Part shown: positions 1-64,000 of the stretch, in pieces
How the letters are laid out: each line of letters starts with the position of its first letter
How positions within the stretch are numbered: the first letter of the stretch is position 1
Assembly (NCBI RefSeq): GCF_032464895.1
Contig: NZ_JAWDIC010000003.1
Location: forward strand, 310,001-374,000
Source of the DNA: Phycicoccus sp. M110.8
GTDB lineage: Bacteria; Actinomycetota; Actinomycetes; Actinomycetales; Dermatophilaceae
Length of the DNA stretch: 64,000 bases
Reading direction: 5' to 3'
Notes under the pieces: model-generated
The model's input: the letters and a program-made list of their open reading frames with translations, nothing else
The model's database searches: none
Told to the model about the DNA's origin: nothing
Made by a program: the position numbers and the translations under genes

Positions 1-52
1 GCCCCACCCGGGGCAGACGGGGCAGGCGCGGCAGCGCGTGACGACGGGCCAT
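1..52 (-). CDS. Next MCE-operon gene, 5' end only (truncated by window edge)
   Basis: Only the first 17 codons are present, reading MARRHALPRLPRLPRVG, before the left edge. The ATG overlaps the TGA of the upstream MCE gene as ATGA, so the two are translationally coupled and this belongs to the same operon. By analogy with actinobacterial mce loci it should be the fourth MCE-family protein. The basic, Pro-rich start would fit a cytoplasmic leader before a membrane anchor. The domain itself is outside the window, so the family is inferred from position only. Confidence 0.5.
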   Translation of the reverse strand, partial: MARRHALPRLPRLPRVG

Positions 53-1029
53 CAGTTGCCACCTCCGGGCGCGGCGACCGGGGCCGTGAGGTTCTCGATG
101 TAGGTGTCGAACCAGCGGCCGTTGCCGAGGACGTTGGAGAAGAGCCGCGTGAACGGCGCCATCGCGGCGATCGTGTCGCTGAGGTCCTGCTCGTGCTTCT
201 GCAGCGTGGCCAGGACCTTGGTCAGCTGGTCCAGGGCCGGCTTGAGCTCGGCCCGGTTGTCCCGCACGAGCCCGGTGATCTGCTGGGCCATGGCCGAGGT
301 GTTGGTGAAGAGCGTGTGGATGGCGTCCTTGCGGGCGCTCAGCTCCACCATGAGCAGGTCGGCGTTCTTGATGATCGACTCGACGGCCTTGTTGCGCTGG
401 GCGACCGTGCCGCTGACGCTGTTGGCTGAGGCGAGCAGCTGCTTGAGCTGGGCGTCGCGCGAGGCGATCGTGCGCGACAGCCGGCCGAGGCCGTCGAGGG
501 CGGCCCGGACGTCGGCCGGGCTGTCCTTGAACTCGGTCGCCAGCGTGGTCAGCGACTTCGCCAGCTGGTCGGTGTCGATCCGCTCGCTGGTGGTCGCCAG
601 GTCGGTGAAGGCGTTGACGATGTCGTAGGAGGAGACGGTGCGGTCCAGCGGGATCTGCGAGTCGGCCCTCAGCTGGCCGGTGCCCCCGGGCTCGAGCGCG
701 AGGTACTTCTGCCCGAGCAGGGTCTTCATCCGCACCGAGGCGCCGGTCTGGGTGCCGAACCTCACCGGCTCGGTGACCTTGAAGTCGACGACGACGTGGT
801 CGCCGGCGAGGTCGACGCTCTCCACCTTGCCGACCTTGACGCCGGCGATGCGGACGTCGTCGCCCTTGAGCAGGCCGCCGGCCTCGGAGAAGGCCGCGCT
901 GTAGTGCCGGCCGCCGCCGAGCAGGGGCAGGTTGCCGATGTTGAACGCCAGGACGAGCAGGACGGCGATGACGGTCAGCCCAGCGGCGCCGATGGGGACC
1001 GGGTTGCGCTCACGGAAGGGGATGCTCAC
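52..1029 (-). CDS. MCE-family substrate-binding protein (third of the operon)
   Basis: This is a protein of about 325 residues. A short cytoplasmic start (SIPFRERNP) is followed by a membrane anchor at about residues 11-30, then a MlaD/MCE domain at about 38-120 containing the KGDDVRIAGVKVGKVESV core, then a long helical tail. MCE proteins form hexameric tunnels that carry lipids between the cell envelope and an ABC importer. I chose the GTG at 1029 because it overlaps the TGA of the preceding mce gene (GTGA) and leaves the usual short N-terminus; upstream codons in this frame lie inside that gene. Its ATGA junction with the next gene continues the operon. The substrate (sterol, fatty acid or other lipid) cannot be told from sequence. 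Confidence 0.85.
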   Translation of the reverse strand: MSIPFRERNPVPIGAAGLTVIAVLLVLAFNIGNLPLLGGGRHYSAAFSEAGGLLKGDDVRIAGVKVGKVESVDLAGDHVVVDFKVTEPVRFGTQTGASVRMKTLLGQKYLALEPGGTGQLRADSQIPLDRTVSSYDIVNAFTDLATTSERIDTDQLAKSLTTLATEFKDSPADVRAALDGLGRLSRTIASRDAQLKQLLASANSVSGTVAQRNKAVESIIKNADLLMVELSARKDAIHTLFTNTSAMAQQITGLVRDNRAELKPALDQLTKVLATLQKHEQDLSDTIAAMAPFTRLFSNVLGNGRWFDTYIENLTAPVAAPGGGN

Positions 1030-2072
1030 TTGCACCTCGCGGCGGAGAGTGCGGCCGGCTTCTCGAGGGGCACCTTGACCGCGGGCAGCCCGGGGCCGGC
1101 CGACGGGATGACGACCGAGCCACTGAAGTCGCACATGTAGAAGTTGAACCAGGAGCCGTACGTCGCGGTCCGGGTGATCGTGTTGATCTTGCCCGGGGAG
1201 GTCGAGAGGAACTTCTCGAACGCCGCGGTGTTCGAGGGCTTGTTGAGGTTCTGGCTCAGCGCCCGCAGCTGGGACACGTCGTCCTTGATGGACGGGCGGG
1301 TGACCGCCAGCAGGTCCGCGGTCTGCGCGGTGAGCGAGTTGATGTTGGTCAACGAGGCCCCGATCGTCTTGCGGTCGGCCGCCAGCCCGGAGACGAACCG
1401 CTGGAGCTGGTCGATCAGCTCCTTCAGGGCGGCGTCGTGGGCGTCGACGGTGCCGAGCACGGCGTTGAGGTTGTCGATGGTGCGGCCGATGACGGCGTCG
1501 CGGTCGGCGAGGGTCGAGGTGAGGGACGCGGTCTTTGCCAGGAGCGAGTTGATGTTGCCGCCCTCGCCCTGCAGGACGCTGATGATGTTGGAGGACAGCT
1601 CGTTGACGTCCTTGGGCGACAGCGCCGCGAAGAGCGGCTTGAACCCGTTGAACAGCGTGGTCAGGTCCAGGGCCGACTGCGTGTGGTCCAGGCCGATGCG
1701 CGCGCCGTCCCGCAGGGGCGTGGCTCCCCCGACCTCCTGGGTGAGGGCGATGTAGCGCTCGCCGACGAGGTTGCGGTACTTGATGGTCGCCTTGGTGCCG
1801 GCGGTGAGGACGCTGGTCTTGAGCACGTCGAACGTGACGTCGGCGTGGATGCGGTCCTTGTCCACGGCGATGGCCTTCACCTCGCCGACGCGCACGCCGG
1901 CGATCCGGACCTCCTGGCCGGCGGCCAGGCCGGTCACGTCCTGGAAGACCGCGTGGTACGTGTTCTTGTCGCCGAACTGGGTGTTGGCGATGGTGGCCGC
2001 CAGCGTCCCGGTCGCCAGCAGGGTGGCGACGACGAAGACGATGAACTTCACGAGGCTGGCACGGGTGCTCAC
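1026..2072 (-). CDS. MCE-family substrate-binding protein (second of the operon)
   Basis: The protein has 348 residues from the GTG at 2072, which overlaps the TGA of the upstream mce gene. A single N-terminal membrane segment (about residues 8-28, rich in V, L and A) precedes the MCE domain at about 35-120, with the GQEVRIAGVRVGEVKAI core. The remaining roughly 220 residues are Ala/Leu/Asn-rich and predicted helical, as in the needle-forming part of other actinobacterial MCE proteins. It is expected to sit in the cell envelope as one of six different subunits of the lipid channel. An alternative start farther upstream would lie inside the preceding gene and is not supported. Confidence 0.85.
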   Translation of the reverse strand: MSTRASLVKFIVFVVATLLATGTLAATIANTQFGDKNTYHAVFQDVTGLAAGQEVRIAGVRVGEVKAIAVDKDRIHADVTFDVLKTSVLTAGTKATIKYRNLVGERYIALTQEVGGATPLRDGARIGLDHTQSALDLTTLFNGFKPLFAALSPKDVNELSSNIISVLQGEGGNINSLLAKTASLTSTLADRDAVIGRTIDNLNAVLGTVDAHDAALKELIDQLQRFVSGLAADRKTIGASLTNINSLTAQTADLLAVTRPSIKDDVSQLRALSQNLNKPSNTAAFEKFLSTSPGKINTITRTATYGSWFNFYMCDFSGSVVIPSAGPGLPAVKVPLEKPAALSAARCK

Positions 2073-3412
2073 TGTTGGCTCACCACCGATCCGCGGAGCA
2101 TGGGGCCGGCGAGCAGGGTCGTGATCGCCGAGGAGCCGCTGGTGCGCTGCGCCCCGAGCAGGGCGGACACGAGCGCCTGCTCCTGCTCGGTCCCGGCGAG
2201 GCCGGCGTCGGGGTCGGGTATGCCGACGCCGGAGGTCCCGGCGAACATGGCCGGCAGCGCGCTGCCGGCGCTCGACCCCGAGGCGGAGGTGCCGTCGGCG
2301 AAGTGGATGCCCTTGCGCGGGTTCGCCTGGCTGCCGTAGTGGTCGGGCAGGCCGTAGCAGGTCGGGCCCCGGTGCTCGCCCCATCGGGGCTCCTCCCCCG
2401 GGCGGTAGCCGGCGCGCTGCGGGGTGGTCTCGACCGTGATGTGGAAGGTGGCGTCCCGCCAGGCCTGGTCGATGCGCGGGATCCAGTTGGTGAGGGCCTG
2501 GGCCATACAGGGGTACTCCGGCGAGTAGCGGGCGAAGAGCTCGAGGCTGGGCCGGCCGACCTGCCCGACCCGGATGATCCGGTCACCGTTGGCGTCCAGG
2601 AAGTCCGCCGTCGTGTTCGCGAACCCGGCCGTCCCGGCCAGGAACCCCGCCAGCTGGTCCTTCTTCGTCACGATCGTCGTGTTCGTCGTGATGAGGTTCG
2701 TCGCCGCCCGCACCAGGTCCGGCGCCGCCACGGCATACGTGCTCGCCAGGTCAGCCAGCCCGCTGATGTCCGCCTTGATCACAGGCATCTTCGGGTTCAG
2801 CTGCTTGAAGTAGTCGTCCACCAGCACCAGGTTCTGACCCAGCCGCGTGCCGCGGCCCTCCAACGCCGACGCCAACGCGTTCAACGTCGTCGCCAGCTTC
2901 TCCGGCCGCACCGTCCGCAACAACGGCAACAGGTCGTCGAACACCTTCTCCAGCTCGATCGCCACGCTCGTGCGGTCCTGCTCGATCGTGTCGCCGTCCT
3001 CCAGGTGCCGCGCCGGGCTGCCCGCCTGCGGGGAGACGAGGTCGACGTACCGCTCGCCGAACAGCGTCTTGGGCAGCAGGCGCGCCGACACGTTCTCGGG
3101 GATGAGCCCGACCGTCGAGGGGTCGAGTGCCAGCACCAGCCGCGCCCCCTTGCCGGTCGTCTCGACCTTGCGCACCTCCCCGACGATCAGGCCCCGCAGC
3201 TTGACGTCGGAGGACGCCTGGAGCTGCGAGCCGACCCGGTCGGTCAGGAGCGTGACGGTCACGACGGGGGTGAAGCGCTTCTGGAAGGAGGCCACGGACA
3301 GGCCGACGAGCAGGAGCACGACCACGACGAAGCCGACGCCGTAGGCGCGGTTGCCCAGGCGCGACATCCAGCCGCGCGCGGGTCCCACGCCGTCCTCGGG
3401 GTGCTGCGACAT
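2069..3412 (-). CDS. MCE-family substrate-binding protein (first of the operon)
   Basis: This 447-residue protein starts at an ATG three bases after the stop of the second permease gene. Residues 1-20 are cytoplasmic, 24-44 form the membrane anchor (FVVVVLLLVGLSVASF), and the MCE domain follows at about 50-130 with SSDVKLRGLIVGEVRKV. The C-terminal 250 residues are helical and end in an Ala/Gly/Ser-rich tail. It has the order and length of MceA proteins, the first MCE subunit in mce operons. The stop overlaps the GTG of the next gene. The ligand is unknown. Confidence 0.87.
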   Translation of the reverse strand: MSQHPEDGVGPARGWMSRLGNRAYGVGFVVVVLLLVGLSVASFQKRFTPVVTVTLLTDRVGSQLQASSDVKLRGLIVGEVRKVETTGKGARLVLALDPSTVGLIPENVSARLLPKTLFGERYVDLVSPQAGSPARHLEDGDTIEQDRTSVAIELEKVFDDLLPLLRTVRPEKLATTLNALASALEGRGTRLGQNLVLVDDYFKQLNPKMPVIKADISGLADLASTYAVAAPDLVRAATNLITTNTTIVTKKDQLAGFLAGTAGFANTTADFLDANGDRIIRVGQVGRPSLELFARYSPEYPCMAQALTNWIPRIDQAWRDATFHITVETTPQRAGYRPGEEPRWGEHRGPTCYGLPDHYGSQANPRKGIHFADGTSASGSSAGSALPAMFAGTSGVGIPDPDAGLAGTEQEQALVSALLGAQRTSGSSAITTLLAGPMLRGSVVSQQ

Positions 3413-3415
3413 CGG

Positions 3416-4243
3416 CTACCCCGCGATCCGGACGGTCGTGGTGGCGCCCCACACGGCGAGCGAGAAGAAGAAGTCCACGATGTTGATGGCCACGATCGAG
3501 GTGCGCACGGCCTTGCCGACCGCGACGCCCACGCCGGCCGGGCCGCCGGACGCCGTGTAGCCGTAGTAGCAGTGGATCAGGATGATCACGACCGCGAACA
3601 CCATGACCTTGAGGAAGGAGTAGAGGACGTCGATCGGCGGCAGGAAGAGGTGGAAGTAGTGGTCGTACGTGCCCGCCGACTGCCCGAAGTAGTGGACGAC
3701 GATGAAGCGGGTCGCGCCGTAGGAGGAGAGCAGGCCCAGCACGTACAGCGGCACCACCGCCACGAACCCGGCGATCATGCGGGTCGTCACGAGGAAGGGC
3801 AGCGACGGGATGCCCATGACCTCGAGCGCGTCGACCTCCTCGGAGATGCGCATGGCGCCGAGCTGGGCGGTGAAGCCGCAGCCGACCGTGGCGGCGAGGG
3901 CGAGACCGGCGACCAGCGGGGCGATCTCACGGGTGTTGAGGTAGGCCGAGACGAAGCCGGTGAACGCGCCCGTGCCGAGCTGGTTGAGCGAGGAGTACCC
4001 CTGCAGGCCGACCTGGCTGCCGGTGAAGAAGGCGAGGAAGGCGATGACGCCGACCGTGCCGCCGATGACGGACAGGGCACCGGAGCCGAGGGAGACCTCG
4101 GCGAGCAGCCGCACGACCTCCTTCTTGTAGCGGCGCAGCGTGCGGGGGCTCCAGGCGAGGGAGCGCACGTAGAAGCGCATCTGCTCGCCCAGGCTGTCGA
4201 GGGCCCGGCCCGGGCGCCCCGCGATGTCGAGGACCTTGCTCAT
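3416..4243 (-). CDS. MlaE/YrbE-family ABC permease B of the mce importer
   Basis: The protein has 275 residues. A basic N-terminus precedes five to six hydrophobic segments (about 60-80, 95-115, 145-170, 195-220 and 245-270). The permease signature is at about 130-150, around GCGFTAQLGAMRISEEVDAL, where the conserved E-E-x-D-A-L coupling motif of MlaE permeases contacts the ATPase. A strong GAAGGAGGTG Shine-Dalgarno sequence lies just upstream of the ATG at 4243. It pairs with the preceding permease (13-base gap) as the two-permease core of an Mce lipid importer in the cytoplasmic membrane. Confidence 0.9.
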   Translation of the reverse strand: MSKVLDIAGRPGRALDSLGEQMRFYVRSLAWSPRTLRRYKKEVVRLLAEVSLGSGALSVIGGTVGVIAFLAFFTGSQVGLQGYSSLNQLGTGAFTGFVSAYLNTREIAPLVAGLALAATVGCGFTAQLGAMRISEEVDALEVMGIPSLPFLVTTRMIAGFVAVVPLYVLGLLSSYGATRFIVVHYFGQSAGTYDHYFHLFLPPIDVLYSFLKVMVFAVVIILIHCYYGYTASGGPAGVGVAVGKAVRTSIVAINIVDFFFSLAVWGATTTVRIAG

Positions 4244-4256
4244 TCGCGCACCTCCT

Positions 4257-5027
4257 TCAGATCTTCTGGGGGACGACTTGGAAGTAGACGGCGCTGGCGA
4301 CGAAGTTCACGACGAACAGGAACATGAAGGTGATGACCACGCTCTGGTTCACGGCGTCGCCGACGCCCTTGGGGCCGCCGCCGGCGGTCAGTCCCTTGTA
4401 CGAGGCGACGACGGCGGCGATGAAGCCGAAGATCACCGCCTTGATCTCCGAGGTCCACAGGTCGGCGAGCTGGGCGAGCGCGGTGAACGAGGCGATGTAC
4501 GCACCGGGCGTGCCGCCCTGGATGATCACGTTGAAGAAGTAGCCGCCCGCGACGCCGACGACGGACACGAGACCGTTGAGCAGCAGGGCCACGAGCATCG
4601 CGGCGAGCACGCGGGGGACGACGAGCCGCTGGATCGGGCTGATGCCCAGCACCTCCATGGCGTCGATCTCCTCGCGGATCTTGCGCGAGCCGAGGTCGGC
4701 GCAGATCGCCGAGCCGCCCGCGCCGGCGATGAGCAGGGCGGTCACGATCGGGGACGCCTCGCGGATGACGGCGAGCACCGAGGCGGCGCCGGTGAAGGAC
4801 TGCGCGCCGAGCTGGCGGGTCAGGGTGCCGAGCTGGAGGGCGATGACCGCGCCGAACGGGATCGAGACGAGCGCCGTCGGCACGATCGTCACCGAGGCGA
4901 TGAACCAGCACTGCTGGATGAACTCCTTGGCCTGGAAGGGCCGGCGGGGCAGCGCCCGCACGACGTCGAGGACGAGCGCGAAGAGCGAGCCGCTCTGGCG
5001 GAGCGCACCGGTCACCGGGTTGCTCAT
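4257..5027 (-). CDS. MlaE/YrbE-family ABC permease A of the mce importer
   Basis: This 256-residue integral membrane protein begins MSNPVTGALRQSG. The ATG at 5027 overlaps the TGA of the ATPase gene (ATGA). The MlaE coupling region is clear: AGAGGSAICADLGSRKIREE followed by IDAMEVLGI, at about residues 110-140, matching the E-E-I-D-A-M-E consensus. It would form a heterodimer with the downstream permease and be driven by the adjacent ATPase. Longer open frames upstream run into the ATPase gene and are not needed. Confidence 0.9.
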   Translation of the reverse strand: MSNPVTGALRQSGSLFALVLDVVRALPRRPFQAKEFIQQCWFIASVTIVPTALVSIPFGAVIALQLGTLTRQLGAQSFTGAASVLAVIREASPIVTALLIAGAGGSAICADLGSRKIREEIDAMEVLGISPIQRLVVPRVLAAMLVALLLNGLVSVVGVAGGYFFNVIIQGGTPGAYIASFTALAQLADLWTSEIKAVIFGFIAAVVASYKGLTAGGGPKGVGDAVNQSVVITFMFLFVVNFVASAVYFQVVPQKI

Positions 5028-6007
5028 GACAGGGCTTCCTCGGGCTCGGTGGCACGGGGGATGGTCAGGCCGGCGTGGTGCGACTCGAACGACCCGGGGG
5101 GCGGGGTGACGCCGTTGGCGCGGCACCACTCCCCCGCCGGGCGCTCACCGCGGCGCGGCGAGCCGTCGCTGGTGCGCAGCTGCAGCGGGATGGGCGGCAG
5201 CGGCGGCAGCTCCTGGCCGGACTCGGCGGCCAGCTCGTCGGCGTCCTTCTCCTCGGACATGCCGATCGGGCCGATGGTCTGGGCGTTGAGGAACTGCCGC
5301 ACGACCGGCTCCTCCGAGCTGAGCAGCATCTCGCGCGGCCCGAACATGGCGAGGTGCTTGTGGTACAGCAGGCCGATGTTGTCCGGCACGGTGCGCGTGG
5401 AGTTGATGTCGTGCGTGACGATGAGGAAGGTCGCGTCGATCTGGGCGTTGAGGTCGATGAAGAGCTGGTTGATGTAGCTCGTGCGCACCGGGTCCAGGCC
5501 CGAGTCGGGCTCGTCGATGAGCAGGATCTCGGGGTCGAGCACCAGGGCCCGCGCGAGCCCGGCGCGCTTGCGCATACCGCCCGAGATCTCGCCCGGCAGC
5601 TTGCCCTCGGCGCCCTGGAGGCCGACCAGCTCCATCTTCTCGAGCACGATGTTCCGGATCTCGGTCTCGGACTTCTTCGTGTGCTCGCGCAGCGGGAACG
5701 CCACGTTGTCGAAGAGGTTCATCGAGCCGAAGAGCGCGCCGTCCTGGAACAGCACCCCGAACAGCTTGCGCACCTCGTACAGGTCGTGCTCGCGCAGGCG
5801 GGTGAGGTCCTGGCCCTGGATCCAGATCGAGCCGGCGTCCGGCTTGAGCAGGCCCACGAGGGTCTTGAGGAAGACGGACTTGCCGGTGCCCGAGGGGCCG
5901 AGCATCACGGAGATCTCGCCAGCGGGGAGGGTCAGCGTCACGTCGTTCCAGATCAGCTGCGACCCGAAACGCTTGGTCAGGCCCTCGACCTTGATCTCTG
6001 TGCCCAC
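5024..6007 (-). CDS. ABC transporter ATPase of the mce importer (MceG/Mkl/MlaF type)
   Basis: This 327-residue ABC ATPase has Walker A GPSGTGKS at about 38-45, a Q-loop (LFQDGALFGS) near 90, the signature ISGGMRKRAGLARAL near 146 and Walker B ILLIDEPDSGLDP near 168, with the switch His in IVTHD. The C-terminal 70 residues are an acidic, Pro-rich extension beyond the usual domain. The start is a GTG at 6007 behind GAGGTG. In mycobacteria the equivalent mceG/mkl gene is usually unlinked from the mce operons; here it leads the operon, so importer and motor are co-expressed. It should bind the E-E-x-D motifs of the two permeases that follow. Confidence 0.92.
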   Translation of the reverse strand: MGTEIKVEGLTKRFGSQLIWNDVTLTLPAGEISVMLGPSGTGKSVFLKTLVGLLKPDAGSIWIQGQDLTRLREHDLYEVRKLFGVLFQDGALFGSMNLFDNVAFPLREHTKKSETEIRNIVLEKMELVGLQGAEGKLPGEISGGMRKRAGLARALVLDPEILLIDEPDSGLDPVRTSYINQLFIDLNAQIDATFLIVTHDINSTRTVPDNIGLLYHKHLAMFGPREMLLSSEEPVVRQFLNAQTIGPIGMSEEKDADELAAESGQELPPLPPIPLQLRTSDGSPRRGERPAGEWCRANGVTPPPGSFESHHAGLTIPRATEPEEALS

Positions 6008-6162
6008 GTCTCACCTCGTCGTGAAAATGCATGCCCGATGAGGGCCCCGGTTCGCAGGGCTCAACGAGGCGCGGGCGCGGAGGTTACGGGCCGGTATGCC
6101 TGGACCCACCCCTCGCCGGCGCCTCCCGGGCGGGAACCGGCCGGTTCGGGGATGCTCGTGCC

Positions 6163-6567
6163 ATGAGCGGGGACTCGCTGCGCTGGGACACCCGCAGCGC
6201 CGTGCCGCGGTGGCTGCGGGTGGCGTCGTGCGCCGTGCCGCTCCTGGCGGTGGCCGGGCTCGTCGCGGACGTGGCCCGCCACGCCCCGCAGGGGCGGGTG
6301 GTCGGCCAGGTGGTGTGGGTGCTGCTCACGGGGACGGCGGCATACCTCGCGAACCGGCGGCAGGAGGTGGTCGTCGACGCCACCGGCATCCGGATGCCGC
6401 TTCGGCGCCCCGTCGCGTGGGCGGACGTCGACCACGTGGAGCAGCCGGGGCCGTGGGACTCGGTGGTGCGGGTCGTCGCGCACGACGGCAGCGCGCGTGC
6501 CACGGGGCTGCCGTCGCGCTTCGCGCAGGACGTGGCCCGGATCGGGGACAAGCCCCTGCGCCGCTGA
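6163..6567 (+). CDS. Small membrane protein with PH-like C-terminus, function unknown
   Basis: From the ATG at 6163 this encodes 134 residues: a short cytoplasmic start (MSGDSLRWDTRSAVPRW), two membrane helices at about 21-38 and 48-66, then a roughly 65-residue soluble part (VVVDATGIRMPLRRPVAWADV) that resembles the bacterial PH/YdbT-like fold in its V-D-x-x-G-I and W-x-D-V spacing. A longer open frame to 6031 would include low-complexity sequence between divergent genes and is less likely. It stands alone, divergent from the mce operon and convergent with rplL. I do not recognise a named family with certainty. Confidence 0.65.
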   Translation: MSGDSLRWDTRSAVPRWLRVASCAVPLLAVAGLVADVARHAPQGRVVGQVVWVLLTGTAAYLANRRQEVVVDATGIRMPLRRPVAWADVDHVEQPGPWDSVVRVVAHDGSARATGLPSRFAQDVARIGDKPLRR

Positions 6568-6601
6568 GCTGCGGGCGCACCGGCGACTGCCCGGGGACGC
6601 A

Positions 6602-6637
6602 CGAAGGCGGGCCCGACCGTGGTCGGACCCGCCTTCG
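6602..6637. terminator. Bidirectional stem-loop between the PH-like gene and rplL
   Basis: A 17-bp inverted repeat (arms 6602-6618 and 6621-6637, one G-U type mismatch, tiny loop) built on CGAAGGCGGGCCCGACC sits between two convergent genes. It lies directly downstream of both stops, so it can terminate either transcript. There is no long T-run, as is usual for high-GC actinobacterial terminators. Confidence 0.75.
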
Positions 6638-6669
6638 CGGAGTTCGTGCTCCCTAGAGGGAGCGCGAGG

Positions 6670-7062
6670 TCACTTGAGGGTGACGGTGGCCCCGGCGCCC
6701 TCGAGGGCCTCCTTGGCCTTGTCGGCAGCAGCCTTGTCGACCTTCTCCAGGACCGGCTTCGGAGCGCCGTCGACGAGGTCCTTGGCCTCCTTCAGGCCGA
6801 GGGAGGTCAGCGCGCGGACCTCCTTGATGACCTGGATCTTCTTGTCACCAGCGGACTCGAGGATGACGTCGAACTCGTCCTGCTCCTCGGCAGCGGCGGC
6901 GTCGCCACCGCCCGCGGCGGGCGCACCGGCGGCCGCGACGGCAACCGGGGCGGCGGCGGTGACGTTGAAGGTGTCCTCGAACTGCTTCACGAACTCGGAG
7001 AGCTCGATGAGGGTCATCTCCTTGAAGGCCTCAAGGAGCTCGTCGGTGGAGAGCTTCGCCAT
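6670..7062 (-). CDS. rplL: Ribosomal protein bL12 (L7/L12)
   Basis: The protein has 130 residues. The N-terminal dimerisation domain ([20 protein letters not shown]) is followed by an Ala/Gly/Pro-rich hinge at about 35-60 and the C-terminal factor-binding domain, [20 protein letters not shown] through [16 protein letters not shown]. It forms the mobile L12 stalk on L10 that recruits translation factors. It follows rplJ after a 72-base gap and precedes the hairpin at 6602-6637, so it closes the rplJL transcript. Confidence 0.98.
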
Positions 7063-7134
7063 GGTGGGCGTCCTTTCTTCTCTTACTTCGTATGCCGTGA
7101 GTGGCGGTTTGGTTGGTGAGCGGGCCCCGGGGGG

Positions 7135-7776
7135 TCAGCTCTCGTCGCCACCCTCGGCGACGTCTGCGGTGGCCTCGGCCGCGGGGGCCTCGGCGGGGGT
7201 CTCCGGAGCCTCGGCCACAGGGGCCTCGGCGGCCTCGGTGCCAGCGGCGGCCACGGGGCCCTCCGCCTCGACCTTGGCCCGCAGCGCGTCGACGACCCGA
7301 GCGGTCTGCGACAGCGGCGCGGCGAAGAGGTAGACGGCCTGGCTGAGCGACGCCTGGAGGGCACCGGCCAGCTTGGCCAGGAGGACCTCGCGGGACTCGA
7401 GGTCCGCGAGCTTGGTGATCTCCTCGGGAGACAGGGCCTTGCCGTCGAGGACGCCGCCCTTGATCACGAGGAGGGGGTTCGCCTTGGCGAAGTCACGCAG
7501 GCCCTTGGCGGCCTCGACCGGGTCACCATCGACGAAGGCGATGGCGGAGGGGCCGACGAGCTGGCCGTCGAAGGCCGTGACTCCGGCCTCCTTGGCGGCG
7601 AGCTCGGTGAGCGTGTTCTTCACGACGGCGAAGGTGGCGTTCCCGCGCAGCGAGTTCCGCAGGTCGGTGATCTGCTTCACCGACAGCCCGCGGTACTCGG
7701 TCAGCACGGCCGCGCCGGAGTTGCGGAACCTGTCCGACAGCTCGGCGATGGCGGCAGCCTTGTCAGCCTTGGCCAT
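7135..7776 (-). CDS. rplJ: Ribosomal protein uL10
   Basis: The protein has 213 residues from the ATG at 7776 ([20 protein letters not shown]), behind a GGGAGG Shine-Dalgarno sequence. The L10 domain is canonical, with [30 protein letters not shown] and the C-terminal L12-binding helix. The last 35 residues are an Ala/Glu/Pro-rich acidic tail typical of actinobacterial L10. An open frame runs on to 7857, but that part is the structured leader rather than protein. L10 anchors the L12 dimers and, by family precedent, represses its own mRNA by binding the leader. Confidence 0.97.
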
Positions 7777-7975
7777 GGGGCCTCCCTTCCGTGGTGTGCG
7801 ACCGCCCGGGGCCGGCTCCCACATGAAGAAAGCCCCGGCACAGGGCGCGGGGCTCACGGCATACCGACGAGGCGGTAGTTCGGTGTTTCCGGCCTGCGCT
7901 GGCGCCCACCTCAGGTGGGACCTTCGGTCTCCGTGCCGGGCACGGCGACAACCAAGCGGTCTCTGGTCAGACCCC
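7777..7975 (-). ncRNA. rplJL mRNA leader with attenuator-like hairpin (L10 leader)
   Basis: About 200 bases separate the probable promoter from rplJ. On the minus strand the leader holds a GACCGAAGGTC hairpin, a GAGGTGGGCGCC / GCGCAGGCC region and, just before the gene, a stem of AGCCCCG pairing with CGGGGCT (plus 7831-7837 with 7848-7854) followed by TTTCTTC. That last element looks like an intrinsic terminator inside the leader. The L10(L12)4 autoregulatory leader is known upstream of rplJ in many bacteria. The exact binding bulge was not verified by folding. Confidence 0.6.
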
Positions 7976-8005
7976 AGAGTACGCGGCGGGGGCCGCAGCG
8001 ACCAA
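7976..8005 (-). promoter_or_regulatory. Candidate rplJL promoter overlapping the upstream terminator
   Basis: On the minus strand TTGGTC (plus 8000-8005) and TACTCT (plus 7976-7981) are 18 bases apart, a reasonable sigma-70-like -35/-10 pair. The -35 falls in the loop of the hairpin that ends the lipoprotein gene. It would start transcription shortly before the leader. This is an assignment by eye from weak consensus. Confidence 0.35.
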
Positions 8006-8020
8006 ATCGCTGCGGCCCCC
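7988..8020 (-). terminator. Terminator after the lipoprotein gene
   Basis: A perfect 14-bp stem (7988-8001 with 8007-8020, GGGGGCCGCAGCGA) has a five-base CCAAA loop and begins about 20 bases beyond the lipoprotein stop codon. It separates that gene from the rplJL leader. Confidence 0.8.
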
Positions 8021-8041
8021 GGCGCCCGGGACGGGGCGGAC

Positions 8042-8791
8042 TCAGCCGGTGGGGAGCTTGAAGGTCCCCACCTGGTCGGCCGGCGGCGCGGTGATGGTGG
8101 ACTTCTTCCCCCAGTCCGAGAACGTGATCTTGAGCGTCTGGCCCTGCACCTGGGTGGTCATCAGGGTGGGGCGGTCCTGCTTGTCCAAGGTGTAGTGCGC
8201 GGTCACCGGCGCGACCGACGGGGCCGCGGTCGAGCCGCCCGTGCCGCCGAGCAGCTTGGTGGGGTCGATGGTGACCTCGTACTCGGTCGTGTCGCCGGCC
8301 GTGCCGACGACCTTGGCCCTGGTCCCCTGCAGCGCCTTGGCGAACTGGCGCGGGTCGTTGTCCTGGCCGCCCAGGCCGGCGAACATCTTGCTCACCGGGT
8401 CGTCGGCCTTGGGGTCGATCTTGACCCACGGCTTCTCCGAGCCGGGCAGGCCCTTCATGTAGATGACGCCGCCGATCGAGACGACCTCGAGCTTCTCGCC
8501 CTGGAGCTCCATGGTCATCTGCTGCTCCATCGAGCTGTCCTTCATGACGAAGCTGCCGCTGGCCTTGCCCTGGCCGCCGAAGTCCATCGCCATCGAGCCG
8601 GAGCCGGCCGCGACCATGGCGTCGGTCATCCGCTTGGCGAGCGCGGCGCCGTCGACGGTGTCGCCGGACTTGACCGCGGCGGGCGAGGAGCTCTTGGCCG
8701 CGGCGCCCGAGCCGGAGTCGGTGGCGCTGCCGCAGCCGGCGAGCCCCAGTGCCGCCGCCAGCACGGCAGCGGCGATCGTCGTGCGCTTCAT
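8042..8791 (-). CDS. Secreted lipoprotein of the LppX/LprAFG type
   Basis: The protein has 249 residues. The signal peptide [20 protein letters not shown] ends in the lipobox LAGC (Cys20), so the mature protein should be lipid-anchored outside the membrane. A Ser/Ala-rich linker follows, then a beta-rich domain of about 190 residues with motifs such as [23 protein letters not shown] and [11 protein letters not shown] that recall the LppX/LprG lipid-carrier half-barrel. Such proteins carry lipids or glycolipids in mycobacteria; here the ligand is unknown. It sits between rplA and rplJ, flanked by terminators on both sides, so it is an independent gene. Confidence 0.75.
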
Positions 8792-8901
8792 GGGTCCCCC
8801 TCGGTCGACCGCGTGCAGCGGTCCGTGTGGTTTCCGGGGGTTTCGTCCCCCGCGTCCGCACCCACCCTACGGCCTGCCCCCGACCACGCCGGCCGGGGAT
8901 G

Positions 8902-8940
8902 CCGCGAGCCCGCCACCCCTGGGAGGTGGCGGGCTCGCGG
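8902..8940 (-). terminator. Terminator of the rplK-rplA transcript
   Basis: A perfect 16-bp inverted repeat (8902-8917 with 8925-8940, CCGCGAGCCCGCCACC) with a seven-base loop lies 22 bases beyond the rplA stop. It is among the strongest hairpins in the window. Confidence 0.85.
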
Positions 8941-8961
8941 TCAGCGCGGGGCTGCGGGGAC

Positions 8962-9681
8962 TCAGGCCTCCGCGGACTCCTCGCTGAGCAGGTTGCGGGT
9001 GCGGGTGAAGTCCAGCGGGATGCCCGGGCCCATCGTGGTGCTCATCGTGGCCTTGAGGATGTAGCGGCCCTTGGAGGCGGACGGCTTGAGCCGCAGGACC
9101 TCCTCGAGCGCGGTCGCGTAGTTCTCGACCAGCGACTTCTCGTCGAACGAGGCCTTGCCGATGATGAAGTGGAGGTTCGCGTGCTTGTCGACGCGGAACT
9201 CGATCTTGCCGCCCTTGATGTCGGAGACGGCCTTGGCGGTGTCCATGGTCACGGTGCCGGTCTTCGGGTTCGGCATGAGGCCGCGGGGGCCGAGGACCTT
9301 TCCGAGGCGGCCGACCTTGCCCATCATGTCGGGGGTCGCGACGACGGCGTCGAAGTCGAGCCAGCCGCCGGAGACCTTGTCGATCATGTCGTCGGAACCG
9401 ACGTAGTCGGCGCCGGCCTCACGAGCCGCCTCGGCCTTGTCGCCGTTGGCGAAGACCAGGACGCGGGCGGTCTTGCCCGTGCCGTGCGGCAGGTTGACGG
9501 TGCCACGGACCATCTGGTCGGCCTTGCGCGGGTCGACACCGAGTCGCATCGCGACCTCGACGGTCTCGTCGTACTTGGCCTTGGCGGCACCCTTGGCGAG
9601 GCGGACGGCCTCGAGCGGGGCGTAGGACTTGGCGGCGTCGATCGTCTCGGCGGCCGCGCGGTAGGCCTTGCTGCGCTTCAT
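8962..9681 (-). CDS. rplA: Ribosomal protein uL1
   Basis: This 239-residue protein is canonical: [20 protein letters not shown] at the start, the RNA-binding segment [20 protein letters not shown], and the [16 protein letters not shown] motif. L1 forms the mobile L1 stalk at the ribosomal E site and, by family precedent, represses translation of the L11 operon mRNA. It lies 109 bases after rplK on the same strand and ends before a strong hairpin. Confidence 0.98.
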
Positions 9682-9790
9682 GTTCTGCTCCTGTTGTCTG
9701 TACTGCGGTTGGAGTTGTGGTCAACGGACCAGCGCTGGTCCTGCCACGGCCCCGGGATGCCGCTCACGCGGCATACCCGGGAGTGCCTCG

Positions 9791-10222
9791 TCAGAGGCTG
9801 GTGTCGATGCCCATGGAGCGGGCGGTGCCGGCGATGATCTTCATCGCCTGCTCGACGTCGTTGGCGTTGAGGTCTTCCATCTTCTGCTCGGCGATGGCGC
9901 GGACCTGGTCGGCCGACAGCGAGGCGACCTTGGTCTTGTGCGGCTCGCCGGAGCCCTTCGGCACGCCCGCGGCCTTCTTGATCAGCTCGGCGGCCGGCGG
10001 CGTCTTGGTGATGAAGGTGAAGGAGCGGTCCTCGTAGACCGTGATCTCCACCGGGATGACGTTGCCGCGCTGGGACTCCGTCGCAGCGTTGTACGCCTTG
10101 ACGAACTCCATGATGTTGACGCCGTGCTGACCGAGGGCGGGACCCACGGGCGGAGCCGGGGTGGCCGCACCGGCCTGGATCTGCAGCTTGATGAAGCCGG
10201 AGACCTTCTTCTTGGGAGGCAT
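9791..10222 (-). CDS. rplK: Ribosomal protein uL11
   Basis: The protein has 143 residues and starts [18 protein letters not shown]. The N-terminal domain carries the Pro-rich [19 protein letters not shown] segment, the target of thiopeptide antibiotics in the GTPase centre, and the C-terminal rRNA-binding domain ends in [14 protein letters not shown]11 is also needed in many bacteria for RelA activation. It is the first gene of the rplK-rplA pair, downstream of nusG. Confidence 0.98.
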
Positions 10223-10277
10223 GTCTGTTCCTTTTGTTGTGGTGGGCCGACGCCGTGGGCGATGACCCGGTTGCAGG

Positions 10278-10303
10278 CCCGGGAGACCGTGCGGTCACCC
10301 GGG
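10278..10303 (-). promoter_or_regulatory. Stem-loop between nusG and rplK
   Basis: Nested inverted repeats CCCGGG-A-GACCG ... CGGTC-A-CCCGGG fold into a near-continuous 11-bp hairpin with a two-base loop. It could terminate the secE-nusG transcript or be part of the rplK leader where L1 binds in other bacteria. Sequence alone does not separate these roles. Confidence 0.45.
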
Positions 10304-10317
10304 GTGTCGCCGTCCGG

Positions 10318-11187
10318 TCAGATCTTGGCGACCTGGTTGAACGACAGCTCGACCGGGGTCTCCCGGCCGAAGATCGAGACGAGCACCTTGAGCTTCTGGG
10401 TGTCGGGGTTGATCTCGGAGATCGTCGCCGGGAGGGTCTCGAACGGGCCCTCCATGACGGTGACGGACTCGCCGACCTCGAAGTCGACGACCGCGACCTC
10501 GCGGGGCTTGCCGGCAGCGGCACCCGTGCCGGTGGCGCCCGCGGCGGCCTGCTCGGCGCCGAGGTCCGACGGGGCCAGCATCGTGAAGACCTCGTCGAGG
10601 CTCAGCGGCACCGGCTGGTGGGCGTTGCCGACGAAGCCGGTGACGCCGGGGGTGTGGCGCACGGCGCCCCACGACTCGTCGGTGAGGTCCATGCGGACCA
10701 GGACGTACCCGGGCATCCGGACCCGACGGACCAGCTTCTTCTGGCCGTTCTTGATCTCGGTGACCTCCTCCATCGGCACCTCGGCCTGGAAGATGTAGTC
10801 CTCCATGTTGAGGGAGGTCGTGCGGTTCTCGAGGTTGGCCTTCACGCGGTTCTCGTACCCGGCGTAGGAGTGCACGACGTACCACTCGCCGAACTGGCCG
10901 GCGAGCATGTCCTTGAACTCCTGGACCGGGTCACCTGCGGGTGCGTCGACGGGCTCGGCGACCTCGGTCGCGTCGGCCGGCTGCTCCTCGGGCGCGGTGT
11001 CGTCGGCGGGGGCCGCCTCGTCCTGCTCGTCCTCGACCTGCTCGTCGGTGGTCACGGGGGCGTCGTCAGTGGCCTCGGGCGCGGCAGCCTCGCCGGCGAG
11101 GCCCTCCTCGAGCACGTCGGAGGAGCCGTCGACGGACGTCGGCTCCGTCTCGGGCTCGGCGTTCTCGGTGGTCCACTGGTCGGACAC
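10318..11187 (-). CDS. nusG: Transcription elongation/antitermination factor NusG with acidic N-terminal extension
   Basis: The protein has 289 residues, compared with about 180 in E. coli. Residues 1-100 are an acidic, low-complexity extension (Glu/Asp/Ala/Thr-rich) of the kind common in actinobacterial NusG. The NGN domain follows ([19 protein letters not shown], then [10 protein letters not shown] and TPGVTGFVG), and the KOW domain ends the protein ([17 protein letters not shown] ... [20 protein letters not shown]). An insertion of about 45 residues rich in Ala/Gly lies between NGN and KOW. It binds RNA polymerase and couples it to Rho or the ribosome. It follows secE by 64 bases. Confidence 0.97.
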
Positions 11188-11251
11188 GCTGATGACCTAC
11201 TTCCTTCTGGGTGACCCGGGCGTGGCCCGGGCGAGTGCGGCAGGGCGGGGA

Positions 11252-11524
11252 CTAGCCGCCGAAGACCCACAGGACGAGCTTGGTGAAGCCGAAGTCGATC
11301 GACGACACCAGCGCCATGATCACCGTCACGAACACGATCACGACGATCGTGTAGTTGACGAGCTCGGAGCGCGTCGGCCGGACGACCTTGCGCAGCTCGT
11401 CGAGGATCTGGCTGACGAACAGCGACACCGCCCGGAAGAACCGCGAGACGGGGTTGCCGCCGCCCTTGCCGCCCTTGCGGCTGGTACGACCCGAGCCGCG
11501 GGTGCCCGCGCTCACATCCGTCAC
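11252..11524 (-). CDS. secE: Preprotein translocase subunit SecE
   Basis: The protein has 90 residues. A Gly/Ser/Arg/Lys-rich start leads into the conserved amphipathic helix RAVSLFVSQILDELRKVVRP followed by one transmembrane helix (YTIVVIVFVTVIMALVSSI). SecE clamps SecY in the membrane. The start is a GTG at 11524; a second GTG three codons later is possible. It lies in the conserved tRNA-Trp - secE - nusG order. Confidence 0.96.
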   Translation of the reverse strand: MTDVSAGTRGSGRTSRKGGKGGGNPVSRFFRAVSLFVSQILDELRKVVRPTRSELVNYTIVVIVFVTVIMALVSSIDFGFTKLVLWVFGG

Positions 11525-11585
11525 GACGACTGCTCTCCCTGGGGTGTGCCGCGCCGCCGGCTGACGTCACGGGTCCTGCTGTGCG

Positions 11586-11658
11586 CAGGGCAGGAGGGAC
11601 TCGAACCCCCAACCGCCGGTTTTGGAGACCGGTGCTCTACCAATTGAGCCACTGCCCT
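11586..11658 (-). tRNA. tRNA-Trp (anticodon CCA)
   Basis: This is a 73-base cloverleaf on the minus strand. The acceptor arm AGGGCAG pairs with CTGCCCT and a discriminator G. The D-arm is GGCTCAATTGGTAGAGC, the anticodon loop CTCCAAA carries CCA, and the T-arm has GTTCGAGTC. The 3' CCA is not encoded. It precedes secE, as in many actinobacteria. Confidence 0.97.
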
Positions 11659-11889
11659 ACGGGAGCCCCGGTGGGGCGGTGCTCCCGCTGGTCGACGGCG
11701 ACCGGGTTCCGGGCACGCCGGAAGCATGGTCGAAGTCAACCGAGGAGCAAGCATACGTGAGGCGCGGGGCCGAACGCGAACTCGCCCCGGGCGGCCCCGC
11801 CGCCCTGCTCCGCGAGCCGCCCACCCCGGCCGCACCACGGGTGACCGGCGTCCGGACGCCGCCGCGCGGCATACGGGCCCTCTGGGACC

Positions 11890-13194
11890 ATGGGGCACGT
11901 GACCGAGCAGAGCACCCCCACCGCCACCCCCCTCGCCGAGCGCTCGCAGGACGAGCTCGACACGTTCGCGCAGGAGCAGCAGGCAGCGTACGACGCCCTG
12001 GTGCAGCGCGGCCTGAGCCTGGACCTCACGCGCGGCAAGCCGGCGAGCGCACAGCTCGACCTCGCCGACGGGCTGCTGGCCCTGCCCCACGGCACGACGG
12101 ACGCGGCGGGTGTCGACACCCGCAACTACGGCGGCCTGGAGGGCATCCGCGAGCTGCGCGAGATCTTCGCCGAGCTGCTGTGGGTCTCCCCCGAGCAGGT
12201 CGTGGCGGGCGGCAACTCCTCGCTGACCATGATGCGCGAGGTATTGGTCGACCTGTGGCTGCACGGCGCCGTCGACGGCGAGCGCCCCTGGGGCCGGGAG
12301 GAGAAGGTCCGCTTCATCTGCCCCGTCCCCGGGTACGACCGGCACTTCACGCTGCTGGACTGGTTCGGCATCGAGATGGTGACCGTGCCCATGCACGAGG
12401 ACGGCCCGGACGCCGAGGCGATCGCCGAGCTCGCCGCCAAGGACCCGAGCATCAAGGGCATGTGGGTCGTCCCGACCTACGCCAACCCCACCGGCTCGGT
12501 CGTCACGCAGGAGGTCGCGGCGCGGCTGGCGTCGATGGAGACGGCCGCCCCGGACTTCAAGATCTTCTGGGACAACGCGTACGCCTTCCACCACCTCACC
12601 CGCGACGAGGCCAAGAGCGCCGACATCCTCAGCCTCGCGGCGGCCGCCGGGCACCCGCACCGCCCGGTCATGTTCGCCTCCACCTCCAAGATCACGTATG
12701 CCGGCGCCGGCGTCGCCTTCCTCGCCGGATCCGTGGAGACGGTCAAGTGGTACACCGGCCACCTCGGCAAGGGCGCGATCGGTCCCGACAAGGTCAACCA
12801 GCTGCGGCACGCCCAGTTCTTCGGCTCAGCCCAGGGGGTGCGGGACCACATGGTGAAGCACCGCGAGATCATCGCGCCCAAGTTCGCCGAGGTGGACCGC
12901 ATCCTCACCGAGCGCCTCGGCGGCCTCGGGGTGGCGGAGTGGACGAAGCCCACCGGTGGGTACTTCGTGAGCCTCGACGTCCTCGACGGCACCGCCTCCC
13001 GGGTCGTCGAGCTCGCCAAGGCGGCCGGGATCGCGCTGACGCCGGCCGGGTCCTCGTTTCCCCACGGCGACGACCCGCGCGACCGCAACATCCGGCTGGC
13101 GCCGACGTTCCCGCCCCTGGAGCAGGTCACCGCGGCGATGGAGGCCGTGACGACCTGCGTCCTGCTCGCGAGCGCCGAGACGCTGCGCGCCTGA
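11890..13194 (+). CDS. Aspartate aminotransferase-like PLP enzyme (class I/II, type Ic)
   Basis: The protein has 434 residues. PLP-fold landmarks are present: GGNSSLTMMREVLVDLW for phosphate contact, VVPTYANPTG, WDNAYAFHHL with the Asp that pairs with the pyridine N, and FASTSKITYAGAGVAFL with the Schiff-base lysine. The C-terminus carries RNIRLAPTFPPLEQV with the substrate-carboxylate Arg. The size and the STSK motif fit the type Ic aspartate aminotransferase group of actinobacteria; other acceptors such as alanine are possible. The ATG at 11890 is used here; a GTG three codons downstream is an equal alternative. It lies divergent from tRNA-Trp. Confidence 0.87.
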   Translation: MGHVTEQSTPTATPLAERSQDELDTFAQEQQAAYDALVQRGLSLDLTRGKPASAQLDLADGLLALPHGTTDAAGVDTRNYGGLEGIRELREIFAELLWVSPEQVVAGGNSSLTMMREVLVDLWLHGAVDGERPWGREEKVRFICPVPGYDRHFTLLDWFGIEMVTVPMHEDGPDAEAIAELAAKDPSIKGMWVVPTYANPTGSVVTQEVAARLASMETAAPDFKIFWDNAYAFHHLTRDEAKSADILSLAAAAGHPHRPVMFASTSKITYAGAGVAFLAGSVETVKWYTGHLGKGAIGPDKVNQLRHAQFFGSAQGVRDHMVKHREIIAPKFAEVDRILTERLGGLGVAEWTKPTGGYFVSLDVLDGTASRVVELAKAAGIALTPAGSSFPHGDDPRDRNIRLAPTFPPLEQVTAAMEAVTTCVLLASAETLRA

Positions 13195-13271
13195 CCCGGC
13201 GGCGTCCCCGCCCCCGGGTTCGGGACCTTGTGCTGGTTGCGAGGCGCCCCCTGCTGGCGTTGGCTTGTCCC

Positions 13272-13769
13272 ATGAGCGACCAGCCAGGAGTGGAGAGCAT
13301 CGAGGACGACGCGACCGGCAGCTACAGCGTCGACGACGCCGTGGACGCGGGCATGGGACAGGGCGAGCTGCTCGACACCAGCGAGGGCGACAACGAGCCC
13401 TGGTCGCCCCCGGACATGCAGCCGCGGGGCACGGAGTGGGGCACCACCGCGGCCGAGCAGGAGCAGGGCGAGTCCCTCGAGCAGCGGATCATGCAGGAGG
13501 AGCCCGACCCGGCGACGGCCTACGGCGCGCCGGACAACGAGTCCGGGCTCGACGAGGACCCGCGGGACCGCGTCGGCGGGGACGACCCCGACTCGATCGC
13601 GGCCGAGGACGACTTCGTCGGTGACGCCGAGGTCGGTGACGCCGCCGCCGGTGAGCTGGTCGAGCCGGACGAGGGCGTGCGCGAGGACACCGAGAAAGAC
13701 CTCGACGCCAGCGAGGCAGGCCTCCCCGAGGGACCCGAGGAGAGCGCGATCCACATCGTCGAGGACTGA
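13272..13769 (+). CDS. DUF5709-type acidic protein
   Basis: The protein has 165 residues and is strikingly acidic (Asp and Glu dominate) with few hydrophobics, no signal peptide and no membrane segment. It opens MSDQPGVESIEDDATGSY and contains GTEWGTTAAEQEQGESLEQR and PDPATAYGAPDNESG, features I associate with the DUF5709 family. It is probably intrinsically disordered. The open frame continues far upstream through the aminotransferase gene, but only the part from the ATG at 13272 has sensible composition. Function unknown; a strong hairpin follows 45 bases later. Confidence 0.7.
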   Translation: MSDQPGVESIEDDATGSYSVDDAVDAGMGQGELLDTSEGDNEPWSPPDMQPRGTEWGTTAAEQEQGESLEQRIMQEEPDPATAYGAPDNESGLDEDPRDRVGGDDPDSIAAEDDFVGDAEVGDAAAGELVEPDEGVREDTEKDLDASEAGLPEGPEESAIHIVED

Positions 13770-13813
13770 CCCCGACCGGGCCGGGGGAAGGTACCCCAAC
13801 CCGGCCCGTCTGT

Positions 13814-13847
13814 GAATCCCCGCGAGGACGATTTCTCGCGGGGATTC
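13814..13847. terminator. Terminator after the DUF5709 gene
   Basis: A perfect 13-bp stem (GAATCCCCGCGAG at 13814-13826 with 13835-13847) has an eight-base loop. Its position makes translation of the MFS gene from the GTG at 13812 unlikely, since that start lies inside the hairpin. Confidence 0.8.
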
Positions 13848-13907
13848 GCGTTCCTACACTTCCCGCACGTCACGCCGGACGGCGCGACCGCGACGGGGAG
13901 GGTGCAG

Positions 13908-15206
13908 GTGTACCTCAGCGAGCGCCCACGGACCGAGGCCGGGCGCCGGGCGCCTGCGCCGGACCACGAGGGCGAGCAGCGCCGGGACCGGCGTCGCGGT
14001 GTCGGCGGCACGGTCGTCCTGCTGGGACTCGTCAGCCTGCTCACCGACATCTCCTCGGAGTCGGTGTCGGCCGTCCTGCCGCTCTACCTCACGGCCGTGC
14101 TGGGGCTCTCGCCCCTCGCCTACGGTTTCGTCGACGGCCTCTACCAGGGCGTGAGCGCGCTCGTGCGGATCCTGGGCGGATGGCTCTCGGACCGGGCCGA
14201 CCGTCCCAAGTGGGTGGCCTTCGCCGGCTACGGGCTGTCGGCCGCGACCAAGGTGTTCCTCCTGCTGGCGCAGGGGCTCGGGGCCGTGACGACCGTGATC
14301 ACGCTCGACCGGCTCGGCAAGGGCCTGCGGACCGCTCCACGGGACGCGATCATCGCGGCGTCGGCACCGCAGCACGCGCTGGGCCGCGCCTTCGGGGTGC
14401 ACCGCGCGCTCGACACCACGGGTGCGGCGATCGGCCCGCTCCTGGCGTTCTCGATCCTGTGGTTCGTCCCCGGCGACTACCGCGGGGTCTTCCTCGCGTC
14501 GCTGGCCGCCGCCGTGCTCGGCCTGGCGCTGCTCGGCCTGATGGTGCCCGACCTGCGGCCGCGTCGCCGGGCCGCAGCCGCGCCGTCGGCCGCTCCGCTG
14601 GTGACCCCGTCGTGGCGATCGTTGCGCGACCGGTCCTTCGGACGCGTCGTCCTCGTCTCCGGGGTGCTCGGCGTGCTCACGATCAGCGACGGCTTCCTCT
14701 ACCTGTCGCTGCAGCAGCGGGACTCCTTCGCCGCGACGTGGTTCCCGCTGCTCTTCGTGGGCACCAACGTCGCCTACCTCGCGCTGGCTGTGCCGTTCGG
14801 CCGGCTCTCCGACCGGCTCGGCCGGGCCCGGGTGCTCGTGGGCGGCCACGTCCTGCTCGTCGGCGCCTACCTGCTCGCCGCACTGCCCTCCGGCGGCCTC
14901 GGGCTGACCGTCGCCTGCCTCGTGGCGCTCGGCGCGTTCTACGCGGCCACCGACGGGGTGCTCGCGGCCCTGACCTCCCAGCTGGTCCCGGCCGGCGCCC
15001 GGGCCCGCGGCCTCGCGACCGCCCAGACCGTGCAGGCCGTGGCACGGTTCGGGTCCTCCCTGGTCTTCGGGGCGTTGTGGACCGGGCTGGGACGCGGCCC
15101 GGCCGTGGTCGCCGTCGCCGCCGCCCTCGCCGTCGCGGTCGTCGCCTGCGGCTGGCTGCTGCGGGGGCTGGGCGCCACCGCGGCCGCGCCGGAGGCGGCC
15201 GCGTGA
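13908..15206 (+). CDS. MFS transporter
   Basis: From the GTG at 13908 (GGGGAGG six bases upstream) this gives 432 residues with about 12 hydrophobic segments. The first is VVLLGLVSLLTDISSESVSA, and the conserved MFS loop 2-3 motif appears as GGWLSDRADRPKWVAFAGYG, with a second-half copy FGRLSDRLGRARVLVGGHVL. The family tends to export drugs or metabolites by proton antiport; the substrate is unknown. The same frame is open to 13812, but that region is a terminator hairpin and a plausible TACACT -10 element at 13855-13860 lies between. The stop overlaps the start of the next gene. Confidence 0.85.
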   Translation: MYLSERPRTEAGRRAPAPDHEGEQRRDRRRGVGGTVVLLGLVSLLTDISSESVSAVLPLYLTAVLGLSPLAYGFVDGLYQGVSALVRILGGWLSDRADRPKWVAFAGYGLSAATKVFLLLAQGLGAVTTVITLDRLGKGLRTAPRDAIIAASAPQHALGRAFGVHRALDTTGAAIGPLLAFSILWFVPGDYRGVFLASLAAAVLGLALLGLMVPDLRPRRRAAAAPSAAPLVTPSWRSLRDRSFGRVVLVSGVLGVLTISDGFLYLSLQQRDSFAATWFPLLFVGTNVAYLALAVPFGRLSDRLGRARVLVGGHVLLVGAYLLAALPSGGLGLTVACLVALGAFYAATDGVLAALTSQLVPAGARARGLATAQTVQAVARFGSSLVFGALWTGLGRGPAVVAVAAALAVAVVACGWLLRGLGATAAAPEAAA

Positions 15207-16216
15207 GCACCCGTGCGAGGCTTGCGGTGCTCCTCGCCCTGGCCGTGGTGCTGGTCGGCGGCACCGCGGCATACCTCGTCGGCTCCCGGGACGCACAGCT
15301 CACGGCGGCGCGCGCGGCACCGGCCCAGGCCACCGTCGCCCCTGCCAGCGTGGCCACCGGGCCACGGATCGTGTTCCGCAACACGGCCATCGGCCCCGAC
15401 TACGGCCGCGTGGCGATGGTGCCGCTGTCCGACCCCGGCGGCCCGCGCGCGATCACCGACACGTCGTGCGACCGCGTGTTCGCGGCGTCCGGCCACACGC
15501 TGTGCCTCGGGTCCGAGACCGGGGTGGTCGCCGCCTACTCCGCCCGGGTCTGGGCCGACGGCGGGGGCGCGAAGCTGGACCTGCCGCTCACCGGGACCCC
15601 GAGCCGGGCCCGGCTGTCCGACGATGCGAGGTTCGCTGCGACGACCAGCTTCGTGGCCGGCGACTCCTACTCCTCCGCGCACTTCTCGACCCGCACCGTC
15701 GTGACGGAGCTCGCCACGCGGAAGTCGGTGGACCTCGAGACCTTCCGGCTGGTGCACCGCGGCCGCGCCATCACCCCGGCGGACCGCAACTTCTGGGGCG
15801 TGACGTTCGCCGCCGACGACGACCACTTCTACGTCACGGTGCAGTTCTCCGGCACGACGTGGCTCGCGTCCGGCCGGCTGTCGACGCGGACCGTGCAGAC
15901 CGTCCGCTCCGACGCCGAGTGCCCGTCGCTGTCCCCCGACGGGACGAAGGTGGCGTATAAGAAGCGCGGCGACCGGCGCCCGGGCGACTGGCGGCTCGCG
16001 GTCATGGACATCGCGACGGGGCGCGAGACCGTCCTGGCCGAGCAGCACTCCGTCGACGACCAGGTCGAGTGGCTCGACGACGCGACGATCCTCTACGGGC
16101 TGCCCGGCGAGGGCACCGCAGCGGCCGAGAGCAACGTGTGGGCCGTCCCAGCCGACGGCACCGGGTCACCCCGGATGCTCATCGCGAAGGCGTGGTCCCC
16201 CGCCGTCGTCCGCTGA
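15203..16216 (+). CDS. Membrane-anchored TolB/PD40-like beta-propeller protein
   Basis: The protein has 337 residues from a GTG that overlaps the MFS stop (GTGA). An N-terminal hydrophobic helix (LAVLLALAVVLVGGTAAYLV) acts as signal anchor. The rest is a repeat-rich beta domain with WD40-like PD40 motifs such as ECPSLSPDGTKVAYKKRG and DQVEWLDDATILYGL, expected to form a propeller outside the membrane. Translational coupling to the MFS gene suggests a joint role, perhaps in sensing or handling an exported compound. No catalytic motif is visible. Confidence 0.75.
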   Translation: MSTRARLAVLLALAVVLVGGTAAYLVGSRDAQLTAARAAPAQATVAPASVATGPRIVFRNTAIGPDYGRVAMVPLSDPGGPRAITDTSCDRVFAASGHTLCLGSETGVVAAYSARVWADGGGAKLDLPLTGTPSRARLSDDARFAATTSFVAGDSYSSAHFSTRTVVTELATRKSVDLETFRLVHRGRAITPADRNFWGVTFAADDDHFYVTVQFSGTTWLASGRLSTRTVQTVRSDAECPSLSPDGTKVAYKKRGDRRPGDWRLAVMDIATGRETVLAEQHSVDDQVEWLDDATILYGLPGEGTAAAESNVWAVPADGTGSPRMLIAKAWSPAVVR

Positions 16217-16237
16217 CCAGGTGCAAGACTGCACGCC

Positions 16238-17260
16238 ATGTCGCGCGCGGTGGTCGATCTGCCCAAGGCGCACCTCCACCTGCACTTCACGGGGTCGATG
16301 CGGGTCTCGACGGTGCACGAGCTCGCGGCCCGGCACGGCATCCGGCTGCCCGACGCCCTGACGAGCGACTACCCGCCCCGGCTGAGCGCGCGCGACGAGC
16401 GCGGCTGGTTCCGGTTCCAGCGGCTGTACGACGCGGCGCGGGCCTGCGTGCGCGACGAGTCCGACCTGCGCCGGATCGTGCGCGAGGCCGCGGAGGACGA
16501 CGCCGCCGAGGGCTCGCGCTGGCTGGAGATCCAGGTGGACCCGACGTCGTACGCCCCGTTCGTCGGCGGCATCACGCCCGCGCTCGAGATCGTCCTGGAC
16601 GAGGCCCGGCTCGCGTCCGCGGCGGGACCCACCGGGGTCGCCGTCGTCGTGGCGGCCAGCCGCATCAGGCACCCGCTCGACGCCCGCACCCTGGCCCGGT
16701 TGGCGGCGCGGTATGCCGGTGAGGGACCGGGCGAGGTCGTGGGCTTCGGCCTCAGCAACGACGAGCGACGGGGCGTGACCGAGGAGTTCGCACCGGCCTT
16801 CGAGATCGCCCGCCGCGCAGGCCTGGCGCTCGTGCCGCACGCCGGGGAGCTGCTCGGCCCCACCGCCGTGGAGACGACGCTGGAGTCGATCCGGCCCGAC
16901 CGCATCGGGCACGGCGTCCGGTCGGTCGAGGACCCGCGGGTCCTCGACCTCGTGGCCGAGTCCGGCGTGGCCCTCGAGGTCTGCCCGCGCAGCAACGTCG
17001 CGCTCGGGGTCTACGGCAGCGCGCAGGACGTGCCCCTGCGCACGATCGTCGAGCACGGCATACCCGTCGCGCTGGGGGCCGACGACCCCCTGCTCTTCGG
17101 CTCCCGGCTGGCACCGCAGTACGAGTCCGCGCGCGAGGACCTCGGGTTCTCCGACGAGGAGCTGGCGGACCTGGCCCGCGGCTCGTGGCGGGCGTCGAGG
17201 GCGCCGGAGGACGTGCGCAAGCAGGCCCTCGAGGGCATCGAGGCCTGGCTGGCGGGCTGA
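16238..17260 (+). CDS. Adenosine deaminase family protein
   Basis: The protein has 340 residues. Zinc-site elements of the adenosine/AMP deaminase family are present: KAHLHLHFTGSM near residue 10 (HxH), LVPHAGELLGP with the zinc His, RPDRIGHGVRSV, and VALGADDPLLFGS with the Asp pair. The usual K-x-E-L-H-x-H-L reads K-A-H-L-H-L-H here, and the common substrate-contact S-T-D-D-P is A-D-D-P, so specificity could differ from adenosine (adenine or another aminopurine analogue). It would deaminate to the inosine-type product in purine salvage. It lies 21 bases after the TolB-like gene and converges on murB. Confidence 0.85.
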   Translation: MSRAVVDLPKAHLHLHFTGSMRVSTVHELAARHGIRLPDALTSDYPPRLSARDERGWFRFQRLYDAARACVRDESDLRRIVREAAEDDAAEGSRWLEIQVDPTSYAPFVGGITPALEIVLDEARLASAAGPTGVAVVVAASRIRHPLDARTLARLAARYAGEGPGEVVGFGLSNDERRGVTEEFAPAFEIARRAGLALVPHAGELLGPTAVETTLESIRPDRIGHGVRSVEDPRVLDLVAESGVALEVCPRSNVALGVYGSAQDVPLRTIVEHGIPVALGADDPLLFGSRLAPQYESAREDLGFSDEELADLARGSWRASRAPEDVRKQALEGIEAWLAG

Positions 17261-17275
17261 GGTCCGCCGCCCGCG

Positions 17276-18349
17276 TCAGAGGCTGGTGCCGACCAGCACT
17301 GGCTCGTTGACGAGGGTCACGCCGAAGGCGTCGTCGACGCCGTCGCGCAGCTCGCGCGCCAGCGCGACGATGTCGCGTGCGGTGGCCGCGCCCCGGTTCG
17401 TGACGGCCAGGGTGTGCTTGGTGGACAGGGCCGCCGGCCCCGGCATGCGGTAGCCCTTGCCGAAGCCGGCGTGCTCGATCAGCCACGCCGCAGAGGTCTT
17501 GACGTTGCCCTCGGCGTCGGCGAAGCGGGGTGGCGTCGGGCCCTCGGGCCCCAGCCGCTCGGCGGCCCGGCGCTCGAGCTCCTCGAACCGCTGCGGCGAC
17601 AGGACCGGGTTGGTGAAGAAGGACCCGCACGACCAGGTGTCGTGGTCGGCCTCGTCGAGGACCATGCCGCGGCGGCGGCGCTGGGCCAGCACGGCCTCGC
17701 GGGCGTCCGCGAGCGGGACGCGGTCGCCCACCTCGACGCCGAGCTGGCGGGCGAGGTCGGCGTACGCGACGGGGCGGCTCAGCTCGCTCGGCACCAGCTG
17801 AAACAGGACGTCGAGGACGACGTAGCGGTCGGCGGCCTTGAAGACCGAGTGCCGGTAGGTGAAGGCGCAGTCGGCGTTGGCGACGGTGCGGACCACCTGG
17901 TCACGGCGGTCCCACACCCGCACCGAGGCGATCGTCTGGGCGACCTCCTGGCCGTAGGCGCCGACGTTCTGCACCGGGGTCGCCCCGGTGCCGCCGGGGA
18001 TGCCCGAGAGCGCCTCGATCCCGGCCCACCCCTCGGCGACGGCCCGCGCGACGAGGTCGTCCCAGGGGACGCCTGCCGCGACGCGCACCATCACCCCGCC
18101 GCACAGGTCGGCGGACTCCACCTCGATGCCGTCTGTGGCCACCCGCAGGACGGTGCCGGGGAAGCCCTCGTCGGCGACGACGACGTTGGACCCGCCGGTG
18201 AGCACCAGCAGGGGCTCGTCGGCGTCGTCGACCTCACGCACCGTGTCGACGACCTCGTCGGTCGTCCCCGCGGTGACGAGCCGGGCGGCCGGGCCGCCGA
18301 CGCGCATGGTGGTCAGGGGCGCGATGGGCGCGTCGTGCTCCTCGCGCAT
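17276..18349 (-). CDS. murB: UDP-N-acetylenolpyruvoylglucosamine reductase
   Basis: The protein has 357 residues from the ATG at 18349, which overlaps the stop of hadB. The FAD-binding N-terminal half has PLTTMRVGGPAARLV, LTGGSNVVVADEGFPG and LSGIPGGTGATPVQNVGAYG. The C-terminal half has TYRHSVFK, SCGSFFTNPVL with the catalytic Ser, and KTSAAWLIEHAGFGKGYRM. It reduces the enolpyruvyl ether of UDP-GlcNAc to make UDP-MurNAc for peptidoglycan. Coupling to hadAB is a conserved actinobacterial arrangement. Confidence 0.96.
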   Translation of the reverse strand: MREEHDAPIAPLTTMRVGGPAARLVTAGTTDEVVDTVREVDDADEPLLVLTGGSNVVVADEGFPGTVLRVATDGIEVESADLCGGVMVRVAAGVPWDDLVARAVAEGWAGIEALSGIPGGTGATPVQNVGAYGQEVAQTIASVRVWDRRDQVVRTVANADCAFTYRHSVFKAADRYVVLDVLFQLVPSELSRPVAYADLARQLGVEVGDRVPLADAREAVLAQRRRRGMVLDEADHDTWSCGSFFTNPVLSPQRFEELERRAAERLGPEGPTPPRFADAEGNVKTSAAWLIEHAGFGKGYRMPGPAALSTKHTLAVTNRGAATARDIVALARELRDGVDDAFGVTLVNEPVLVGTSL

Positions 18350-18771
18350 CAGGCGAGCGCCACCACCGCGAGGCACCGGCCCAGCGCCTTGGTGCCCTCG
18401 GCGGTCACGGTGAGCTCGACGGTGGCCCGGCGAGAGTCCTCGTCGAGGGACTTCACGGTGCCGGAGACCTCGAGGTCGGCGCCGTCGCGGGGGACGACCA
18501 CCATCGAGGTGAAGCGGGTGCCGAACTCGACAACCCGGCCGCCGTCACCCACCCACTCCTCGAGCACGGCACCGGCCGCGCCCATGGTCCACATGCCGTG
18601 GGCGATGATGTCGGGCAGGCCCACCGAGCGGGCGAAGTCCTCGTCCTGGTGGATGGGGTTCTGGTCGCCGGAGGCGTTGGCGTAGGCGACGAGCGTGTCG
18701 CGGCCGACGTGCACCGTCGTGGGGCCGAAGGTGTCGCCGGCGGCGACGGCGTCGAAGCTGCGGACGGCCAT
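18349..18771 (-). CDS. hadB: MaoC-like (3R)-hydroxyacyl-ACP dehydratase, HadB type
   Basis: The protein has 140 residues from the ATG at 18771. The hot-dog hydratase motif is intact: ANASGDQNPIHQDEDFARSVGLPDIIAHGMWTMG, where the Asp and His of D-x-N-P-I-H are catalytic. Its partner HadA lies immediately upstream, and together they form a heterodimeric FAS-II-type dehydratase in mycobacteria. A GTG six bases upstream of the ATG overlaps the hadA stop and is an alternative start, but GGGAG is better spaced for the ATG. In an organism not shown to make mycolic acids its role may be ordinary acyl-chain dehydration. Confidence 0.9.
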   Translation of the reverse strand: MAVRSFDAVAAGDTFGPTTVHVGRDTLVAYANASGDQNPIHQDEDFARSVGLPDIIAHGMWTMGAAGAVLEEWVGDGGRVVEFGTRFTSMVVVPRDGADLEVSGTVKSLDEDSRRATVELTVTAEGTKALGRCLAVVALA

Positions 18772-18773
18772 GC

Positions 18774-19220
18774 TCACTCCCCTCCCCGGACGACGATGGT
18801 GGAGGTCGACGTGCACAGGGCCTCGCCGTCCTCGGTTGCGAGCTCGGTGCGGGTCGTGACCATCGAGTGGCCGCCGGCCTGGCGGATCGAGTCGACGGTG
18901 AGCGTGCCCACGACCGAGTCGCCGGCCGTGATGGGGCGGTGGTGGACGAACTTCTGCTCGCCGTGGACCACCCGGCTGTAGTCGATGCCGGCCTCGGGGT
19001 CGGCGACGTACTGCCGGTCCACCTGCTGGGCGATGCTCACCGCGAAGGTGGGCGGCGCGATGACGTCGCGGTACCCGGCGGCGCGGGCGGCGTCGGCGGA
19101 GGAGTGCACCGGGTCGTGCGAGCCGACCGCCTCGGCGAAGGCCGTGAGCATCGCCGCGTCCACGGCATACGGGCCACTGGGCGGGTAGGTGCGCCCCAGG
19201 AAATCTGCGTTGACGGCCAT
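18774..19220 (-). CDS. hadA: MaoC-like dehydratase subunit, HadA type
   Basis: The protein has about 148 residues starting MAVNADFLGRTYPPSGPYAV. The N-terminal half-hot-dog has EAVGSHDPVHSSADAARAAGYRDVIAPPTF, where the catalytic D-x-x-x-H arrangement is less complete than in HadB, as expected for the FAS1_DH_region/HadA subunit that binds the acyl chain. A GTG nine bases upstream is an alternative start. It lies downstream of rpmG in the conserved rpmG - hadA - hadB - murB order. Confidence 0.88.
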   Translation of the reverse strand: MAVNADFLGRTYPPSGPYAVDAAMLTAFAEAVGSHDPVHSSADAARAAGYRDVIAPPTFAVSIAQQVDRQYVADPEAGIDYSRVVHGEQKFVHHRPITAGDSVVGTLTVDSIRQAGGHSMVTTRTELATEDGEALCTSTSTIVVRGGE

Positions 19221-19293
19221 GGCGCCCACTCTAGGGGCGCGCCCGGACGGGCACCGACCCAGCCCACGGCACTTCTCCCCGACTTCCGCCGGC

Positions 19294-19391
19294 CCGGGGA
19301 CGACGAAGCCGCCCGACGGACGGGTGGGGCTGGAATGGGCACGTGGCGGCCGCCGCCCCGGGGACGACGAAGCCGCCCGGCGGACGGGTGG
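19294..19391. repeat. Direct repeat of 34 bp (two copies, 30 bp apart)
   Basis: Copies at 19294-19327 and 19358-19391 share 33 of 34 bases (CCGGGGACGACGAAGCCGCC and onward; one A/G difference). The second copy supplies the left arm of the rpmG terminator, and the first repeats that arm without its partner. This looks like a local tandem duplication of half a terminator in the rpmG-hadA gap. Confidence 0.8.
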
Positions 19392-19406
19392 TCCGGGGCG
19401 GCTTCG
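19368..19406 (-). terminator. Terminator after rpmG
   Basis: An 11-bp stem of CGAAGCCGCCC (19368-19378) with GGGCGGCTTCG (19396-19406) and a 17-base loop lies 25 bases beyond the rpmG stop. It would separate rpmG from hadA. Confidence 0.65.
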
Positions 19407-19430
19407 GGGGTGCGCCTGTCGGCGCGCTGC

Positions 19431-19601
19431 TCAGCGGGTCTCGCGGTGCAGGGTGTGCTTGCCGTCGCGAGGGCAGAACTTCTTCATCTCCAGGCGGTCG
19501 GGGTTGTTCCGACGGTTCTTCTTGGTGATGTAGTTGCGCTCCTTGCAGTCCACGCACGCCAGGGTGATCTTGGGGCGGACGTCTGCGCTCTTGCTAGCCA
19601 C
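19431..19601 (-). CDS. rpmG: Ribosomal protein bL33
   Basis: The protein has 56 residues from the GTG at 19601: [20 protein letters not shown], then [20 protein letters not shown] and [15 protein letters not shown]. The first zinc knuckle CxxC (CVDC) is intact, but the second reads C-P-R-D where zinc-type L33 normally has C-P-x-C, so only three of the four cysteines remain. L33 sits near the ribosomal E site. The gene lies just downstream of tRNA-Thr and tRNA-Met. Confidence 0.95.
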
Positions 19602-19722
19602 GGGGCAACCTGCTCTCGAAACTGACGGGGTCTGACACTCTGAAGACGTGGTCGGCCGCGCACGACGCGGCAGCGACACATCAGGGTACGCGACCTCGGG
19701 CCGAAACCTGAAATCGCCGTTG

Positions 19723-19796
19723 TAGCGGGAGCGGGGCTCGATCCCGCGACCTCACGATTATGAGTCGTGCGCTCTAACCAGCTGAGCTACCCCGCC
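19723..19796 (-). tRNA. tRNA-Met (anticodon CAT)
   Basis: This is a 74-base cloverleaf on the minus strand. The acceptor GGCGGGG pairs with TCCCGCT, with G-U pairs at both ends. The D-arm is GCTCAGCTGGTTAGAGC, the anticodon stem-loop CGACTCATAATCG, and the T-arm loop ATCGAGC. The lack of initiator features makes elongator Met most likely; a lysidine-modified Ile-2 tRNA also carries CAT and is not excluded. No encoded CCA. Confidence 0.9.
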
Positions 19797-19828
19797 TCGG
19801 GGTTCGACGCCCTGCGGCGCCGGACCAG

Positions 19829-19901
19829 AGCCCCCTGTCGGAATCGAACCGACGACCTTTTCCTTACCATGGAAACGCTCTGCCGACTGAGCTAAGGGGG
19901 C
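19829..19901 (-). tRNA. tRNA-Thr (anticodon GGT)
   Basis: This is a 73-base cloverleaf on the minus strand with acceptor GCCCCCT/AGGGGGC, D-arm GCTCAGTCGGCAGAGC, anticodon loop CATGGTAA and T-arm GTTCGATTC. It decodes ACC/ACT and lies 32 bases upstream of tRNA-Met, probably in one transcript. Confidence 0.96.
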
Positions 19902-20072
19902 CTGCCCGTCCTGCGCAGGAGCCCTGCGCGGAAGTGCGACGGTGAGACTACAGGGTGAGCCCGCCGGGAGTGAAATCGACTGCCACCGCACCCGTCGGCG
20001 CCGACGCGGGGGCCGCGAGGGCGGCCCGGGAGGCCGGTCCGGCGAGCGAGTTCAGCGCCGGGCGCGGGCGGT

Positions 20073-20915
20073 TCAGAGCCGGGTCGCGGTGCGCACGAGG
20101 GCGGCCAGCGGCAGCGAGGTGCTGTGCGGCGGCCAGGCGATCACGGTCGTCACCCGCGGGGCGTCGACGACGGGCACGACGGCGTGCTCCGACCCGAGCT
20201 GGAGCCGGACGGACTCCGGGAGCACCGCACTGGCCCGGCCAAGCCCGACGAGCTGGAAGAGCTCGGTCGAGCCGTGCACCCCGAGGTCGTCGGCACTGCC
20301 GGCGGGCGCGGGGAACCGCAGCGGGGCGTCGGTGAGCGCCTCCACCTCCGACAGCTCGACCTGCTCGCGGCTCGAGAGCGGGTGGCCCGCGGGCAGGACG
20401 GCGACCTGCCCCTCGTCCTGCAGCACCTCGGTGTCCAGGCCCGCCGTGGAGTCGAACGGCAGGTGCAGCAGCGCCACGTCGGCGCGGCCGTCGCGCAGGA
20501 TGCCCTCCTGCTCGCCGGTGCCGCAGAGCAGGAGGTGCACGGGGACGGCGCCCGGCTCGGCGGCATACGCGTCGAGCAGCTTGGCGAGCAGCTCGACCGA
20601 GGCGCCCGCCTTGGTGACCAGGACGAGGCCGGCCTCGCCGTCGGCCCCGGCGGCGCGGCGGGTGCGCCGCTCCGCGGCGGACACGGCAGCGAGCGCCGCA
20701 CGCCCCTCGCGCAGGAGCACCTCGCCGGCCGGTGTCAGCGCCACCCCCCTGCTCGAGCGCTCGAACAAAGTGGCGCCGAGCCGGCGCTCCAGGCGCTGGA
20801 TCGCCCGGGAGAGCGGGGGCTGGGCCATCCCCAGCCGCTGCGCCGCGCGCCCGAAGTGCAGCTCCTCCGCGACCGCGACGAAGTACTGCAGCTCGCGCGT
20901 CTCCACCTGCGCCAC
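20073..20915 (-). CDS. LysR-family transcriptional regulator
   Basis: The protein has 280 residues. The N-terminal winged helix-turn-helix is typical: ELQYFVAVAEELHFGRAAQR, then AQPPLSRAIQRLERRLGATL and FERSSRGVALTPAG. The C-terminal effector domain (about 90-280) includes PVHLLLCGTGEQEGILRDGR, a type-2 periplasmic-binding fold. It is divergent from a short-chain dehydrogenase gene across a 99-base gap holding a clear LysR box, so it probably controls that gene and itself. The effector is unknown. Confidence 0.92.
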   Translation of the reverse strand: MAQVETRELQYFVAVAEELHFGRAAQRLGMAQPPLSRAIQRLERRLGATLFERSSRGVALTPAGEVLLREGRAALAAVSAAERRTRRAAGADGEAGLVLVTKAGASVELLAKLLDAYAAEPGAVPVHLLLCGTGEQEGILRDGRADVALLHLPFDSTAGLDTEVLQDEGQVAVLPAGHPLSSREQVELSEVEALTDAPLRFPAPAGSADDLGVHGSTELFQLVGLGRASAVLPESVRLQLGSEHAVVPVVDAPRVTTVIAWPPHSTSLPLAALVRTATRL

Positions 20916-20937
20916 GGTAGCCCGCAGGGGCCGCGGG

Positions 20938-20962
20938 CGGCGATACCCGTGCGGTATCGCCG
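20938..20962. promoter_or_regulatory. LysR-box operator (T-N11-A palindrome)
   Basis: Ten-base arms CGGCGATACC and GGTATCGCCG flank a five-base centre CGTGC. Inside them ATACC-N5-GGTAT fits the T-N11-A consensus bound by LysR proteins. It lies 22 bases upstream of the regulator start and 52 bases upstream of the SDR start, the expected place for a shared divergent operator. Confidence 0.8.
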
Positions 20963-21014
20963 GCGACCGAACCGGTGTTGGCCGCGGGCGCCGGTGGGCA
21001 CCGAGGGTGGACGC

Positions 21015-21779
21015 ATGACACCAACCAACCCCACCTCATCCCCGAGCCGGCCGACCACCGCGCTGGTCACCGGCGCGAACAAGGGCATCGGCTACGAGAT
21101 CGCAGCGGGCCTGGGCGCCCTCGGCTGGAGCGTCGGCGTCGGCGCCCGTGACGACGCCCGGCGCGAGGCCGCCGTGCGACGGCTGCGGGATGCCGGGTAC
21201 GACGCCTTCGGGGTGCCCCTCGACGTCACCGACGACGACAGCGTCGCCGCGACCGCGGCACTGCTGGAGGAACGGGGCGGCCTGGACGTCCTGGTCAACA
21301 ACGCCGGCATCACCGGCGGGATGCCACAGCTGCCCAGCGAGGTGACCGTCGAGCAGCTGCGCACCGTCCTCGACGTCAACGTGTTCGGGGTCGTCCGCAC
21401 GATGCAGGCGTTCCTGCCCCAGCTCCGGCGGTCCGCCCACCCGCGGGTGGTGGTCATGTCCAGCGGGGTCGGCAGCCTCACCCGGCAGGCGGCCACGACC
21501 GACCCGCTGGCCACCGGCCCCGTCTCGGGCGCCTACTCCCCCTCGAAGACGTACCTCAACGCGGTCACGCTGCAGTTCGTCAAGGAGCTGGCCGAGCGCG
21601 GCGAGCAGCGGATCCTGGTCAACCTCGCCTGCCCGGGCTTCGTCGCGACGGACCTCAACAACTTCGCCGGCGTGCGCAGCCCGCAGGAGGGCGCGCAGGT
21701 CGCGATCCGGCTGGCGACGCTGCCCGACGACGGCCCGACCGGCGGCTACTTCGAGGACGCGGGCCCGATCCCCTGGTGA
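21015..21779 (+). CDS. Short-chain dehydrogenase/reductase
   Basis: The protein has 254 residues from the ATG at 21015. The classical SDR core is present: TALVTGANKGIGYEIAAGL (G-x3-G-x-G cofactor motif), LDVLVNNAGITGG, a catalytic Ser in VVVMSSGVGSL, and YSPSKTYLN (Y-x3-K). The G-A-N-K-G-I-G pattern and the C-terminal CPGFVATDLNNF resemble carbonyl-reductase-like SDRs that use NADPH. It is probably the regulated target of the divergent LysR gene. The substrate is unknown. Confidence 0.9.
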   Translation: MTPTNPTSSPSRPTTALVTGANKGIGYEIAAGLGALGWSVGVGARDDARREAAVRRLRDAGYDAFGVPLDVTDDDSVAATAALLEERGGLDVLVNNAGITGGMPQLPSEVTVEQLRTVLDVNVFGVVRTMQAFLPQLRRSAHPRVVVMSSGVGSLTRQAATTDPLATGPVSGAYSPSKTYLNAVTLQFVKELAERGEQRILVNLACPGFVATDLNNFAGVRSPQEGAQVAIRLATLPDDGPTGGYFEDAGPIPW

Positions 21780-21786
21780 GCCGCGG

Positions 21787-22956
21787 TCAGCGGAAGGCCG
21801 AGACCCCCGTCAGCGCCTCGCCCACCACGAGGGTGTGCATCTCGACGGTGCCCTCGTAGGTCAGCACCGACTCGAGATTGTTCATGTGCCGGATGACGGG
21901 GTACTCCAGGCTGATGCCGTTCGCCCCGAGGATGGTCCGGGCCGTGCGGCAGATCTCGAGGGACTCGCGGATGTTGTTGAGCTTGCCGAGGCTGACCTGG
22001 GTCGGCGTGATGCTGCCGGCGTCCTTGCGACGGCCCAGGTGCAGGGCGAGCAGCTGGCCCTTGACGAGCTCGAGCGCCATGTCCGCCAGCTTCTGCTGGG
22101 TCAGCTGGAACCCCGCGAGCGGCCGACCGAACTGGTGCCGCTCCACGGCATACCGGCGGGCGGTCTCGAGCGAGGAGCGCGCGGCGCCGAGCGACCCCCA
22201 GACGATCCCGTAGCGCGCCTCGGTCAGGCACGACAGCGGGCCCTTGAGCCCACGCACCTCGGGGAAGGCCGCGCCAGCAGGCAGGCGCACGCCCTCGAGC
22301 ACGAGCTCGGAGGTGACCGAGGCGCGCAGCGACATCTTGTGCTTGATCAGCGGGGCGGAGAAGCCGGGGGTGTCGGTCGGGACGACGAAGCCGCGGATGC
22401 CCTCGTCGGTCTGCGCCCAGACCACGGCGACGTCGGCGATCGAGCCGTTCGTGATCCACATCTTGGAGCCGTCGAGCACCCAGTCGTCGCCGTCGCGCCG
22501 GGCGCGGGTGCGCATCGAGCCGGGGTCGGAGCCGTGGTCGGGCTCGGTGAGCCCGAAGCACCCGATCGCCTCGCCCGCGGCCATGCGCGGCAGCCACTCC
22601 TGCTTGTGCTCCTCGCTGCCCCAGCGGTGGATCGCGAACATCGCCAGCGACCCCTGCACCGACACGAGGGACCGTATGCCGGAGTCGGTCGCCTCGAGCT
22701 CGAGGCAGGCCAGGCCGTAGTCGACCGAGCTCAGGCCGGCGCAGCCGTAGCCCTCGAGGTGCATGCCGAGCAGCCCGAGGCCGCCGAGCTCGCGAGCCAG
22801 GCCCCGGATGTCGTCGACCTCGCCGCGCTCGAACCAGTCGGCGACGTGCGGCTCGACCCGCTTGTCGAGGAAGGCGCGGGTGGTGTCCCGGATCGCCTTC
22901 TCCTCGTCGGAGAGCAGGTCGTCGATGCCGGCGAGGTCGAGCGGGTTCCGGTCCAT
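21787..22956 (-). CDS. Acyl-CoA dehydrogenase, glutaryl-CoA dehydrogenase-like
   Basis: The protein has 389 residues. Acyl-CoA dehydrogenase signatures include CFGLTEPDHGSDPGSMRTRA and WITNGSIADVAVVWA for FAD, with the catalytic base in YEGTVEMHTLVVGEALTG (Glu368). The run RTILGANGISLEYPVIRHMN with NNLESVLTYEGT and the ARYGIVWGSLGAA segment are characteristic of glutaryl-CoA dehydrogenases, which oxidise and decarboxylate glutaryl-CoA to crotonyl-CoA in lysine and aromatic degradation. No electron-transfer flavoprotein or CoA-ligase gene is adjacent. Other short-chain acyl substrates remain possible. Confidence 0.88.
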   Translation of the reverse strand: MDRNPLDLAGIDDLLSDEEKAIRDTTRAFLDKRVEPHVADWFERGEVDDIRGLARELGGLGLLGMHLEGYGCAGLSSVDYGLACLELEATDSGIRSLVSVQGSLAMFAIHRWGSEEHKQEWLPRMAAGEAIGCFGLTEPDHGSDPGSMRTRARRDGDDWVLDGSKMWITNGSIADVAVVWAQTDEGIRGFVVPTDTPGFSAPLIKHKMSLRASVTSELVLEGVRLPAGAAFPEVRGLKGPLSCLTEARYGIVWGSLGAARSSLETARRYAVERHQFGRPLAGFQLTQQKLADMALELVKGQLLALHLGRRKDAGSITPTQVSLGKLNNIRESLEICRTARTILGANGISLEYPVIRHMNNLESVLTYEGTVEMHTLVVGEALTGVSAFR

Positions 22957-23079
22957 GGGGCCAGTCTGCCGCGCGCGGGCCGGTCGGTGCCGGCAACCGT
23001 GGCCGGGGTCACCGGAGGGCGGTCGGGCGGGGCGGCGGCGGAGGGTTCGCGACGGCGGCAGATTCGCCCCGGCGGGGGG

Positions 23080-23529
23080 TCAGGGCTTGGGGTGGGCGAG
23101 CTCGCTGATCCGGGCGATGGCGTACGCGTACCCGCTGGGGCCGCAGCCGACGATGACGCCGGTCGACACCGCGGACAGGTAGGAGTGGTGCCGGAACTCC
23201 TCGCGGGCGTGCACGTTGCTCAGGTGCACCTCGAAGACGGGGACCGACACCGTGGCGAGGGCGTCACGGAGGGCGACGGAGGTGTGCGTGTAGGCGCCGG
23301 CGTTGACGACGAACCCGACGGCCTGGTGGCGCAGCTCGTGGATCGCGTCGATGAGCACGCCCTCGTGGTTGCTCTGCCGGAAGTCGACCGCGAGCCCGGC
23401 GAGGCTGGCGGCCTTGCGGCACAGGGCCTCCACGTCGGCGAGGGTCTCGTGGCCATAGACCTCGGGCTCCCGCTCGCCGAGCAGGTTGAGGTTGGGGCCG
23501 TTGAGGACGACGACGGTCGGCTCGCTCAT
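23080..23529 (-). CDS. aroQ: Type II 3-dehydroquinate dehydratase
   Basis: This 149-residue protein is a complete type II enzyme: [20 protein letters not shown] at the start, with the Arg and Tyr of the mobile active-site lid, [31 protein letters not shown] and [18 protein letters not shown] with the catalytic His. It makes 3-dehydroshikimate in the shikimate pathway, or runs in quinate catabolism. Other aro genes are not adjacent, so the two roles cannot be separated. Confidence 0.96.
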
Positions 23530-23671
23530 GGGTCAGCTCCTGTGCTGGCGGTGGGGGCCGCGGGTGCGGACCCGCTGGTGCGGGTCACTGTGGCACGGCC
23601 CGGTCGCACCTACAGGGTAGGACACAAGTTCGGCATGTCCGGTGGAGCAGCAGGTCAGCCGTTCGGCGTCG

Positions 23672-23710
23672 GGCTCCGGGGTGCGGCGTCCGTCGCGTCA
23701 CCCCGGAGCC
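23672..23710 (-). terminator. Terminator after the cox operon
   Basis: A perfect 12-bp stem (GGCTCCGGGGTG at 23672-23683 with 23699-23710) and a 15-base loop start seven bases beyond the last gene of the carbon-monoxide-dehydrogenase-type operon. Confidence 0.75.
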
Positions 23711-23716
23711 GACGCG

Positions 23717-24508
23717 TCAGCGCAGGACGCGCCGGATGAGCAGGACCGCCAGGATCGCGGCGACCACGGCGAGCACCGGCTTCGCGTAGGTCTTCACGAG
23801 GACGGGCAGCACCGTCGAGCCCAGGTCGAGCGCCTCCTGAGGGGCCGGCTGCCTCGCCGCGGCGCGTTCGGCCCGCGAGGGCGGGTATGCCGGTGTACCC
23901 GGCGCGGCCGCCGCCGCGGCCGCCGACGCGGACGCCGCGGGGGCCGGGACCGCGGCCGCCGGGGCCGTCTCGGCCGGTGCCGTCTCGGCCGGTGCCGTCT
24001 CGGCCGGCGCCGCCCCCGCAGCTGCCGCCGCGGTCGGTGCGGCGGGCGCCTCCTCCTCGGGCGGGCCGCCGATCCGGCCCTCGATGCAGGCGACGAACTG
24101 CTGCAGCAGCTTGTCGGACACGTCCTGCATGACCCCGCGGCCGAACTGGGCGGGCTTGCCGGTGACGGCGAGGTCGGTGACGACGTCGGCGGTCGTCCCT
24201 CCCCCGTCCGCCTCCGACAGCCGGATCGTCACGGTGGCACCGGCCGTGCCGTTGCCACGCTTGTCCTTGCCCTTGGCCTCGATGACGGCGTGGTGGGTGG
24301 CGTCGTCCCGCTCGACGAAGGACCCCGACCCGGCGTACTGCAGGGCGATCGGGCCGAGCTTGACCTTGACCGTCCCGGAGAAGCCGTCGTCGGTGACCTC
24401 CGTGACCGCGGCCCCGGGAAAGCAGCTCCCGACGGCCTGGAGGTCCATGAAGGTCGCCCAGGTCTCCTCGACCGACGCCGGGACGGTGAACGAGTGGGTC
24501 AGCTCCAC
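23717..24508 (-). CDS. coxG: CoxG-like SRPBCC protein with C-terminal membrane anchor
   Basis: The protein has 263 residues. Residues 1-145 form a CoxG/SRPBCC domain (MELTHSFTVPASVEETWATF, then VSDKLLQQFVACIEGRI). Residues 150-215 are a low-complexity Ala/Pro linker with three perfect A-E-T-A-P-type repeats. A final hydrophobic helix (VLPVLVKTYAKPVLAVVAAI and onward) ends in RRVLR. In Oligotropha, CoxG helps attach CO dehydrogenase to the membrane, which fits the tail anchor seen here. It closes the operon, five bases after coxM. Confidence 0.85.
   Translation of the reverse strand: MELTHSFTVPASVEETWATFMDLQAVGSCFPGAAVTEVTDDGFSGTVKVKLGPIALQYAGSGSFVERDDATHHAVIEAKGKDKRGNGTAGATVTIRLSEADGGGTTADVVTDLAVTGKPAQFGRGVMQDVSDKLLQQFVACIEGRIGGPPEEEAPAAPTAAAAAGAAPAETAPAETAPAETAPAAAVPAPAASASAAAAAAAPGTPAYPPSRAERAAARQPAPQEALDLGSTVLPVLVKTYAKPVLAVVAAILAVLLIRRVLR
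23964..24008 (-). repeat. Three 15-bp tandem repeats inside coxG
   Basis: The + strand unit GCCGTCTCGGCCGGT repeats three times (last base changed in the third copy). On the coding strand it gives three Pro-Ala-Glu-Thr-Ala units in the Ala/Pro linker. The unit is a multiple of three, so copy-number change would keep the frame. Confidence 0.85.
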
Positions 24509-24512
24509 GCGC

Positions 24513-25367
24513 TCACGCCCCCGCTGCCGCGAGCACGGCGCGGCGGGTCAGCACCGTCGCGAGGTGCCGGCGGTAGTCGGCGTCGCCGTTGAGGTCCGAC
24601 GGCGGGTTCGTCCCGTCGGCCGCGGCCGCACAGGCGTCGCGCACGGCGTCCTCCGTCGCGGCCTTCCCGACGAGGGCCTGCTCCACGGCGGTGGCCCGCA
24701 ACGGGGTGGACCCCATGTTGGTCAGCCCGATCCGCGCCTCGGCGATGCTGCCGCCGTCGACCCGGACCGTCGCCGCGACGGCGACGATCGACCACTGGTG
24801 GGCCACCCGCACGAACTTCTCGTAGCGGCTGCCCCACCCGGTGTGCTTGGGCACGCGGATGGCCGTGAGCAGCTCACCCTCGCCGACCGCGGTCTCGAAC
24901 AGGTCGCGGAAGAAGTCGCCGGCGGCCACGGTGCGCTCGCCCCCCAGGCCGGCCACGACGAGCTCGGCGTCGAGCGCGAGCACCGGGGCACCCACGTCCC
25001 CCGCCGGGTCGGCGTGGACGAGCGCGCCGCCCACGGTGCCGCGGTGGCGGATCTGGGGGTCGGCGACCTCCTTCACTGCTGCGTGCAGGACGCCCGCGTG
25101 CTCGCGCACGAGGTCGGAGGCGAGCAGGTCGGCATACGTCGTCATCGCACCGATGACGATCGCGTCGCCGTCCTCGCGGATGCCCCGAAGCTCCTCGACC
25201 CGGCCGAGGTCGATGACCTTGTCCGGGGCGTTGAGCCGCATGCGCAGGATGGGCAGCAGGCTCTGGCCGCCGGCGAGGACCTTCGCGTCGTCGCCGGCCT
25301 CCGCGAGCGCCGCGAGCGCGTCCGCGACGGAGGTCGGGGCGACGTACTCGAACTGTGCGGGGATCAC
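24513..25367 (-). CDS. coxM: FAD-binding medium subunit of a CO-dehydrogenase-type molybdenum hydroxylase
   Basis: The protein has 284 residues from a GTG that overlaps the coxL stop (GTGA). FAD motifs of the xanthine oxidase family are present: KVLAGGQSLLPILRMRL (A-G-G-x-S-L-L) near residue 30 and HRGTVGGALVHADPAGD (T-x-G-G-x3-H-A-D-P) near 108. The CO-dehydrogenase C-terminal domain follows. It passes electrons from the iron-sulfur subunit to the respiratory chain. Gene order here is S-L-M rather than the M-S-L of Oligotropha. Confidence 0.93.
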   Translation of the reverse strand: MIPAQFEYVAPTSVADALAALAEAGDDAKVLAGGQSLLPILRMRLNAPDKVIDLGRVEELRGIREDGDAIVIGAMTTYADLLASDLVREHAGVLHAAVKEVADPQIRHRGTVGGALVHADPAGDVGAPVLALDAELVVAGLGGERTVAAGDFFRDLFETAVGEGELLTAIRVPKHTGWGSRYEKFVRVAHQWSIVAVAATVRVDGGSIAEARIGLTNMGSTPLRATAVEQALVGKAATEDAVRDACAAAADGTNPPSDLNGDADYRRHLATVLTRRAVLAAAGA

Positions 25368-27865
25368 TGTCCTGCTCCTTCCGCCGAGGCGCTGCTACTG
25401 GGGTCCGCCGGCGCCGAGTTGGGAGCGCCGTCGTCGAAGTGCGGCTGCGCCTCGGGGGTCGAGGCCGAGGCCGGCTCGTTGCCCGCCGACCGGATCGCCC
25501 GCCACACGCGCTCGGGCGTGCACGGCATCTGGATGTCGTGCACCCCCATCGGTCGCAACGCGTCCACGACGGCGTTGACCACGGCTGGGGTCGACGCGAT
25601 CGCACCGGCCTCGCCGACTCCCTTGGTACCCAGGGTGTTCGTCGTCGACGGCGACGTGGTGTTGTCGGTGACGAAGCTGATCGTGTCGGCCGCGGTGGGC
25701 AGGGTGTAGTCGACGAACGAGCCGGTGACCAAAGTGCCGTTGTCGTCGAACACGGCCTCCTCCCACAGCGCCTGGGCGATGCCCTGGACGAGGCCCCCGT
25801 GCACCTGCCCCTCGACGATGAGCGGGTTGACGATCTGGCCGACGTCGTCGACGCAGACGTACTTGCGCATGCGGACCTGCCCGGTCTCGGTGTCGACCTC
25901 GACGGCGCACAGGTGGGTCCCGTGCGGGAACGAGAAGCTCTCGGGGTCGAAGGTGGCGTCGGCGTCGATGCCGGACTCCATGCCCTCGGCGAGGTTGTGC
26001 GAGGTGAACTGGGCGGCGGCGACCTCGGTGATGCCGATGCCCTTGTCCGTGCCCTTGACCGTGAACCGGCCGCCCGAGAACTCCAGGTCGTCCACGCTCG
26101 CCTCCAGGAGGTGCGCCGCGACGAGCTTGGCCTTGGCCACCACCTTGTCGGCGGCCCGGACCACGGCCTCGCCACCGACGACGAGCGACCGGGAGCCGTA
26201 GGTGTCCAGGCCGCGGGGGGCGATCTGGGTGTCGCCGTGGAGCACCTCGACGTCCTCGAACGGCACACCGAGCCGGTCGGCGGCGATCTGGCTCCACGCG
26301 GTGACGTGGCCCTGCCCGTGCGGGGAGGTGCCCGTGATGACCTCGACCTTGCCGGTGGGCAGCATCCGGATCGAGGCGTGCTCCCAGCCACCCGCCCCGT
26401 AGTTGAGGGTGCCGAGGACCCGGGAGGGCGCAAGGCCGCACATCTCGGTGAACGTGGAGACGCCGATGCCGAGCTGGACCGGGTCGTTGCGGTCGCGCCG
26501 CTCCTGCTGCTCGCGGCGCAGCGCCTCGTAGTCGAACAGCTCCACGGCCCGCGCGGTCGCGGCCTCGTAGTTGCCCGAGTCGTACGTCATGCCGGCCACC
26601 GAGGTGAACGGGAACTCGTCGTGCGTGATCCAGTTGCGCTCGCGGATCTCGAGCGGGTCGACGCCGACCTCGGCCGCCAGCTCGTCCATGAGCCGCTCGA
26701 TCGCGTACGTCGCCTCGGGCCGGCCGGCGCCGCGGTACGCGTCGACCCACGTCGTGTTGGTGAGGACGGTGCGGACCGTGAACCGGTAGGCGTCGAACTT
26801 GTAGATCGCGTTGAACATCCACGCGCCGAGGACCGGGACACCGCCGCCGACGAGGCCGACGTAGGCACCGAGGTTCGCGACGAGGTCGACCTTGAGCGCG
26901 GTGACCTTGCCCTCCTTGGTCGCCGCGAGCGTGAGCGTCTGGTACTGGTCGCGGCCGTGGTGGCCGGAGACCAGCGACTCCGAGCGGGTCTCGGTGTACT
27001 TGACCGGCTTGCCGACGTGGCGGGCCACGGCGAGGGTCACGAACTCCTCGGCCGTGGTCTGCAGCTTGCCGCCGAAGCCGCCGCCCACGTCGGGGGCGAT
27101 GACGCGGACCTTCGACTCCGGCATACCCGTCGTGGCGGCGATGAGGAAGCGCAGGATGTGCGGCACCTGCGTCGAGGTCCACACGGTCACCTGCTCCCCC
27201 GTCGGGTCGACCACGGTCGAGCGGGGCTCCATGAAGGAGGGGATGAGGCGCTGCTGGCGGTACTCGCGCTCGATGACGATGCCGTCGGCGCGCGCCTTCT
27301 CGATCGCCTCGTCGACGTCGCCGCCGGTGCCGCCCTGCGCCGAGTCGAGCGTCCACACCGCGGAGGTGTTGGTGCCCAGGTCGGGGTGGGCCAGGACGGC
27401 GTCGCTGACCGCCTCCTTGGCGTCGAGCACCGCGGGGAGCTCGTCGTAGTCGACGTCCACGAGCTCCGCGGCGTCGCGGGCTGCGGCCGCGGTCCGGGCC
27501 ACGACGGCGGCGACGATCTCGCCGGCGCAGGCGACTCGGTCGATGGCGAACGGCAGGTGGGCGGGCGTCTTCTGGTCGGTGGTGATCGGCCACGCGTTGG
27601 CGACGGCGCCCTGGCCGTCGCGCACGTCGGCGCCGGTGAGGACGGCCACGACACCGGGCGCCTGGCGGGCGGCCTCGGTGTCGATGCCCGCGATGGTCGC
27701 GTGGGCGACGGGGCTGCGGACCATCGCGATGTGCAGCATGCCCGGCAGCTGGAGGTTGTCGGTCCAGCGGGTGCGGCCGGTGATGAGGCGTTGGTCCTCC
27801 TTGCGCAGCCGCGCCCTGCCGACCTCGCCCGCCGCCGTGTCGGGGCGGTCGTCGACGGCGGTCAC
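25364..27865 (-). CDS. coxL: Molybdenum-binding large subunit, form II CO-dehydrogenase type
   Basis: The protein has 833 residues from a GTG overlapping the coxS stop. The aldehyde oxidase/xanthine dehydrogenase N-terminal domain begins near residue 20 ([20 protein letters not shown]). Molybdopterin contacts include [15 protein letters not shown] and GSSPHGQG-like [17 protein letters not shown], and the C-terminus has [20 protein letters not shown] with the active-site Glu. The active-site loop reads AYRGAGR at residues 376-382, the form II signature, rather than the AYXCSFR of proven form I CO dehydrogenases. CO oxidation is therefore not assured; another hydroxylation substrate is quite possible. 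Confidence 0.92.
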
Positions 27866-28344
27866 GACTGTGCTCCCGCGGTGGCGCCCTGGCCGGCCGC
27901 CTGCTGCACGGCCTTGACGATGTTGTGGTAGCCGGTGCAGCGGCACAGGTTGCCCTCGAGGCCGACCCGGATCTCCTCCTCGGAGGGGTTCGGGTTGTCG
28001 TTCAGGACGTCGATGGCCTGCATGATCATGCCGGGCGTGCAGTACCCGCACTGGAGCGCGTGGCACTCGTGGAAGGCCTTCTGCACCGGGTGCAGCTCGC
28101 CCCCGCTCGCGATGCCCTCGATGGTGGTGACCTCGTGCCCGTCGGCCTGGACCGCGAGGACGTTGCACGACTTCACGCTGTGCCCGTCGAGGTGGACCGT
28201 GCAGGCACCGCAGTTGCTGGTGTCGCAGCCCACGACCGTGCCGGTCTTGCCGAGCGTCTCTCGCAGGTAGTGGACGAGGAGCGTTCGCGGCTCGACCTCG
28301 TCGGAGTAGTCGACGCCGTCGACCGTCACGTTGATGCGGGTCAT
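27862..28344 (-). CDS. coxS: 2Fe-2S small subunit of the CO-dehydrogenase-type enzyme
   Basis: The protein has 160 residues. It carries both clusters of the family: the plant-type ferredoxin site [15 protein letters not shown] near 42-56 and the helical-domain site, CGYCTPGM near 101 and CRCTGY near 136. The start at 28344 ([15 protein letters not shown]) has GAGAGGTGATC just upstream. It relays electrons from the molybdenum centre to FAD. It is the first structural subunit, 97 bases after the xdhC-like gene, so a second promoter may lie in that gap. Confidence 0.95.
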
Positions 28345-28441
28345 TCGATCACCTCTCTGTGTTCGAAAACGCTGCGCGGGTGCGCCCTGCACGACCCCGG
28401 CTCCTCGGATCCTCACCCGAGCGGGCCGCGGTCCACAACCA

Positions 28442-29671
28442 TCACTGCGGATGGTTCGTCGGGTGGGGCTCTCCTTCCCCGAGCCCCGGGGGAAGCGCGT
28501 GGGCCGGCTCGGGGGCCAGCTCGGCGCCGTGGTGGTGGATGGGTCCCTCGCGGTGGGCGAGCCGCTCGCCGCGGCCGCCCCAGCGCAGCGCCACGATCTC
28601 GGCCGCGATGCTGACGGCGGTCTCCTCGGGCGTGCGCGCGCCGAGGTCGAGGCCGATGGGGCTGGACAGGCGCGCGAGCTCGTCCTCGGACAGCCCCGCC
28701 TCGCGCAGGCGCTCAAGGCGGTCCTCGTGGGTACGCCGCGAGCCCATGGCCCCGACGAAGCCGACCTCCGGCAGCCGGAGCGCGATCTCGAGGACGGGGA
28801 CGTCGAACTTGGGGTCGTGGGTCAGCACGCAGACCACGGTCCTGCCGTCGACCCGTCCGGCGTCGCGCTCGGCCTCGAGGTAGCGGTGCGGCCACTGGAC
28901 CACGACCTCGTCCGCGTCGGGGAACCGTGACCGAGTCGCGAAGACCGGCCGCGCGTCGCAGACGGTGACCCGGTAGCCGAGGAAGTGTCCCTGGCGCGCG
29001 ACGGCAGCGGCGAAGTCGATGGCGCCGAAGACGAGCATCCGCGGGCGGGGCGCGTACGACGCGACGAACACCCGCATGCCCTCACCACGGCGCTCGCCGT
29101 CGGGGCCGTAAGTGAGCGTCTCCGTCCGGCCGGACGCGAGCAGCCCCCTGGCGTCGTCGGCGACGGCGTCGTCGGCGCGAGCGCTGCCGAGCGAGCCCTC
29201 GACCGCGGGCCGGGTGCCCTCGGAGAACTCGCCCTCCGGCCGCACGACCAGCCGGCGCCCGACGCGCGACGGGTCCGGGTGCTCGATGACGGTGGCCACC
29301 GCGACCGGGCGGCCCGCCTCGACGTCGGCCGCGACCTCCTCGAGCTGGGGGAAGGTGGTGCGGTCGACCGCCTCGACGAACACGTCGAGGATGCCCCCGC
29401 AGGTGAGGCCCACGGCATACGCGTCGTCGTCGCTCACGCCGTAGCGCTGCAGCTGCGGCACGCCGTCGGCGACCACCGACTGCGCCAGCTCGTAGACGGC
29501 GCCCTCGACGCACCCGCCGGACACCGAGCCCACCGCCTCGCCGCCCGGGCCGACGAGCATCGCCGCACCGGGCTGGCGCGGGGCCGAGCGCCACGTGCCG
29601 ACGACCGTGCCGACCCCCACGGTCGCGCCCGCCCGCCACCACTGCAGCAGCTCGCCCATCACGTCACGCAC
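28442..29671 (-). CDS. XdhC/CoxF-family molybdenum hydroxylase maturation factor
   Basis: The protein has 409 residues from the GTG at 29671 ([11 protein letters not shown], the usual opening of this family), overlapping the VWA gene by eight bases. The XdhC N-terminal domain has [20 protein letters not shown] and [14 protein letters not shown] with the conserved Cys. The Rossmann C-terminal domain has [20 protein letters not shown] and [19 protein letters not shown]. Such proteins bind the molybdenum cofactor and insert or sulfurate it. The last 50 residues are a His/Pro/Gly-rich tail. Alternative starts at 29662 and 29659 exist. Confidence 0.9.
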
Positions 29672-30797
29672 GCGCCACCACCTCCACGAGCTCCTCGAAG
29701 GTCGCCATCGAGTGGCCTGCCACGAAGTCGTCGACGTGCGGCAGCGCCGCGACCACCCCCTGCTGCACCGGCTGGTAGCCGGCCTTGCCCCTGTGCGGGT
29801 TGACCCACACGACCCGGTGTGCGAGGGCCCGCAGCCGGCGCATCTGCTCGCCGAGGGCGGCCGGGTCCGACCGCTCCCAGCCGTCGCTGAACAGCACGAC
29901 GACCGCCCCGCGGGCCATCCCCCGCCGGCCCCAGCGGTCGAGGAACGCGCCCACCCCCTCGGCCAGCCGGGTGCCACCGGCCCAGTCGGGCACGACGTCC
30001 CCGCAGGACGCGAGGGCACGGTCGGCGTCGCGCTGGCGCAGGGCGCGCGTGACGTGGGTGAGGCGGGTGCCGAGCGTGAACACCTCCACGGGCAGGCCGG
30101 AGGTGGCGTACGCGTGGGCGAGCCGCAGCAGCGAGTCGGCGTAGCCGCTCATCGACCCCGAGACGTCGACGAGCAGCACGACGCGACGCGGCCGGGTGCC
30201 GCGTCGGCGCCAGGCGATCGGGCCCGGCTCCCCCATGCGGCGCAGCTGGTCCCGCAGGGTGCGGTGGGCGTCGACGGAGCCGCGCGGCGCGGCGGTCCAG
30301 CGGTGCGCCCTGCGGCGGGGCGCCCGCGGCCGCAGGTGGGCGAACAGGTCGGAGAGCCGGGCGCGCTCGGCGGGGCTGAGGGCCGCGACGTCCCGGTGGC
30401 GCAGCACCTCGGTGTCGCTGGCGGTCGCGCGCAGGACGTCGTCCTCGGCGGCCGCGCCGGTCCCGGCGTCCACCGCGTCGAGCGAGGCCTGCGGCACCGT
30501 CGCAGGCTGGGCCTGCCGCGGCCGGCTCCGCGCGCGCTCGAGGCCGAACCACGCGGCATACACCTGGTCGTAGCGCTCGAGGTCCGCCGGTGATCCGCAC
30601 AGGGTCGCCCGGCCCGCCACGTAGACGCCGCGCTCCGATCCGGCGCCGACCTCGGCGACGGCCTGCAGGTACGTGCGCTCGCGGTCGGCCGTCACGGCGA
30701 CGCCGGCGGCGCGCAGCGCGCGGGCGAAGCCGAGCAGGATCGCGTCCGGTGCGTGGTCGCCCCCCACGGGGACGGCCGCCTCGGTCGTCACGCTCAT
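29664..30797 (-). CDS. coxE: VWA-domain protein, CoxE-like
   Basis: The protein has 377 residues. The C-terminal half is a von Willebrand A domain with a complete MIDAS site: VVLLVDVSGSMSGYADSL near residue 208 (D-x-S-x-S), a Thr in DWAGGTRLAEGVGAFLD and the Asp in VLFSDGWERSDPAALG. The N-terminal half is charged and helical. With the MoxR ATPase upstream (ATGA overlap) it forms the CoxD/CoxE pair thought to build the copper-sulfur or related active site of CO dehydrogenases. Confidence 0.9.
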   Translation of the reverse strand: MSVTTEAAVPVGGDHAPDAILLGFARALRAAGVAVTADRERTYLQAVAEVGAGSERGVYVAGRATLCGSPADLERYDQVYAAWFGLERARSRPRQAQPATVPQASLDAVDAGTGAAAEDDVLRATASDTEVLRHRDVAALSPAERARLSDLFAHLRPRAPRRRAHRWTAAPRGSVDAHRTLRDQLRRMGEPGPIAWRRRGTRPRRVVLLVDVSGSMSGYADSLLRLAHAYATSGLPVEVFTLGTRLTHVTRALRQRDADRALASCGDVVPDWAGGTRLAEGVGAFLDRWGRRGMARGAVVVLFSDGWERSDPAALGEQMRRLRALAHRVVWVNPHRGKAGYQPVQQGVVAALPHVDDFVAGHSMATFEELVEVVARA

Positions 30798-31687
30798 CGC
30801 GACAGGATCCGGTCGAGGGCGGCGCGGACGCGCTCGGCGTCCTCGCGGTACTTCACGGCGGCGCCGAGGCTGACCGCCGCGGTCTCGAGGTCGAGGTCGC
30901 GGGCGCCGAGCTCCTGCAGGGCGCGCGCCCAGTCGAGGGTCTCGGCGACTCCCGGTGGCTTGACGAGGCCGCCGTCGTCGCGCATCCGGTGGACGGCCGA
31001 GACGACCTGTGCCGCAAGGGTTTCCGACACCTCGGGTGCGCGGCTGCGCACGATCTCGAGCTCGCGCTCCAGGCCCGGGTGGTCGATCCAGTGGTAGAGG
31101 CAGCGACGCTTGAGGGCGTCGTGCAGCTCGCGGGTGCGGTTCGAGGTGAGGACGACGACGGGTGGCGTCGCGGCGGTCACCGTGCCGAGCTCGGGGATCG
31201 TGACCTGCCACGTCGAGAGCACCTCAAGCAGGAACGCCTCGAACTCGTCGTCGGCGCGGTCCACCTCGTCGACGAGCAGGACGGCGGGCGCGTCCCGCAG
31301 GGCGCGCAGCACCGGGCGGTCGAGCAGGAACCGCTGGTCGAACAGCTGCTCCTCCACCGCGCGGACGTCGCCGGCCGCGTCGGCCGCCACGGCCTCGACC
31401 GCGCGCAGGTGCAGGATCTGGCGCGGGAAGTCCCAGTCGTAGAGGGCCTGGCTCGCGTCGATGCCCTCGTAGCACTGCAGCCGGATCAGCGGCAGGTCCA
31501 GCGCCCCGGCGACCGCCTCGGCGAGGGCCGTCTTGCCGGTGCCGGGCTCGCCCTCCAGCAGCAGCGGGCGCTGGAGGCGCAGGGCGAGCCAGGTGACCGT
31601 GGTGAGGGCGTCGTCGGCGAGGTACCCGGTGGAGGCGAGACCGTCGCGGAGGTCCCCCGTCGTCGCGAAGGCCTCCCGTGGCTCCAT
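30794..31687 (-). CDS. coxD: MoxR-family AAA ATPase, CoxD-like
   Basis: The protein has 297 residues from the ATG at 31687. AAA+ landmarks are RPLLLEGEPGTGKTALAEAV (Walker A) near residue 35, VLLVDEVDRADDEFEAFLLE (Walker B) near 125, and VLTSNRTRELHDALKRRCLY (sensor 1 and arginine finger). MoxR ATPases pair with VWA proteins as chaperones for metalloenzyme assembly, and the coupled VWA gene supports this. In Oligotropha CoxD acts on the molybdenum-copper site. Confidence 0.93.
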   Translation of the reverse strand: MEPREAFATTGDLRDGLASTGYLADDALTTVTWLALRLQRPLLLEGEPGTGKTALAEAVAGALDLPLIRLQCYEGIDASQALYDWDFPRQILHLRAVEAVAADAAGDVRAVEEQLFDQRFLLDRPVLRALRDAPAVLLVDEVDRADDEFEAFLLEVLSTWQVTIPELGTVTAATPPVVVLTSNRTRELHDALKRRCLYHWIDHPGLERELEIVRSRAPEVSETLAAQVVSAVHRMRDDGGLVKPPGVAETLDWARALQELGARDLDLETAAVSLGAAVKYREDAERVRAALDRILSR

Positions 31688-31756
31688 GGGCTCAGCATCA
31701 CAAATGCCCAGCCCGGAAGGAACCCCCACGACGGAACCCGCGCGACGGGCGGTCGG

Positions 31757-32350
31757 TCAGGCGAGGTCGGCGGGCGTGTCCGTGTCGCGCCCCGTGGCGA
31801 GGTCGCCGCACTCGACCACAAGGTGGTCGTGCGTGGCGAGGTAGTCCCGGGCCCCGACGTCGCCCCGCAGGCTCCCCAGGACCCCCTCCCAGTGGTCGCG
31901 CCCGATCACGACGGGGTGGCCGGGGGGACCACTGTATGCCGCGCGGCCGAGGGCACGGCGCCCGTCACCCCCCGCCGCGGTCGCCGCAGCGGCGACCGCG
32001 GTGGTGACCCGGCGGACGACCTCGGCGTCGACGTCGGGCAGGTCCACCAGGAGCAGGCAGACGGCCTGCGCGCCGGTCTCCCGCACCGCGGTGAGGCCGG
32101 CGCGCAGCGACGCGGCCTGCCCCGTGGCCCAGTCGGGCGCCTCGACGACGAGGTCGGCGGCACCGGCATACCGGCGCACCTCCTGCGCCTGCGCGCCGAC
32201 GACGACGAGCACGGGGCTGCAGCCGCCCTCGCGCAGGACGGCGAGGCCGCGCTCGACGAACCGGCGCCCGGAGGGCTCGCGCAGCAGGGCCTTGGCTCCG
32301 CCCATCCGCCGCCCCCCGCCCGCGGCCAGCAGCAGGCCGGCGGTGGTCAC
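31757..32350 (-). CDS. MobA/MocA-like nucleotidyltransferase
   Basis: The protein has about 197 residues from the GTG at 32350 (TTAGLLLAAGGGRRMGGAKA). The NTP-transferase motif L-A-A-G-G-x-R-R-M-G-x-x-K is intact and CLLLVDLPDVDAEVV supplies the metal-binding Asp. A C-terminal PPGHPVVIGRDHW segment matches MocA-type proteins, which attach CMP (or GMP) to molybdopterin to give the dinucleotide cofactor used by this enzyme family. A GTG at 32386 would add 12 residues. It heads the molybdenum hydroxylase operon, 69 bases before the MoxR gene. Confidence 0.85.
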   Translation of the reverse strand: MTTAGLLLAAGGGRRMGGAKALLREPSGRRFVERGLAVLREGGCSPVLVVVGAQAQEVRRYAGAADLVVEAPDWATGQAASLRAGLTAVRETGAQAVCLLLVDLPDVDAEVVRRVTTAVAAAATAAGGDGRRALGRAAYSGPPGHPVVIGRDHWEGVLGSLRGDVGARDYLATHDHLVVECGDLATGRDTDTPADLA

Positions 32351-32410
32351 GGGGACGGGCTCCGGCGCACGGCCCCACCCTGCCACGGCCGCGCGCGGTC
32401 CGCCGTCAGG

Positions 32411-32713
32411 TCAGCGGGGGTCGTCCCCGCCGGCGCGGCCGTCGTCGAACTGGCCCGGCTCGGCGGGGTCCTCGACGTACCGGTTGCCGGCCACGAGCTC
32501 GGTGGCGACGGCGTCGACCCACCGCGCCGGCTGGTCCACCACGCCCTGCTCGGCGAGCGCCTGCACCAGCGTCGTGCGGACGGCACCGACCTCCTTGCCG
32601 GGGGCGTCGCGGCCCACGGTGTCGATGACCTCCTGGATCACCGCCTGGGTCCGGCGGTGCCGGGCGTGCTGGTCGTCCTGCATCTGGGCCAGGTCGCGGT
32701 CCTGCTCGCTCAT
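32411..32713 (-). CDS. Small charged protein, function unknown
   Basis: The protein has 100 residues from the ATG at 32713, behind GGAGA. It is rich in Gln, Asp, Arg and Ala, with an N-terminal helical stretch (DLAQMQDDQHARHRRTQAVI), no signal peptide and no membrane helix. An open frame continues to 32743, but the ATG at 32713 has the better ribosome site. It stands between the cox operon and the large carboxylase, on the same strand as both, with 60 bases to the MobA-like gene. I do not recognise a family. Confidence 0.65.
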   Translation of the reverse strand: MSEQDRDLAQMQDDQHARHRRTQAVIQEVIDTVGRDAPGKEVGAVRTTLVQALAEQGVVDQPARWVDAVATELVAGNRYVEDPAEPGQFDDGRAGGDDPR

Positions 32714-32836
32714 CACGTCTCCTTCGGGTGGGGAAGCTTCCACCTCCCGATACCCAGCCTCGGCGCGGTCATGCCCGCCCGCCCGCGGGCACAGCAGGGG
32801 CGGGACCGCCGCAGCGGCCCCGCCCCGACACCGCTC

Positions 32837-35800
32837 TCAGCCCTTGAGGCCGGCCTCGACCGCGGCGATGATCCGCGGACGCAGCTCGGAGGCCGTGATG
32901 ACCGCGTCCACCGACCCGACCTGGACCGCGCGGTGGATGCTGTGCACCGAGTCGAACTCGGACGCGACCTGCCCGAGCTTCTCCGAGCGCACCGACGCGC
33001 GGACCTCGGCCAGCTCGGTCGCCAGCTCGGCCCGGCGCGCCCCCGTGGCGGCGTTGACGGCTGCCTCCAGCTCGGTGACCCGCGGGTCCGCCGCGGTCCG
33101 GGCGTCGACGTCGCGCGAGAACACCACGGCGGCCGCGGGCGCGCCGCCGATGACGGAGGCGAACGAGCCCTCGACCGCGAGCACGGTCATCCGCGGGTTG
33201 AGCGCCTTGGAGAACACCACGAACGCGCCACCGTGGTAGCGGCTGACGACGCAGAACACGATCGGCCCGTCGAAGTTGACGATGGCCCGGCCGATCTCGG
33301 CGCCGTACTCGAGCTGCAGCTGGCGCATCGACTCGGGCGACCCGTCGAAGCCGGACAGGTTGGCCAGCACGACGACCGGGCGGTTGCCCGACGCCGCGTT
33401 GATCGCGCGCGCCGTCTTCTTGGACGACCGCGGGAACAGCGTGCCCGCGGTGTACGTGTCGGGGCCGTCGGTGGGCGGGAAGCCGCGGCGGGCGACGTTC
33501 TTGGACTCGATCCCGATGAGGCACACGGGGATCCCGCCGAGGTGGGCGTCCTGGACCACCGAGGTCTCGGCGTCGGCCATGCCGGCCCAGCGCTCGAGGG
33601 TCGGGTGGTCCTGGTCGGCCACGGCCGCCATGAGCGTGCGGATGTCGAACGCCTTCTTGCGGTCGGGGTTGGTCGCCGCCGAGAAGATGTCGCCGATCGT
33701 CGTGAACCCGGAGTCCGGCAGCTCGTGCGGGAAGGCGGTGACGTCGCGGTCGACCGGGTCGGACGTCCTCGCCCGACGGGGGCCGTCCTCGCCCGGGTGG
33801 ACGTACGTGTGGTCGTAGTGCGCCAGCAGGATGTCGCGGGCTCCGGCGAGGTCGGGGGCCCAGTACTGCGCCTGCCCGTTGGGGCCCATGACGCGGTCGT
33901 ACCCGCCGATGCCGTGGTTGTCCTCCGCGCTGACGCCGCCGGAGAAGTCGAGCGACTGCTTGCCGGTGAGCACCATCGCGCTGTCCGGCGTCATGACCAG
34001 GATGCCCTTGGTGTGCATGAGCATCGTGGCCTCGGCGTTCCAGTACGGCTGGGCGCCCACGTTGATGCCGGCCACGACGATGTTGATCTCGCCGCCGTCC
34101 TGGGTGAACTCCACGATCCGCTTGAGCGCCCGGGCGACCCAGTCCATGTTCTCCGTGCCGGAGTCCATCGAGATGCGCGCACCGGCCGACAGGGCGAACC
34201 ACTCCACCGGCACCCCCATCTCCTGGGCGAGGTCGAGCGCGGCGATGACGCGCGTGCACTCCGCCTCGGAGACGGCCCCGAGCGCCTTGAGCGGGTCACC
34301 GCAGAGCAGGACACGCGTGACGCCCTCGGGGTAGCGCTCGGTGGGCGTCGTGATGACCCCGGCGATGATGCCGGCCTTGTTGAGGCCGTAGGGCCGGTCG
34401 ACCGGGACCAGCGAGCCCAGGTCGTCGAGGTCGTACTCGGTGGCGGTGCCACCCGGGCCCGCGATCATGGCCTGCAGCTCGTACGGGTACACGACGCCGC
34501 GGCGGCGGGCGCGGACGACCTTCTGCGCGTAGTCGTCGAGCGGCTTGAGCCGCTCGGTCGGCGGCTCCTCGACGGAGGTCACGACCCCGGAGCCGGGCTG
34601 GTAGTGGAACCGCGCGGCCAGGGGTGCGCTGGCGCCGTCCGGCGTGGCGATGCGGCCCTGGACGAGGACCTCCTCGATCCCGGCTCCGGCGGTGAGCGGC
34701 GAGATCTTCGCCTGCAGGGCGGTGAGCTGGTCGAGGTCGGCCTCGACCGGCGGCCAGATGTGCACCCACACGTGGTTCATGTCGAGGCGGGCACCGGCCG
34801 CGCCGCGGGCGGACCGGGCGCGGCGGATCGCCTCCAGGCAGTTGGCGATGGCGCGCTCCGCGTGCGGCAGGGCCGTGACCCGTCCCTGCTCGTCGCGCAC
34901 GACGGCCAGCTGGCGCACCTGCGCCAGCGCCACGAGCCGCCGGTCGTCGGAGTTGCCCGGGGCGACGCACTCGTAGAGCAGGACGTCGGCGGGCGCCTCG
35001 AGCCGCGTGACCTCGAAGTCGCGCAACCGCCACAGGTTGAGCCGGCGGCCCACCATGGGGTGCACCCCGCGCACCAGCCGGTCCTCGACCATCGTCCCGT
35101 CCTCGGGACGGAAGCTGAAGTACCCGACCGGGCGCCCGCTGCCGGGGCAGACTGCGACGGCGACGCGTCGCACCTCGCGGGCGAACGGCAGCCCGGTCAG
35201 CGCCGCGGCCAGCCGGGCCGACGCGTCCTCGGGCGACTCGGGCTCGTCCGGCCAGGCGAGGTAGAGGTCGACGACCCCCTCGTGCCCGGCCGCGCGCTCG
35301 GCGAGCTGCGCCGCGACGCCCTCGACGAGGGAGCTCCCCGACGCGAGCTCGTCGACCCGGCCCACGGTCGAGACCAGGCGCGTCGGCCGGCCGTCGAGGG
35401 CGTAGTCGGCCACGGCATACGGCCGCTCGCCGACCTCGACCTCGCGCGGGCCGCTGAGGTCGTGCTCGCGGTAGTGCCGCTTGACCAGCACGGCGAGCAT
35501 CGGCTCGCGGCGCGGGATCCCGCGCTCGAGCCGGTCGGAGAGGAACTGCACGATCTGCTCGGGGATGGCGGCGAGCTCGTCCATCCGCTTCGCCCGCTCC
35601 GGGCCCTCGGGCATGGCCTCGAGCGCGGCGACCTCGTCGGCGACCCCGCCGAGCACGCTGGCCCGGTCGGCGTCGACGAGCGGCTGGTCGAACCAGCGGA
35701 AGCGCACGCTGCGCGCGAGGTCGCCGATGACCGGGAAGCGCAGCTGCGTCGCGACGACGAGCCGGTCGAGCACCTCGCGGGCGGCGGCGTCGAGGGGCGG

Positions 35801-38347
35801 CTCGGGGCACGGCTCGGCGATCCAGCGCTGCAGCAGCGCGGTGCCGAGCGCCACCTCGGGGGCCGAGCGCTGCTGGGCGAGGAAGACGCGGAAGACGGCC
35901 TCCTCCAGCTCGGGTGTGCGGTCGAGGCCGTCGACGGCGTAGTGCCGCAGGACCTGCGACAGCTTGTGCCGGAAGTGCTCCGGCAGCGCCCCCCGCTCGA
36001 CGTCGAGGCTCTGCAGGTAGGTGTGGAAGTGCTCGCGCGGGCTGTGCACCCGGTGCTCGACGTGCTCGTCCTGGCCGGCCGGCCGGTTGCGGCTCAGCTC
36101 GGCGAAGTCCGCGAGGACCTCCAGCACCGCGACCTCCCGGCCGACCTGGGACTCGCCCCGGGCGGTGAGCTGGTCGCGGGCGGCGAGGTATGCCGCGAGC
36201 GCGTCGCCGCGCGGGTCGACGTCGTAGCCCAGCAGCATCGCGCACAGGTCGGCGCGGGTGCGGCGGGCGGCGACGTGCGGGTCGCCGTCGGAGCCGTCGC
36301 CGTCGGGCAGGTCGAGGTCGACCGCCTGATCCGCCGCCGGCGCGGCGGCGGCCTCGGCCCCGTCGTCGACGGGCTCGAGGCGCACGAGCGGCGCCCCGGT
36401 CTCGACCTGGCTTCCGGAGGAGACGAGCAGCTCCTTGACGCGCGCGGCGAACGGCGCGGGCAGGACGGTCTCCATCTTCATCGACTCGAGCACCAGCACC
36501 GGGGCGCCCTGGGCCACTTCGGACCCCACCGGCACCGGCGTGGCGACCACGAGCGCGGGCGCGGGCGAGCGCAGGACGCCGCCCTCGTCGCGGCTGACCC
36601 GGTGGGTGACGCCGTCCACCTCGACGAGCTGGACCGGGCCGTGCGTGGCGGTGGTGAGCCGGTGCAGGCGGCCGCCGACGGTGATCCGGCTGGTGTACTC
36701 GTCGAGCCGGTCGAGGTCGGCCGTGACGGTCTGCTCGCCGGCGGGGCCCGCGACGGTGACGCGGAAGCGGTGCGGCCCGGTGCGCCAGACCGTGACCTTG
36801 TACGCCGTGCCGCGCAGCTTGAGGTCGATGGCCCGGCCGGTGCGGTGCTGCACCTGCGGGCGGCCGCCGCGCGCGGTCTCGAGCAGGCGGGTGCGCTCGA
36901 CGCCCTCCTCGTCCTCGTACGCCTCGATGCCGGCGGCCACCAGCGCGATGCCGGAGTGCCGGTGGGAGACCAGCCGGCCCTCGGCGCGGACGCGGTCGAT
37001 CCAGCCGGTGTCGGCCGTGCCGTCGACGACCTCGGGCTGGTCGAGCAGGTCGAGGATGAACGACTTGTTGGTGGCGCCGCCCTCGATGACGACGGTGGTC
37101 TCGGCCATCGCCCGCCGCAGCCGGGCCAGGGCCTCGTCACGGTCGGCGCCGACCGCGATGATCTTGGCGATCATCGAGTCGAAGTCGGCGGGGATCGAGT
37201 CCCCTTCTCCCACACCGGTGTCCACGCGGATGCCGGGACCCGCCGGCAGGGTGAGCAGCGCGATGCGGCCCGGCGAGGGGGCGAAGTCGCGGTCGGGGTC
37301 CTCGGCGTTGAGCCGGGCCTCGACGGCGTGCCCGACCTCGACCGGGCGCTCCCCCTCGAGCCGGCCGCCGGACGCGACGTGGATCTGCAGCTTGACCAGG
37401 TCGGTGTCGGTCGTGGCCTCGGTGATGGGGTGCTCCACCTGGAGCCGGGTGTTGACCTCGAGGAACGCGAAGAACTTCTCACCCGGGTGGTAGAGGAACT
37501 CGACGGTGCCGGCACCGGCATACCCGACGGCGATGGCGAGCCGCTCGGCGGCGGCCTTGACCTCCGCCACCTGCTCGGGGCCGAGGACGGGCGAGGAGGA
37601 CTCCTCGATGACCTTCTGGTTGCGACGCTGCACCGAGCAGTCGCGGACCCCGAGCGCCCACGCCGTGCCCTGCCCGTCGGCGATGACCTGGACCTCGACG
37701 TGGCGCGCGCCGGTGACCAGCTTCTCGAGGAAGACGACCCCGGAACCGAACGCGCGCTGCGCCTCGTCGCGGGTGCGCTCGTAGGCGTCGGTGAGGTCGG
37801 CGTCGGAGTCGACCCGGCGGATGCCGCGCCCGCCACCGCCCGCGGTCGCCTTGAGCATGAGGGGGTAGCCGATGCGCGCGGCTGCGGCCTTGGCGTCCTC
37901 GAGGGTGTCGACGCCCCCGCGGCTCCACGGCGCGACCGGGACCCCGACCTCCTCGGCGATGAGCTTGGAGCCGATCTTGTCGCCGAGCTTGCGCATCGCC
38001 TCCGGGCTCGGGCCGATGAAGGTCACGCCGATCCGCTCGCACAGCGCGGCGAAGTCGGGGTGCTCCGCGACGAAGCCCCAGCCGACCCAGGCCGCGTCGG
38101 CGCCGGTCTCGAGCAGCGCCCGCTCGAGCACGGCGTAGTCGAGGTAGGGCCGGTTCGCGGCCGGGCCGAGGTCGTACGCGGAGTCGGCCTCGCGCACGAA
38201 CATCGCCCGCTTCTCGCCCTCGGTGTGCAGCGCCACGGTCGCGATCCGGTGGCCGCCCTCGCCCGCCTGGGCGTTGAGGTCGCGCACCGCGTGGATGAGA
38301 CGCATGGCGGCCTCGCCGCGGTTGACGATGGCGATGCGCGAGAACAT
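32837..38347 (-). CDS. Single-chain multidomain acyl-CoA (acetyl-/propionyl-CoA) carboxylase
   Basis: The protein has 1836 residues with all carboxylase activities in one chain. Biotin carboxylase occupies about 1-460 (SRIAIVNRGEAAMRLIHAV, KATAGGGGRGIRRV, VEFLYHPGEKFFAFLEVNTR). A biotin-carrier domain has ESMKMETV with the biotinyl Lys at about 624. A central region of about 540 residues follows, then beta and alpha carboxyltransferase halves (from about 1250: GYDRVMGPNGQAQYWAPDL, GGAFVVFSKALNPRM). This BC-BCCP-central-CT order resembles eukaryotic acetyl-CoA carboxylase rather than split bacterial subunits. It would carboxylate acetyl- or longer acyl-CoA with ATP and bicarbonate. No biotin ligase gene is nearby. 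It stands alone, divergent from the photolyase gene. Confidence 0.92.
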   Translation of the reverse strand: MFSRIAIVNRGEAAMRLIHAVRDLNAQAGEGGHRIATVALHTEGEKRAMFVREADSAYDLGPAANRPYLDYAVLERALLETGADAAWVGWGFVAEHPDFAALCERIGVTFIGPSPEAMRKLGDKIGSKLIAEEVGVPVAPWSRGGVDTLEDAKAAAARIGYPLMLKATAGGGGRGIRRVDSDADLTDAYERTRDEAQRAFGSGVVFLEKLVTGARHVEVQVIADGQGTAWALGVRDCSVQRRNQKVIEESSSPVLGPEQVAEVKAAAERLAIAVGYAGAGTVEFLYHPGEKFFAFLEVNTRLQVEHPITEATTDTDLVKLQIHVASGGRLEGERPVEVGHAVEARLNAEDPDRDFAPSPGRIALLTLPAGPGIRVDTGVGEGDSIPADFDSMIAKIIAVGADRDEALARLRRAMAETTVVIEGGATNKSFILDLLDQPEVVDGTADTGWIDRVRAEGRLVSHRHSGIALVAAGIEAYEDEEGVERTRLLETARGGRPQVQHRTGRAIDLKLRGTAYKVTVWRTGPHRFRVTVAGPAGEQTVTADLDRLDEYTSRITVGGRLHRLTTATHGPVQLVEVDGVTHRVSRDEGGVLRSPAPALVVATPVPVGSEVAQGAPVLVLESMKMETVLPAPFAARVKELLVSSGSQVETGAPLVRLEPVDDGAEAAAAPAADQAVDLDLPDGDGSDGDPHVAARRTRADLCAMLLGYDVDPRGDALAAYLAARDQLTARGESQVGREVAVLEVLADFAELSRNRPAGQDEHVEHRVHSPREHFHTYLQSLDVERGALPEHFRHKLSQVLRHYAVDGLDRTPELEEAVFRVFLAQQRSAPEVALGTALLQRWIAEPCPEPPLDAAAREVLDRLVVATQLRFPVIGDLARSVRFRWFDQPLVDADRASVLGGVADEVAALEAMPEGPERAKRMDELAAIPEQIVQFLSDRLERGIPRREPMLAVLVKRHYREHDLSGPREVEVGERPYAVADYALDGRPTRLVSTVGRVDELASGSSLVEGVAAQLAERAAGHEGVVDLYLAWPDEPESPEDASARLAAALTGLPFAREVRRVAVAVCPGSGRPVGYFSFRPEDGTMVEDRLVRGVHPMVGRRLNLWRLRDFEVTRLEAPADVLLYECVAPGNSDDRRLVALAQVRQLAVVRDEQGRVTALPHAERAIANCLEAIRRARSARGAAGARLDMNHVWVHIWPPVEADLDQLTALQAKISPLTAGAGIEEVLVQGRIATPDGASAPLAARFHYQPGSGVVTSVEEPPTERLKPLDDYAQKVVRARRRGVVYPYELQAMIAGPGGTATEYDLDDLGSLVPVDRPYGLNKAGIIAGVITTPTERYPEGVTRVLLCGDPLKALGAVSEAECTRVIAALDLAQEMGVPVEWFALSAGARISMDSGTENMDWVARALKRIVEFTQDGGEINIVVAGINVGAQPYWNAEATMLMHTKGILVMTPDSAMVLTGKQSLDFSGGVSAEDNHGIGGYDRVMGPNGQAQYWAPDLAGARDILLAHYDHTYVHPGEDGPRRARTSDPVDRDVTAFPHELPDSGFTTIGDIFSAATNPDRKKAFDIRTLMAAVADQDHPTLERWAGMADAETSVVQDAHLGGIPVCLIGIESKNVARRGFPPTDGPDTYTAGTLFPRSSKKTARAINAASGNRPVVVLANLSGFDGSPESMRQLQLEYGAEIGRAIVNFDGPIVFCVVSRYHGGAFVVFSKALNPRMTVLAVEGSFASVIGGAPAAAVVFSRDVDARTAADPRVTELEAAVNAATGARRAELATELAEVRASVRSEKLGQVASEFDSVHSIHRAVQVGSVDAVITASELRPRIIAAVEAGLKG

Positions 38348-38486
38348 CGGGCGGGCCTCCCAGGTGCAGGTGACGGACGACGCGACCCGTCCGCCCGGGG
38401 GCGTGGGTCACCGCCCGAGCCTGCCACCCCGGGACGGTGACTCGCGAGTAATGCGGGGTCCGGTGTGCCCACCTAGGGTGGACGGC

Positions 38487-39863
38487 ATGGCACGGGCCGG
38501 CTCGATCCTCTGGTTGCGCAGGGACCTGCGCCGCGGCGACCTGCCCGCGCTGGGGGCAGCCGCCGAGGCCGCCGGGGACTCCTCGGTGCTCGTCCTCTAC
38601 GTGCTGGACCCGAAGCTGTGGAAGGGGGCCGGCGACGCCCGCCGGGCCTGGTTGGCCGCCACGCTCGAGGCGGCGAACGAGGCGTACGACGGCCGGCTCT
38701 GCCTGCTGCGCGGCAACCCGCGGACCGTGGTCCCGCGCGTGGCGAGGGAGACCGGCGCCGGCTCGGTGCACGTGTCGCGCGAGACGACCCCCGCCGGGCG
38801 GCGACGCGACGAGGCGGTGCGCGAGAAGCTGGAGAAGGCAGGGGTCGGCTGGGTCGAGACCGGCACGCCGTATGCCGTGGGGCCGGGTTCGGTCGTCAAC
38901 GGCAGCGGCACGGAGTACAAGGTCTTCACGCCGTTCTCCAAGGCCTGGCGCGACCACGGCTGGCCCGACCCCGCGACCGAGCCGCGCGGGCTCACCCTGT
39001 CCCGGGTCGCGTCCGACGACGACGCGTGGAAGGAGGTCCGGGCGGCGCTGCGCGGCAAGGACCTGCCCGAGCTGCCCGACGCCGGGGAGCAGGCGGCCCT
39101 GCGCCGGTGGCACGACTTCCTCGACGACGGGCTCGCCGACTACGGCGACCGCCGCGACCGGGCCGACCTGCCCGGCGTCTCCCGGATGTCGGCCTACCTC
39201 AAGATCGGCGCCATCCACCCCCGGACGATGCTCAAGGACCTGGCTGGACGACGCGGCAAGGGCGCCGAGACCTACCGCACCGAGCTGTGCTGGCGCGAGT
39301 TCTACGCCGACGTCCTGTGGCGGCACCCGACGTCGGCCTGGGTGGACCTGCGCCCCGCCCTGAAGGGCATGACGTACGAGTCGCACGAGGACCTCGTCGA
39401 CGCGTGGCGGGAGGGGCGCACCGGCTACCCGGTCGTCGACGCCGCGATGCGCCAGCTGCTCACCGAGGGCTGGATGCACAACCGGATGCGGATGGTGACG
39501 GCCAGCTTCCTCACCAAGGACCTGCACGTGTGGTGGCCGGTGGGGGCCCGGCACTTCCTCGACCACCTCATCGACGGCGACATCGCCTCGAACAACCACG
39601 GCTGGCAGTGGGTCGCCGGCACGGGCACCGACGCCTCCCCCTACTTCCGGGTGTTCAACCCGGTCACCCAGGGCCAGCGGTACGACCCCGACGGCGACTA
39701 CGTCCGCCGCTACGTCCCCGAGCTCGCGCACCTGCCCGGCAAGGCGGTGCACGAGCCGTGGAAGGCCGCCGACGGCTACGAGCACGGCTACCCCGAGCGC
39801 ATCGTCGACCACGCGGAGGAGCGGCTCGAGGCCCTGCGCCGCTACGAGGCCACCCGGTCGTGA
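38487..39863 (+). CDS. phr: Deoxyribodipyrimidine photolyase (cryptochrome/photolyase family)
   Basis: The protein has 458 residues from the ATG at 38487. The antenna domain begins SILWLRRDLRRGDLPALGAA. The FAD-binding catalytic domain holds YRTELCWREFYADVLWRHP, MHNRMRMVTASFLTKDLHVW and DIASNNHGWQWVAGTGTDAS followed by PYFRVFNPVTQGQRYDPDG, matching class I CPD photolyases. It would repair UV-induced pyrimidine dimers using blue light. It starts a five-gene run with tiny gaps or overlaps (CPBP, reductase-TspO fusion, SRPBCC). Confidence 0.95.
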   Translation: MARAGSILWLRRDLRRGDLPALGAAAEAAGDSSVLVLYVLDPKLWKGAGDARRAWLAATLEAANEAYDGRLCLLRGNPRTVVPRVARETGAGSVHVSRETTPAGRRRDEAVREKLEKAGVGWVETGTPYAVGPGSVVNGSGTEYKVFTPFSKAWRDHGWPDPATEPRGLTLSRVASDDDAWKEVRAALRGKDLPELPDAGEQAALRRWHDFLDDGLADYGDRRDRADLPGVSRMSAYLKIGAIHPRTMLKDLAGRRGKGAETYRTELCWREFYADVLWRHPTSAWVDLRPALKGMTYESHEDLVDAWREGRTGYPVVDAAMRQLLTEGWMHNRMRMVTASFLTKDLHVWWPVGARHFLDHLIDGDIASNNHGWQWVAGTGTDASPYFRVFNPVTQGQRYDPDGDYVRRYVPELAHLPGKAVHEPWKAADGYEHGYPERIVDHAEERLEALRRYEATRS

Positions 39864-39867
39864 CGTC

Positions 39868-40596
39868 GTGATCAACCCGGTGGCGGAGATCCGCGCGTTC
39901 GTCCGGGCCGCGCTCGTCCAGCCCGTGCCCCGCGACCACACCGAGACCGATGCCGCGTTCCACCGGCGGCGGGTCGTCGCCGTGGTCACGCTCGTCGTCG
40001 GGACGGTGGTGCTGGCGCTCGCCCTGCGGATCGAGCCCGGCAACGTGCTGTTCTACCCGGCGTCGTTCGGCCTCGCCGTCGTCTGGGCGGTCGGGGCCCT
40101 GCTGTCCGGACCGCTCCACCTCGGGCACGCCCGCACCCGCGCGGGGGGGTACGACGCCAGGCCGGTCGTGCAGTCCCTCGCCCTGGGCGCCCTGCTGCTC
40201 GGCGTCTTCCTGGCCGGCGGCCTCCTCGTGGCCCGCATCCCGTTCCTGCGCGACCCGGTCAACCAGCTGCTCGACCACGCCCGGCTCGGCTCGCTCGCCC
40301 TCGTCGCGGTCATCACGGCGGTCAACGGCATCGCCGAGGAGCTCTACTTCCGCGGCGCCCTCTACGCCGCGGTCGGCCGCAAGCACGCCGTCCTCGTCAC
40401 CACGGTCGTCTACGCGCTGACCACGGTCGGCGCCGGCATACCCCTGCTCGTCCTCGCCGCGGCCGCGCTCGGCCTGATCGTGGCCCTCCAGCGCCGGGTC
40501 ACCGGCGGGGTGCTGGGCCCGATGATCACCCACCTCACCTGGTCGCTGGGGATGCTCTTCCTGCTCCCCCACGTCCTCGGGACAGGAGCCCCATGA
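39868..40596 (+). CDS. CPBP-family intramembrane metalloprotease
   Basis: The protein has 242 residues from the GTG at 39868, four bases after the photolyase stop. About six hydrophobic helices are visible. The CPBP (Abi/CAAX-protease-like) signature E-E-x3-R appears as GIAEELYFRGALYAAVG near residue 155, and a conserved His in GPMITHLTWSLGMLF near 220. Members cleave or process membrane-linked peptides and prenylated proteins; targets here are unknown. Its stop overlaps the next ATG. Confidence 0.88.
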   Translation: MINPVAEIRAFVRAALVQPVPRDHTETDAAFHRRRVVAVVTLVVGTVVLALALRIEPGNVLFYPASFGLAVVWAVGALLSGPLHLGHARTRAGGYDARPVVQSLALGALLLGVFLAGGLLVARIPFLRDPVNQLLDHARLGSLALVAVITAVNGIAEELYFRGALYAAVGRKHAVLVTTVVYALTTVGAGIPLLVLAAAALGLIVALQRRVTGGVLGPMITHLTWSLGMLFLLPHVLGTGAP

Positions 40597-41993
40597 CCAC
40601 CGTCCTCGTCACCGGAGCCACCGGCTACATCGGCGGGCAGCTCGTGCCCGTGCTGCTCGACCGCGGCCACCACGTGCGCGTGCTGACCCGCTCGCGCAAG
40701 GGACTCGCCGGCCGGGACTGGGCCGACCGGGTGGAGGTCGCCGAGGGCGACGCCTCCCGCGTCGAGGACGTGCGGCGGGCGCTCGAGGGGGTCGAGGTCG
40801 CGTACTACCTGCTGCACTCGATGGACGGCGGTGGCTCGTTCATCGAGCGCGACCGGTCGATGGCGCGGACCTTCGCCGAGGCCGCCGGCGAGGCGGGCGT
40901 GGGACGCGTCGTCTACCTCGGCGGGCTGCACCCGGAGGGCGAGCTGTCCGACCACCTCGCCTCGCGGGTCGAGGTCGGCGAGACGTTCCTGCGCGGGCCG
41001 GTGCCGGCCGTCGTCCTGCAGGCGGGTGTCGTGCTCGGGAACGGGTCGGCGTCGTTCGACATGCTGCGCCACCTCACCGAGCGGCTCCCGGCGATGGTCG
41101 CCCCCAAGTGGGTCGGCAACCGGATCCAGCCGATCGCCGTGGCCGACGTCGTGCACTACCTCGCCGGGGCGGTGGACCTGCCCGAGGGCACCAACCGCAC
41201 CTTCGACCTCGGCGGCCCGGAGGTCATGACGTATGCCGAGATGATGCAGCGGTACGCCTCGGTGGTGGGCCTGCGGCCGCGGCACGTCGTGAGCGTGCCG
41301 GTCCTCACCCCCCGGCTGGCCGGGCTGTGGGTCGACGTGGTGACGCCGATCCCCGCCGGCATCGCGCGGCCCCTCGTCGGCAGCCTCGTGCACGAGGCGG
41401 TGTGCCGCGAGGACGACATCCTCGAGGTCCTCGGCCCGCCCCCGGGCGGGCGCACCGGGTTCGACGAGGCGGTCCTGGACGCCGTCGCCGACGTGGACCC
41501 GCACCGGTGGAGCCGCACGCTGGCGCGCACCTCCGCCGTGGTCGGCGCCGCCGCCGTGGTGGGGTCGCTGCTCACCGACCCCACGTCGCGGTGGTACCGC
41601 CGGCTCGACAAGCCGTCCTGGCAGCCGCCGCCCGGGGCGTTCCCCGTGGTCTGGACCGCCCTCTACGCGACGACGGCCGTCGTCACGGCGCGTGCCAGCT
41701 CCGAGCTGGCCGAGCGTGGCGACACCGCGGCCGCCCAGGACCTGGAGCGCGCCCTGGCCGCCAACATGGTCCTCAACGCGGGGTGGTCCGGCCTGTTCTT
41801 CCGCGCGCACCGGCTGGGCCTGGCCACGGCCGGCGCCGCCGCCCTCGCCGCGAGCAGCGCGGACCTGGCGCGGCGGGTCGGCACCACCGGAAAGGGCAAG
41901 GCCGCCGGCATCGGCGCGTATGCCGCGTGGTGCGGGTTCGCGACCGTCCTCACGGCCGCCATCGCCCGGCGCAACCCGAGGGCGGGACGATGA
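40593..41993 (+). CDS. NAD(P)-binding reductase-like domain fused to a TspO/MBR membrane domain
   Basis: The protein has 466 residues in two parts. Residues 1-310 are an atypical SDR/NmrA-like Rossmann domain (TTVLVTGATGYIGGQLVPVL, RVVYLGGLHPEGELS). Residues 312-466 are a TspO/MBR domain: a first helix near 312-328, then RWYRRLDKPSWQPPPGAF and VVWTALYATTAVVT, NMVLNAGWSGLFFRAHRLGL, and a last helix near 435-458. TspO proteins bind porphyrins and other tetrapyrroles or sterols and respond to light and oxygen. One continuous frame with no stop joins the halves. It is coupled by ATGA to the CPBP gene and the SRPBCC gene. Confidence 0.87.
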   Translation: MTTVLVTGATGYIGGQLVPVLLDRGHHVRVLTRSRKGLAGRDWADRVEVAEGDASRVEDVRRALEGVEVAYYLLHSMDGGGSFIERDRSMARTFAEAAGEAGVGRVVYLGGLHPEGELSDHLASRVEVGETFLRGPVPAVVLQAGVVLGNGSASFDMLRHLTERLPAMVAPKWVGNRIQPIAVADVVHYLAGAVDLPEGTNRTFDLGGPEVMTYAEMMQRYASVVGLRPRHVVSVPVLTPRLAGLWVDVVTPIPAGIARPLVGSLVHEAVCREDDILEVLGPPPGGRTGFDEAVLDAVADVDPHRWSRTLARTSAVVGAAAVVGSLLTDPTSRWYRRLDKPSWQPPPGAFPVVWTALYATTAVVTARASSELAERGDTAAAQDLERALAANMVLNAGWSGLFFRAHRLGLATAGAAALAASSADLARRVGTTGKGKAAGIGAYAAWCGFATVLTAAIARRNPRAGR

Positions 41994-42451
41994 CGAGCTT
42001 CGACGCGCGCAAGATGTCCAAGGCGGTCGTGCCCTACACCCGCCAGCAGGTCTGGGAGGTGCTGTCCGACCCCTCGGCCGTCGCCCGCCTCACGCCGATG
42101 GTGCGCGGCATCGAGGGCGCGGGCGACCTGTGGCGCTGGCGCCTGGCGCCGATCGAGGTCCTCGGCAAGGACATCGGGCTCGCGTTCACCGAGCGGATGG
42201 AGTTCACCGAGCCCGAGCGGATCGAGTTCACCCACGAGCCCGACGGCCACGAGCGCGCCGGCGTCAACGGCACGTACACGCTCACCACGGCCGGCCAGGG
42301 CACGCGGCTGGCGATCGACCTGGCCGTCGAGGTCGACCTGCCGTTCCCGCGGCTGGCCCGCCCGGCGGTCACGACGTCGATGCAGGCAGTGCTCGTCGCG
42401 ATGGGCGCCGGGTTCGCCCGGCAGCTCGACCGGCACCTGGCGGGCTCCTAG
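41990..42451 (+). CDS. SRPBCC-family protein
   Basis: The protein has 153 residues from an ATG overlapping the preceding stop. It has a START/polyketide-cyclase-like pattern, KAVVPYTRQQVWEVLSDPSA near the start and a C-terminal helix QAVLVAMGAGFARQLDRHL, giving a lipid- or pigment-sized cavity. Its ligand is unknown. Its TAG and the TAG of the converging reductase gene share the palindrome CTAG, so the two genes overlap by four bases. Confidence 0.82.
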   Translation: MTSFDARKMSKAVVPYTRQQVWEVLSDPSAVARLTPMVRGIEGAGDLWRWRLAPIEVLGKDIGLAFTERMEFTEPERIEFTHEPDGHERAGVNGTYTLTTAGQGTRLAIDLAVEVDLPFPRLARPAVTTSMQAVLVAMGAGFARQLDRHLAGS

Positions 42452-43449
42452 GCCGGCGCCCGACCGGGCGGCCTGGCCCACGCCGGGTCGGTGGGCAGCG
42501 GCCCCAGCGGGTCGACCGCCCCGGCACCGCTCGCGCCGGAACCGGACAAGTTCGGGGCCGCCAGCGCCCTGGCAATGGCGTCGGCCACCGGCAGCGGTCG
42601 CGAGCCGGGTCCCAGGAGGTCCTGCACGTAGTCCTCGTCACGGCAGACCATGTCGTGGCGCAGGCTCGCCACCAGCGACCGGACGGTCGAGGCCGGGACG
42701 TCCGTGAACAGCGGGGCGACGCGCGCGACGAACGCCGTGGGGAGCAGGGCCGGCACCTGGAGCGCGCGCCCCCCTGCCAGCCGCGCGTAGAGGCGCAGCA
42801 ACGCGGCATACGACATGCGCTCACCGCTGCCCACGTCGTAGGTGCGGCCGGCCCCGGTCGCGGTCAGCGCGCCCGCGAGCGCAGCCACGACGTCGCTCGC
42901 GGCGACCGGCTCGACGGCGCTGCGCATCCACGACGGCACGACCTGCACCGGCAGCCGGCGGCTCAGCTGGCGCATGATCTCGAACGACGTCGACCCCGCT
43001 CCCACGACCATCGCGGCGCGCAGGGCCCACGTCGGCACCCCGCTGTCACCGAAGACCTGCTCGACCTCGAGCCGCGAGCGCAGGTGGGGTGACAGGTCAC
43101 CCTCCGGGACGTCCGGGACCAGGCCGCCGAGGTAGACGATGCGGCCCACACGGGCCCGCACCGCGGCGTGCGCCGCGTTGTAGGCGCCCTCGCGGTCGGC
43201 GGTGGTGAAGTCCGGGCCGGCCAGGCCGTGCACGAGGTAGACCAGCGCGTCCGACCCGGCGACGGCGTCCCGGGCCGCGGCGCGGTCGGCGACGTCGAGC
43301 CCGGCCACGCGCACGGCACCGGCCCAGGGGAACCGCCGCGCCCGGGCCGGGTCGGTGAACGTGGCGGTGACCTCGTGGCCGTCCGCGAGCAGCGCGGGGA
43401 CGAGCCGGCTGCCGATGTACCCGCCCGCGCCCATCACGGTCACGCGCAC
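42448..43449 (-). CDS. NAD(P)-binding (NmrA/atypical SDR-like) protein
   Basis: The protein has 333 residues from the GTG at 43449. A Rossmann start (RVTVMGAGGYIGSRLVPALL) is followed by GRIVYLGGLVPDVPEGDLSPHLRSRLEVEQ, SRRLPVQVVPSWMRSAVEPVA and ASDVVAALAG. It aligns by eye along its length with residues 1-300 of the reductase-TspO fusion (compare YLGGLHPEGELSDHLASRVE), so the two are paralogues converging on the SRPBCC gene. The C-terminal 30 residues are Gly/Ala/Pro-rich. The reaction is unknown. Confidence 0.82.
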   Translation of the reverse strand: MRVTVMGAGGYIGSRLVPALLADGHEVTATFTDPARARRFPWAGAVRVAGLDVADRAAARDAVAGSDALVYLVHGLAGPDFTTADREGAYNAAHAAVRARVGRIVYLGGLVPDVPEGDLSPHLRSRLEVEQVFGDSGVPTWALRAAMVVGAGSTSFEIMRQLSRRLPVQVVPSWMRSAVEPVAASDVVAALAGALTATGAGRTYDVGSGERMSYAALLRLYARLAGGRALQVPALLPTAFVARVAPLFTDVPASTVRSLVASLRHDMVCRDEDYVQDLLGPGSRPLPVADAIARALAAPNLSGSGASGAGAVDPLGPLPTDPAWARPPGRAPA

Positions 43450-43521
43450 GCGGGCTCCTCGGCGGTCGGGGTGGGCACCCGCCCAACCTAACCCGGCGGG
43501 CTGTTCCGCACCGGCCTGACC

Positions 43522-44583
43522 TCAGGTGGTGCGGGTGACCTTCGACAAGCCGCGCGGGGCGTCGGGGTCGTGGTGGCGGGCTACGGCCATCGCGTGGGCG
43601 ACCCGCTGCAGCGGGATGATCTCCAGCAGCGGGCTGAGGTCCTCGCGCACCCGCGGCACGGGCACGACGACGCTCGCCGGCCCGAGCGAGCCGTCGCCGA
43701 CGAGGGTGACGTCGGCGCCGCGGTCGGCGAGCCGGGCAAGCACGGGCTGCATCGCGGCCCCGGCCGTACCGTGCGGGGTCACCGCCACGACCGGGCGGTC
43801 CTCGTCCACCATCGCGAGGGGACCGTGGAGCAGGTCGGCGCCGGAGAACGCGTGGGCGGCGAGGTAGGAGGTCTCCATGAGCTTGAGGGCCGCCTCGCGG
43901 GCCGTGGGGTAGGCGTAGCCGCGGCCGGTCACGACGACCTTGTCGACGAAGCGGAACCGCGCGGCGACCTCGTCGGCGGCCGGCTCGGCGACGACCTCCG
44001 CCGCCAGCCGCGGCAGGTCCTCCGCGGCCCGCGCGTCGCCGTCGTCGAGCGACTCCACGAGCAGCCACAGGGTGAGCAGGGTCGCGGTGTAGGTCTTGGT
44101 CGCGGCGACCGCCCGCTCCACGCCGGCGCCGATGTCGAGCTGGAGGGCGGCGGCCCGTGCCAGCGGTGAGTCGGGGGCGTTGGTGACCGCCAGCGTGAGC
44201 GCGCCGGCGCGACCCGCGGCCGCGGTCGACTCGACGAGGTCGGGCGACCCGCCGGACTGGCTCACCGCGACCCACAGGACGTCCCGCAGGTCGGGCCGGG
44301 CGCCGTACGCCGTGATGGTCGACGGGGACGCGAGGCCGCAGGGCAGGCCGAGCCGGATCTCCACGAGGTACTTGAGGTAGAGCGCGGCGTGGTCGCTCGT
44401 GCCGCGCGCGGCGACGAGGACGAACCGCGGCCCGGCAGCACGGATGCGGGCCGCGACGGCCCCGCGGTCCGCACCACCCGCCCCCGTCAGCAGCCGCTCG
44501 AAGATCGCCGGCTGCTCGGCGATCTCGGCGGCCATGAGCACACCCGGCCGGTGCTCCACGGTGCCGTCGCTCGCTGGCTCCAT
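43522..44583 (-). CDS. SIS-domain sugar-phosphate isomerase/deaminase-like protein
   Basis: The protein has 353 residues from an ATG behind GAGGAG. It has two SIS domains: FVLVAARGTSDHAALYLKYL with LWVAVSQSGGSPDLVESTAA, and VVVTGRGYAYPTAREAALKL with DLLHGPLAMVDEDRPVVAVT. This is the isomerase half of GlmS without the glutaminase domain, as in AgaS and NagB-II-type glucosamine-6-phosphate deaminases. It follows a DeoC-like gene by 23 bases, suggesting joint handling of an amino- or deoxy-sugar phosphate. No kinase or transporter is adjacent. Confidence 0.85.
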   Translation of the reverse strand: MEPASDGTVEHRPGVLMAAEIAEQPAIFERLLTGAGGADRGAVAARIRAAGPRFVLVAARGTSDHAALYLKYLVEIRLGLPCGLASPSTITAYGARPDLRDVLWVAVSQSGGSPDLVESTAAAGRAGALTLAVTNAPDSPLARAAALQLDIGAGVERAVAATKTYTATLLTLWLLVESLDDGDARAAEDLPRLAAEVVAEPAADEVAARFRFVDKVVVTGRGYAYPTAREAALKLMETSYLAAHAFSGADLLHGPLAMVDEDRPVVAVTPHGTAGAAMQPVLARLADRGADVTLVGDGSLGPASVVVPVPRVREDLSPLLEIIPLQRVAHAMAVARHHDPDAPRGLSKVTRTT

Positions 44584-44606
44584 CGGTGCTCCTCTCTGCG
44601 CTGCCG

Positions 44607-45401
44607 TCACACGGCGTCGGGGAAGGACAGCGCCCCGAGCTCGGCGCGCGCGATCGTGTGGGCCATGAAGCCGGGCACGTCGTCGATGCTGAACCGGTCC
44701 ACCCCGGCGGCCACGCAGCTCAGGAGCGTGTCGACCCGCATCATCGGCGCCGTCCACTTGAGCAGGACGTCGCGGGGAAGGACCTGGCGCATCGCCTTGA
44801 CCTCGCTGAAGCTCGGGAGCGTGGACCGCCACAGCCCGCCCTGCACCAGCCAGACGCCCGTGTGGGCGAGCTTCTCGCACGCGTCGAGCAGGACGCACCG
44901 CGCCAGCCCGTGGGTGTCCACCACGACGCGGACGCGGGCCCCGACACCGGAGGCGAAGCGCGCCACGTCCTCGACCTGCTCGACCAGCCCGGCGAGGTCG
45001 GCCTCGATGCGGTCGGCGAGCGCCATGACCGCGAGGTCGTCCGCGCCCTCGCGGATCAGGTCGCGCGCCTCCACCTGCAGCGGACGGGGGTCCGCCTCGT
45101 CCAGGCCGATCGCCGTCACGACCGCGGGACCGCGGTGCGCGAGCGTCGCGGCTGCAGCCCGTGCGTGCTCCGGCCGGGTGATGACCGCACCCACGCCCCA
45201 CTCCACCGCGACGGCGCAGCCCAGCTCGACCGAGCTCGTCGTCGGCGGCCGCTCGCCGTGGCCGCCGTAGAGCCGCAGCTCCAGCAGGGCCAGCACCTCG
45301 TCGGGGGTCACGCAGCCCCGCTCCACGAGGTCGGCCGAGCGCAGGACGTGACGGGCGGCACCCTCGGCGACGGCCGCCCGCCGGCCCGGCGTCTGTGCCA
45401 C
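44607..45401 (-). CDS. DeoC/LacD-like aldolase
   Basis: The protein has about 264 residues from the GTG at 45401, chosen because GGGGAG lies six bases upstream. It looks like a TIM-barrel DERA-like protein: ELGCAVAVEWGVGAVITRPE, VVTAIGLDEADPRPLQVEAR, RVRVVVDTHGL and VLLKWTAPMMRVDTLLSCVA. The Lys of LLKWTAP is in the place of the Schiff-base Lys of DERA, whose usual K-T-S-T-G motif is altered. It may cleave a deoxy-sugar phosphate, but the changed motif leaves the substrate open. Same strand as the SIS gene. Confidence 0.65.
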   Translation of the reverse strand: MAQTPGRRAAVAEGAARHVLRSADLVERGCVTPDEVLALLELRLYGGHGERPPTTSSVELGCAVAVEWGVGAVITRPEHARAAAATLAHRGPAVVTAIGLDEADPRPLQVEARDLIREGADDLAVMALADRIEADLAGLVEQVEDVARFASGVGARVRVVVDTHGLARCVLLDACEKLAHTGVWLVQGGLWRSTLPSFSEVKAMRQVLPRDVLLKWTAPMMRVDTLLSCVAAGVDRFSIDDVPGFMAHTIARAELGALSFPDAV

Positions 45402-45431
45402 CCTCGTCTCCCCTGCTGGTTCCTCATCCGT

Positions 45432-45446
45432 GATGTCCAGAACATC
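45432..45446. promoter_or_regulatory. Candidate operator upstream of the DeoC/SIS pair
   Basis: GATGT and ACATC flank a five-base centre (GATGTCCAGAACATC), 31-45 bases before the GTG of the aldolase gene. The arms are short. It could bind a DeoR- or GntR-type repressor encoded elsewhere. Confidence 0.3.
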
Positions 45447-45538
45447 CCAGACTCTGGCGGTTGGTGGGACTTGCCAGCATCCTGCCAGCGCACGCACCGG
45501 ACTAGTGCGGGGGAACCAGCCGACCACGCACCGGGTCG

Positions 45539-47326
45539 TCAGGCAACCGGCAGCGAGACGGTGAACGTCGTCCCACGCCCGGGGGTCGAGCGGACGTCGA
45601 TCGAGCCGCCGTGCCGGGAGACGATGCGCTTGACGATGCTCAGCCCCAGGCCGGTGCCGGGGACGGAGAGCGCGTCGGGGTTCGTGGAGCGGAAGAACTC
45701 GGTGAACAGGCGGGCCTGGTCCTCCTCGGAGATGCCCATGCCCTGGTCCACCACCTCGAGCACCGCGTGGCCGTCGCGCTCGTGGGCCCGCACCGTGACG
45801 CGCCCACCCTCCTGGCTGAACTTCACGGCGTTGCCGACGAGGTTGTCCAGCACCCGCGACAGCTCGTCGGCGCTGCCGAGGACGGTGAGGTCCACGTCCT
45901 GCTCGTGCACGAGGCCCACACCGCCGCGGGCCGCGGCCGGCGTGAACATCTCCAGCGCGTCGTCGACGAGCTGGCGCACGGCGACGGGGGCACGGACGAG
46001 CGGCCGGTCCGGGTCGCTGAAGCGCCCGAGGACGAGGAGGTCGTCGACCAGCCCCTGCAGCCGGCGCACGTTGCGCTCGATCACGCCGAGCGACCAGCCG
46101 GCGTCGGCGGAGGGGTCGTCACGCAGCATCTCGACGTGGCCCACCACCGAGGCGAGGGGGTTCTTCAGCTCGTGCGAGACGGTGGAGAAGAGGGTGGCCC
46201 GTGCCCGCTCGGTCGCCCGGAGGTTCTGCACCAGCTGCCGCTCGAGGGCGAAGAGCCGGGAGTTCAGCACCGAGCGCCCGAGGTCACGACCGATCTCGAG
46301 CGCCGCGGCGGTCTCAGCGTCGCTCCACGTGGGGTAGGACCCGGCGCGCGTGCACACGAGGTACCCGAGGCACTGCGAGGCGGCGCCGATCGGGGCGAGC
46401 AGCAGGCTGTGCGAGCCGATCCGGCTGATGAAGTCGATGACCTGCGCCTGCTCCTCGGGGCTGACCAGGTCGTCCGCGTCGGCCTCGCTCGCGGCCACGG
46501 TCACCGTGCGGCCCAGGGCCCAGGCGTCCTGGGCGACCCGCCCCACGATGTCGACCAGCGACGCCGGGGTCGGGGGGAAGCGTCCCGGCCAGGTGGCGGT
46601 GCGGCCCTCGCCCGGGTTGTCGCCGAACGTCCGGACCCACAGCTGGGTGCACCCGAGGCCCGTCCCCACCGCCTCCGCGACGGCACCCACGACCTCTCCC
46701 GGTTCGAGCACGGCGTTCGAGACGCGGGCGACGGCCTGCACCGCCTGGGCGAGCCGGACCCGCTCGGCCAACCGGGCCCGCTCCTGGGCCGCCGCGAGCA
46801 CCACCCCGGCCTGGCCGGCGAAGACCTCGAGCACCACCCGCTGCAGCGGCCCAGGACGGCGCCCCGTCACGGGGAGGTCGACGTTGAGGACCCCGGCGAG
46901 GTCGCCGGCGGCGGTGAAGAACGGCGCGAACAGGGTGTCGTTGGGGTGCCAGGCGTCGTCGTCGGAGCCGCCGTCCCACGTCGAGTCCACCCACCCCGCG
47001 GGCGAGGACCCCGGCAGGCGGTCGTGCGGCACGAAGCGCAGGGCGCCCCACTCCTCGGCCACGGCGAACTCGGCGTCCACGACGTGCCGGGGCGTCACCC
47101 GGCCCAGCACGGCCTCGCGGGCCCCGGCGTCACCGCCGACGGCGACGGCCTCGAGGTCGCCGTCGACCCGGACCAGGCTGAGGGCCGCCACCCGGAAGAG
47201 CGCGACCTCTGCCGCGCTCTCGACGATGCGCTCGTAGAGCATGCGGTCGTCGGCGGCGGTCGCCGCCTGGGTCATGATGGCGCCGATGCTCCGGAGTGCA
47301 CCGATCTCCCACGTGTCGACGTCCAC
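45539..47326 (-). CDS. Soluble GAF-GAF sensor histidine kinase
   Basis: The protein has about 595 residues from the GTG at 47326 (GGGGAG eight bases upstream). No membrane helix is visible. Two GAF-like domains lie at about 15-180 and 205-360 (the second with SLLLAPIGAASQCLGYLVCT). HisKA follows with FSTVSHELKNPLASVVGHVE, the phospho-His being about His385. HATPase has N box DNLVGNAVKFSQEGG, D/F box VDQGMGISEEDQARLFTEFF and G box GTGLGLSIVKRIVSRHGGS. It is a cytoplasmic sensor with no response regulator next to it, so its partner must be elsewhere. Confidence 0.9.
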   Translation of the reverse strand: MDVDTWEIGALRSIGAIMTQAATAADDRMLYERIVESAAEVALFRVAALSLVRVDGDLEAVAVGGDAGAREAVLGRVTPRHVVDAEFAVAEEWGALRFVPHDRLPGSSPAGWVDSTWDGGSDDDAWHPNDTLFAPFFTAAGDLAGVLNVDLPVTGRRPGPLQRVVLEVFAGQAGVVLAAAQERARLAERVRLAQAVQAVARVSNAVLEPGEVVGAVAEAVGTGLGCTQLWVRTFGDNPGEGRTATWPGRFPPTPASLVDIVGRVAQDAWALGRTVTVAASEADADDLVSPEEQAQVIDFISRIGSHSLLLAPIGAASQCLGYLVCTRAGSYPTWSDAETAAALEIGRDLGRSVLNSRLFALERQLVQNLRATERARATLFSTVSHELKNPLASVVGHVEMLRDDPSADAGWSLGVIERNVRRLQGLVDDLLVLGRFSDPDRPLVRAPVAVRQLVDDALEMFTPAAARGGVGLVHEQDVDLTVLGSADELSRVLDNLVGNAVKFSQEGGRVTVRAHERDGHAVLEVVDQGMGISEEDQARLFTEFFRSTNPDALSVPGTGLGLSIVKRIVSRHGGSIDVRSTPGRGTTFTVSLPVA

Positions 47327-47491
47327 GACCTCTACTCCCCTGCGAATGCTTGCCGTTGACAACGCTAGCCGGACAACGGTCGCGAAGCAGGTAGAACCGG
47401 GAGGAACCAGACGAACGGACGACCGGCTGCGACGACCCCCCGGTCTCCAGACCCTCATCGGCCGTCATGGGGGCGACCGTAGGGTTCCGGC

Positions 47492-47533
47492 ATGAGCGGT
47501 TCGGCACGTGGTTCGGCAGGTGGGACGGCATGA
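47492..47533 (+). CDS. Possible 13-codon upstream ORF overlapping the lactonase start
   Basis: ATG at 47492 opens MSGSARGSAGGTA and stops at TGA 47531-47533, which overlaps the lactonase ATG (ATGA). The segment GGCATGAGCGGTTCGGCACG at 47489 is repeated almost exactly at 47527, so the start region was duplicated. The frame is therefore either a leader peptide that couples translation or a relic of the duplication. A weak AGGG precedes the first ATG. Confidence 0.35.
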   Translation: MSGSARGSAGGTA

Positions 47534-48612
47534 GCGGTTCGGCAGGTGGGGCGGCGGCCCTGGTCGCGGTCGGCGTGGCCCCGACGGGCGGCGGGGGCCG
47601 CGTGGCACTGCACGGCTGGGACGGCGGGTCCACGCTGTCCGGCTCGGTGGCGGACGTCGCGGTCGACGCGCCCACGTGGCTGTGGTGGTCGGCCGACGGC
47701 GACCTGCTGGTCGTGGCGAGCGAGGTGGACCGCGGGCGCCTCGTCACCCTGGAGCTCGTCGCGGCTCCGGGGGCGGCCCCGCGCCTGCGCCGGGTCGCCG
47801 ACGTCGCGACCGGCGGCTCCCACCCGTGCCACTTCGCGCCGACCGGGGACGGCGCGCACGTCGTGGTGGCGAACTACGGGGACGGAGTCGTCTCCCTCCT
47901 GGCCGCCGAGGACGGTGTGCCGACGACACTCCTCGACACGGTGCGGCTGACCGGTTCCGGGCCGGTCACGGACCGGCAGGAGCGCAGCCACCCCCACCAC
48001 GTGGCACCGGTGGGCGAGGACGTCGTCAGCGTCGTGGACCTGGGGGCGGACCAGGTCCGGACCTTCGAGGTGTCCGGCGGCCGCCTGCGCCAGGTCGCCA
48101 CCACCGACCTTCCGGCGGGCTCGGGGCCGCGGCACCTCGTCCGCTCGGCCTCGTCGTCCGCTGCGTTTCTCACCTGCGAGCTCAGCGGCGAGGTGGTCCG
48201 CCTGGTGGAGGAGGCACGCGGCCGGTTCACCGTGGTGGCCTCCGCCGCCGCGTCGTCGCGTCCCGGCCACGACGACGTGGCGCACGTGGCGCTCGACGAG
48301 GCGCGCGGACTGCTGCACGTCTCCAACCGCGGGCCTGACACCGTCAGCACCTTCGACGTCTCCGGGGACGGGCTGCGCCTGGTCGGCGAGGTCGACGTCC
48401 CGGCACACCCCCGGCAGTTCGCCCTGGCCGGCGGCCACCTGCTGGTCGGCGGCCTGCAGGGCGGCGCGGTGTCGGTCCACCGCGTCGCCGCCGACGGACG
48501 CCCCGGCCCGGGGGTCGGCACACCCGTGGAGGCGCCGGCGTGCGTCGCCGTCCACCCCGGCCGTCAGGGCACCGGGACGGACGGCGAGCGGTTCAGGCCG
48601 AGCGCGGGGTGA
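47530..48612 (+). CDS. Lactonase-family beta-propeller protein (6-phosphogluconolactonase-like)
   Basis: The protein has 360 residues from the ATG at 47530 (MSGSAGGAAALVAVGVAPTG). Repeated blades end in patterns such as GGSHPCHFAPTGDGAHVVVA, RSHPHHVAPVGEDVVSVVDL and AHVALDEARGLLHVSNRGPD, characteristic of the seven-bladed lactonase family (PF10282). The paired His and Asn/Arg positions expected for lactone hydrolysis are visible. It may hydrolyse 6-phosphogluconolactone or another lactone. It has no signal peptide. Its 3' end overlaps the converging ABM gene by 20 bases. Confidence 0.82.
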   Translation: MSGSAGGAAALVAVGVAPTGGGGRVALHGWDGGSTLSGSVADVAVDAPTWLWWSADGDLLVVASEVDRGRLVTLELVAAPGAAPRLRRVADVATGGSHPCHFAPTGDGAHVVVANYGDGVVSLLAAEDGVPTTLLDTVRLTGSGPVTDRQERSHPHHVAPVGEDVVSVVDLGADQVRTFEVSGGRLRQVATTDLPAGSGPRHLVRSASSSAAFLTCELSGEVVRLVEEARGRFTVVASAAASSRPGHDDVAHVALDEARGLLHVSNRGPDTVSTFDVSGDGLRLVGEVDVPAHPRQFALAGGHLLVGGLQGGAVSVHRVAADGRPGPGVGTPVEAPACVAVHPGRQGTGTDGERFRPSAG

Positions 48613-48925
48613 TCTCGCCCATCGGCCCGAAGCCGGAGACCTCCTCGGCGTCGACGTAGATGATCTGGGGCTGGGCCGACACGATGTCCGGCATCTCGGC
48701 CATGAACCGGGCGACGTGCTCCTGCCTCATGTGCTCCCCACCGGCGTCCGAGTCGCGGAACCCCTCGATGCACACGTACGTGTTCGGCTCGGTGAGGCTC
48801 TGCGAGAACTCGAAGAACACGCAGCCGGGCTCCTCGTTGACGGACCTCGCGTAGTAGTCCGACAGCTCGCGCCACTCCTCGAGCTTGTCCTCGCGGATCG
48901 GGAACTTCACGGTGATGAGGATCAT
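48593..48925 (-). CDS. ABM-domain protein (putative quinol monooxygenase, YgiN-like)
   Basis: The protein has 110 residues from the ATG at 48925. It has the dimeric ferredoxin-like ABM fold: ILITVKFPIREDKLEEWREL, EEPGCVFFEFSQSL, TYVCIEGFRDSDAGGEHMRQ and HVARFMAEMPDIVS. Small cofactor-free monooxygenases and antibiotic-biosynthesis proteins share this domain. It is the last gene of the strand that begins with the amidohydrolase, 55 bases after the DUF1097 gene, so it may be co-transcribed with the alcohol-metabolism genes. Confidence 0.82.
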   Translation of the reverse strand: MILITVKFPIREDKLEEWRELSDYYARSVNEEPGCVFFEFSQSLTEPNTYVCIEGFRDSDAGGEHMRQEHVARFMAEMPDIVSAQPQIIYVDAEEVSGFGPMGEITPRSA

Positions 48926-48980
48926 CGGGTCGGCTTCTCCTTCGTGGTGGAGGTCGGGGTGGGTGCGGCTTTCCTCGAAC

Positions 48981-49478
48981 CTATGCCGCTGCCTGTGCCG
49001 GGGCGACCGGGGGCTCGGCCGAGGGAGCCCGCCCGGCGACGGCGGACTGGATCCGCGCCCCGAGGACGCCCGAGGCCCAGCCCAGGAGGGCACCCACCAC
49101 GAGGGCGATCGCGGTCGGCCAGAAGCCGAACGCCGTGCCGAAGTACGCAGCCGCTCCCACGAACGCCCCGGGGATGAAGGACAGCAGGGCCCAGCCGGCC
49201 TGCAGGCACATCAGGGCCGCGACCACGCCCACCGCGATCGCCAGCGCCCCGGGGAACGACGCGACGTGCAGGACGGCGGCCACCAGCCACCCGTAGACCA
49301 GGCCCGAGAGGTTGGCGGCCAGGCCCCGGGAGAAACCGACCCGGCCGCCACCGGCGGCGAAGTAGCAGGCCCAGGCGAGGAAGCCGACCCAGGTGACGAG
49401 CTGCAGGCTGGCGCTCACCTGGGTCCAGATACCGGCGAGCACACCGATCGACACGGCGACTCCGACGTAGTTCTTCAT
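48981..49478 (-). CDS. DUF1097-family membrane protein
   Basis: The protein has 165 residues with four or five hydrophobic helices (AVSIGVLAGIWTQVSASLQ, LVTWVGFLAWACYFAAGG, AGWALLSFIPGAFVGAAAYF and TAIALVVGALLGWASGVLGA). The W-V-G-F-x-A-W-x-C-Y-F-A-A-G-G segment is typical of the DUF1097 family (YcdZ-like). Function is unknown. It lies 50 bases after the alcohol dehydrogenase gene on the same strand. Confidence 0.8.
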   Translation of the reverse strand: MKNYVGVAVSIGVLAGIWTQVSASLQLVTWVGFLAWACYFAAGGGRVGFSRGLAANLSGLVYGWLVAAVLHVASFPGALAIAVGVVAALMCLQAGWALLSFIPGAFVGAAAYFGTAFGFWPTAIALVVGALLGWASGVLGARIQSAVAGRAPSAEPPVAPAQAAA

Positions 49479-49528
49479 GACGGACTCCTTTGTCCGGGAG
49501 GGGAAAACGCTGGTGGGTGCTCGGCCGG

Positions 49529-50563
49529 TCAGGGCACGAGGATGGCGCGCCCGCGGACGGCGCCGTTGTCGAGGTCGGTGATCGCCTGCTGGAAGTCGTC
49601 GAGGGCGTACTTCTGCGTGTGCAGGGTGACCGCCCCGGTGGCGGCGAGGGCCATGAGGTCCTGCAGGTCGTTGTAGGACCCGACGAGGTTGCCGATGACG
49701 TTCTTCTCGGTCGAGATGAGGTCGATGGTCGGCACCACGACGTCCTCGCCGTAGCCGACGACGTGGTAGTCGCCGGCCTGCCGGGTCATCGCGAGCCCTT
49801 GGGCGGTCGACCCGTTCTCGCCGACGAAGTCGACGACCACCTCGGCGCCGTGACCGCCTGTGAGCTCGAGCACGGCATCCACCTGGCCGCCGTCGGCGAG
49901 GACGCCCTCGTGCGCACCGATGGACGTGGCCAGGTCGAGCGCCGCCTGGTTGCGGTCGACGACGACGAGCCGCGCTGGCGACAGCGCGCGGAGGACCTGG
50001 ATCCCGATGTGCCCCAACCCTCCTGCGCCGATGACGACGCACGTGTCGCGTGGCCTTAGGCGCCGGGCTGCCTTCGCGGCGGCGTGGTATGCCGTGAGCC
50101 CGGCGTCGGCGAGCGCGGCCACGTCCGCCGGCTCCAGGGAGTCGTCGATCCGCACGACGGAGCGCGCGGACGTCAGGAGGTACTCGGCATACCCGCCGTT
50201 GGTGTCGATGCCCGGGAAGGCACTGGACTCGCAGTGCACGTCGTCGCCGGAGCGGCAGGCGCGGCACAGCCCACAGGTGACGAGCGGGTGCAGGATCACC
50301 TTGTCGCCCTCGCGGACGTTCGTCACGGCGGAGCCGACGGCGTGCACCCACCCGGCGTTCTCGTGGCCGATCGTGTACGGCAGCTGGACCTGTGACTTCT
50401 CGGCCCACTGGCCCTCGAGGATGTGGAGGTCGGTGCGGCACACGCCGGCGCCGCCGATCCGCACGACCACGTCCCACGGACCCTTCACCTCCGGCGCGGG
50501 GACCTGCGTCATCTCGAGCTTCTGGTGGTAGCCGACGACCTGGACGGCTCGCATGGTGCTCAT
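49529..50563 (-). CDS. Zinc-dependent NAD(P) alcohol dehydrogenase
   Basis: The protein has 344 residues. Catalytic zinc ligands are GGAGVCRTDLHILEGQW (Cys near 42) and YTIGHENAGWV (His-Glu near 66-67). Structural zinc is bound by HPLVTCGLCRACRSGDDVHC with four Cys. The NAD fold has CVVIGAGGLGHIGIQVLRAL. It resembles the alcohol dehydrogenases found next to propane monooxygenase operons, which oxidise the short-chain alcohols formed. Its ATG overlaps the stop of the DUF59 gene (ATGA). Confidence 0.93.
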   Translation of the reverse strand: MSTMRAVQVVGYHQKLEMTQVPAPEVKGPWDVVVRIGGAGVCRTDLHILEGQWAEKSQVQLPYTIGHENAGWVHAVGSAVTNVREGDKVILHPLVTCGLCRACRSGDDVHCESSAFPGIDTNGGYAEYLLTSARSVVRIDDSLEPADVAALADAGLTAYHAAAKAARRLRPRDTCVVIGAGGLGHIGIQVLRALSPARLVVVDRNQAALDLATSIGAHEGVLADGGQVDAVLELTGGHGAEVVVDFVGENGSTAQGLAMTRQAGDYHVVGYGEDVVVPTIDLISTEKNVIGNLVGSYNDLQDLMALAATGAVTLHTQKYALDDFQQAITDLDNGAVRGRAILVP

Positions 50564-51348
50564 CGGTGAGTCTCCTTGGTAGCCAACGGGATCAGGTGGT
50601 GGTGGTCGGCGGGCTCGGCGCCGTCGGGACGGGGTGCCTGGTCAGCGCCCGCCCCCTCGTAGCGCGTGCGGAGCAGGCCCCGGCAGAAGTGGGCGTTCCC
50701 GTCGATCGAGATGCGGGTGGCCCGGGCCCGGCGCAGCGCGAGCGGCACGTCAGCCGGCCCGTACCCGACGCCCCGGTGGTCGACGAGCACCACCGCGTCG
50801 GGGTCGTCCGGCAGGCCGAGGGCGGCCCGGCGGCGCAGCAGCGCGTCCGTGGTGCGACCGGGCGGGAGGTCGCGCAGCCGCGCCTCCCCGACCTGCGACA
50901 CCTCCAGCGACGGATCGGCGCGCAGGAGCTCGGTGAGGCAGCGCTCGGCTGCGGCCGTGTGCGCCTTGCGTCGGAACGTCACCCTCAGCTCGTCCAGGCT
51001 GCTCTCGGCCTCGTGGCCGAAGGTGCCCATGTAGCCGGCGTCGGCCGCCAGCCCGGCATTGATCAGCGCCGAGTCGTGGTGGTCGTCGAGCTCGACGACC
51101 ACGCGCCCGACGCCGTCGAGCGCCGCCAGGGCGTCCTTGGCGTCAGAGGCCATGAGGTAGGCGAAGTTCGGCGAGCAGAACGAGGTCGGCAGGCGCAGGT
51201 GGACGGTGACGTCACTGCCGTCGAACTCGACGGACCGGACGAAACCGAGGTCGGTCACCGGCTCGTCGAGCTCGGGGTCGATGACGGTGTCGAGGGCGCG
51301 TCGGACGGCAGCCCTCGACACCGTCTGCTCGGGGGTGAGGACGGTCAT
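50560..51348 (-). CDS. DUF59/MIP18-type iron-sulfur assembly protein with C-terminal extension
   Basis: The protein has 262 residues. The N-terminal 100 form a DUF59 domain (VRRALDTVIDPELDEPVTDL, GFVRSVEFDGSDVTVHLRLP, TSFCSPNFAYLMA with the conserved Cys). The remaining 160 residues are not part of the basic family and include LLRADPSLEVSQVGEARLRD and THAT-free charged helices ending in HHHLIPLATKE. The long version is the type I associate with propane monooxygenase loci, where it is thought to help assemble the metal centre. It is coupled by ATGA to the alcohol dehydrogenase. Confidence 0.85.
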   Translation of the reverse strand: MTVLTPEQTVSRAAVRRALDTVIDPELDEPVTDLGFVRSVEFDGSDVTVHLRLPTSFCSPNFAYLMASDAKDALAALDGVGRVVVELDDHHDSALINAGLAADAGYMGTFGHEAESSLDELRVTFRRKAHTAAAERCLTELLRADPSLEVSQVGEARLRDLPPGRTTDALLRRRAALGLPDDPDAVVLVDHRGVGYGPADVPLALRRARATRISIDGNAHFCRGLLRTRYEGAGADQAPRPDGAEPADHHHLIPLATKETHR

Positions 51349-51351
51349 GGC

Positions 51352-52395
51352 TCAGACCGTGGCCAGGTCGGCGGCAGCCGGGTCGCGCGGACCGGTCTCG
51401 GTGGTCTCGGCCTCGGGCAGGCGCAGCTCGGCCGGGACCTCGATGCCGTACATCGTCGCGGCGTTGAGGCCGAGGATCTTCTTCTTCTGCGCGGTGGTGA
51501 TCGGCGCGTACTCCGTCATGTCCTCGGGGATCTGGAAGTCGACGAACCGCTCGACGAGCCACCGCGGGGTCCAGATGGCGTAGTCGCTGGAGAAGAAGAG
51601 CCGGTCCTCGCCGATCCAGTAGAGGAGCTCGCCGAGGATCTGCGCGAAGTAGCGCGGCCGGGTGTGGATGAAGGGCATGGCCACGGCGAGGCCGCCGTAG
51701 ACGTTCGGCTCCTGGGTCGCGATCCAGCAGAAGTCCTCCAGCCGGGGCAGGCCGACGTGCTCGACGATGAAGTTGAGGTCGGTGAAGTCGGTGGCGACGT
51801 GGTCGATGTCGGCGACGTCGAAGGCGTCCCGGTCCAGTGGCCGGATGGTCGGGCCCTTGTGGATGTGGATGTTGGTGATGCCGAGCTTCCGGCACTCCTC
51901 GAAGTACCGGTACGCCCACGGGTCGGTGAGCTTCCAGCCGCGGGACTCGCCGTGCCACTCCGCGGTGTAGAGCTTCACGCCGGTGAACTTCATCTTCTCG
52001 TGGTCGGCGCGCAGGTCGTCGAGGCCCTGCTCGCCGTTGCGGGGGTCGAAGTTGTGGTTGTAGGTGAGCTTGCCGGGGTTCGCCGCCGCGAGCTCGAACG
52101 CCTCCTGCGTCTGCCCGAAGCCGTTCTTGTAGAACTCGGTGAGGGCGGCCGGCTGGAAGATGGCGTGGTCGACGTAGCCGTCCTCGAACAGGTCCTTCAT
52201 CAGCCGCTGACCACCCTGGTAGAGGTAGTCCTCGTAGGACCACACCTCCTCCTCGGGCGAGAGGTTGCGGTGGTAGTCGTAGAAGCAGTCGATGAACTGC
52301 TTGCCGTGCTCGTTGCGCAGGTTCTCCGGACGCGCGTCCCAGAGGGCGATGTGCGCATCGACGATGAAGTACTTCTCGCCGTCCTTGGTGTACAT
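51352..52395 (-). CDS. Amidohydrolase-family protein of the propane-monooxygenase-locus type
   Basis: The protein has 347 residues from the ATG at 52395, behind AGAAGGAGAAGG. It is a TIM-barrel amidohydrolase_2: KYFIVDAHIALWDARPENLR, LTYNHNFDPRNGEQGLDDLR, VKLYTAEWHGESRGWKLTDP, NIHIHKGPTIRPLDRDAFDV and FFSSDYAIWTPRWLV. The N-terminal metal motif reads H-I-A instead of the H-x-H usual in the superfamily, so metal binding or catalysis may be altered. Very similar proteins, as I recall them, follow the four hydroxylase genes in prm/mim operons, where they are needed for an active monooxygenase. Here it is the first gene after the operator. Confidence 0.88.
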   Translation of the reverse strand: MYTKDGEKYFIVDAHIALWDARPENLRNEHGKQFIDCFYDYHRNLSPEEEVWSYEDYLYQGGQRLMKDLFEDGYVDHAIFQPAALTEFYKNGFGQTQEAFELAAANPGKLTYNHNFDPRNGEQGLDDLRADHEKMKFTGVKLYTAEWHGESRGWKLTDPWAYRYFEECRKLGITNIHIHKGPTIRPLDRDAFDVADIDHVATDFTDLNFIVEHVGLPRLEDFCWIATQEPNVYGGLAVAMPFIHTRPRYFAQILGELLYWIGEDRLFFSSDYAIWTPRWLVERFVDFQIPEDMTEYAPITTAQKKKILGLNAATMYGIEVPAELRLPEAETTETGPRDPAAADLATV

Positions 52396-52477
52396 GGGCC
52401 TTCTCCTTCTCGCGACGCCGTCGTCGCGAACTGCAGCGACGGTAGGAGCGGCGAGAGGCCGCTGACAGGGGTGCGGC

Positions 52478-52515
52478 GTCTCAATGTGAGACCCCACCCC
52501 GTCTCACTTTGAGAC
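52478..52515. promoter_or_regulatory. Twin palindromic operator GTCTCA-N3-TGAGAC
   Basis: Two 15-bp palindromes, GTCTCAATGTGAGAC at 52478-52492 and GTCTCACTTTGAGAC at 52501-52515, are spaced 23 bp centre to centre. The pair is itself nested in a larger dyad with GGC and GCC ends (52475-52518). It lies 83 bases upstream of the amidohydrolase start and 64 bases upstream of the regulator start, so it is the expected binding site of the divergent HTH_8 regulator. Confidence 0.85.
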
Positions 52516-52578
52516 GCCGGCCCATGACTCTCCTCCCCTGCCCGGGTTACCGTTCCGGGGAGCGAGAGGAGGTCGAGG

Positions 52579-54096
52579 ATGACCGCCGACCACGAGGTTG
52601 CGCTGCCCCGCCGCGTGGGCGTGGCACCCGCGAGTCCGTGGGCCTCGTCCGGGGCGGCCGCCACCTCCGCACCCCCGTCCAAGCGCCTCCTCGCCTCGTG
52701 GCGGCGCAGTGAGGAGTACGGCGTCTCGCTGGAGTCCGTCGACCCCGTGTGGGCCGGCTCGGTCGTCAGCGACTCGCTGTTCTTCGAGTGCGGTCACGAG
52801 GTCCTGACCAGCCTGCACCGGACCCTCGCCGACGAGCCGCTCAGCCTGATGCTCACCGACGCCGACGGCCTGGTCCTCAACCGGTTCTCGGGCGACACGA
52901 GCCTGCTGCGCGCCCTCGACCGGGTGCACCTCGCGCCCGGTTTCGCGTTCTCCGAGCGCGAGGCCGGCACCAATGGCCTGGGGCTCGCCCTCGCCGACCG
53001 TGCCCCCTCCCTGGTCCGGGCCGAGGAGCACTACAGCGCGAGCCTGTGCACGTACACCTGCGCGGCGGTGCCGGTCATCGACCCCGTCGGCGGGCGCCTC
53101 GAGGGCTGCGTCAACATCACGACGTGGTCGCGCTCCTCCGCCGGCCTGCTCCTCGCGCTCGCGGAGTCGGCGGCCTCCACGACAGCGGCCCTCATGCTCG
53201 CCCGCTCCAGCGGCCGGACGGCGCGCTCGCAGGCGCGCGGTGCCGTCTTCCGCGTCCAGCGCGCACGCCTGGAGCCGGCGGCGGGCACCAGCCGGTCCAT
53301 GTCGGCGACCTGGACCGACGCCCTGGAGACCGCGACGTCGGCGGTCCGCGAGGGCCGCACCGTCGCCGCCGTCGGCGAGCCCGGGTCGGGGCGCGCCACC
53401 CTCCTCGGCCAGGCCCTGCGCCGCGCCCACCCCCGGATCCGCGTCCTGACCGCCGACGTCCCCGCCGCCGAGGACGTCGAGGCGTGGCTGTCCCTGTGGG
53501 TGCCCGAGCTGGCCAAGCCCGACACGGCCGTGGTCGTCGAGAACGTCGACGCCCTCCCGGCGTGGGCGGCATACGAGCTGCGGCAGCGCGCCACGGCGGC
53601 GGTCGGCGACCGGCCGCCCACGGCCGACGGTGGCCTGGTGTGGGCGGTGACCGCCCGGGACCTCGACACGGTGCCGGCGCCGCTGGCCCCGCTGGTCGGC
53701 AGCGTGGTGGAGGTGGCGCCCCTGCGCGAGCGCCCCGAGGACGTGCTGGCCCTGGCCCGGTGGGTGGCCCACCAGGCTCGCATGCGCGAGGTGGACTTCA
53801 CGCCGGCCGCCGAGCGCGCCCTGCAGGCCCACGACTGGCCGGGCAACGCCGACGAGCTCGTCAGGGTGGTCCACGACGCGGCGAGCCGCTCCGAGACGGT
53901 CGACGTCCGGCACCTGCCCCCCGCGTTCTCGACCCACCGCGCGCACCGCCTCTCGCGCATGGAGACCCTGGAGCGCGACGAGATCGTCCGCGCCCTGGCC
54001 CGCGACGGCGTGAGCGTCGGCGAGGCCGCGGTCGAGCTGGGCATGAGCCGCGCGACGCTCTACCGCAAGCTGCGGTACTACGGCGTCTCGCGCTGA
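52579..54096 (+). CDS. AcoR/MimR-like transcriptional activator (GAF, degenerate AAA, HTH_8)
   Basis: The protein has 505 residues with an AGGAGG site before the ATG. The N-terminal region has SKRLLASWRRSEEYGVSLES. A GAF domain lies at about 75-205 (FAFSEREAGTNGLGLALADR, SASLCTYTCAAVPVID). A degenerate AAA+ core at about 235-430 has GEPGSGRAT instead of a proper Walker A and lacks the GAFTGA loop that contacts sigma-54. The C-terminal Fis-type helix-turn-helix is EIVRALARDGVSVGEAAVEL followed by GMSRATLYRKLRYYGVS. It should act without sigma-54, as MimR-type regulators of propane oxidation do. It is divergent from the amidohydrolase operon across the twin operator. Confidence 0.9.
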   Translation: MTADHEVALPRRVGVAPASPWASSGAAATSAPPSKRLLASWRRSEEYGVSLESVDPVWAGSVVSDSLFFECGHEVLTSLHRTLADEPLSLMLTDADGLVLNRFSGDTSLLRALDRVHLAPGFAFSEREAGTNGLGLALADRAPSLVRAEEHYSASLCTYTCAAVPVIDPVGGRLEGCVNITTWSRSSAGLLLALAESAASTTAALMLARSSGRTARSQARGAVFRVQRARLEPAAGTSRSMSATWTDALETATSAVREGRTVAAVGEPGSGRATLLGQALRRAHPRIRVLTADVPAAEDVEAWLSLWVPELAKPDTAVVVENVDALPAWAAYELRQRATAAVGDRPPTADGGLVWAVTARDLDTVPAPLAPLVGSVVEVAPLRERPEDVLALARWVAHQARMREVDFTPAAERALQAHDWPGNADELVRVVHDAASRSETVDVRHLPPAFSTHRAHRLSRMETLERDEIVRALARDGVSVGEAAVELGMSRATLYRKLRYYGVSR

Positions 54097-55070
54097 GCCC
54101 GGCACTCCAGCAGTCGAGGACCAGCGGCCTCGACGTCCCAGCCGCCGTCGTGCAGCAGTTGCCGCCACTGCGCCTCGGTGCGCTCGCGGCCGCCCAGCAT
54201 GACGAGCATGTGCAGGTCCATCCACGGCGCCCAGTCCCAGCCCTCGCCGTCGGCGAGCACCGTCTCGACGACAACCAGCCGGGCACCGTCCGGCGCCGCC
54301 CGCCGGCAGGCGCGCAGGATGCGCAGGGCCTGCTCGTCGTCCCAGTCGTGCAGGACCACGGCCATGACGTAGGTGTCCGCCACCGGCACGTCGTCGAAGA
54401 AGCTCCCGGCGACGAAGCGGCACCTGTCCCCGGCCGGCGAGGTGGCCATGAGGGCGAGCGCCTGCTCGCGCACCGACGGCAGGTCCAGCACCGTCCCCGA
54501 CAGGTGCGGGTGCGCCTCGAGCACGGCGAGCAGGTTGGTGCCGGTGCCACCGCCCACGTCCACCACGGAGGTCGCCCCCGACCAGTCCCTCGCAAGCAGC
54601 ACCTCCCTGCGCTGGCGGGAGCCGGCCGCCATGGCGTCGTTGAACCGCGCCCCCTCGTCCGGGTGGCTCGACAGCCACTCGAACATCGGCATGCCGCGCT
54701 GCCGCTCGAACGCCGAGCCGCCCTCGCGCAGGGCCACGAGCAGGTCGGCCCACGCGGCATACCCGCGGTCGGTGTGGATGTCGACGAACGGCGCCACGGT
54801 CGCCGCGGCGTCCCGGCGCAGCAGGCGCGAGGTGTCGGTGTGGACGACCCCGTCGGGTCCGTTGTCGAAGACACCGACCGTCCGCAGGGCGCGCAGCAGC
54901 CGCGTGAGCTGCGCGGCCGGTATGCCGGTGTGCCCGGCCAGCTCCTCCAGCGGCACCGGCTCGTCGCCGACCCGGTCGGCGAGCCCGCTCTCGACGACGA
55001 CCCGGAAGGCCTGCGTCACCATGTAGCCGCCGAGCAGCCGCATGACGTCCTGGGTCGGTGGGAGCTCCAC
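54078..55070 (-). CDS. SAM-dependent O-methyltransferase (acetylserotonin/hydroxyneurosporene type)
   Basis: The protein has about 330 residues from the GTG at 55070; an ATG at 55043 is an alternative. An N-terminal dimerisation winged helix (VPLEELAGHTGIPAAQLTRL, LLRALRTVGVFD) is followed by a methyltransferase_2 domain with VVDVGGGTGTNLLAVLEAHP for SAM, TVLDLPSV, and VLHDWDDEQALRILRACRRA with the conserved H-D-W-x-D of this family. Such enzymes methylate hydroxyls on aromatic or polyketide products. Its end overlaps the converging regulator gene by 19 bases. A weak 6-bp hairpin (55109-55128) separates it from the SGNH gene. Confidence 0.88.
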   Translation of the reverse strand: MELPPTQDVMRLLGGYMVTQAFRVVVESGLADRVGDEPVPLEELAGHTGIPAAQLTRLLRALRTVGVFDNGPDGVVHTDTSRLLRRDAAATVAPFVDIHTDRGYAAWADLLVALREGGSAFERQRGMPMFEWLSSHPDEGARFNDAMAAGSRQRREVLLARDWSGATSVVDVGGGTGTNLLAVLEAHPHLSGTVLDLPSVREQALALMATSPAGDRCRFVAGSFFDDVPVADTYVMAVVLHDWDDEQALRILRACRRAAPDGARLVVVETVLADGEGWDWAPWMDLHMLVMLGGRERTEAQWRQLLHDGGWDVEAAGPRLLECRAQRETP

Positions 55071-55132
55071 GGTCCGGACGGTACGCGCGCGTGCGGGTCC
55101 CCGGGTCAGCCGTCTGCAGCAGGACGGCGGCC

Positions 55133-56770
55133 TCAGAAGTGGGACTTCAGGGCGCGCAGGACCCAGCCGAGGTGCTCGTCCGCCCAGCCCAGGGTGGACA
55201 GGGTCGAGTCCACGATCTGCGGTGGGAACCGGACGAGGGTGTCGCGCAGCACGAGGCGGTCGAAGTCCACGAGCACCGGGCCGGTCCGCGGCTCCCCGTT
55301 GGGGTGCCGGAACGCGACCCCGGCGGACTCCATGATACGGATCATCTCCTGCGCGATGAGGCCGTACCCCACCGTCGTCGGGTGCACGCCGTCGAGCGAG
55401 AAAAGCCCGCCCTGGTCGCGTCCGCCGCGCCCGTCGCCGCTGAGGAACCGGGAGTCGATCGCGGGTTGGAGGCCCTGCAGGGTCGCCGGCAGCGGGTAGG
55501 GCGTCCACCATGGCGGCCGGGCGTTGACGTCGTTGATGTACCTGCGCGCGGCGAGGCGGTCGAGCATGCCCGCGATGTCGAGCAGGTACCAGTCCCGCAC
55601 CGTCCCGTCCGGCGCACCGCCGCTGCGCTCGGTCCGCACGACGCCCTCGATGTCGGTGTTGAAGAGGTCGATCGCGTAGTCGACCGCGCGGGCCTCCGCC
55701 CCGGTGATGTGCACGTCGCGGCCGGCGTTGAACGCCTGGTCGGTGACCCACGGCCGGGAGTAGTAGGGGAAGTAGCGCGACCCCGGCTGCACCTTGCCGC
55801 CGATGCCGCGCGCGATCGGGGCGATCGTCACGTGGGGGACGGTGCACCAGATGACGTGCCGGGCGCGGATCCCCCGGACCGCGTCGACGACGTGGCCGAG
55901 CTCGGACCGGAAGTGCTCCGGGCGCCAGATCGTGTACTGGCCCTTGCCCGTCAGGGTGTCGTACCCGGGGCCGCTCCAGTGGACGGTGAGGTCGGTGACG
56001 GTGCGCAGGGCGTTGTTGGCGCCGAGGAACACGATGAGGGTCTCGATGCCGTCGTCGGTGTCGTCGTCCTTGTCCTCGCCGAGCCGGGCGGCCGCCTGGA
56101 AGACGGACAGCGTCTTCTCGGTGTCGCCGCGGGGGTAGACGCGCAGGGCGGCCCGCTCGCTGTTGTGCTCGACGACCTGCTGGAGCAGGTCGTCCTTGGG
56201 CGCCGTGACCTGCTGCTCGAGCAGCTCGGCCGTCCAGTCCAGCGCGTCCCGCAGGTCCCAGCCGTACATGCCGAGGTTGTGGTTGATGCCCGTCGCCGTC
56301 GGGGGTACGGCTCCCGGCCCTCGCTCCCAGTAGTCCTCGACGTCGTCCATGAACTGCCGGGCCCGGAACAGCGCCAGCGGCAGCTCCCACAGGCTGATCG
56401 CCGACCCCACCTGCGACTCCAGGTCGCGCATGAGCAGCTCGAGGTTGATGGGCAGGCCGCCGAGCCCCGGGTACCGCGGGTAGCGGAAGCCGTCGAGCCA
56501 CCCCAGCTCGTAGGCGATGATCGCGCCGTAGGACAGGTCGGTGTTGAAGACCGCCCCGCTCTGGAAGCCGTGGCTCAGCGAGTCCCCGATCACGACCAGG
56601 CGGTTGCGCGGCGTACCGGTCCACGCCTGCGGCGGCAGCGTGACGCCCACCGTGGCGTCGAAGCAGGGCACGCGTGGTCCCGCCGCCCGGGCCGCGAGGT
56701 CCTGCACCTCGTCGGGGGCGTCGGGCGGGACGGTCTCGGCCGTCACGGGGATGCGGGCACCATCGGTCAT
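55133..56770 (-). CDS. Large SGNH/GDSL-hydrolase-like protein
   Basis: The protein has 545 residues. SGNH landmarks are present: NRLVVIGDSLSHGFQSGAVF (block I Ser near 63), TLIVFLGANNALRTVTDLTV (block III Asn) and GGLFSLDGVHPTTVGYGLIA (block V Asp-x-x-His). There is no signal peptide, and the protein is about twice the usual length, with insertions between blocks I and III. It should be a cytoplasmic or unusually secreted esterase/lipase-like enzyme. A GAGAGGTG ribosome site lies inside the last copy of a 27-bp tandem repeat upstream. Substrate unknown. Confidence 0.82.
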   Translation of the reverse strand: MTDGARIPVTAETVPPDAPDEVQDLAARAAGPRVPCFDATVGVTLPPQAWTGTPRNRLVVIGDSLSHGFQSGAVFNTDLSYGAIIAYELGWLDGFRYPRYPGLGGLPINLELLMRDLESQVGSAISLWELPLALFRARQFMDDVEDYWERGPGAVPPTATGINHNLGMYGWDLRDALDWTAELLEQQVTAPKDDLLQQVVEHNSERAALRVYPRGDTEKTLSVFQAAARLGEDKDDDTDDGIETLIVFLGANNALRTVTDLTVHWSGPGYDTLTGKGQYTIWRPEHFRSELGHVVDAVRGIRARHVIWCTVPHVTIAPIARGIGGKVQPGSRYFPYYSRPWVTDQAFNAGRDVHITGAEARAVDYAIDLFNTDIEGVVRTERSGGAPDGTVRDWYLLDIAGMLDRLAARRYINDVNARPPWWTPYPLPATLQGLQPAIDSRFLSGDGRGGRDQGGLFSLDGVHPTTVGYGLIAQEMIRIMESAGVAFRHPNGEPRTGPVLVDFDRLVLRDTLVRFPPQIVDSTLSTLGWADEHLGWVLRALKSHF

Positions 56771-56786
56771 GACTGTCCACCTCTCA

Positions 56787-56867
56787 CCGGGGTGTGCCGG
56801 GCGGCACCCCTCCTCCGGGTATGCCGGGCAGCGCCTCTCGCCGGGGTGTGCCGGGCGGCGCCCGGGC
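56787..56867. repeat. Three imperfect 27-bp tandem repeats
   Basis: Units start at 56787, 56814 and 56841 with the pattern CCGGGGTGTGCCGGGCGGCR. Exact periodicity is 27 bases. They fill the gap between the CHAP gene and the SGNH gene; the middle unit contains GTATGCCG. The minus-strand reading A-R-H-T-P-A-R-G-A is open but has no ribosome site of its own. Confidence 0.75.
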
Positions 56868-56870
56868 GGG

Positions 56871-57638
56871 TCATCGCACCCGCTTGCGCGCGACCGTGAG
56901 CTTCCCCGCGGTCCTGGGTCCGTACTCGCCGTCGGCGACCAGTCCCCCGGCCCGTTTCTGGAAGGTCTTCACCGCGCCGGTGGTCATGGGCCCGAAGTCG
57001 CCGTCGACCTGCAGTCGCGACGCCTGGACCTTGTTGAGGCAGCGCTGCAGCTGCTTGACGAGCACCCCGGCGCTCCCCCGCTGGAGCATCGGCAGCCCCG
57101 GTGGCGCGAGGTCGCTGCCGGTCGCCGCCCCCCGCGCCGCCGCGTGCGCGGGCACCGCCGCCGCCACCGCTGACCGGGCGGTCCCGGCATACTCCGGGCG
57201 CCCGTAGCCGACGATGGTGGAGGCGTAGCGCGCCCGGCGCCGGCAGGCGTCGGAGGTGTTGCCCTCGATGGTGTAGACGACGCCGTCGCCCACGCCGGTC
57301 ACGAGGCCGATGTGGTCGATCGCGCCGATGCGGTTGGTCTCGTCCCAGTCGAAGAAGACGATGTCGCCGCGGCGGATGCCGGCGATGTCGACGTGCCACT
57401 GGCCCTCGCGACGGAAGCGCTCCGCGTGCCAGACCGTGAAGGCGTAGTCGCGCCCGAAGCAGACCGGCCCGGCGTTGCCAGAGGCGTTGGCCCAGTAGGT
57501 GATGCTCTGGTTGCACCACGGGGCCGTGGCGAAGACCGGCCCGTTGCGCTGGGAGTACCAGCGGGTGATCGTGTTCGGCCTGCCCGTCAGCCCGAGCGAC
57601 CGCTCGGCCGCCCTGACCATGTCGTCGACGCCGCTCAT
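56871..57638 (-). CDS. CHAP-like amidase with C-terminal peptidoglycan-binding domain
   Basis: The protein has 255 residues from an ATG overlapping the preceding stop. Residues 1-150 form a CHAP/NlpC-like cysteine peptidase domain: ATAPWCNQSITYWANASGNA with the catalytic Cys near 44, GDIVFFDWDETNRIGAIDHI with the His, and YTIEGNTSDACRRRARY. Residues 185-255 form a PG_binding_1 repeat, RGSAGVLVKQLQRCLNKVQA to VDGDFGPMTTGAVKTFQKRA. It should cut peptidoglycan stem peptides or amide bonds. No signal peptide is visible, so release would need a holin-like or non-Sec route. The coupled membrane protein upstream may provide it. Confidence 0.85.
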   Translation of the reverse strand: MSGVDDMVRAAERSLGLTGRPNTITRWYSQRNGPVFATAPWCNQSITYWANASGNAGPVCFGRDYAFTVWHAERFRREGQWHVDIAGIRRGDIVFFDWDETNRIGAIDHIGLVTGVGDGVVYTIEGNTSDACRRRARYASTIVGYGRPEYAGTARSAVAAAVPAHAAARGAATGSDLAPPGLPMLQRGSAGVLVKQLQRCLNKVQASRLQVDGDFGPMTTGAVKTFQKRAGGLVADGEYGPRTAGKLTVARKRVR

Positions 57639-59080
57639 GACTGCCCCTCCTGCCCTGCCGGACCACTGGGCTCGGCTGGCGCGGCCGCGGGGGGTGCGGA
57701 CGTGCCGCCGGCGGGTGCCCCGTAGATCCCCTGCGCGTCCGGGGCGCCGAACTCCTTCTCGAGCAGCTCGGCCTCCTCGTCCTCGCTCTGGTCCTTGCGC
57801 GCGTTCCCGGTGTCGCGCAGCTGGTCGAACTGGTCCTGCTGGGTGGCAGCGTCCGGCTCGTCGACGGGGCGGTCCTTGTCCGGCACTGCCGACCCGGCCG
57901 CCGGCACCTCCTCCTCGGTGCCGGTCGGCTCGCCGGTGCCCGCGGTCGCCGTGGCGGTCGCCTCGGCCGCAGGCGCCCCGTCGCCGGGCACCGGCGGGGC
58001 GGGCGCGGCCGCTCCCCCACCGTCGGCCGGGAGCAGGACGGCAGGCGGCTCGGCCTTGGCGTTGGGCAGCGGCGCTGCGGCGTCGCCGCCCGGCAGCCCC
58101 TCGAGCAGGTCCTGGGCCCGCTTGTCGAGCAGCCGGGACAGGGCCTGCTGGGAGAACCCGAACAGCAGCGCGTAGGCGAGGATCTGGCCCTGGTTGTCGA
58201 GGTTGGACAGGCCGGGGGCGAAGCCGCCCTTGATGGCGACGAGGCCGAGGATCGCGGTCATCGCCCCGAGCGGGAACTTGAGGACGGCGAGCGCCACCGG
58301 CACGTCGTAGGGGTTCGCCGTGCCCTTGAGGTTGCGGATCGACAGCACGGCGGCGAACGCTCCGCCGAGACCGCCCATGGCCGTGGCGACGAGGATGTCC
58401 GGTCCGGTGGGCTGGGCTCCCGGGCCAGCGTGGGACGGGCACGCGTTGACACCGTCATCGGCGGTCTTGAAGCACAGGGGGACCCAGCTCGGGCGTGCGT
58501 AGACGAAGACCAGGGTCACGACGACGCACACGAAGAGGAAGGCCGTGGCCAGCAGCACGATGTTGCGGAAGCTGCGCAGCTGCGCGTGCTCGAGATCGAG
58601 CTTCTCGTAGCTGTCGCCGACCAGCCGCCGCATCCGCGGGCGCAGCCGGGCGGTCGGCAGCGCGGTCAGCTCGGCGATGGTCGAGCGGCGGGGGTCGTCC
58701 CGGTGCAGCGTGGCGTTGGCGCGCGCCACCACCATGGGGATCTCCGCACGGAGCTCGGCGTCCGTGTACAGGTCGAGCATCGCGCTGCGCGCCGAGTGCA
58801 TGTTCCGGTATGCCGCCTCGACCAGCGTCCCGCGCCACCAGTTCGCGAGGCGGCCGGGGATGGGGTCGTCGCGGAAGGCCGCCGCACGCGCCCGCTCGAT
58901 GAAGCCGTCGACGCCGACCGCCACCATCTCCTGGGGCTCGGTGAGGTCGCCCCTCGCCCGGGCCGCGTCGACCCGCATCTTGAGCCGGTTGGTCTCGACC
59001 GCCACCTGCTGGACCCAGATCCGCCGGCGCGGCGCCGTGGCCTCCCCTCCCTGGGCTCCCCCCATGGTCACCACCCCCAC
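57635..59080 (-). CDS. Four-helix membrane protein with acidic disordered tail, unknown family
   Basis: The protein has 481 residues. Residues 1-165 are soluble and helical (RIWVQQVAVETNRLKMRVDA and similar). Four hydrophobic helices follow at about 168-192, 226-248, 262-284 and 296-316, the second and third Gly-rich (VATAMGGLGGAFAAVLSI). Residues 325-481 are an Ala/Pro/Glu/Asp-rich disordered tail ending in QEGQS. I recognise no family. The GTG at 59080 is used; an ATG at 59065 is a good alternative. Coupling (ATGA) to the CHAP gene suggests one complex. Fifty bases separate it from the BTAD regulator upstream. Confidence 0.7.
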   Translation of the reverse strand: MGVVTMGGAQGGEATAPRRRIWVQQVAVETNRLKMRVDAARARGDLTEPQEMVAVGVDGFIERARAAAFRDDPIPGRLANWWRGTLVEAAYRNMHSARSAMLDLYTDAELRAEIPMVVARANATLHRDDPRRSTIAELTALPTARLRPRMRRLVGDSYEKLDLEHAQLRSFRNIVLLATAFLFVCVVVTLVFVYARPSWVPLCFKTADDGVNACPSHAGPGAQPTGPDILVATAMGGLGGAFAAVLSIRNLKGTANPYDVPVALAVLKFPLGAMTAILGLVAIKGGFAPGLSNLDNQGQILAYALLFGFSQQALSRLLDKRAQDLLEGLPGGDAAAPLPNAKAEPPAVLLPADGGGAAAPAPPVPGDGAPAAEATATATAGTGEPTGTEEEVPAAGSAVPDKDRPVDEPDAATQQDQFDQLRDTGNARKDQSEDEEAELLEKEFGAPDAQGIYGAPAGGTSAPPAAAPAEPSGPAGQEGQS

Positions 59081-59130
59081 GCTCCCCGGGCCTGCGGCGC
59101 CCGTGTGCGCTCAGGGTGGCGGGTGGTGCG

Positions 59131-59931
59131 TCACCCCACCGTCACGGCGACGTCACGCCGGCCGCCGGGAGCCGCGACGGCACCTGTCCGGCAGCCGCGC
59201 AGCAGGGCCGTCATGAGGGCCGACGGCTGCACACCGAGCTCGTGGTCGAGCAACCGGGCGTACCGGTCGTGCTGTCGGACGGCCTCGGCGACGTTGCCCT
59301 CCTGCAGGTGGACCGACAGGAGCAGCCGGTGGCCGCTCTCGCGCAGCGGGTCCGCCTCCACCAGCGCCAGGGCCACCTGCAGCGCCTCGCCGGTCCGGCG
59401 CTGGTCGAGCAGCGCCGTGCCGATGACGTCGAGCGAGTACAGGCGCAGCTGGCGGAAGCGGTCCCGCTCCTCGACGACCCACTCGTCGTACCACCCGGTC
59501 AGCAGGTCGCCGCCGAGCCTTCGCAGCGCCTCGCCCGCGCCGAGCAGGCCCGCCGGCGGCTGCCGGGTGGCCAGGACCAGCTGGGTGTCCCGGAGCAGGC
59601 CGTGCAGGTCGACGACGACGTGCGCGGCCAGGGCGAGCCCGGTCCCGCAGGTGCGCACCAGCCCCGGGCCCGGGACGGCGGCGATGCGCCAGAGCGCGCT
59701 GCGCAGGCTGGCACCGGCGTGCTGCTCGTCGGCGTCCGGCCAGAGCGTAGCGCTCACCAGCGAGCGCGGCGTCGGCCGGGCCAGGAGGGCCAGCAGGGCG
59801 AGCAGCCGTTGCGAGGTGGCGGGCAGCTCGACCGGCTCGTCCAGGTACCGGAGCTCGAAGTCGCGCACGACGTCGAGCGCCACGGGAGCCTCGAGGCCGG
59901 CGCCTGCGGTGACGTCCAGCACGGTCCTCAC
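59131..59931 (-). CDS. BTAD-domain (SARP-like) transcriptional regulator
   Basis: The protein has 266 residues from a GTG. The N-terminal part is a degenerate OmpR-type winged helix (ELPATSQRLLALLALLARPT, PRSLVSATLWPDADEQHAGA, SLRSALWRI). The rest is a BTAD helical-repeat domain (WVVEERDRFRQLRLYSLDVI, GHRLLLSVHLQEGNVAEAVR, RYARLLDHELGVQPSALM). SARP proteins of this small size activate secondary-metabolite clusters in actinobacteria. No ATPase or TPR extension is present. It heads a five-gene same-strand run and probably controls it. Confidence 0.87.
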   Translation of the reverse strand: MRTVLDVTAGAGLEAPVALDVVRDFELRYLDEPVELPATSQRLLALLALLARPTPRSLVSATLWPDADEQHAGASLRSALWRIAAVPGPGLVRTCGTGLALAAHVVVDLHGLLRDTQLVLATRQPPAGLLGAGEALRRLGGDLLTGWYDEWVVEERDRFRQLRLYSLDVIGTALLDQRRTGEALQVALALVEADPLRESGHRLLLSVHLQEGNVAEAVRQHDRYARLLDHELGVQPSALMTALLRGCRTGAVAAPGGRRDVAVTVG

Positions 59932-60275
59932 CCCTCATCCGGAGCGACGGCAGCGCAGCAGGACCTCCGGCTCGGGTGGGGTTCCGCCGGGGACGGCGGA
60001 CACCCACACCGATGGTCCCTGCAGGCCCGAAACGCGCCGTTCCACGATCCAGACATCGTAAAGCGAGGCTGCGGGCCCCAAATACAGCGGATGACGGAGC
60101 CCGGGGCAGCCAGCACACGTTGGAGTGCGCGGCACTGTGCGTTGCCCCTCGTCCCGGGGCAATGCACAGCGTCTCGACATGGACCCGCCTCGCGGGGTCC
60201 GCCGGGCCTCCCCGGGCGGCCCGGGTGGCACGTCAGGCGCCAGGCTCGGGTGGCGCGCCAGGCGCGGGTGGCGCG
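59932..60275. other. 344-base non-coding region between the BTAD regulator and ppsA
   Basis: No credible gene is seen. Nearest the regulator is a TCCGCC/GGCGGA hairpin near 59984-60000. The middle (60020-60090) is the most A+T-rich part and on the minus strand holds a possible TACGAT -10 preceded by TTGGGG at a slightly short 15-base spacing, a candidate promoter for the BTAD operon. A strong hairpin lies at 60135-60169, and short repeats of CGGGTGGCGCGTCAGGCGC type lie at 60210-60280 next to the ppsA stop. Confidence 0.5.
60135..60169. terminator. Strong stem-loop downstream of ppsA
   Basis: Arms CTGTGCGTTGCCCC (60135-60148) and GGGGCAATGCACAG (60156-60169) pair over 14 bp with one G-T mismatch around a seven-base loop. 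It is 107 bases beyond the ppsA stop and has no T-run. A terminator is the simplest reading; an operator for the BTAD promoter is an alternative. Confidence 0.5.
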
Positions 60276-62660
60276 TCAGCCGGCGTGCTTGGCCAGGGCG
60301 AGCCAGGTCTCGACGACGGTGTCGGGGTTGAGCGACATCGACTCGATGCCCTGGTCCATCAGCCACTCCGCGAGGTCCGGGTGGTCCGACGGCCCCTGGC
60401 CGCAGATGCCGATGTACTTGCCCTGCGCGCGACAGGCCTCGATGGCCATGGCGAGCATCTTCTTCACCGCCGGGTCGCGCTCGTCGAAGGCGTCGGCCAC
60501 GAGGCCGGAGTCGCGGTCGAGCCCCAGCGTGAGCTGGGTGAGGTCGTTCGAGCCGATGGAGAACCCGTCGAAGTGCTCGAGGAACTCCTCGGCGTTGACC
60601 GCGTTCGAGGGGACCTCGCACATCATCACGACCTGCAGGTCGTTCTCGCCGCGGCGCAGTCCGTTCTGGGCGAGCAGGTCGATGACGCCCTTGGCCTCGG
60701 TGACCGTGCGCACGAACGGGATCATCACCTTGACGTTGGTCAGCCCCATCTCGTCGCGCACGAGCCGCAGCGCCTCGCACTCCATCGCGAAGCACTCGGC
60801 GAACTCCGGCGAGAGGTACCGCGCCGCGCCGCGGTACCCGATCATCGGGTTCTCCTCGTGCGGCTCGTAGCGGGACCCACCCAGCAGCCCGGCATACTCG
60901 TTGGACTTGAAGTCGGACATGCGCACGATGACCGGCTCCGGCGCGAACGCGGCGGCCAGCATCGAGATCCCCTCGGCGACGCGCTTGACGAAGAAGTCGC
61001 GCGGGCTGTCGTACGCCGCGATGAGCGCCTCGACCTCGGCCCTGACCGCGGGCTCCTGGTCCTCGAGCTCGAGCAGCGCCTTGGGGTGGATGCCAATCTG
61101 GCGGTTGATGATGAACTCGAGCCTGGCCAGCCCGACCCCCCGGTTGGGCAGGCGGGAGAACTCGAACGCCTGGTCGGGGGTGCCGACGTTCATCATGACC
61201 TTGACGGGCAGCTCGGGCATGTCGTCGAGCGCGGTCTCGGAGACGGTGAACGCCATGGTCCCCTCGTAGACGCGGCCGGTGTCGCCCTCGGCGGCGGAGA
61301 CGGTGACCTCCTGCCCCTCGGCCAGGCTCGTGGTGGCGGTGCCGGTACCGACGACGGCGGGGATGCCGAGCTCGCGGGCGATGATCGCGGCGTGGCAGGT
61401 GCGGCCGCCGCGGTTGGTGACGATCGCGCTGGCCCGCTTCATGATCGGCTCCCAGTCGGGGTCGGTCATGTCGGCCACGAGCACCTCGCCCGCGACGAAG
61501 TCGTGCATCTGCTCCGCCGAGGTCAGCACCCGCACCGCACCGGCGCCGATCTTCTGCCCGATGGCGCGGCCCTCGACCAGGACGGTGCCACGCTCGTCCA
61601 GCCGGTACCGCTGCAGCGACGACCCGGTCTGCCGCGACTTCACCGTCTCGGGGCGAGCCTGCAGGACGTAGAGCAGGCCGTCGACGCCGTCCTTGCCCCA
61701 CTCGATGTCCATCGGCCGGCCGTAGTGCTCCTCGATGGCCAGGGCGTGCTTCGCGAGCTCGGTGACCTCCTCGTCGGTGAGGCTGAGCCGGTGGCGGTCG
61801 GCCTCGTCGACGTCGACGAACTCGATCGTGCGGCCGACCTCGGTGTCGGAGGTGTAGACCATCTTAATCGCCTTGGCGCCCAGGCCCCGCTTGAGGATCG
61901 CCGGCCGGCCCTCGCGCAGCGCCGGCTTGTAGACGTAGAACTCGTCCGGGTTCACGGCGCCCTGCACGACCGCCTCGCCGAGCCCGTAGCTGCTCGTCAC
62001 GAACACCGCGTCGGGGAAGCCGGACTCGGTGTCGATGGTGAACATGACGCCCGAGGAGCCGATGTCCGAGCGGACCATCCGCTGCACCCCGGCCGACAGC
62101 GCGACCGCCGCGTGGTCGAAGTCGCTGTGCACCCGGTAGGCGATCGCCCGGTCGTTGTAGAGCGAGGCGAAGACGCGCTTGATGGCCAGCAGGATCGAGT
62201 CGATCCCGCGCACGTTGAGGAACGTCTCCTGCTGCCCCGCGAACGACGCGTCCGGCAGGTCCTCCGCCGTGGCGCTGGAGCGCACCGCGAAGCTCACCTC
62301 GTCGCCGTGGTCGCCCACCAGCCGCTCGTATGCCGTGCGGATCTCGTCCTCGAGGTCGGCCGGGAACGGCTGCTGCTCGACGGCCTCACGGATCCGGGCG
62401 CCCACCTCGGCCAGCGCACGCGTGTCCTCGACGTCGAGGCTGCCGAGCAGGTCGTTGACAGTGTCGACCAGGCCCTCGTGGGCCAGGAACCGCCGGTACG
62501 CCTCCGCGGTCGTGGCGAACCCGTCGGGCACCCGCACCCCGGCGGCCGAGAGGTGCTGGACCATCTCGCCGAGGGAGGCGTTCTTGCCGCCGACGGTCTC
62601 CACGTCGTCCAGACCGAGGTCTGCGAACCACACGATGTTGGCGGAGTCGTTGCGGGTCAA
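60276..62660 (-). CDS. ppsA: Phosphoenolpyruvate synthase
   Basis: The protein has 794 residues (E. coli enzyme 792) from a TTG at 62660, behind AAAGGAAC; the next residues are [20 protein letters not shown]. The ATP-grasp N-terminal domain includes [20 protein letters not shown] and [20 protein letters not shown]. The phosphohistidine domain has [20 protein letters not shown] with the phospho-His at about 423. The C-terminal PEP/pyruvate barrel has [20 protein letters not shown] and [17 protein letters not shown] with the catalytic Cys. It makes PEP from pyruvate and ATP in gluconeogenesis. It lies 32 bases after its regulator gene. Confidence 0.95.
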
Positions 62661-62692
62661 GGCGTTCCTTTCGGTGTGCGGCCGGTGCCGCG

Positions 62693-63529
62693 TCAGCTGG
62701 TGGCGGGGAGCTTGCTGCTCTGCATGATGACGGCCGCCATCTCCTCCACCGACATCGAGGCGGAGTTGATGGACGGTATGCGGTGGGCCCGGTACAGCGC
62801 CTCGGCGCGGCGCAGCTCGTAGCTGCACTGCGCGAGGGTGGCGTAGGTGGACCCCGGCCGGCGCTCCCCGCGCACCTGGCTGAGGCGGGCGGGCGTCGAC
62901 AGCAGGCCGAAGCACCGGTCGACCAGACCGCGCACTGGGCGGGGCAGGCCTCCGGACTCGAAGTCCTCCTCCACCAGCGGGTAGTTGGCGACCTTGATGC
63001 CGTGCTGGAGGGCGAGGTACATCGACGTGGGCGTCTTGCCGCAGCGCGACGGCGCGATGAGGATCAGGTCGGCCGCCTCGAGGTGGCGCAGGCTGGCGCC
63101 GTCGTCGTGCTCCATGGCGTACTCGATCGCCTTCATCCGGGCGTCGTACCGGCGCTGGTCACCGAGGCCGTGCAGGGCAGCCACCCCGTGGGCGGCGTTG
63201 ACGTGCAGCACCCGCTCGATGGTGTCCAGGTGCGAGCCGAACAGGTCGATGAAGGCGGCCTTGGTCTCCTGCAGCGCCATCCGGACGTCGTCGTCGGAGA
63301 CGGTGGAGAACACCAGTGGTGAGACCGACTCGGTGACGGCGGCGTCGAGCTCGGCCACCACCGACCGCGCCTGCTCGACGGTCGTGATGAACGGGAACTT
63401 CCGGCGGACGAACCGCACGGACGGGAACTGCTGGAGCATGAGGTTGCCCAGCGTCTCGGCGGAGATGCCCGTGCCACCGGCGACGAAGAAGACAGGGGTC
63501 GCGGGGGCGTCCTCGCGGGTGGTCTCCAT
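62693..63529 (-). CDS. ppsR: PEP synthase regulatory protein (DUF299 kinase/pyrophosphorylase)
   Basis: The protein has 278 residues from an ATG behind GAGGAGG. The family's P-loop is present as [20 protein letters not shown] near residue 160, with the N-terminal [20 protein letters not shown] and C-terminal [20 protein letters not shown]. Such proteins phosphorylate a Thr on PEP synthase with ADP and reverse it with phosphate, switching the enzyme off and on. The operon with ppsA fits this directly. The family motif usually has Ser or Thr where this one has Cys-Gly before Lys-Thr. Confidence 0.93.
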
Positions 63530-63699
63530 CGTCCTCCTCTCCGGCAGGCGCGCGCCGACGCTGGCGCAGCCGTGGGGCCGATCGTGGCAGCCCGGTCCGG
63601 CCCGGCGCCAGTTGGGTCCCGTCGGGCGCCCCGGCGCACCGTCCGGCATCCGGAAATCCGGCGGCCGGGGGGTTGCGTCCGCCTCGATCCGGCGCATCA

Positions 63700-63717
63700 T
63701 AGGAAAAGCTTTTCCTA
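63700..63717. promoter_or_regulatory. Perfect 18-bp palindromic operator upstream of the exported pectinase-like gene
   Basis: TAGGAAAAGCTTTTCCTA is an uninterrupted palindrome in an otherwise G+C-rich gap, 33 bases before the ATG at 63750. The A+T-rich symmetric form recalls LacI- or IclR-type sugar operators. The regulator is not in the window. Confidence 0.8.
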
Positions 63718-63749
63718 CCTCTTTCTCCACCAGTGCAAGGGAGCACTCC

Positions 63750-64000
63750 ATGGACACGACCCGTCGCACCTTCCTCCGCGCCACCGCCCTCGGGGCGACC
63801 GCGCTCGGCCTCGGCGGCGTGGGCGTCCCGGCCGCCCTCGCGGACCCCGAGTCCGGCGGGCCGGAGAGCAACCCGTGGGCGCGGGCCAACTACATCAGCG
63901 CCAAGGTCCGCCGCCTGCACTTCCCCGACCGCTGGTTCGACGTCACCGAGTTCGGCGCCGTCGGCGACGGGGGAACCGACTGCACGGCCGCCTTCCGCGA
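63750..64000 (+). CDS. Tat-exported right-handed beta-helix protein (polygalacturonase/GH28-like), 5' part
   Basis: Only the first 83 codons are in the window. The start MDTTRRTFLRATALGATALG is a twin-arginine signal (R-R-x-F-L) with a hydrophobic core, and cleavage is likely after P-A-A-L-A. The mature part reaches RWFDVTEFGAVGDGGTDCTA, the D-V-x-x-F-G-A-x-G-D-G motif that opens pectate-lyase-superfamily and GH28 polygalacturonase domains. It would be secreted folded and act on plant pectin or a similar polysaccharide. The catalytic residues lie beyond the right edge. Confidence 0.8.
   Translation, partial: MDTTRRTFLRATALGATALGLGGVGVPAALADPESGGPESNPWARANYISAKVRRLHFPDRWFDVTEFGAVGDGGTDCTAAFR

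Follow-up and report, generated by a model that had tools for sequence, protein, structure and literature searches.

The window, meaning the whole stretch of 64,000 nucleotides of Phycicoccus sp. M110.8 DNA that was analyzed, encodes a genuine, lineage-specific fusion protein in which an NmrA/atypical-SDR domain continues into a TspO/MBR domain. In the samples searched, the fusion was restricted to the window's family. From sequence comparisons, the protein is most likely tethered to the membrane and serves the light-stress response as an NADPH-binding module. We put a probability of about 0.5 on the reading that it works in defense against light-driven oxidative damage, with the NADPH-loaded SDR half gating or reducing a ligand bound to TspO. 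Both halves belong to known families, but their combination was not found in the open-license literature searched, in which no title dealt with an SDR-TspO fusion.

The SDR-TspO fusion is one frame with two domains

The gene is a single frame of 466 amino acids on the + strand (40593..41993), running from an ATG at 40593 to a TGA ending at 41993. Its N-terminal NmrA/atypical-SDR domain (residues 1–300; 40593..41492, +) was delimited by Pfam matches, motif counts in 28 fusions and an NDUFA9-like fold. The C-terminal TspO/MBR domain (residues 305–460; 41505..41972, +), with five predicted membrane helices, was delimited by Pfam, a structural model and alignment to 4ryi. Pfam placed NAD_binding_10 at residues 8–116 (E = 5.7e-17), NmrA at residues 3–108 (E = 2.9e-15) and TspO_MBR (PF03073) at residues 316–457 (E = 1.8e-29; 102.8 bits against a cut-off of 24). 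The TspO_MBR match spanned profile positions 4–143 of 145, indicating that the TspO domain is complete. The first-pass annotation had described one frame joining an NmrA/SDR-like domain to a complete TspO/MBR domain, and the intact frame with Pfam matches for both halves bore this out. A profile search of the Phycicoccus sp. M110.8 genome matched PF03073 in the fusion alone.

An AlphaFold2 model built from 28 aligned fusions was confident across both domains (pLDDT 92.1, pTM 0.86). It showed mixed strands and helices up to about residue 300, followed by long helices at residues 305–327, 349–374, 378–404, 408–430 and 434–460, which correspond to the five predicted TspO helices. In the sequence, the Rossmann domain leads directly into the first of these.

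The fusion is widespread in one family

The search covered 149 genomes of the window's family, which we take to be the Dermatophilaceae of GTDB. At least 60 of them gave full-length matches, and these carriers represented at least 29 of the 53 genus codes. The first-pass annotation had proposed relatives as a check on the fusion; at least 59 family genomes besides the window's own carried it, at 54–76% identity. A script check found one open frame over both halves in 32 loci, including the window's own, and residues 300–330 were gap-free in all 28 aligned fusions. The 149 genomes contained 74 strong TspO domains (95 bits or more). Fusions accounted for 61 of them, from 60 genomes (one genome twice); 12 lay outside fusions, and in the last one (G029) the halves were in different frames. 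The G029 halves (locus L146) lie at the end of a 6.9-kb contig in a draft that is 58% complete, and this split may be an error or real.

A sequencing frameshift near 41520–41560, or another assembly artefact, that joined two genes has next to no chance of being the explanation: TspO does usually occur as a separate protein, and the poor draft G029 shows the two halves out of frame with each other where a contig ends, but the full-length family matches, the 32 open loci and the gap-free junction rule it out. A chance long frame in GC-rich DNA was likewise rejected, on the Pfam matches and conserved columns in both halves.

Among 396 genomes sampled across the phylum, 75 had some TspO match and only three had full-length matches, all three from the window's family. 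The view that TspO is normally free-standing was thus upheld in the phylum sample outside the family, but it failed within the family, where the majority of strong TspO domains were fused. Long frames around TspO in four genomes (G481, G251, G445 and G515) gave no match to the SDR profile, and a match over 80% of the query was found in none of the 86 plasmid records that matched. Named carriers were Terrabacter tumescens, Humibacillus sp. DSM 29435 and Arsenicicoccus cauae, the three fused cases in a scan of named genomes that listed 80 loci and is not a census. NCBI taxonomy places Humibacillus sp. DSM 29435 and A. cauae in the Intrasporangiaceae.

The SDR half resembles a membrane-surface NADPH-binding protein

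Three motifs of the SDR half, namely TGxxGxxG near the N-terminus, Arg33 and H121xxxR125, were present in 28 of 28 fusions. An arginine at the position of Arg33 usually indicates NADPH. For YxxxK, no pair of Y and K columns four apart occurred in three or more of the 28 aligned fusions, and HxxxR may take the place of this motif. The fusion had been proposed to be a membrane redox protein. The membrane part of that proposal is supported by sequence and model; the redox part is not borne out by them, since the SDR half has no conserved YxxxK.

When the best 1000 Foldseek matches were re-compared with VIA-align, NDUFA9 chains ranked at the top (Z 29.5, rmsd 2.8, 297 residues aligned, 18% identity), although the E-value order of Foldseek itself put gox2253, a UDP-galactose 4-epimerase and SimC7 before NDUFA9. 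Neighbors by sequence and by fold included reductases of aromatic substrates (SimC7 and triphenylmethane reductase). NDUFA9, the 39 kDa subunit of complex I, is described as an SDR that binds NADPH at the membrane surface, where it lies over the quinone tunnel and may control entry to it (PMC8762328). Unlike the fusion, it is a separate subunit of a large complex and has no TspO. The modeled likeness suggests that the SDR half could be a nucleotide-loaded module at the membrane surface; the fold as such does not demonstrate an activity.

The ligand pocket of the TspO half appears intact

In BcTSPO, Y32, P42, W51, N87, W138, A142 and L145 are reported to be crucial for binding of PK11195 (PMC7956637). 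We mapped these residues by hand through the 4ryi alignment (chain number minus 28), and all seven letters matched the list. The equivalents in the fusion are Y335, P345, W354, N395, W446, A450 and L453, each of them invariant in 28 of 28 fusions. Because the seven listed residues are aligned and invariant, the pocket looks intact and functional, as judged from alignment and model, with the list being one for the drug PK11195. The known behavior of other TspO proteins, which are best known for porphyrins (PMC8243069), would make a tetrapyrrole the candidate ligand. The same paper cites light-induced degradation of protoporphyrin IX as an activity of some TspO proteins, and we can only guess that the fusion protein might do likewise. 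In its complete domain, five predicted helices, seven pocket residues, and Pfam and PDB sequence matches, the TspO half is like BcTspO and RsTspO. It differs from them in the 300-residue Rossmann domain at the N-terminus, and in the tree the fused TspO sequences are separated as a clade from those free TspO sequences of the phylum that are more distant.

The fusion lies in an apparent operon with a photolyase

In the window, a photolyase gene (38478..39863, +; FAD_binding_7, 1.6e-80) is the first gene of an apparent operon. It is followed at a spacing of 4 nt by a gene for a CPBP (Rce1-like) intramembrane protease-like protein (39868..40596, +; Rce1-like, 8.5e-12), the stop of which overlaps the start of the fusion in an ATGA at 40593–40596. 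The stop of the fusion in turn overlaps the start of an SRPBCC gene (41990..42451, +; Polyketide_cyc2, 5.4e-9) in an ATGA at 41990–41993. Because the fusion overlaps both of its neighbors and the photolyase lies two genes upstream, the order photolyase-CPBP-SDR/TspO-SRPBCC has the appearance of one operon. Pfam thus agreed with the first-pass annotation on the identity of all three neighbors. A convergent gene (42448..43449, −) encodes a second SDR, which belongs to the same wider family but lacks TspO. It was assigned by Pfam and sequence comparison and was 42% identical to the SDR half of the fusion.

Upstream of the photolyase lies a 19-bp element with the palindrome ACTCGCGAGT (38436..38454, +), and its 14-bp core is also found upstream of the photolyase in another locus (L162). 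CarH sites in the literature are direct repeats; no CarH-like repeat was seen by eye upstream of the window's photolyase. A scan of 11 regions for inverted repeats, ill-suited to direct repeats, gave no candidate in four or more. On the contig that carries the fusion, and about 229 kb from it, the window's genome has a MerR-B12 gene together with genes for an amine oxidase and DUF1365 and two for CMAS. No match to PF00494 (phytoene synthase) was found in this genome.

Light-stress genes recur around the fusion in relatives

The survey covered 20 fused loci from 18 genus codes, in stretches of about 19 kb. Matches were found for CPBP in 16 loci, MerR-B12 in 7, photolyase in 6, the carotenoid-synthesis gene crtB in 6, and the furan-fatty-acid-type combination amine oxidase-DUF1365-CMAS in 4; CPBP was thus missing from 4 loci, MerR-B12 from 13 and photolyase from 14. 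The window's genome has two MerR-B12 genes in 4.1 Mb; by our own estimate from this density, chance alone would place about 0.2 MerR-B12 matches in 20 stretches of this size. Five of the 20 loci had other SRPBCC genes beside the MerR-B12 gene. In T. tumescens (L061), the row reads regulator, SRPBCC, amine oxidase, DUF1365, CMAS, photolyase, CPBP and SDR-TspO. Among the 80 named relatives listed, 3 of which are fused, photolyase was present in 23 and MerR-B12 in 16.

Four of the neighboring regulators were searched with Pfam. MerR_1 and B12-binding_2 were above the cut-off in all four, and B12-binding (PF02310) was above it in one, below it in two and absent in one. The Wx9EH motif, reported to be crucial for CarH photoreceptor activity (PMC9304148), was present in all eight regulators checked, two of which are from the window's genome. 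A simple pattern search of the eight for the lower B12 motif, D/ExHxxG, gave no match starting with D or E. B12 binding by these regulators is therefore unsure, as D/ExHxxG was not clear and PF02310 exceeded its cut-off in a single case.

Genes of comparable sets are reported to respond to light. In Pseudomonas mendocina, phrB, ufaM and genes for an SDR and an FAD oxidoreductase accompany a LitR-type gene, and light induces both phrB and ufaM (PMC9758184). Matching gene types, with amine oxidase-DUF1365-CMAS genes resembling those of the Pseudomonas cluster, adjoin the fusion in some relatives, but the description of the Pseudomonas cluster names no TspO (PMC9758184). The phrB-tspO-mmpL2 genes of Mycobacterium kansasii are also light-induced, and here the photolyase adjoins TspO (PMC9861118). 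In contrast to the fusion, this TspO is a separate gene, and the account of these genes mentions no SDR (PMC9861118).

SDR and TspO genes also go together unfused in some genomes. G069 (L149) and G025 (L148) carry a separate TspO gene on one strand with adjacent genes for SDR, CPBP and photolyase; the SDRs of this unfused set are distant (41–44% identical) and form their own clade in the SDR tree. An SDR-DUF2867 gene adjoins a separate TspO gene in G005 (L145), and in G100 (L147) an SDR gene is followed by a larger, distant TspO-like gene with overlapping ends.

The light-linked setting proposed from the window was therefore stronger than the first-pass annotation could know, with CPBP frequent, photolyase recurrent, and CarH/LitR-like, crt and amine oxidase-DUF1365-CMAS genes present in some relatives. 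Gene context suggests that "light-responsive" may be a suitable term for the fusion. Light control of the window's own operon is plausible but indirect: it is suggested by the setting in relatives, against which stand the distance of the MerR-B12 gene and the lack of a PF00494 match in the window's genome.

The TspO half was probably acquired once and then lost repeatedly

The SDR half is common to longer SDR proteins of many Actinomycetota. These SDR-DUF2867 proteins are about 53–61% identical to the SDR half of the fusion, and some of them are encoded beside photolyases, but they carry a C-terminal DUF2867 instead of TspO. DUF2867 was shown by Pfam in L145 only and was assigned from length in the other long SDRs. 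In the SDR tree, all fused rows fell in one clade with an SH-aLRT of 100 (quick method, no bootstrap); that clade also contained L146, the split case, and five solo SDRs that lack TspO. The TspO tree placed the fused rows and the split cases L146 and L156 (43 rows) on one side of a branch with low support (60/92), and free TspO proteins of two families (f5 and f7) lay close to the fused rows. A single origin of the fused TspO is favored by these comparisons, and the simplest reading that they suggest is that TspO replaced DUF2867 once in an ancestor and was then lost in several lineages.

TspO-less SDRs were sampled at 20 loci fetched from the family. By eye, an apparent single hydrophobic C-terminal helix was seen in G137, G072, G081, G048, G105, G045, G133 and G107, and those with a short soluble tail included G147, G121, G068, G103 and G120. 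G137 and G072, both of the window's own genus, have an SDR with a short hydrophobic C-terminus and no TspO match. The TspO-less G137 shares a C-terminal ARRNPRSS with the intact fusion L008, as if the middle of TspO had been deleted in G137. The soluble-tailed SDR of G121 is accompanied by a separate TspO elsewhere (L156), which grouped with the fused TspO. As some family members kept the SDR half and lost TspO, the SDR presumably does something without TspO.

These forms bear on the main rival to the light-stress reading, in which TspO is mainly a membrane anchor for a working SDR and its own chemistry is incidental. Such an anchor would agree with the hydrophobic helix that ends several of the 20 TspO-less SDRs (others end in a soluble tail), with the loss of TspO in several lineages, and with the higher conservation of the SDR half (67 invariant columns of 300, versus 23 of 153 in TspO, in the 28 fusions). 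However, an anchor does not need seven invariant pocket residues, separate TspO genes lie beside the SDR in L145, L148 and L149, and the soluble-tailed forms do without any anchor. We therefore regard the anchor as a reading to be taken seriously but some way from probable.

A proposed role in light stress

In the light-stress reading, which we prefer, the SDR half would lie on the cytoplasmic face of the membrane with NADPH bound, above the TspO pocket. Within the membrane, the pocket would keep a photosensitising tetrapyrrole or some other hydrophobic ligand bound. The NADPH-loaded SDR might then act as a gate or a reductant for this ligand, comparable to NDUFA9 over the quinone tunnel of complex I, and porphyrin binding or breakdown would thereby be coupled to cellular reducing power in light stress. 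Judged from the sequences, handling of a photosensitising tetrapyrrole at the membrane, with the NADPH of the SDR half as gate or reductant, is the most likely role. Observations that speak against the light-stress reading include the retention of the SDR half without TspO in some family members, the distant, separate clade of the unfused-set SDRs of G069 and G025, and the placement of other SDRs ahead of NDUFA9 by Foldseek E-value. To these are added the gaps in the light setting: in the window's genome the distant MerR-B12 set, the missing PF00494 match and the lack of a visible CarH-like repeat, and in relatives the unsure B12 binding and the fused loci in which MerR-B12, photolyase or CPBP was not found. 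The rival readings overlap with one another and with this one.

The substrate might instead be a membrane lipid or isoprenoid (a furan fatty acid, carotenoid or quinone) and not a tetrapyrrole, with the SDR as the enzyme and TspO as the supplier of its ligand. The CMAS, amine oxidase and DUF1365 genes and the crtB genes in a minority of the fused loci would fit, as would SimC7 and triphenylmethane reductase among the neighbors of the SDR half. The absence of a YxxxK pair from the SDR half and of PF00494 from the window's genome, together with the standing of porphyrins as the best-known TspO ligands (PMC8243069), make this rather unlikely.

In a further reading, also unlikely, the SDR half would do no more than bind NADPH and sense redox state, and TspO would signal to a regulatory network without performing any chemistry. 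For such a sensor a partner protein is not known, and Pfam found no signaling domain in the fusion protein, although the NDUFA9-like fold is that of a membrane-surface NADPH-binding SDR (PMC8762328) and an effect of TspO on gene regulation has been reported for Rhodobacter (PMC4237140).

A stricter form of the light-stress reading is that the fusion is a natural redox-coupled TspO, in which NADPH bound by the SDR would either power or gate the reduction of a photosensitising tetrapyrrole that sits in the TspO pocket. From the sequences we consider this quite doubtful. If true, light protection would involve an enzyme of which TspO is one half. The neighboring but unfused SDR, CPBP, photolyase and TspO would then be separate components of that machine, and elsewhere some free-standing TspO proteins may work with an SDR that has so far been overlooked.

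The role of bacterial TspO has long been disputed. With its apparently intact pocket and its wide occurrence in the family, the fusion points to an NADPH-type SDR as the physical partner of TspO and to light-stress genes as its setting, which makes partner and setting directly testable. STRING-based predictions for Pseudomonas gave PhrB and an NAD-dependent epimerase as partners of TspO, and according to a later review a direct interaction had not been reported (PMC4237140, PMC8243069). The STRING predictions may themselves stem from similar gene contexts. The fusion and the unfused neighbors add genomic evidence for a link of PhrB and the epimerase with TspO.

Membrane topology of the TspO half

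In the 28 aligned full-length SDR-TspO fusions, the mean net charges of loops 1, 2, 3 and 4 were +0.8, -1.7, +2.4 and +3.6, respectively, and that of the C-terminus, which is arginine-rich (TspO half, window positions 41505-41993), was +2.8. If the SDR half is cytosolic, loop 3 and the arginine-rich C-terminus of the fusion would face outward, in conflict with the positive-inside rule.

SDR relatives without TspO and other gene arrangements

Inspection by eye indicated that the SDR retained without TspO ended in a single C-terminal hydrophobic helix in most of the loci L208 to L216, including L208 and L209 from the window's own genus (genomes G072 and G137, respectively); this ending was doubtful in L212. 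In G137, the sequence reads as though the C-terminal tail of TspO had been fused straight onto the first TspO helix. In the SDR tree, the clade of fused SDRs included two Nocardioides SDRs without TspO (L065 and L066), both followed by a CPBP gene, and their position within this clade possibly reflects horizontal transfer.

One genome (G009) carried two different SDR-TspO fusions (L153 and L171), each with a neighbouring CPBP gene. A distant TspO-like gene, from a family of approximately 266-321 aa, adjoined or lay near an SDR gene in L147 (2599-3399, minus strand) and L224 (6879-7844, plus strand), and both genomes lacked the SDR-TspO fusion.

Neighboring genes and upstream elements

Convergent with the apparent photolyase-CPBP-SDR/TspO-SRPBCC operon, the minus strand at 42448-43449 encodes a second SDR, which lacks TspO and belongs to the same broader family as the SDR half of the fusion; a similar SDR adjoins the fusion in L011. 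On the other side, a single frame of 1836 aa (32837-38347, minus strand) reads like a putative single-chain biotin carboxylase-carboxyltransferase. Between this divergent gene and the photolyase gene lies the element GGTGACTCGCGAGTAATGC (38436-38454), which contains the palindrome ACTCGCGAGT. Its 14-bp core was also found upstream of the photolyase gene in L162 and was absent from all others of the 227 loci; the element may belong to the divergent 1836-aa gene. Upstream of regulator or amine oxidase genes in six relatives' loci (L061, L067, L167, L168, L180 and L206), repeats judged alike by eye, such as TTGTCCAAGGTT or CCTTTGACAG, are candidate operators.
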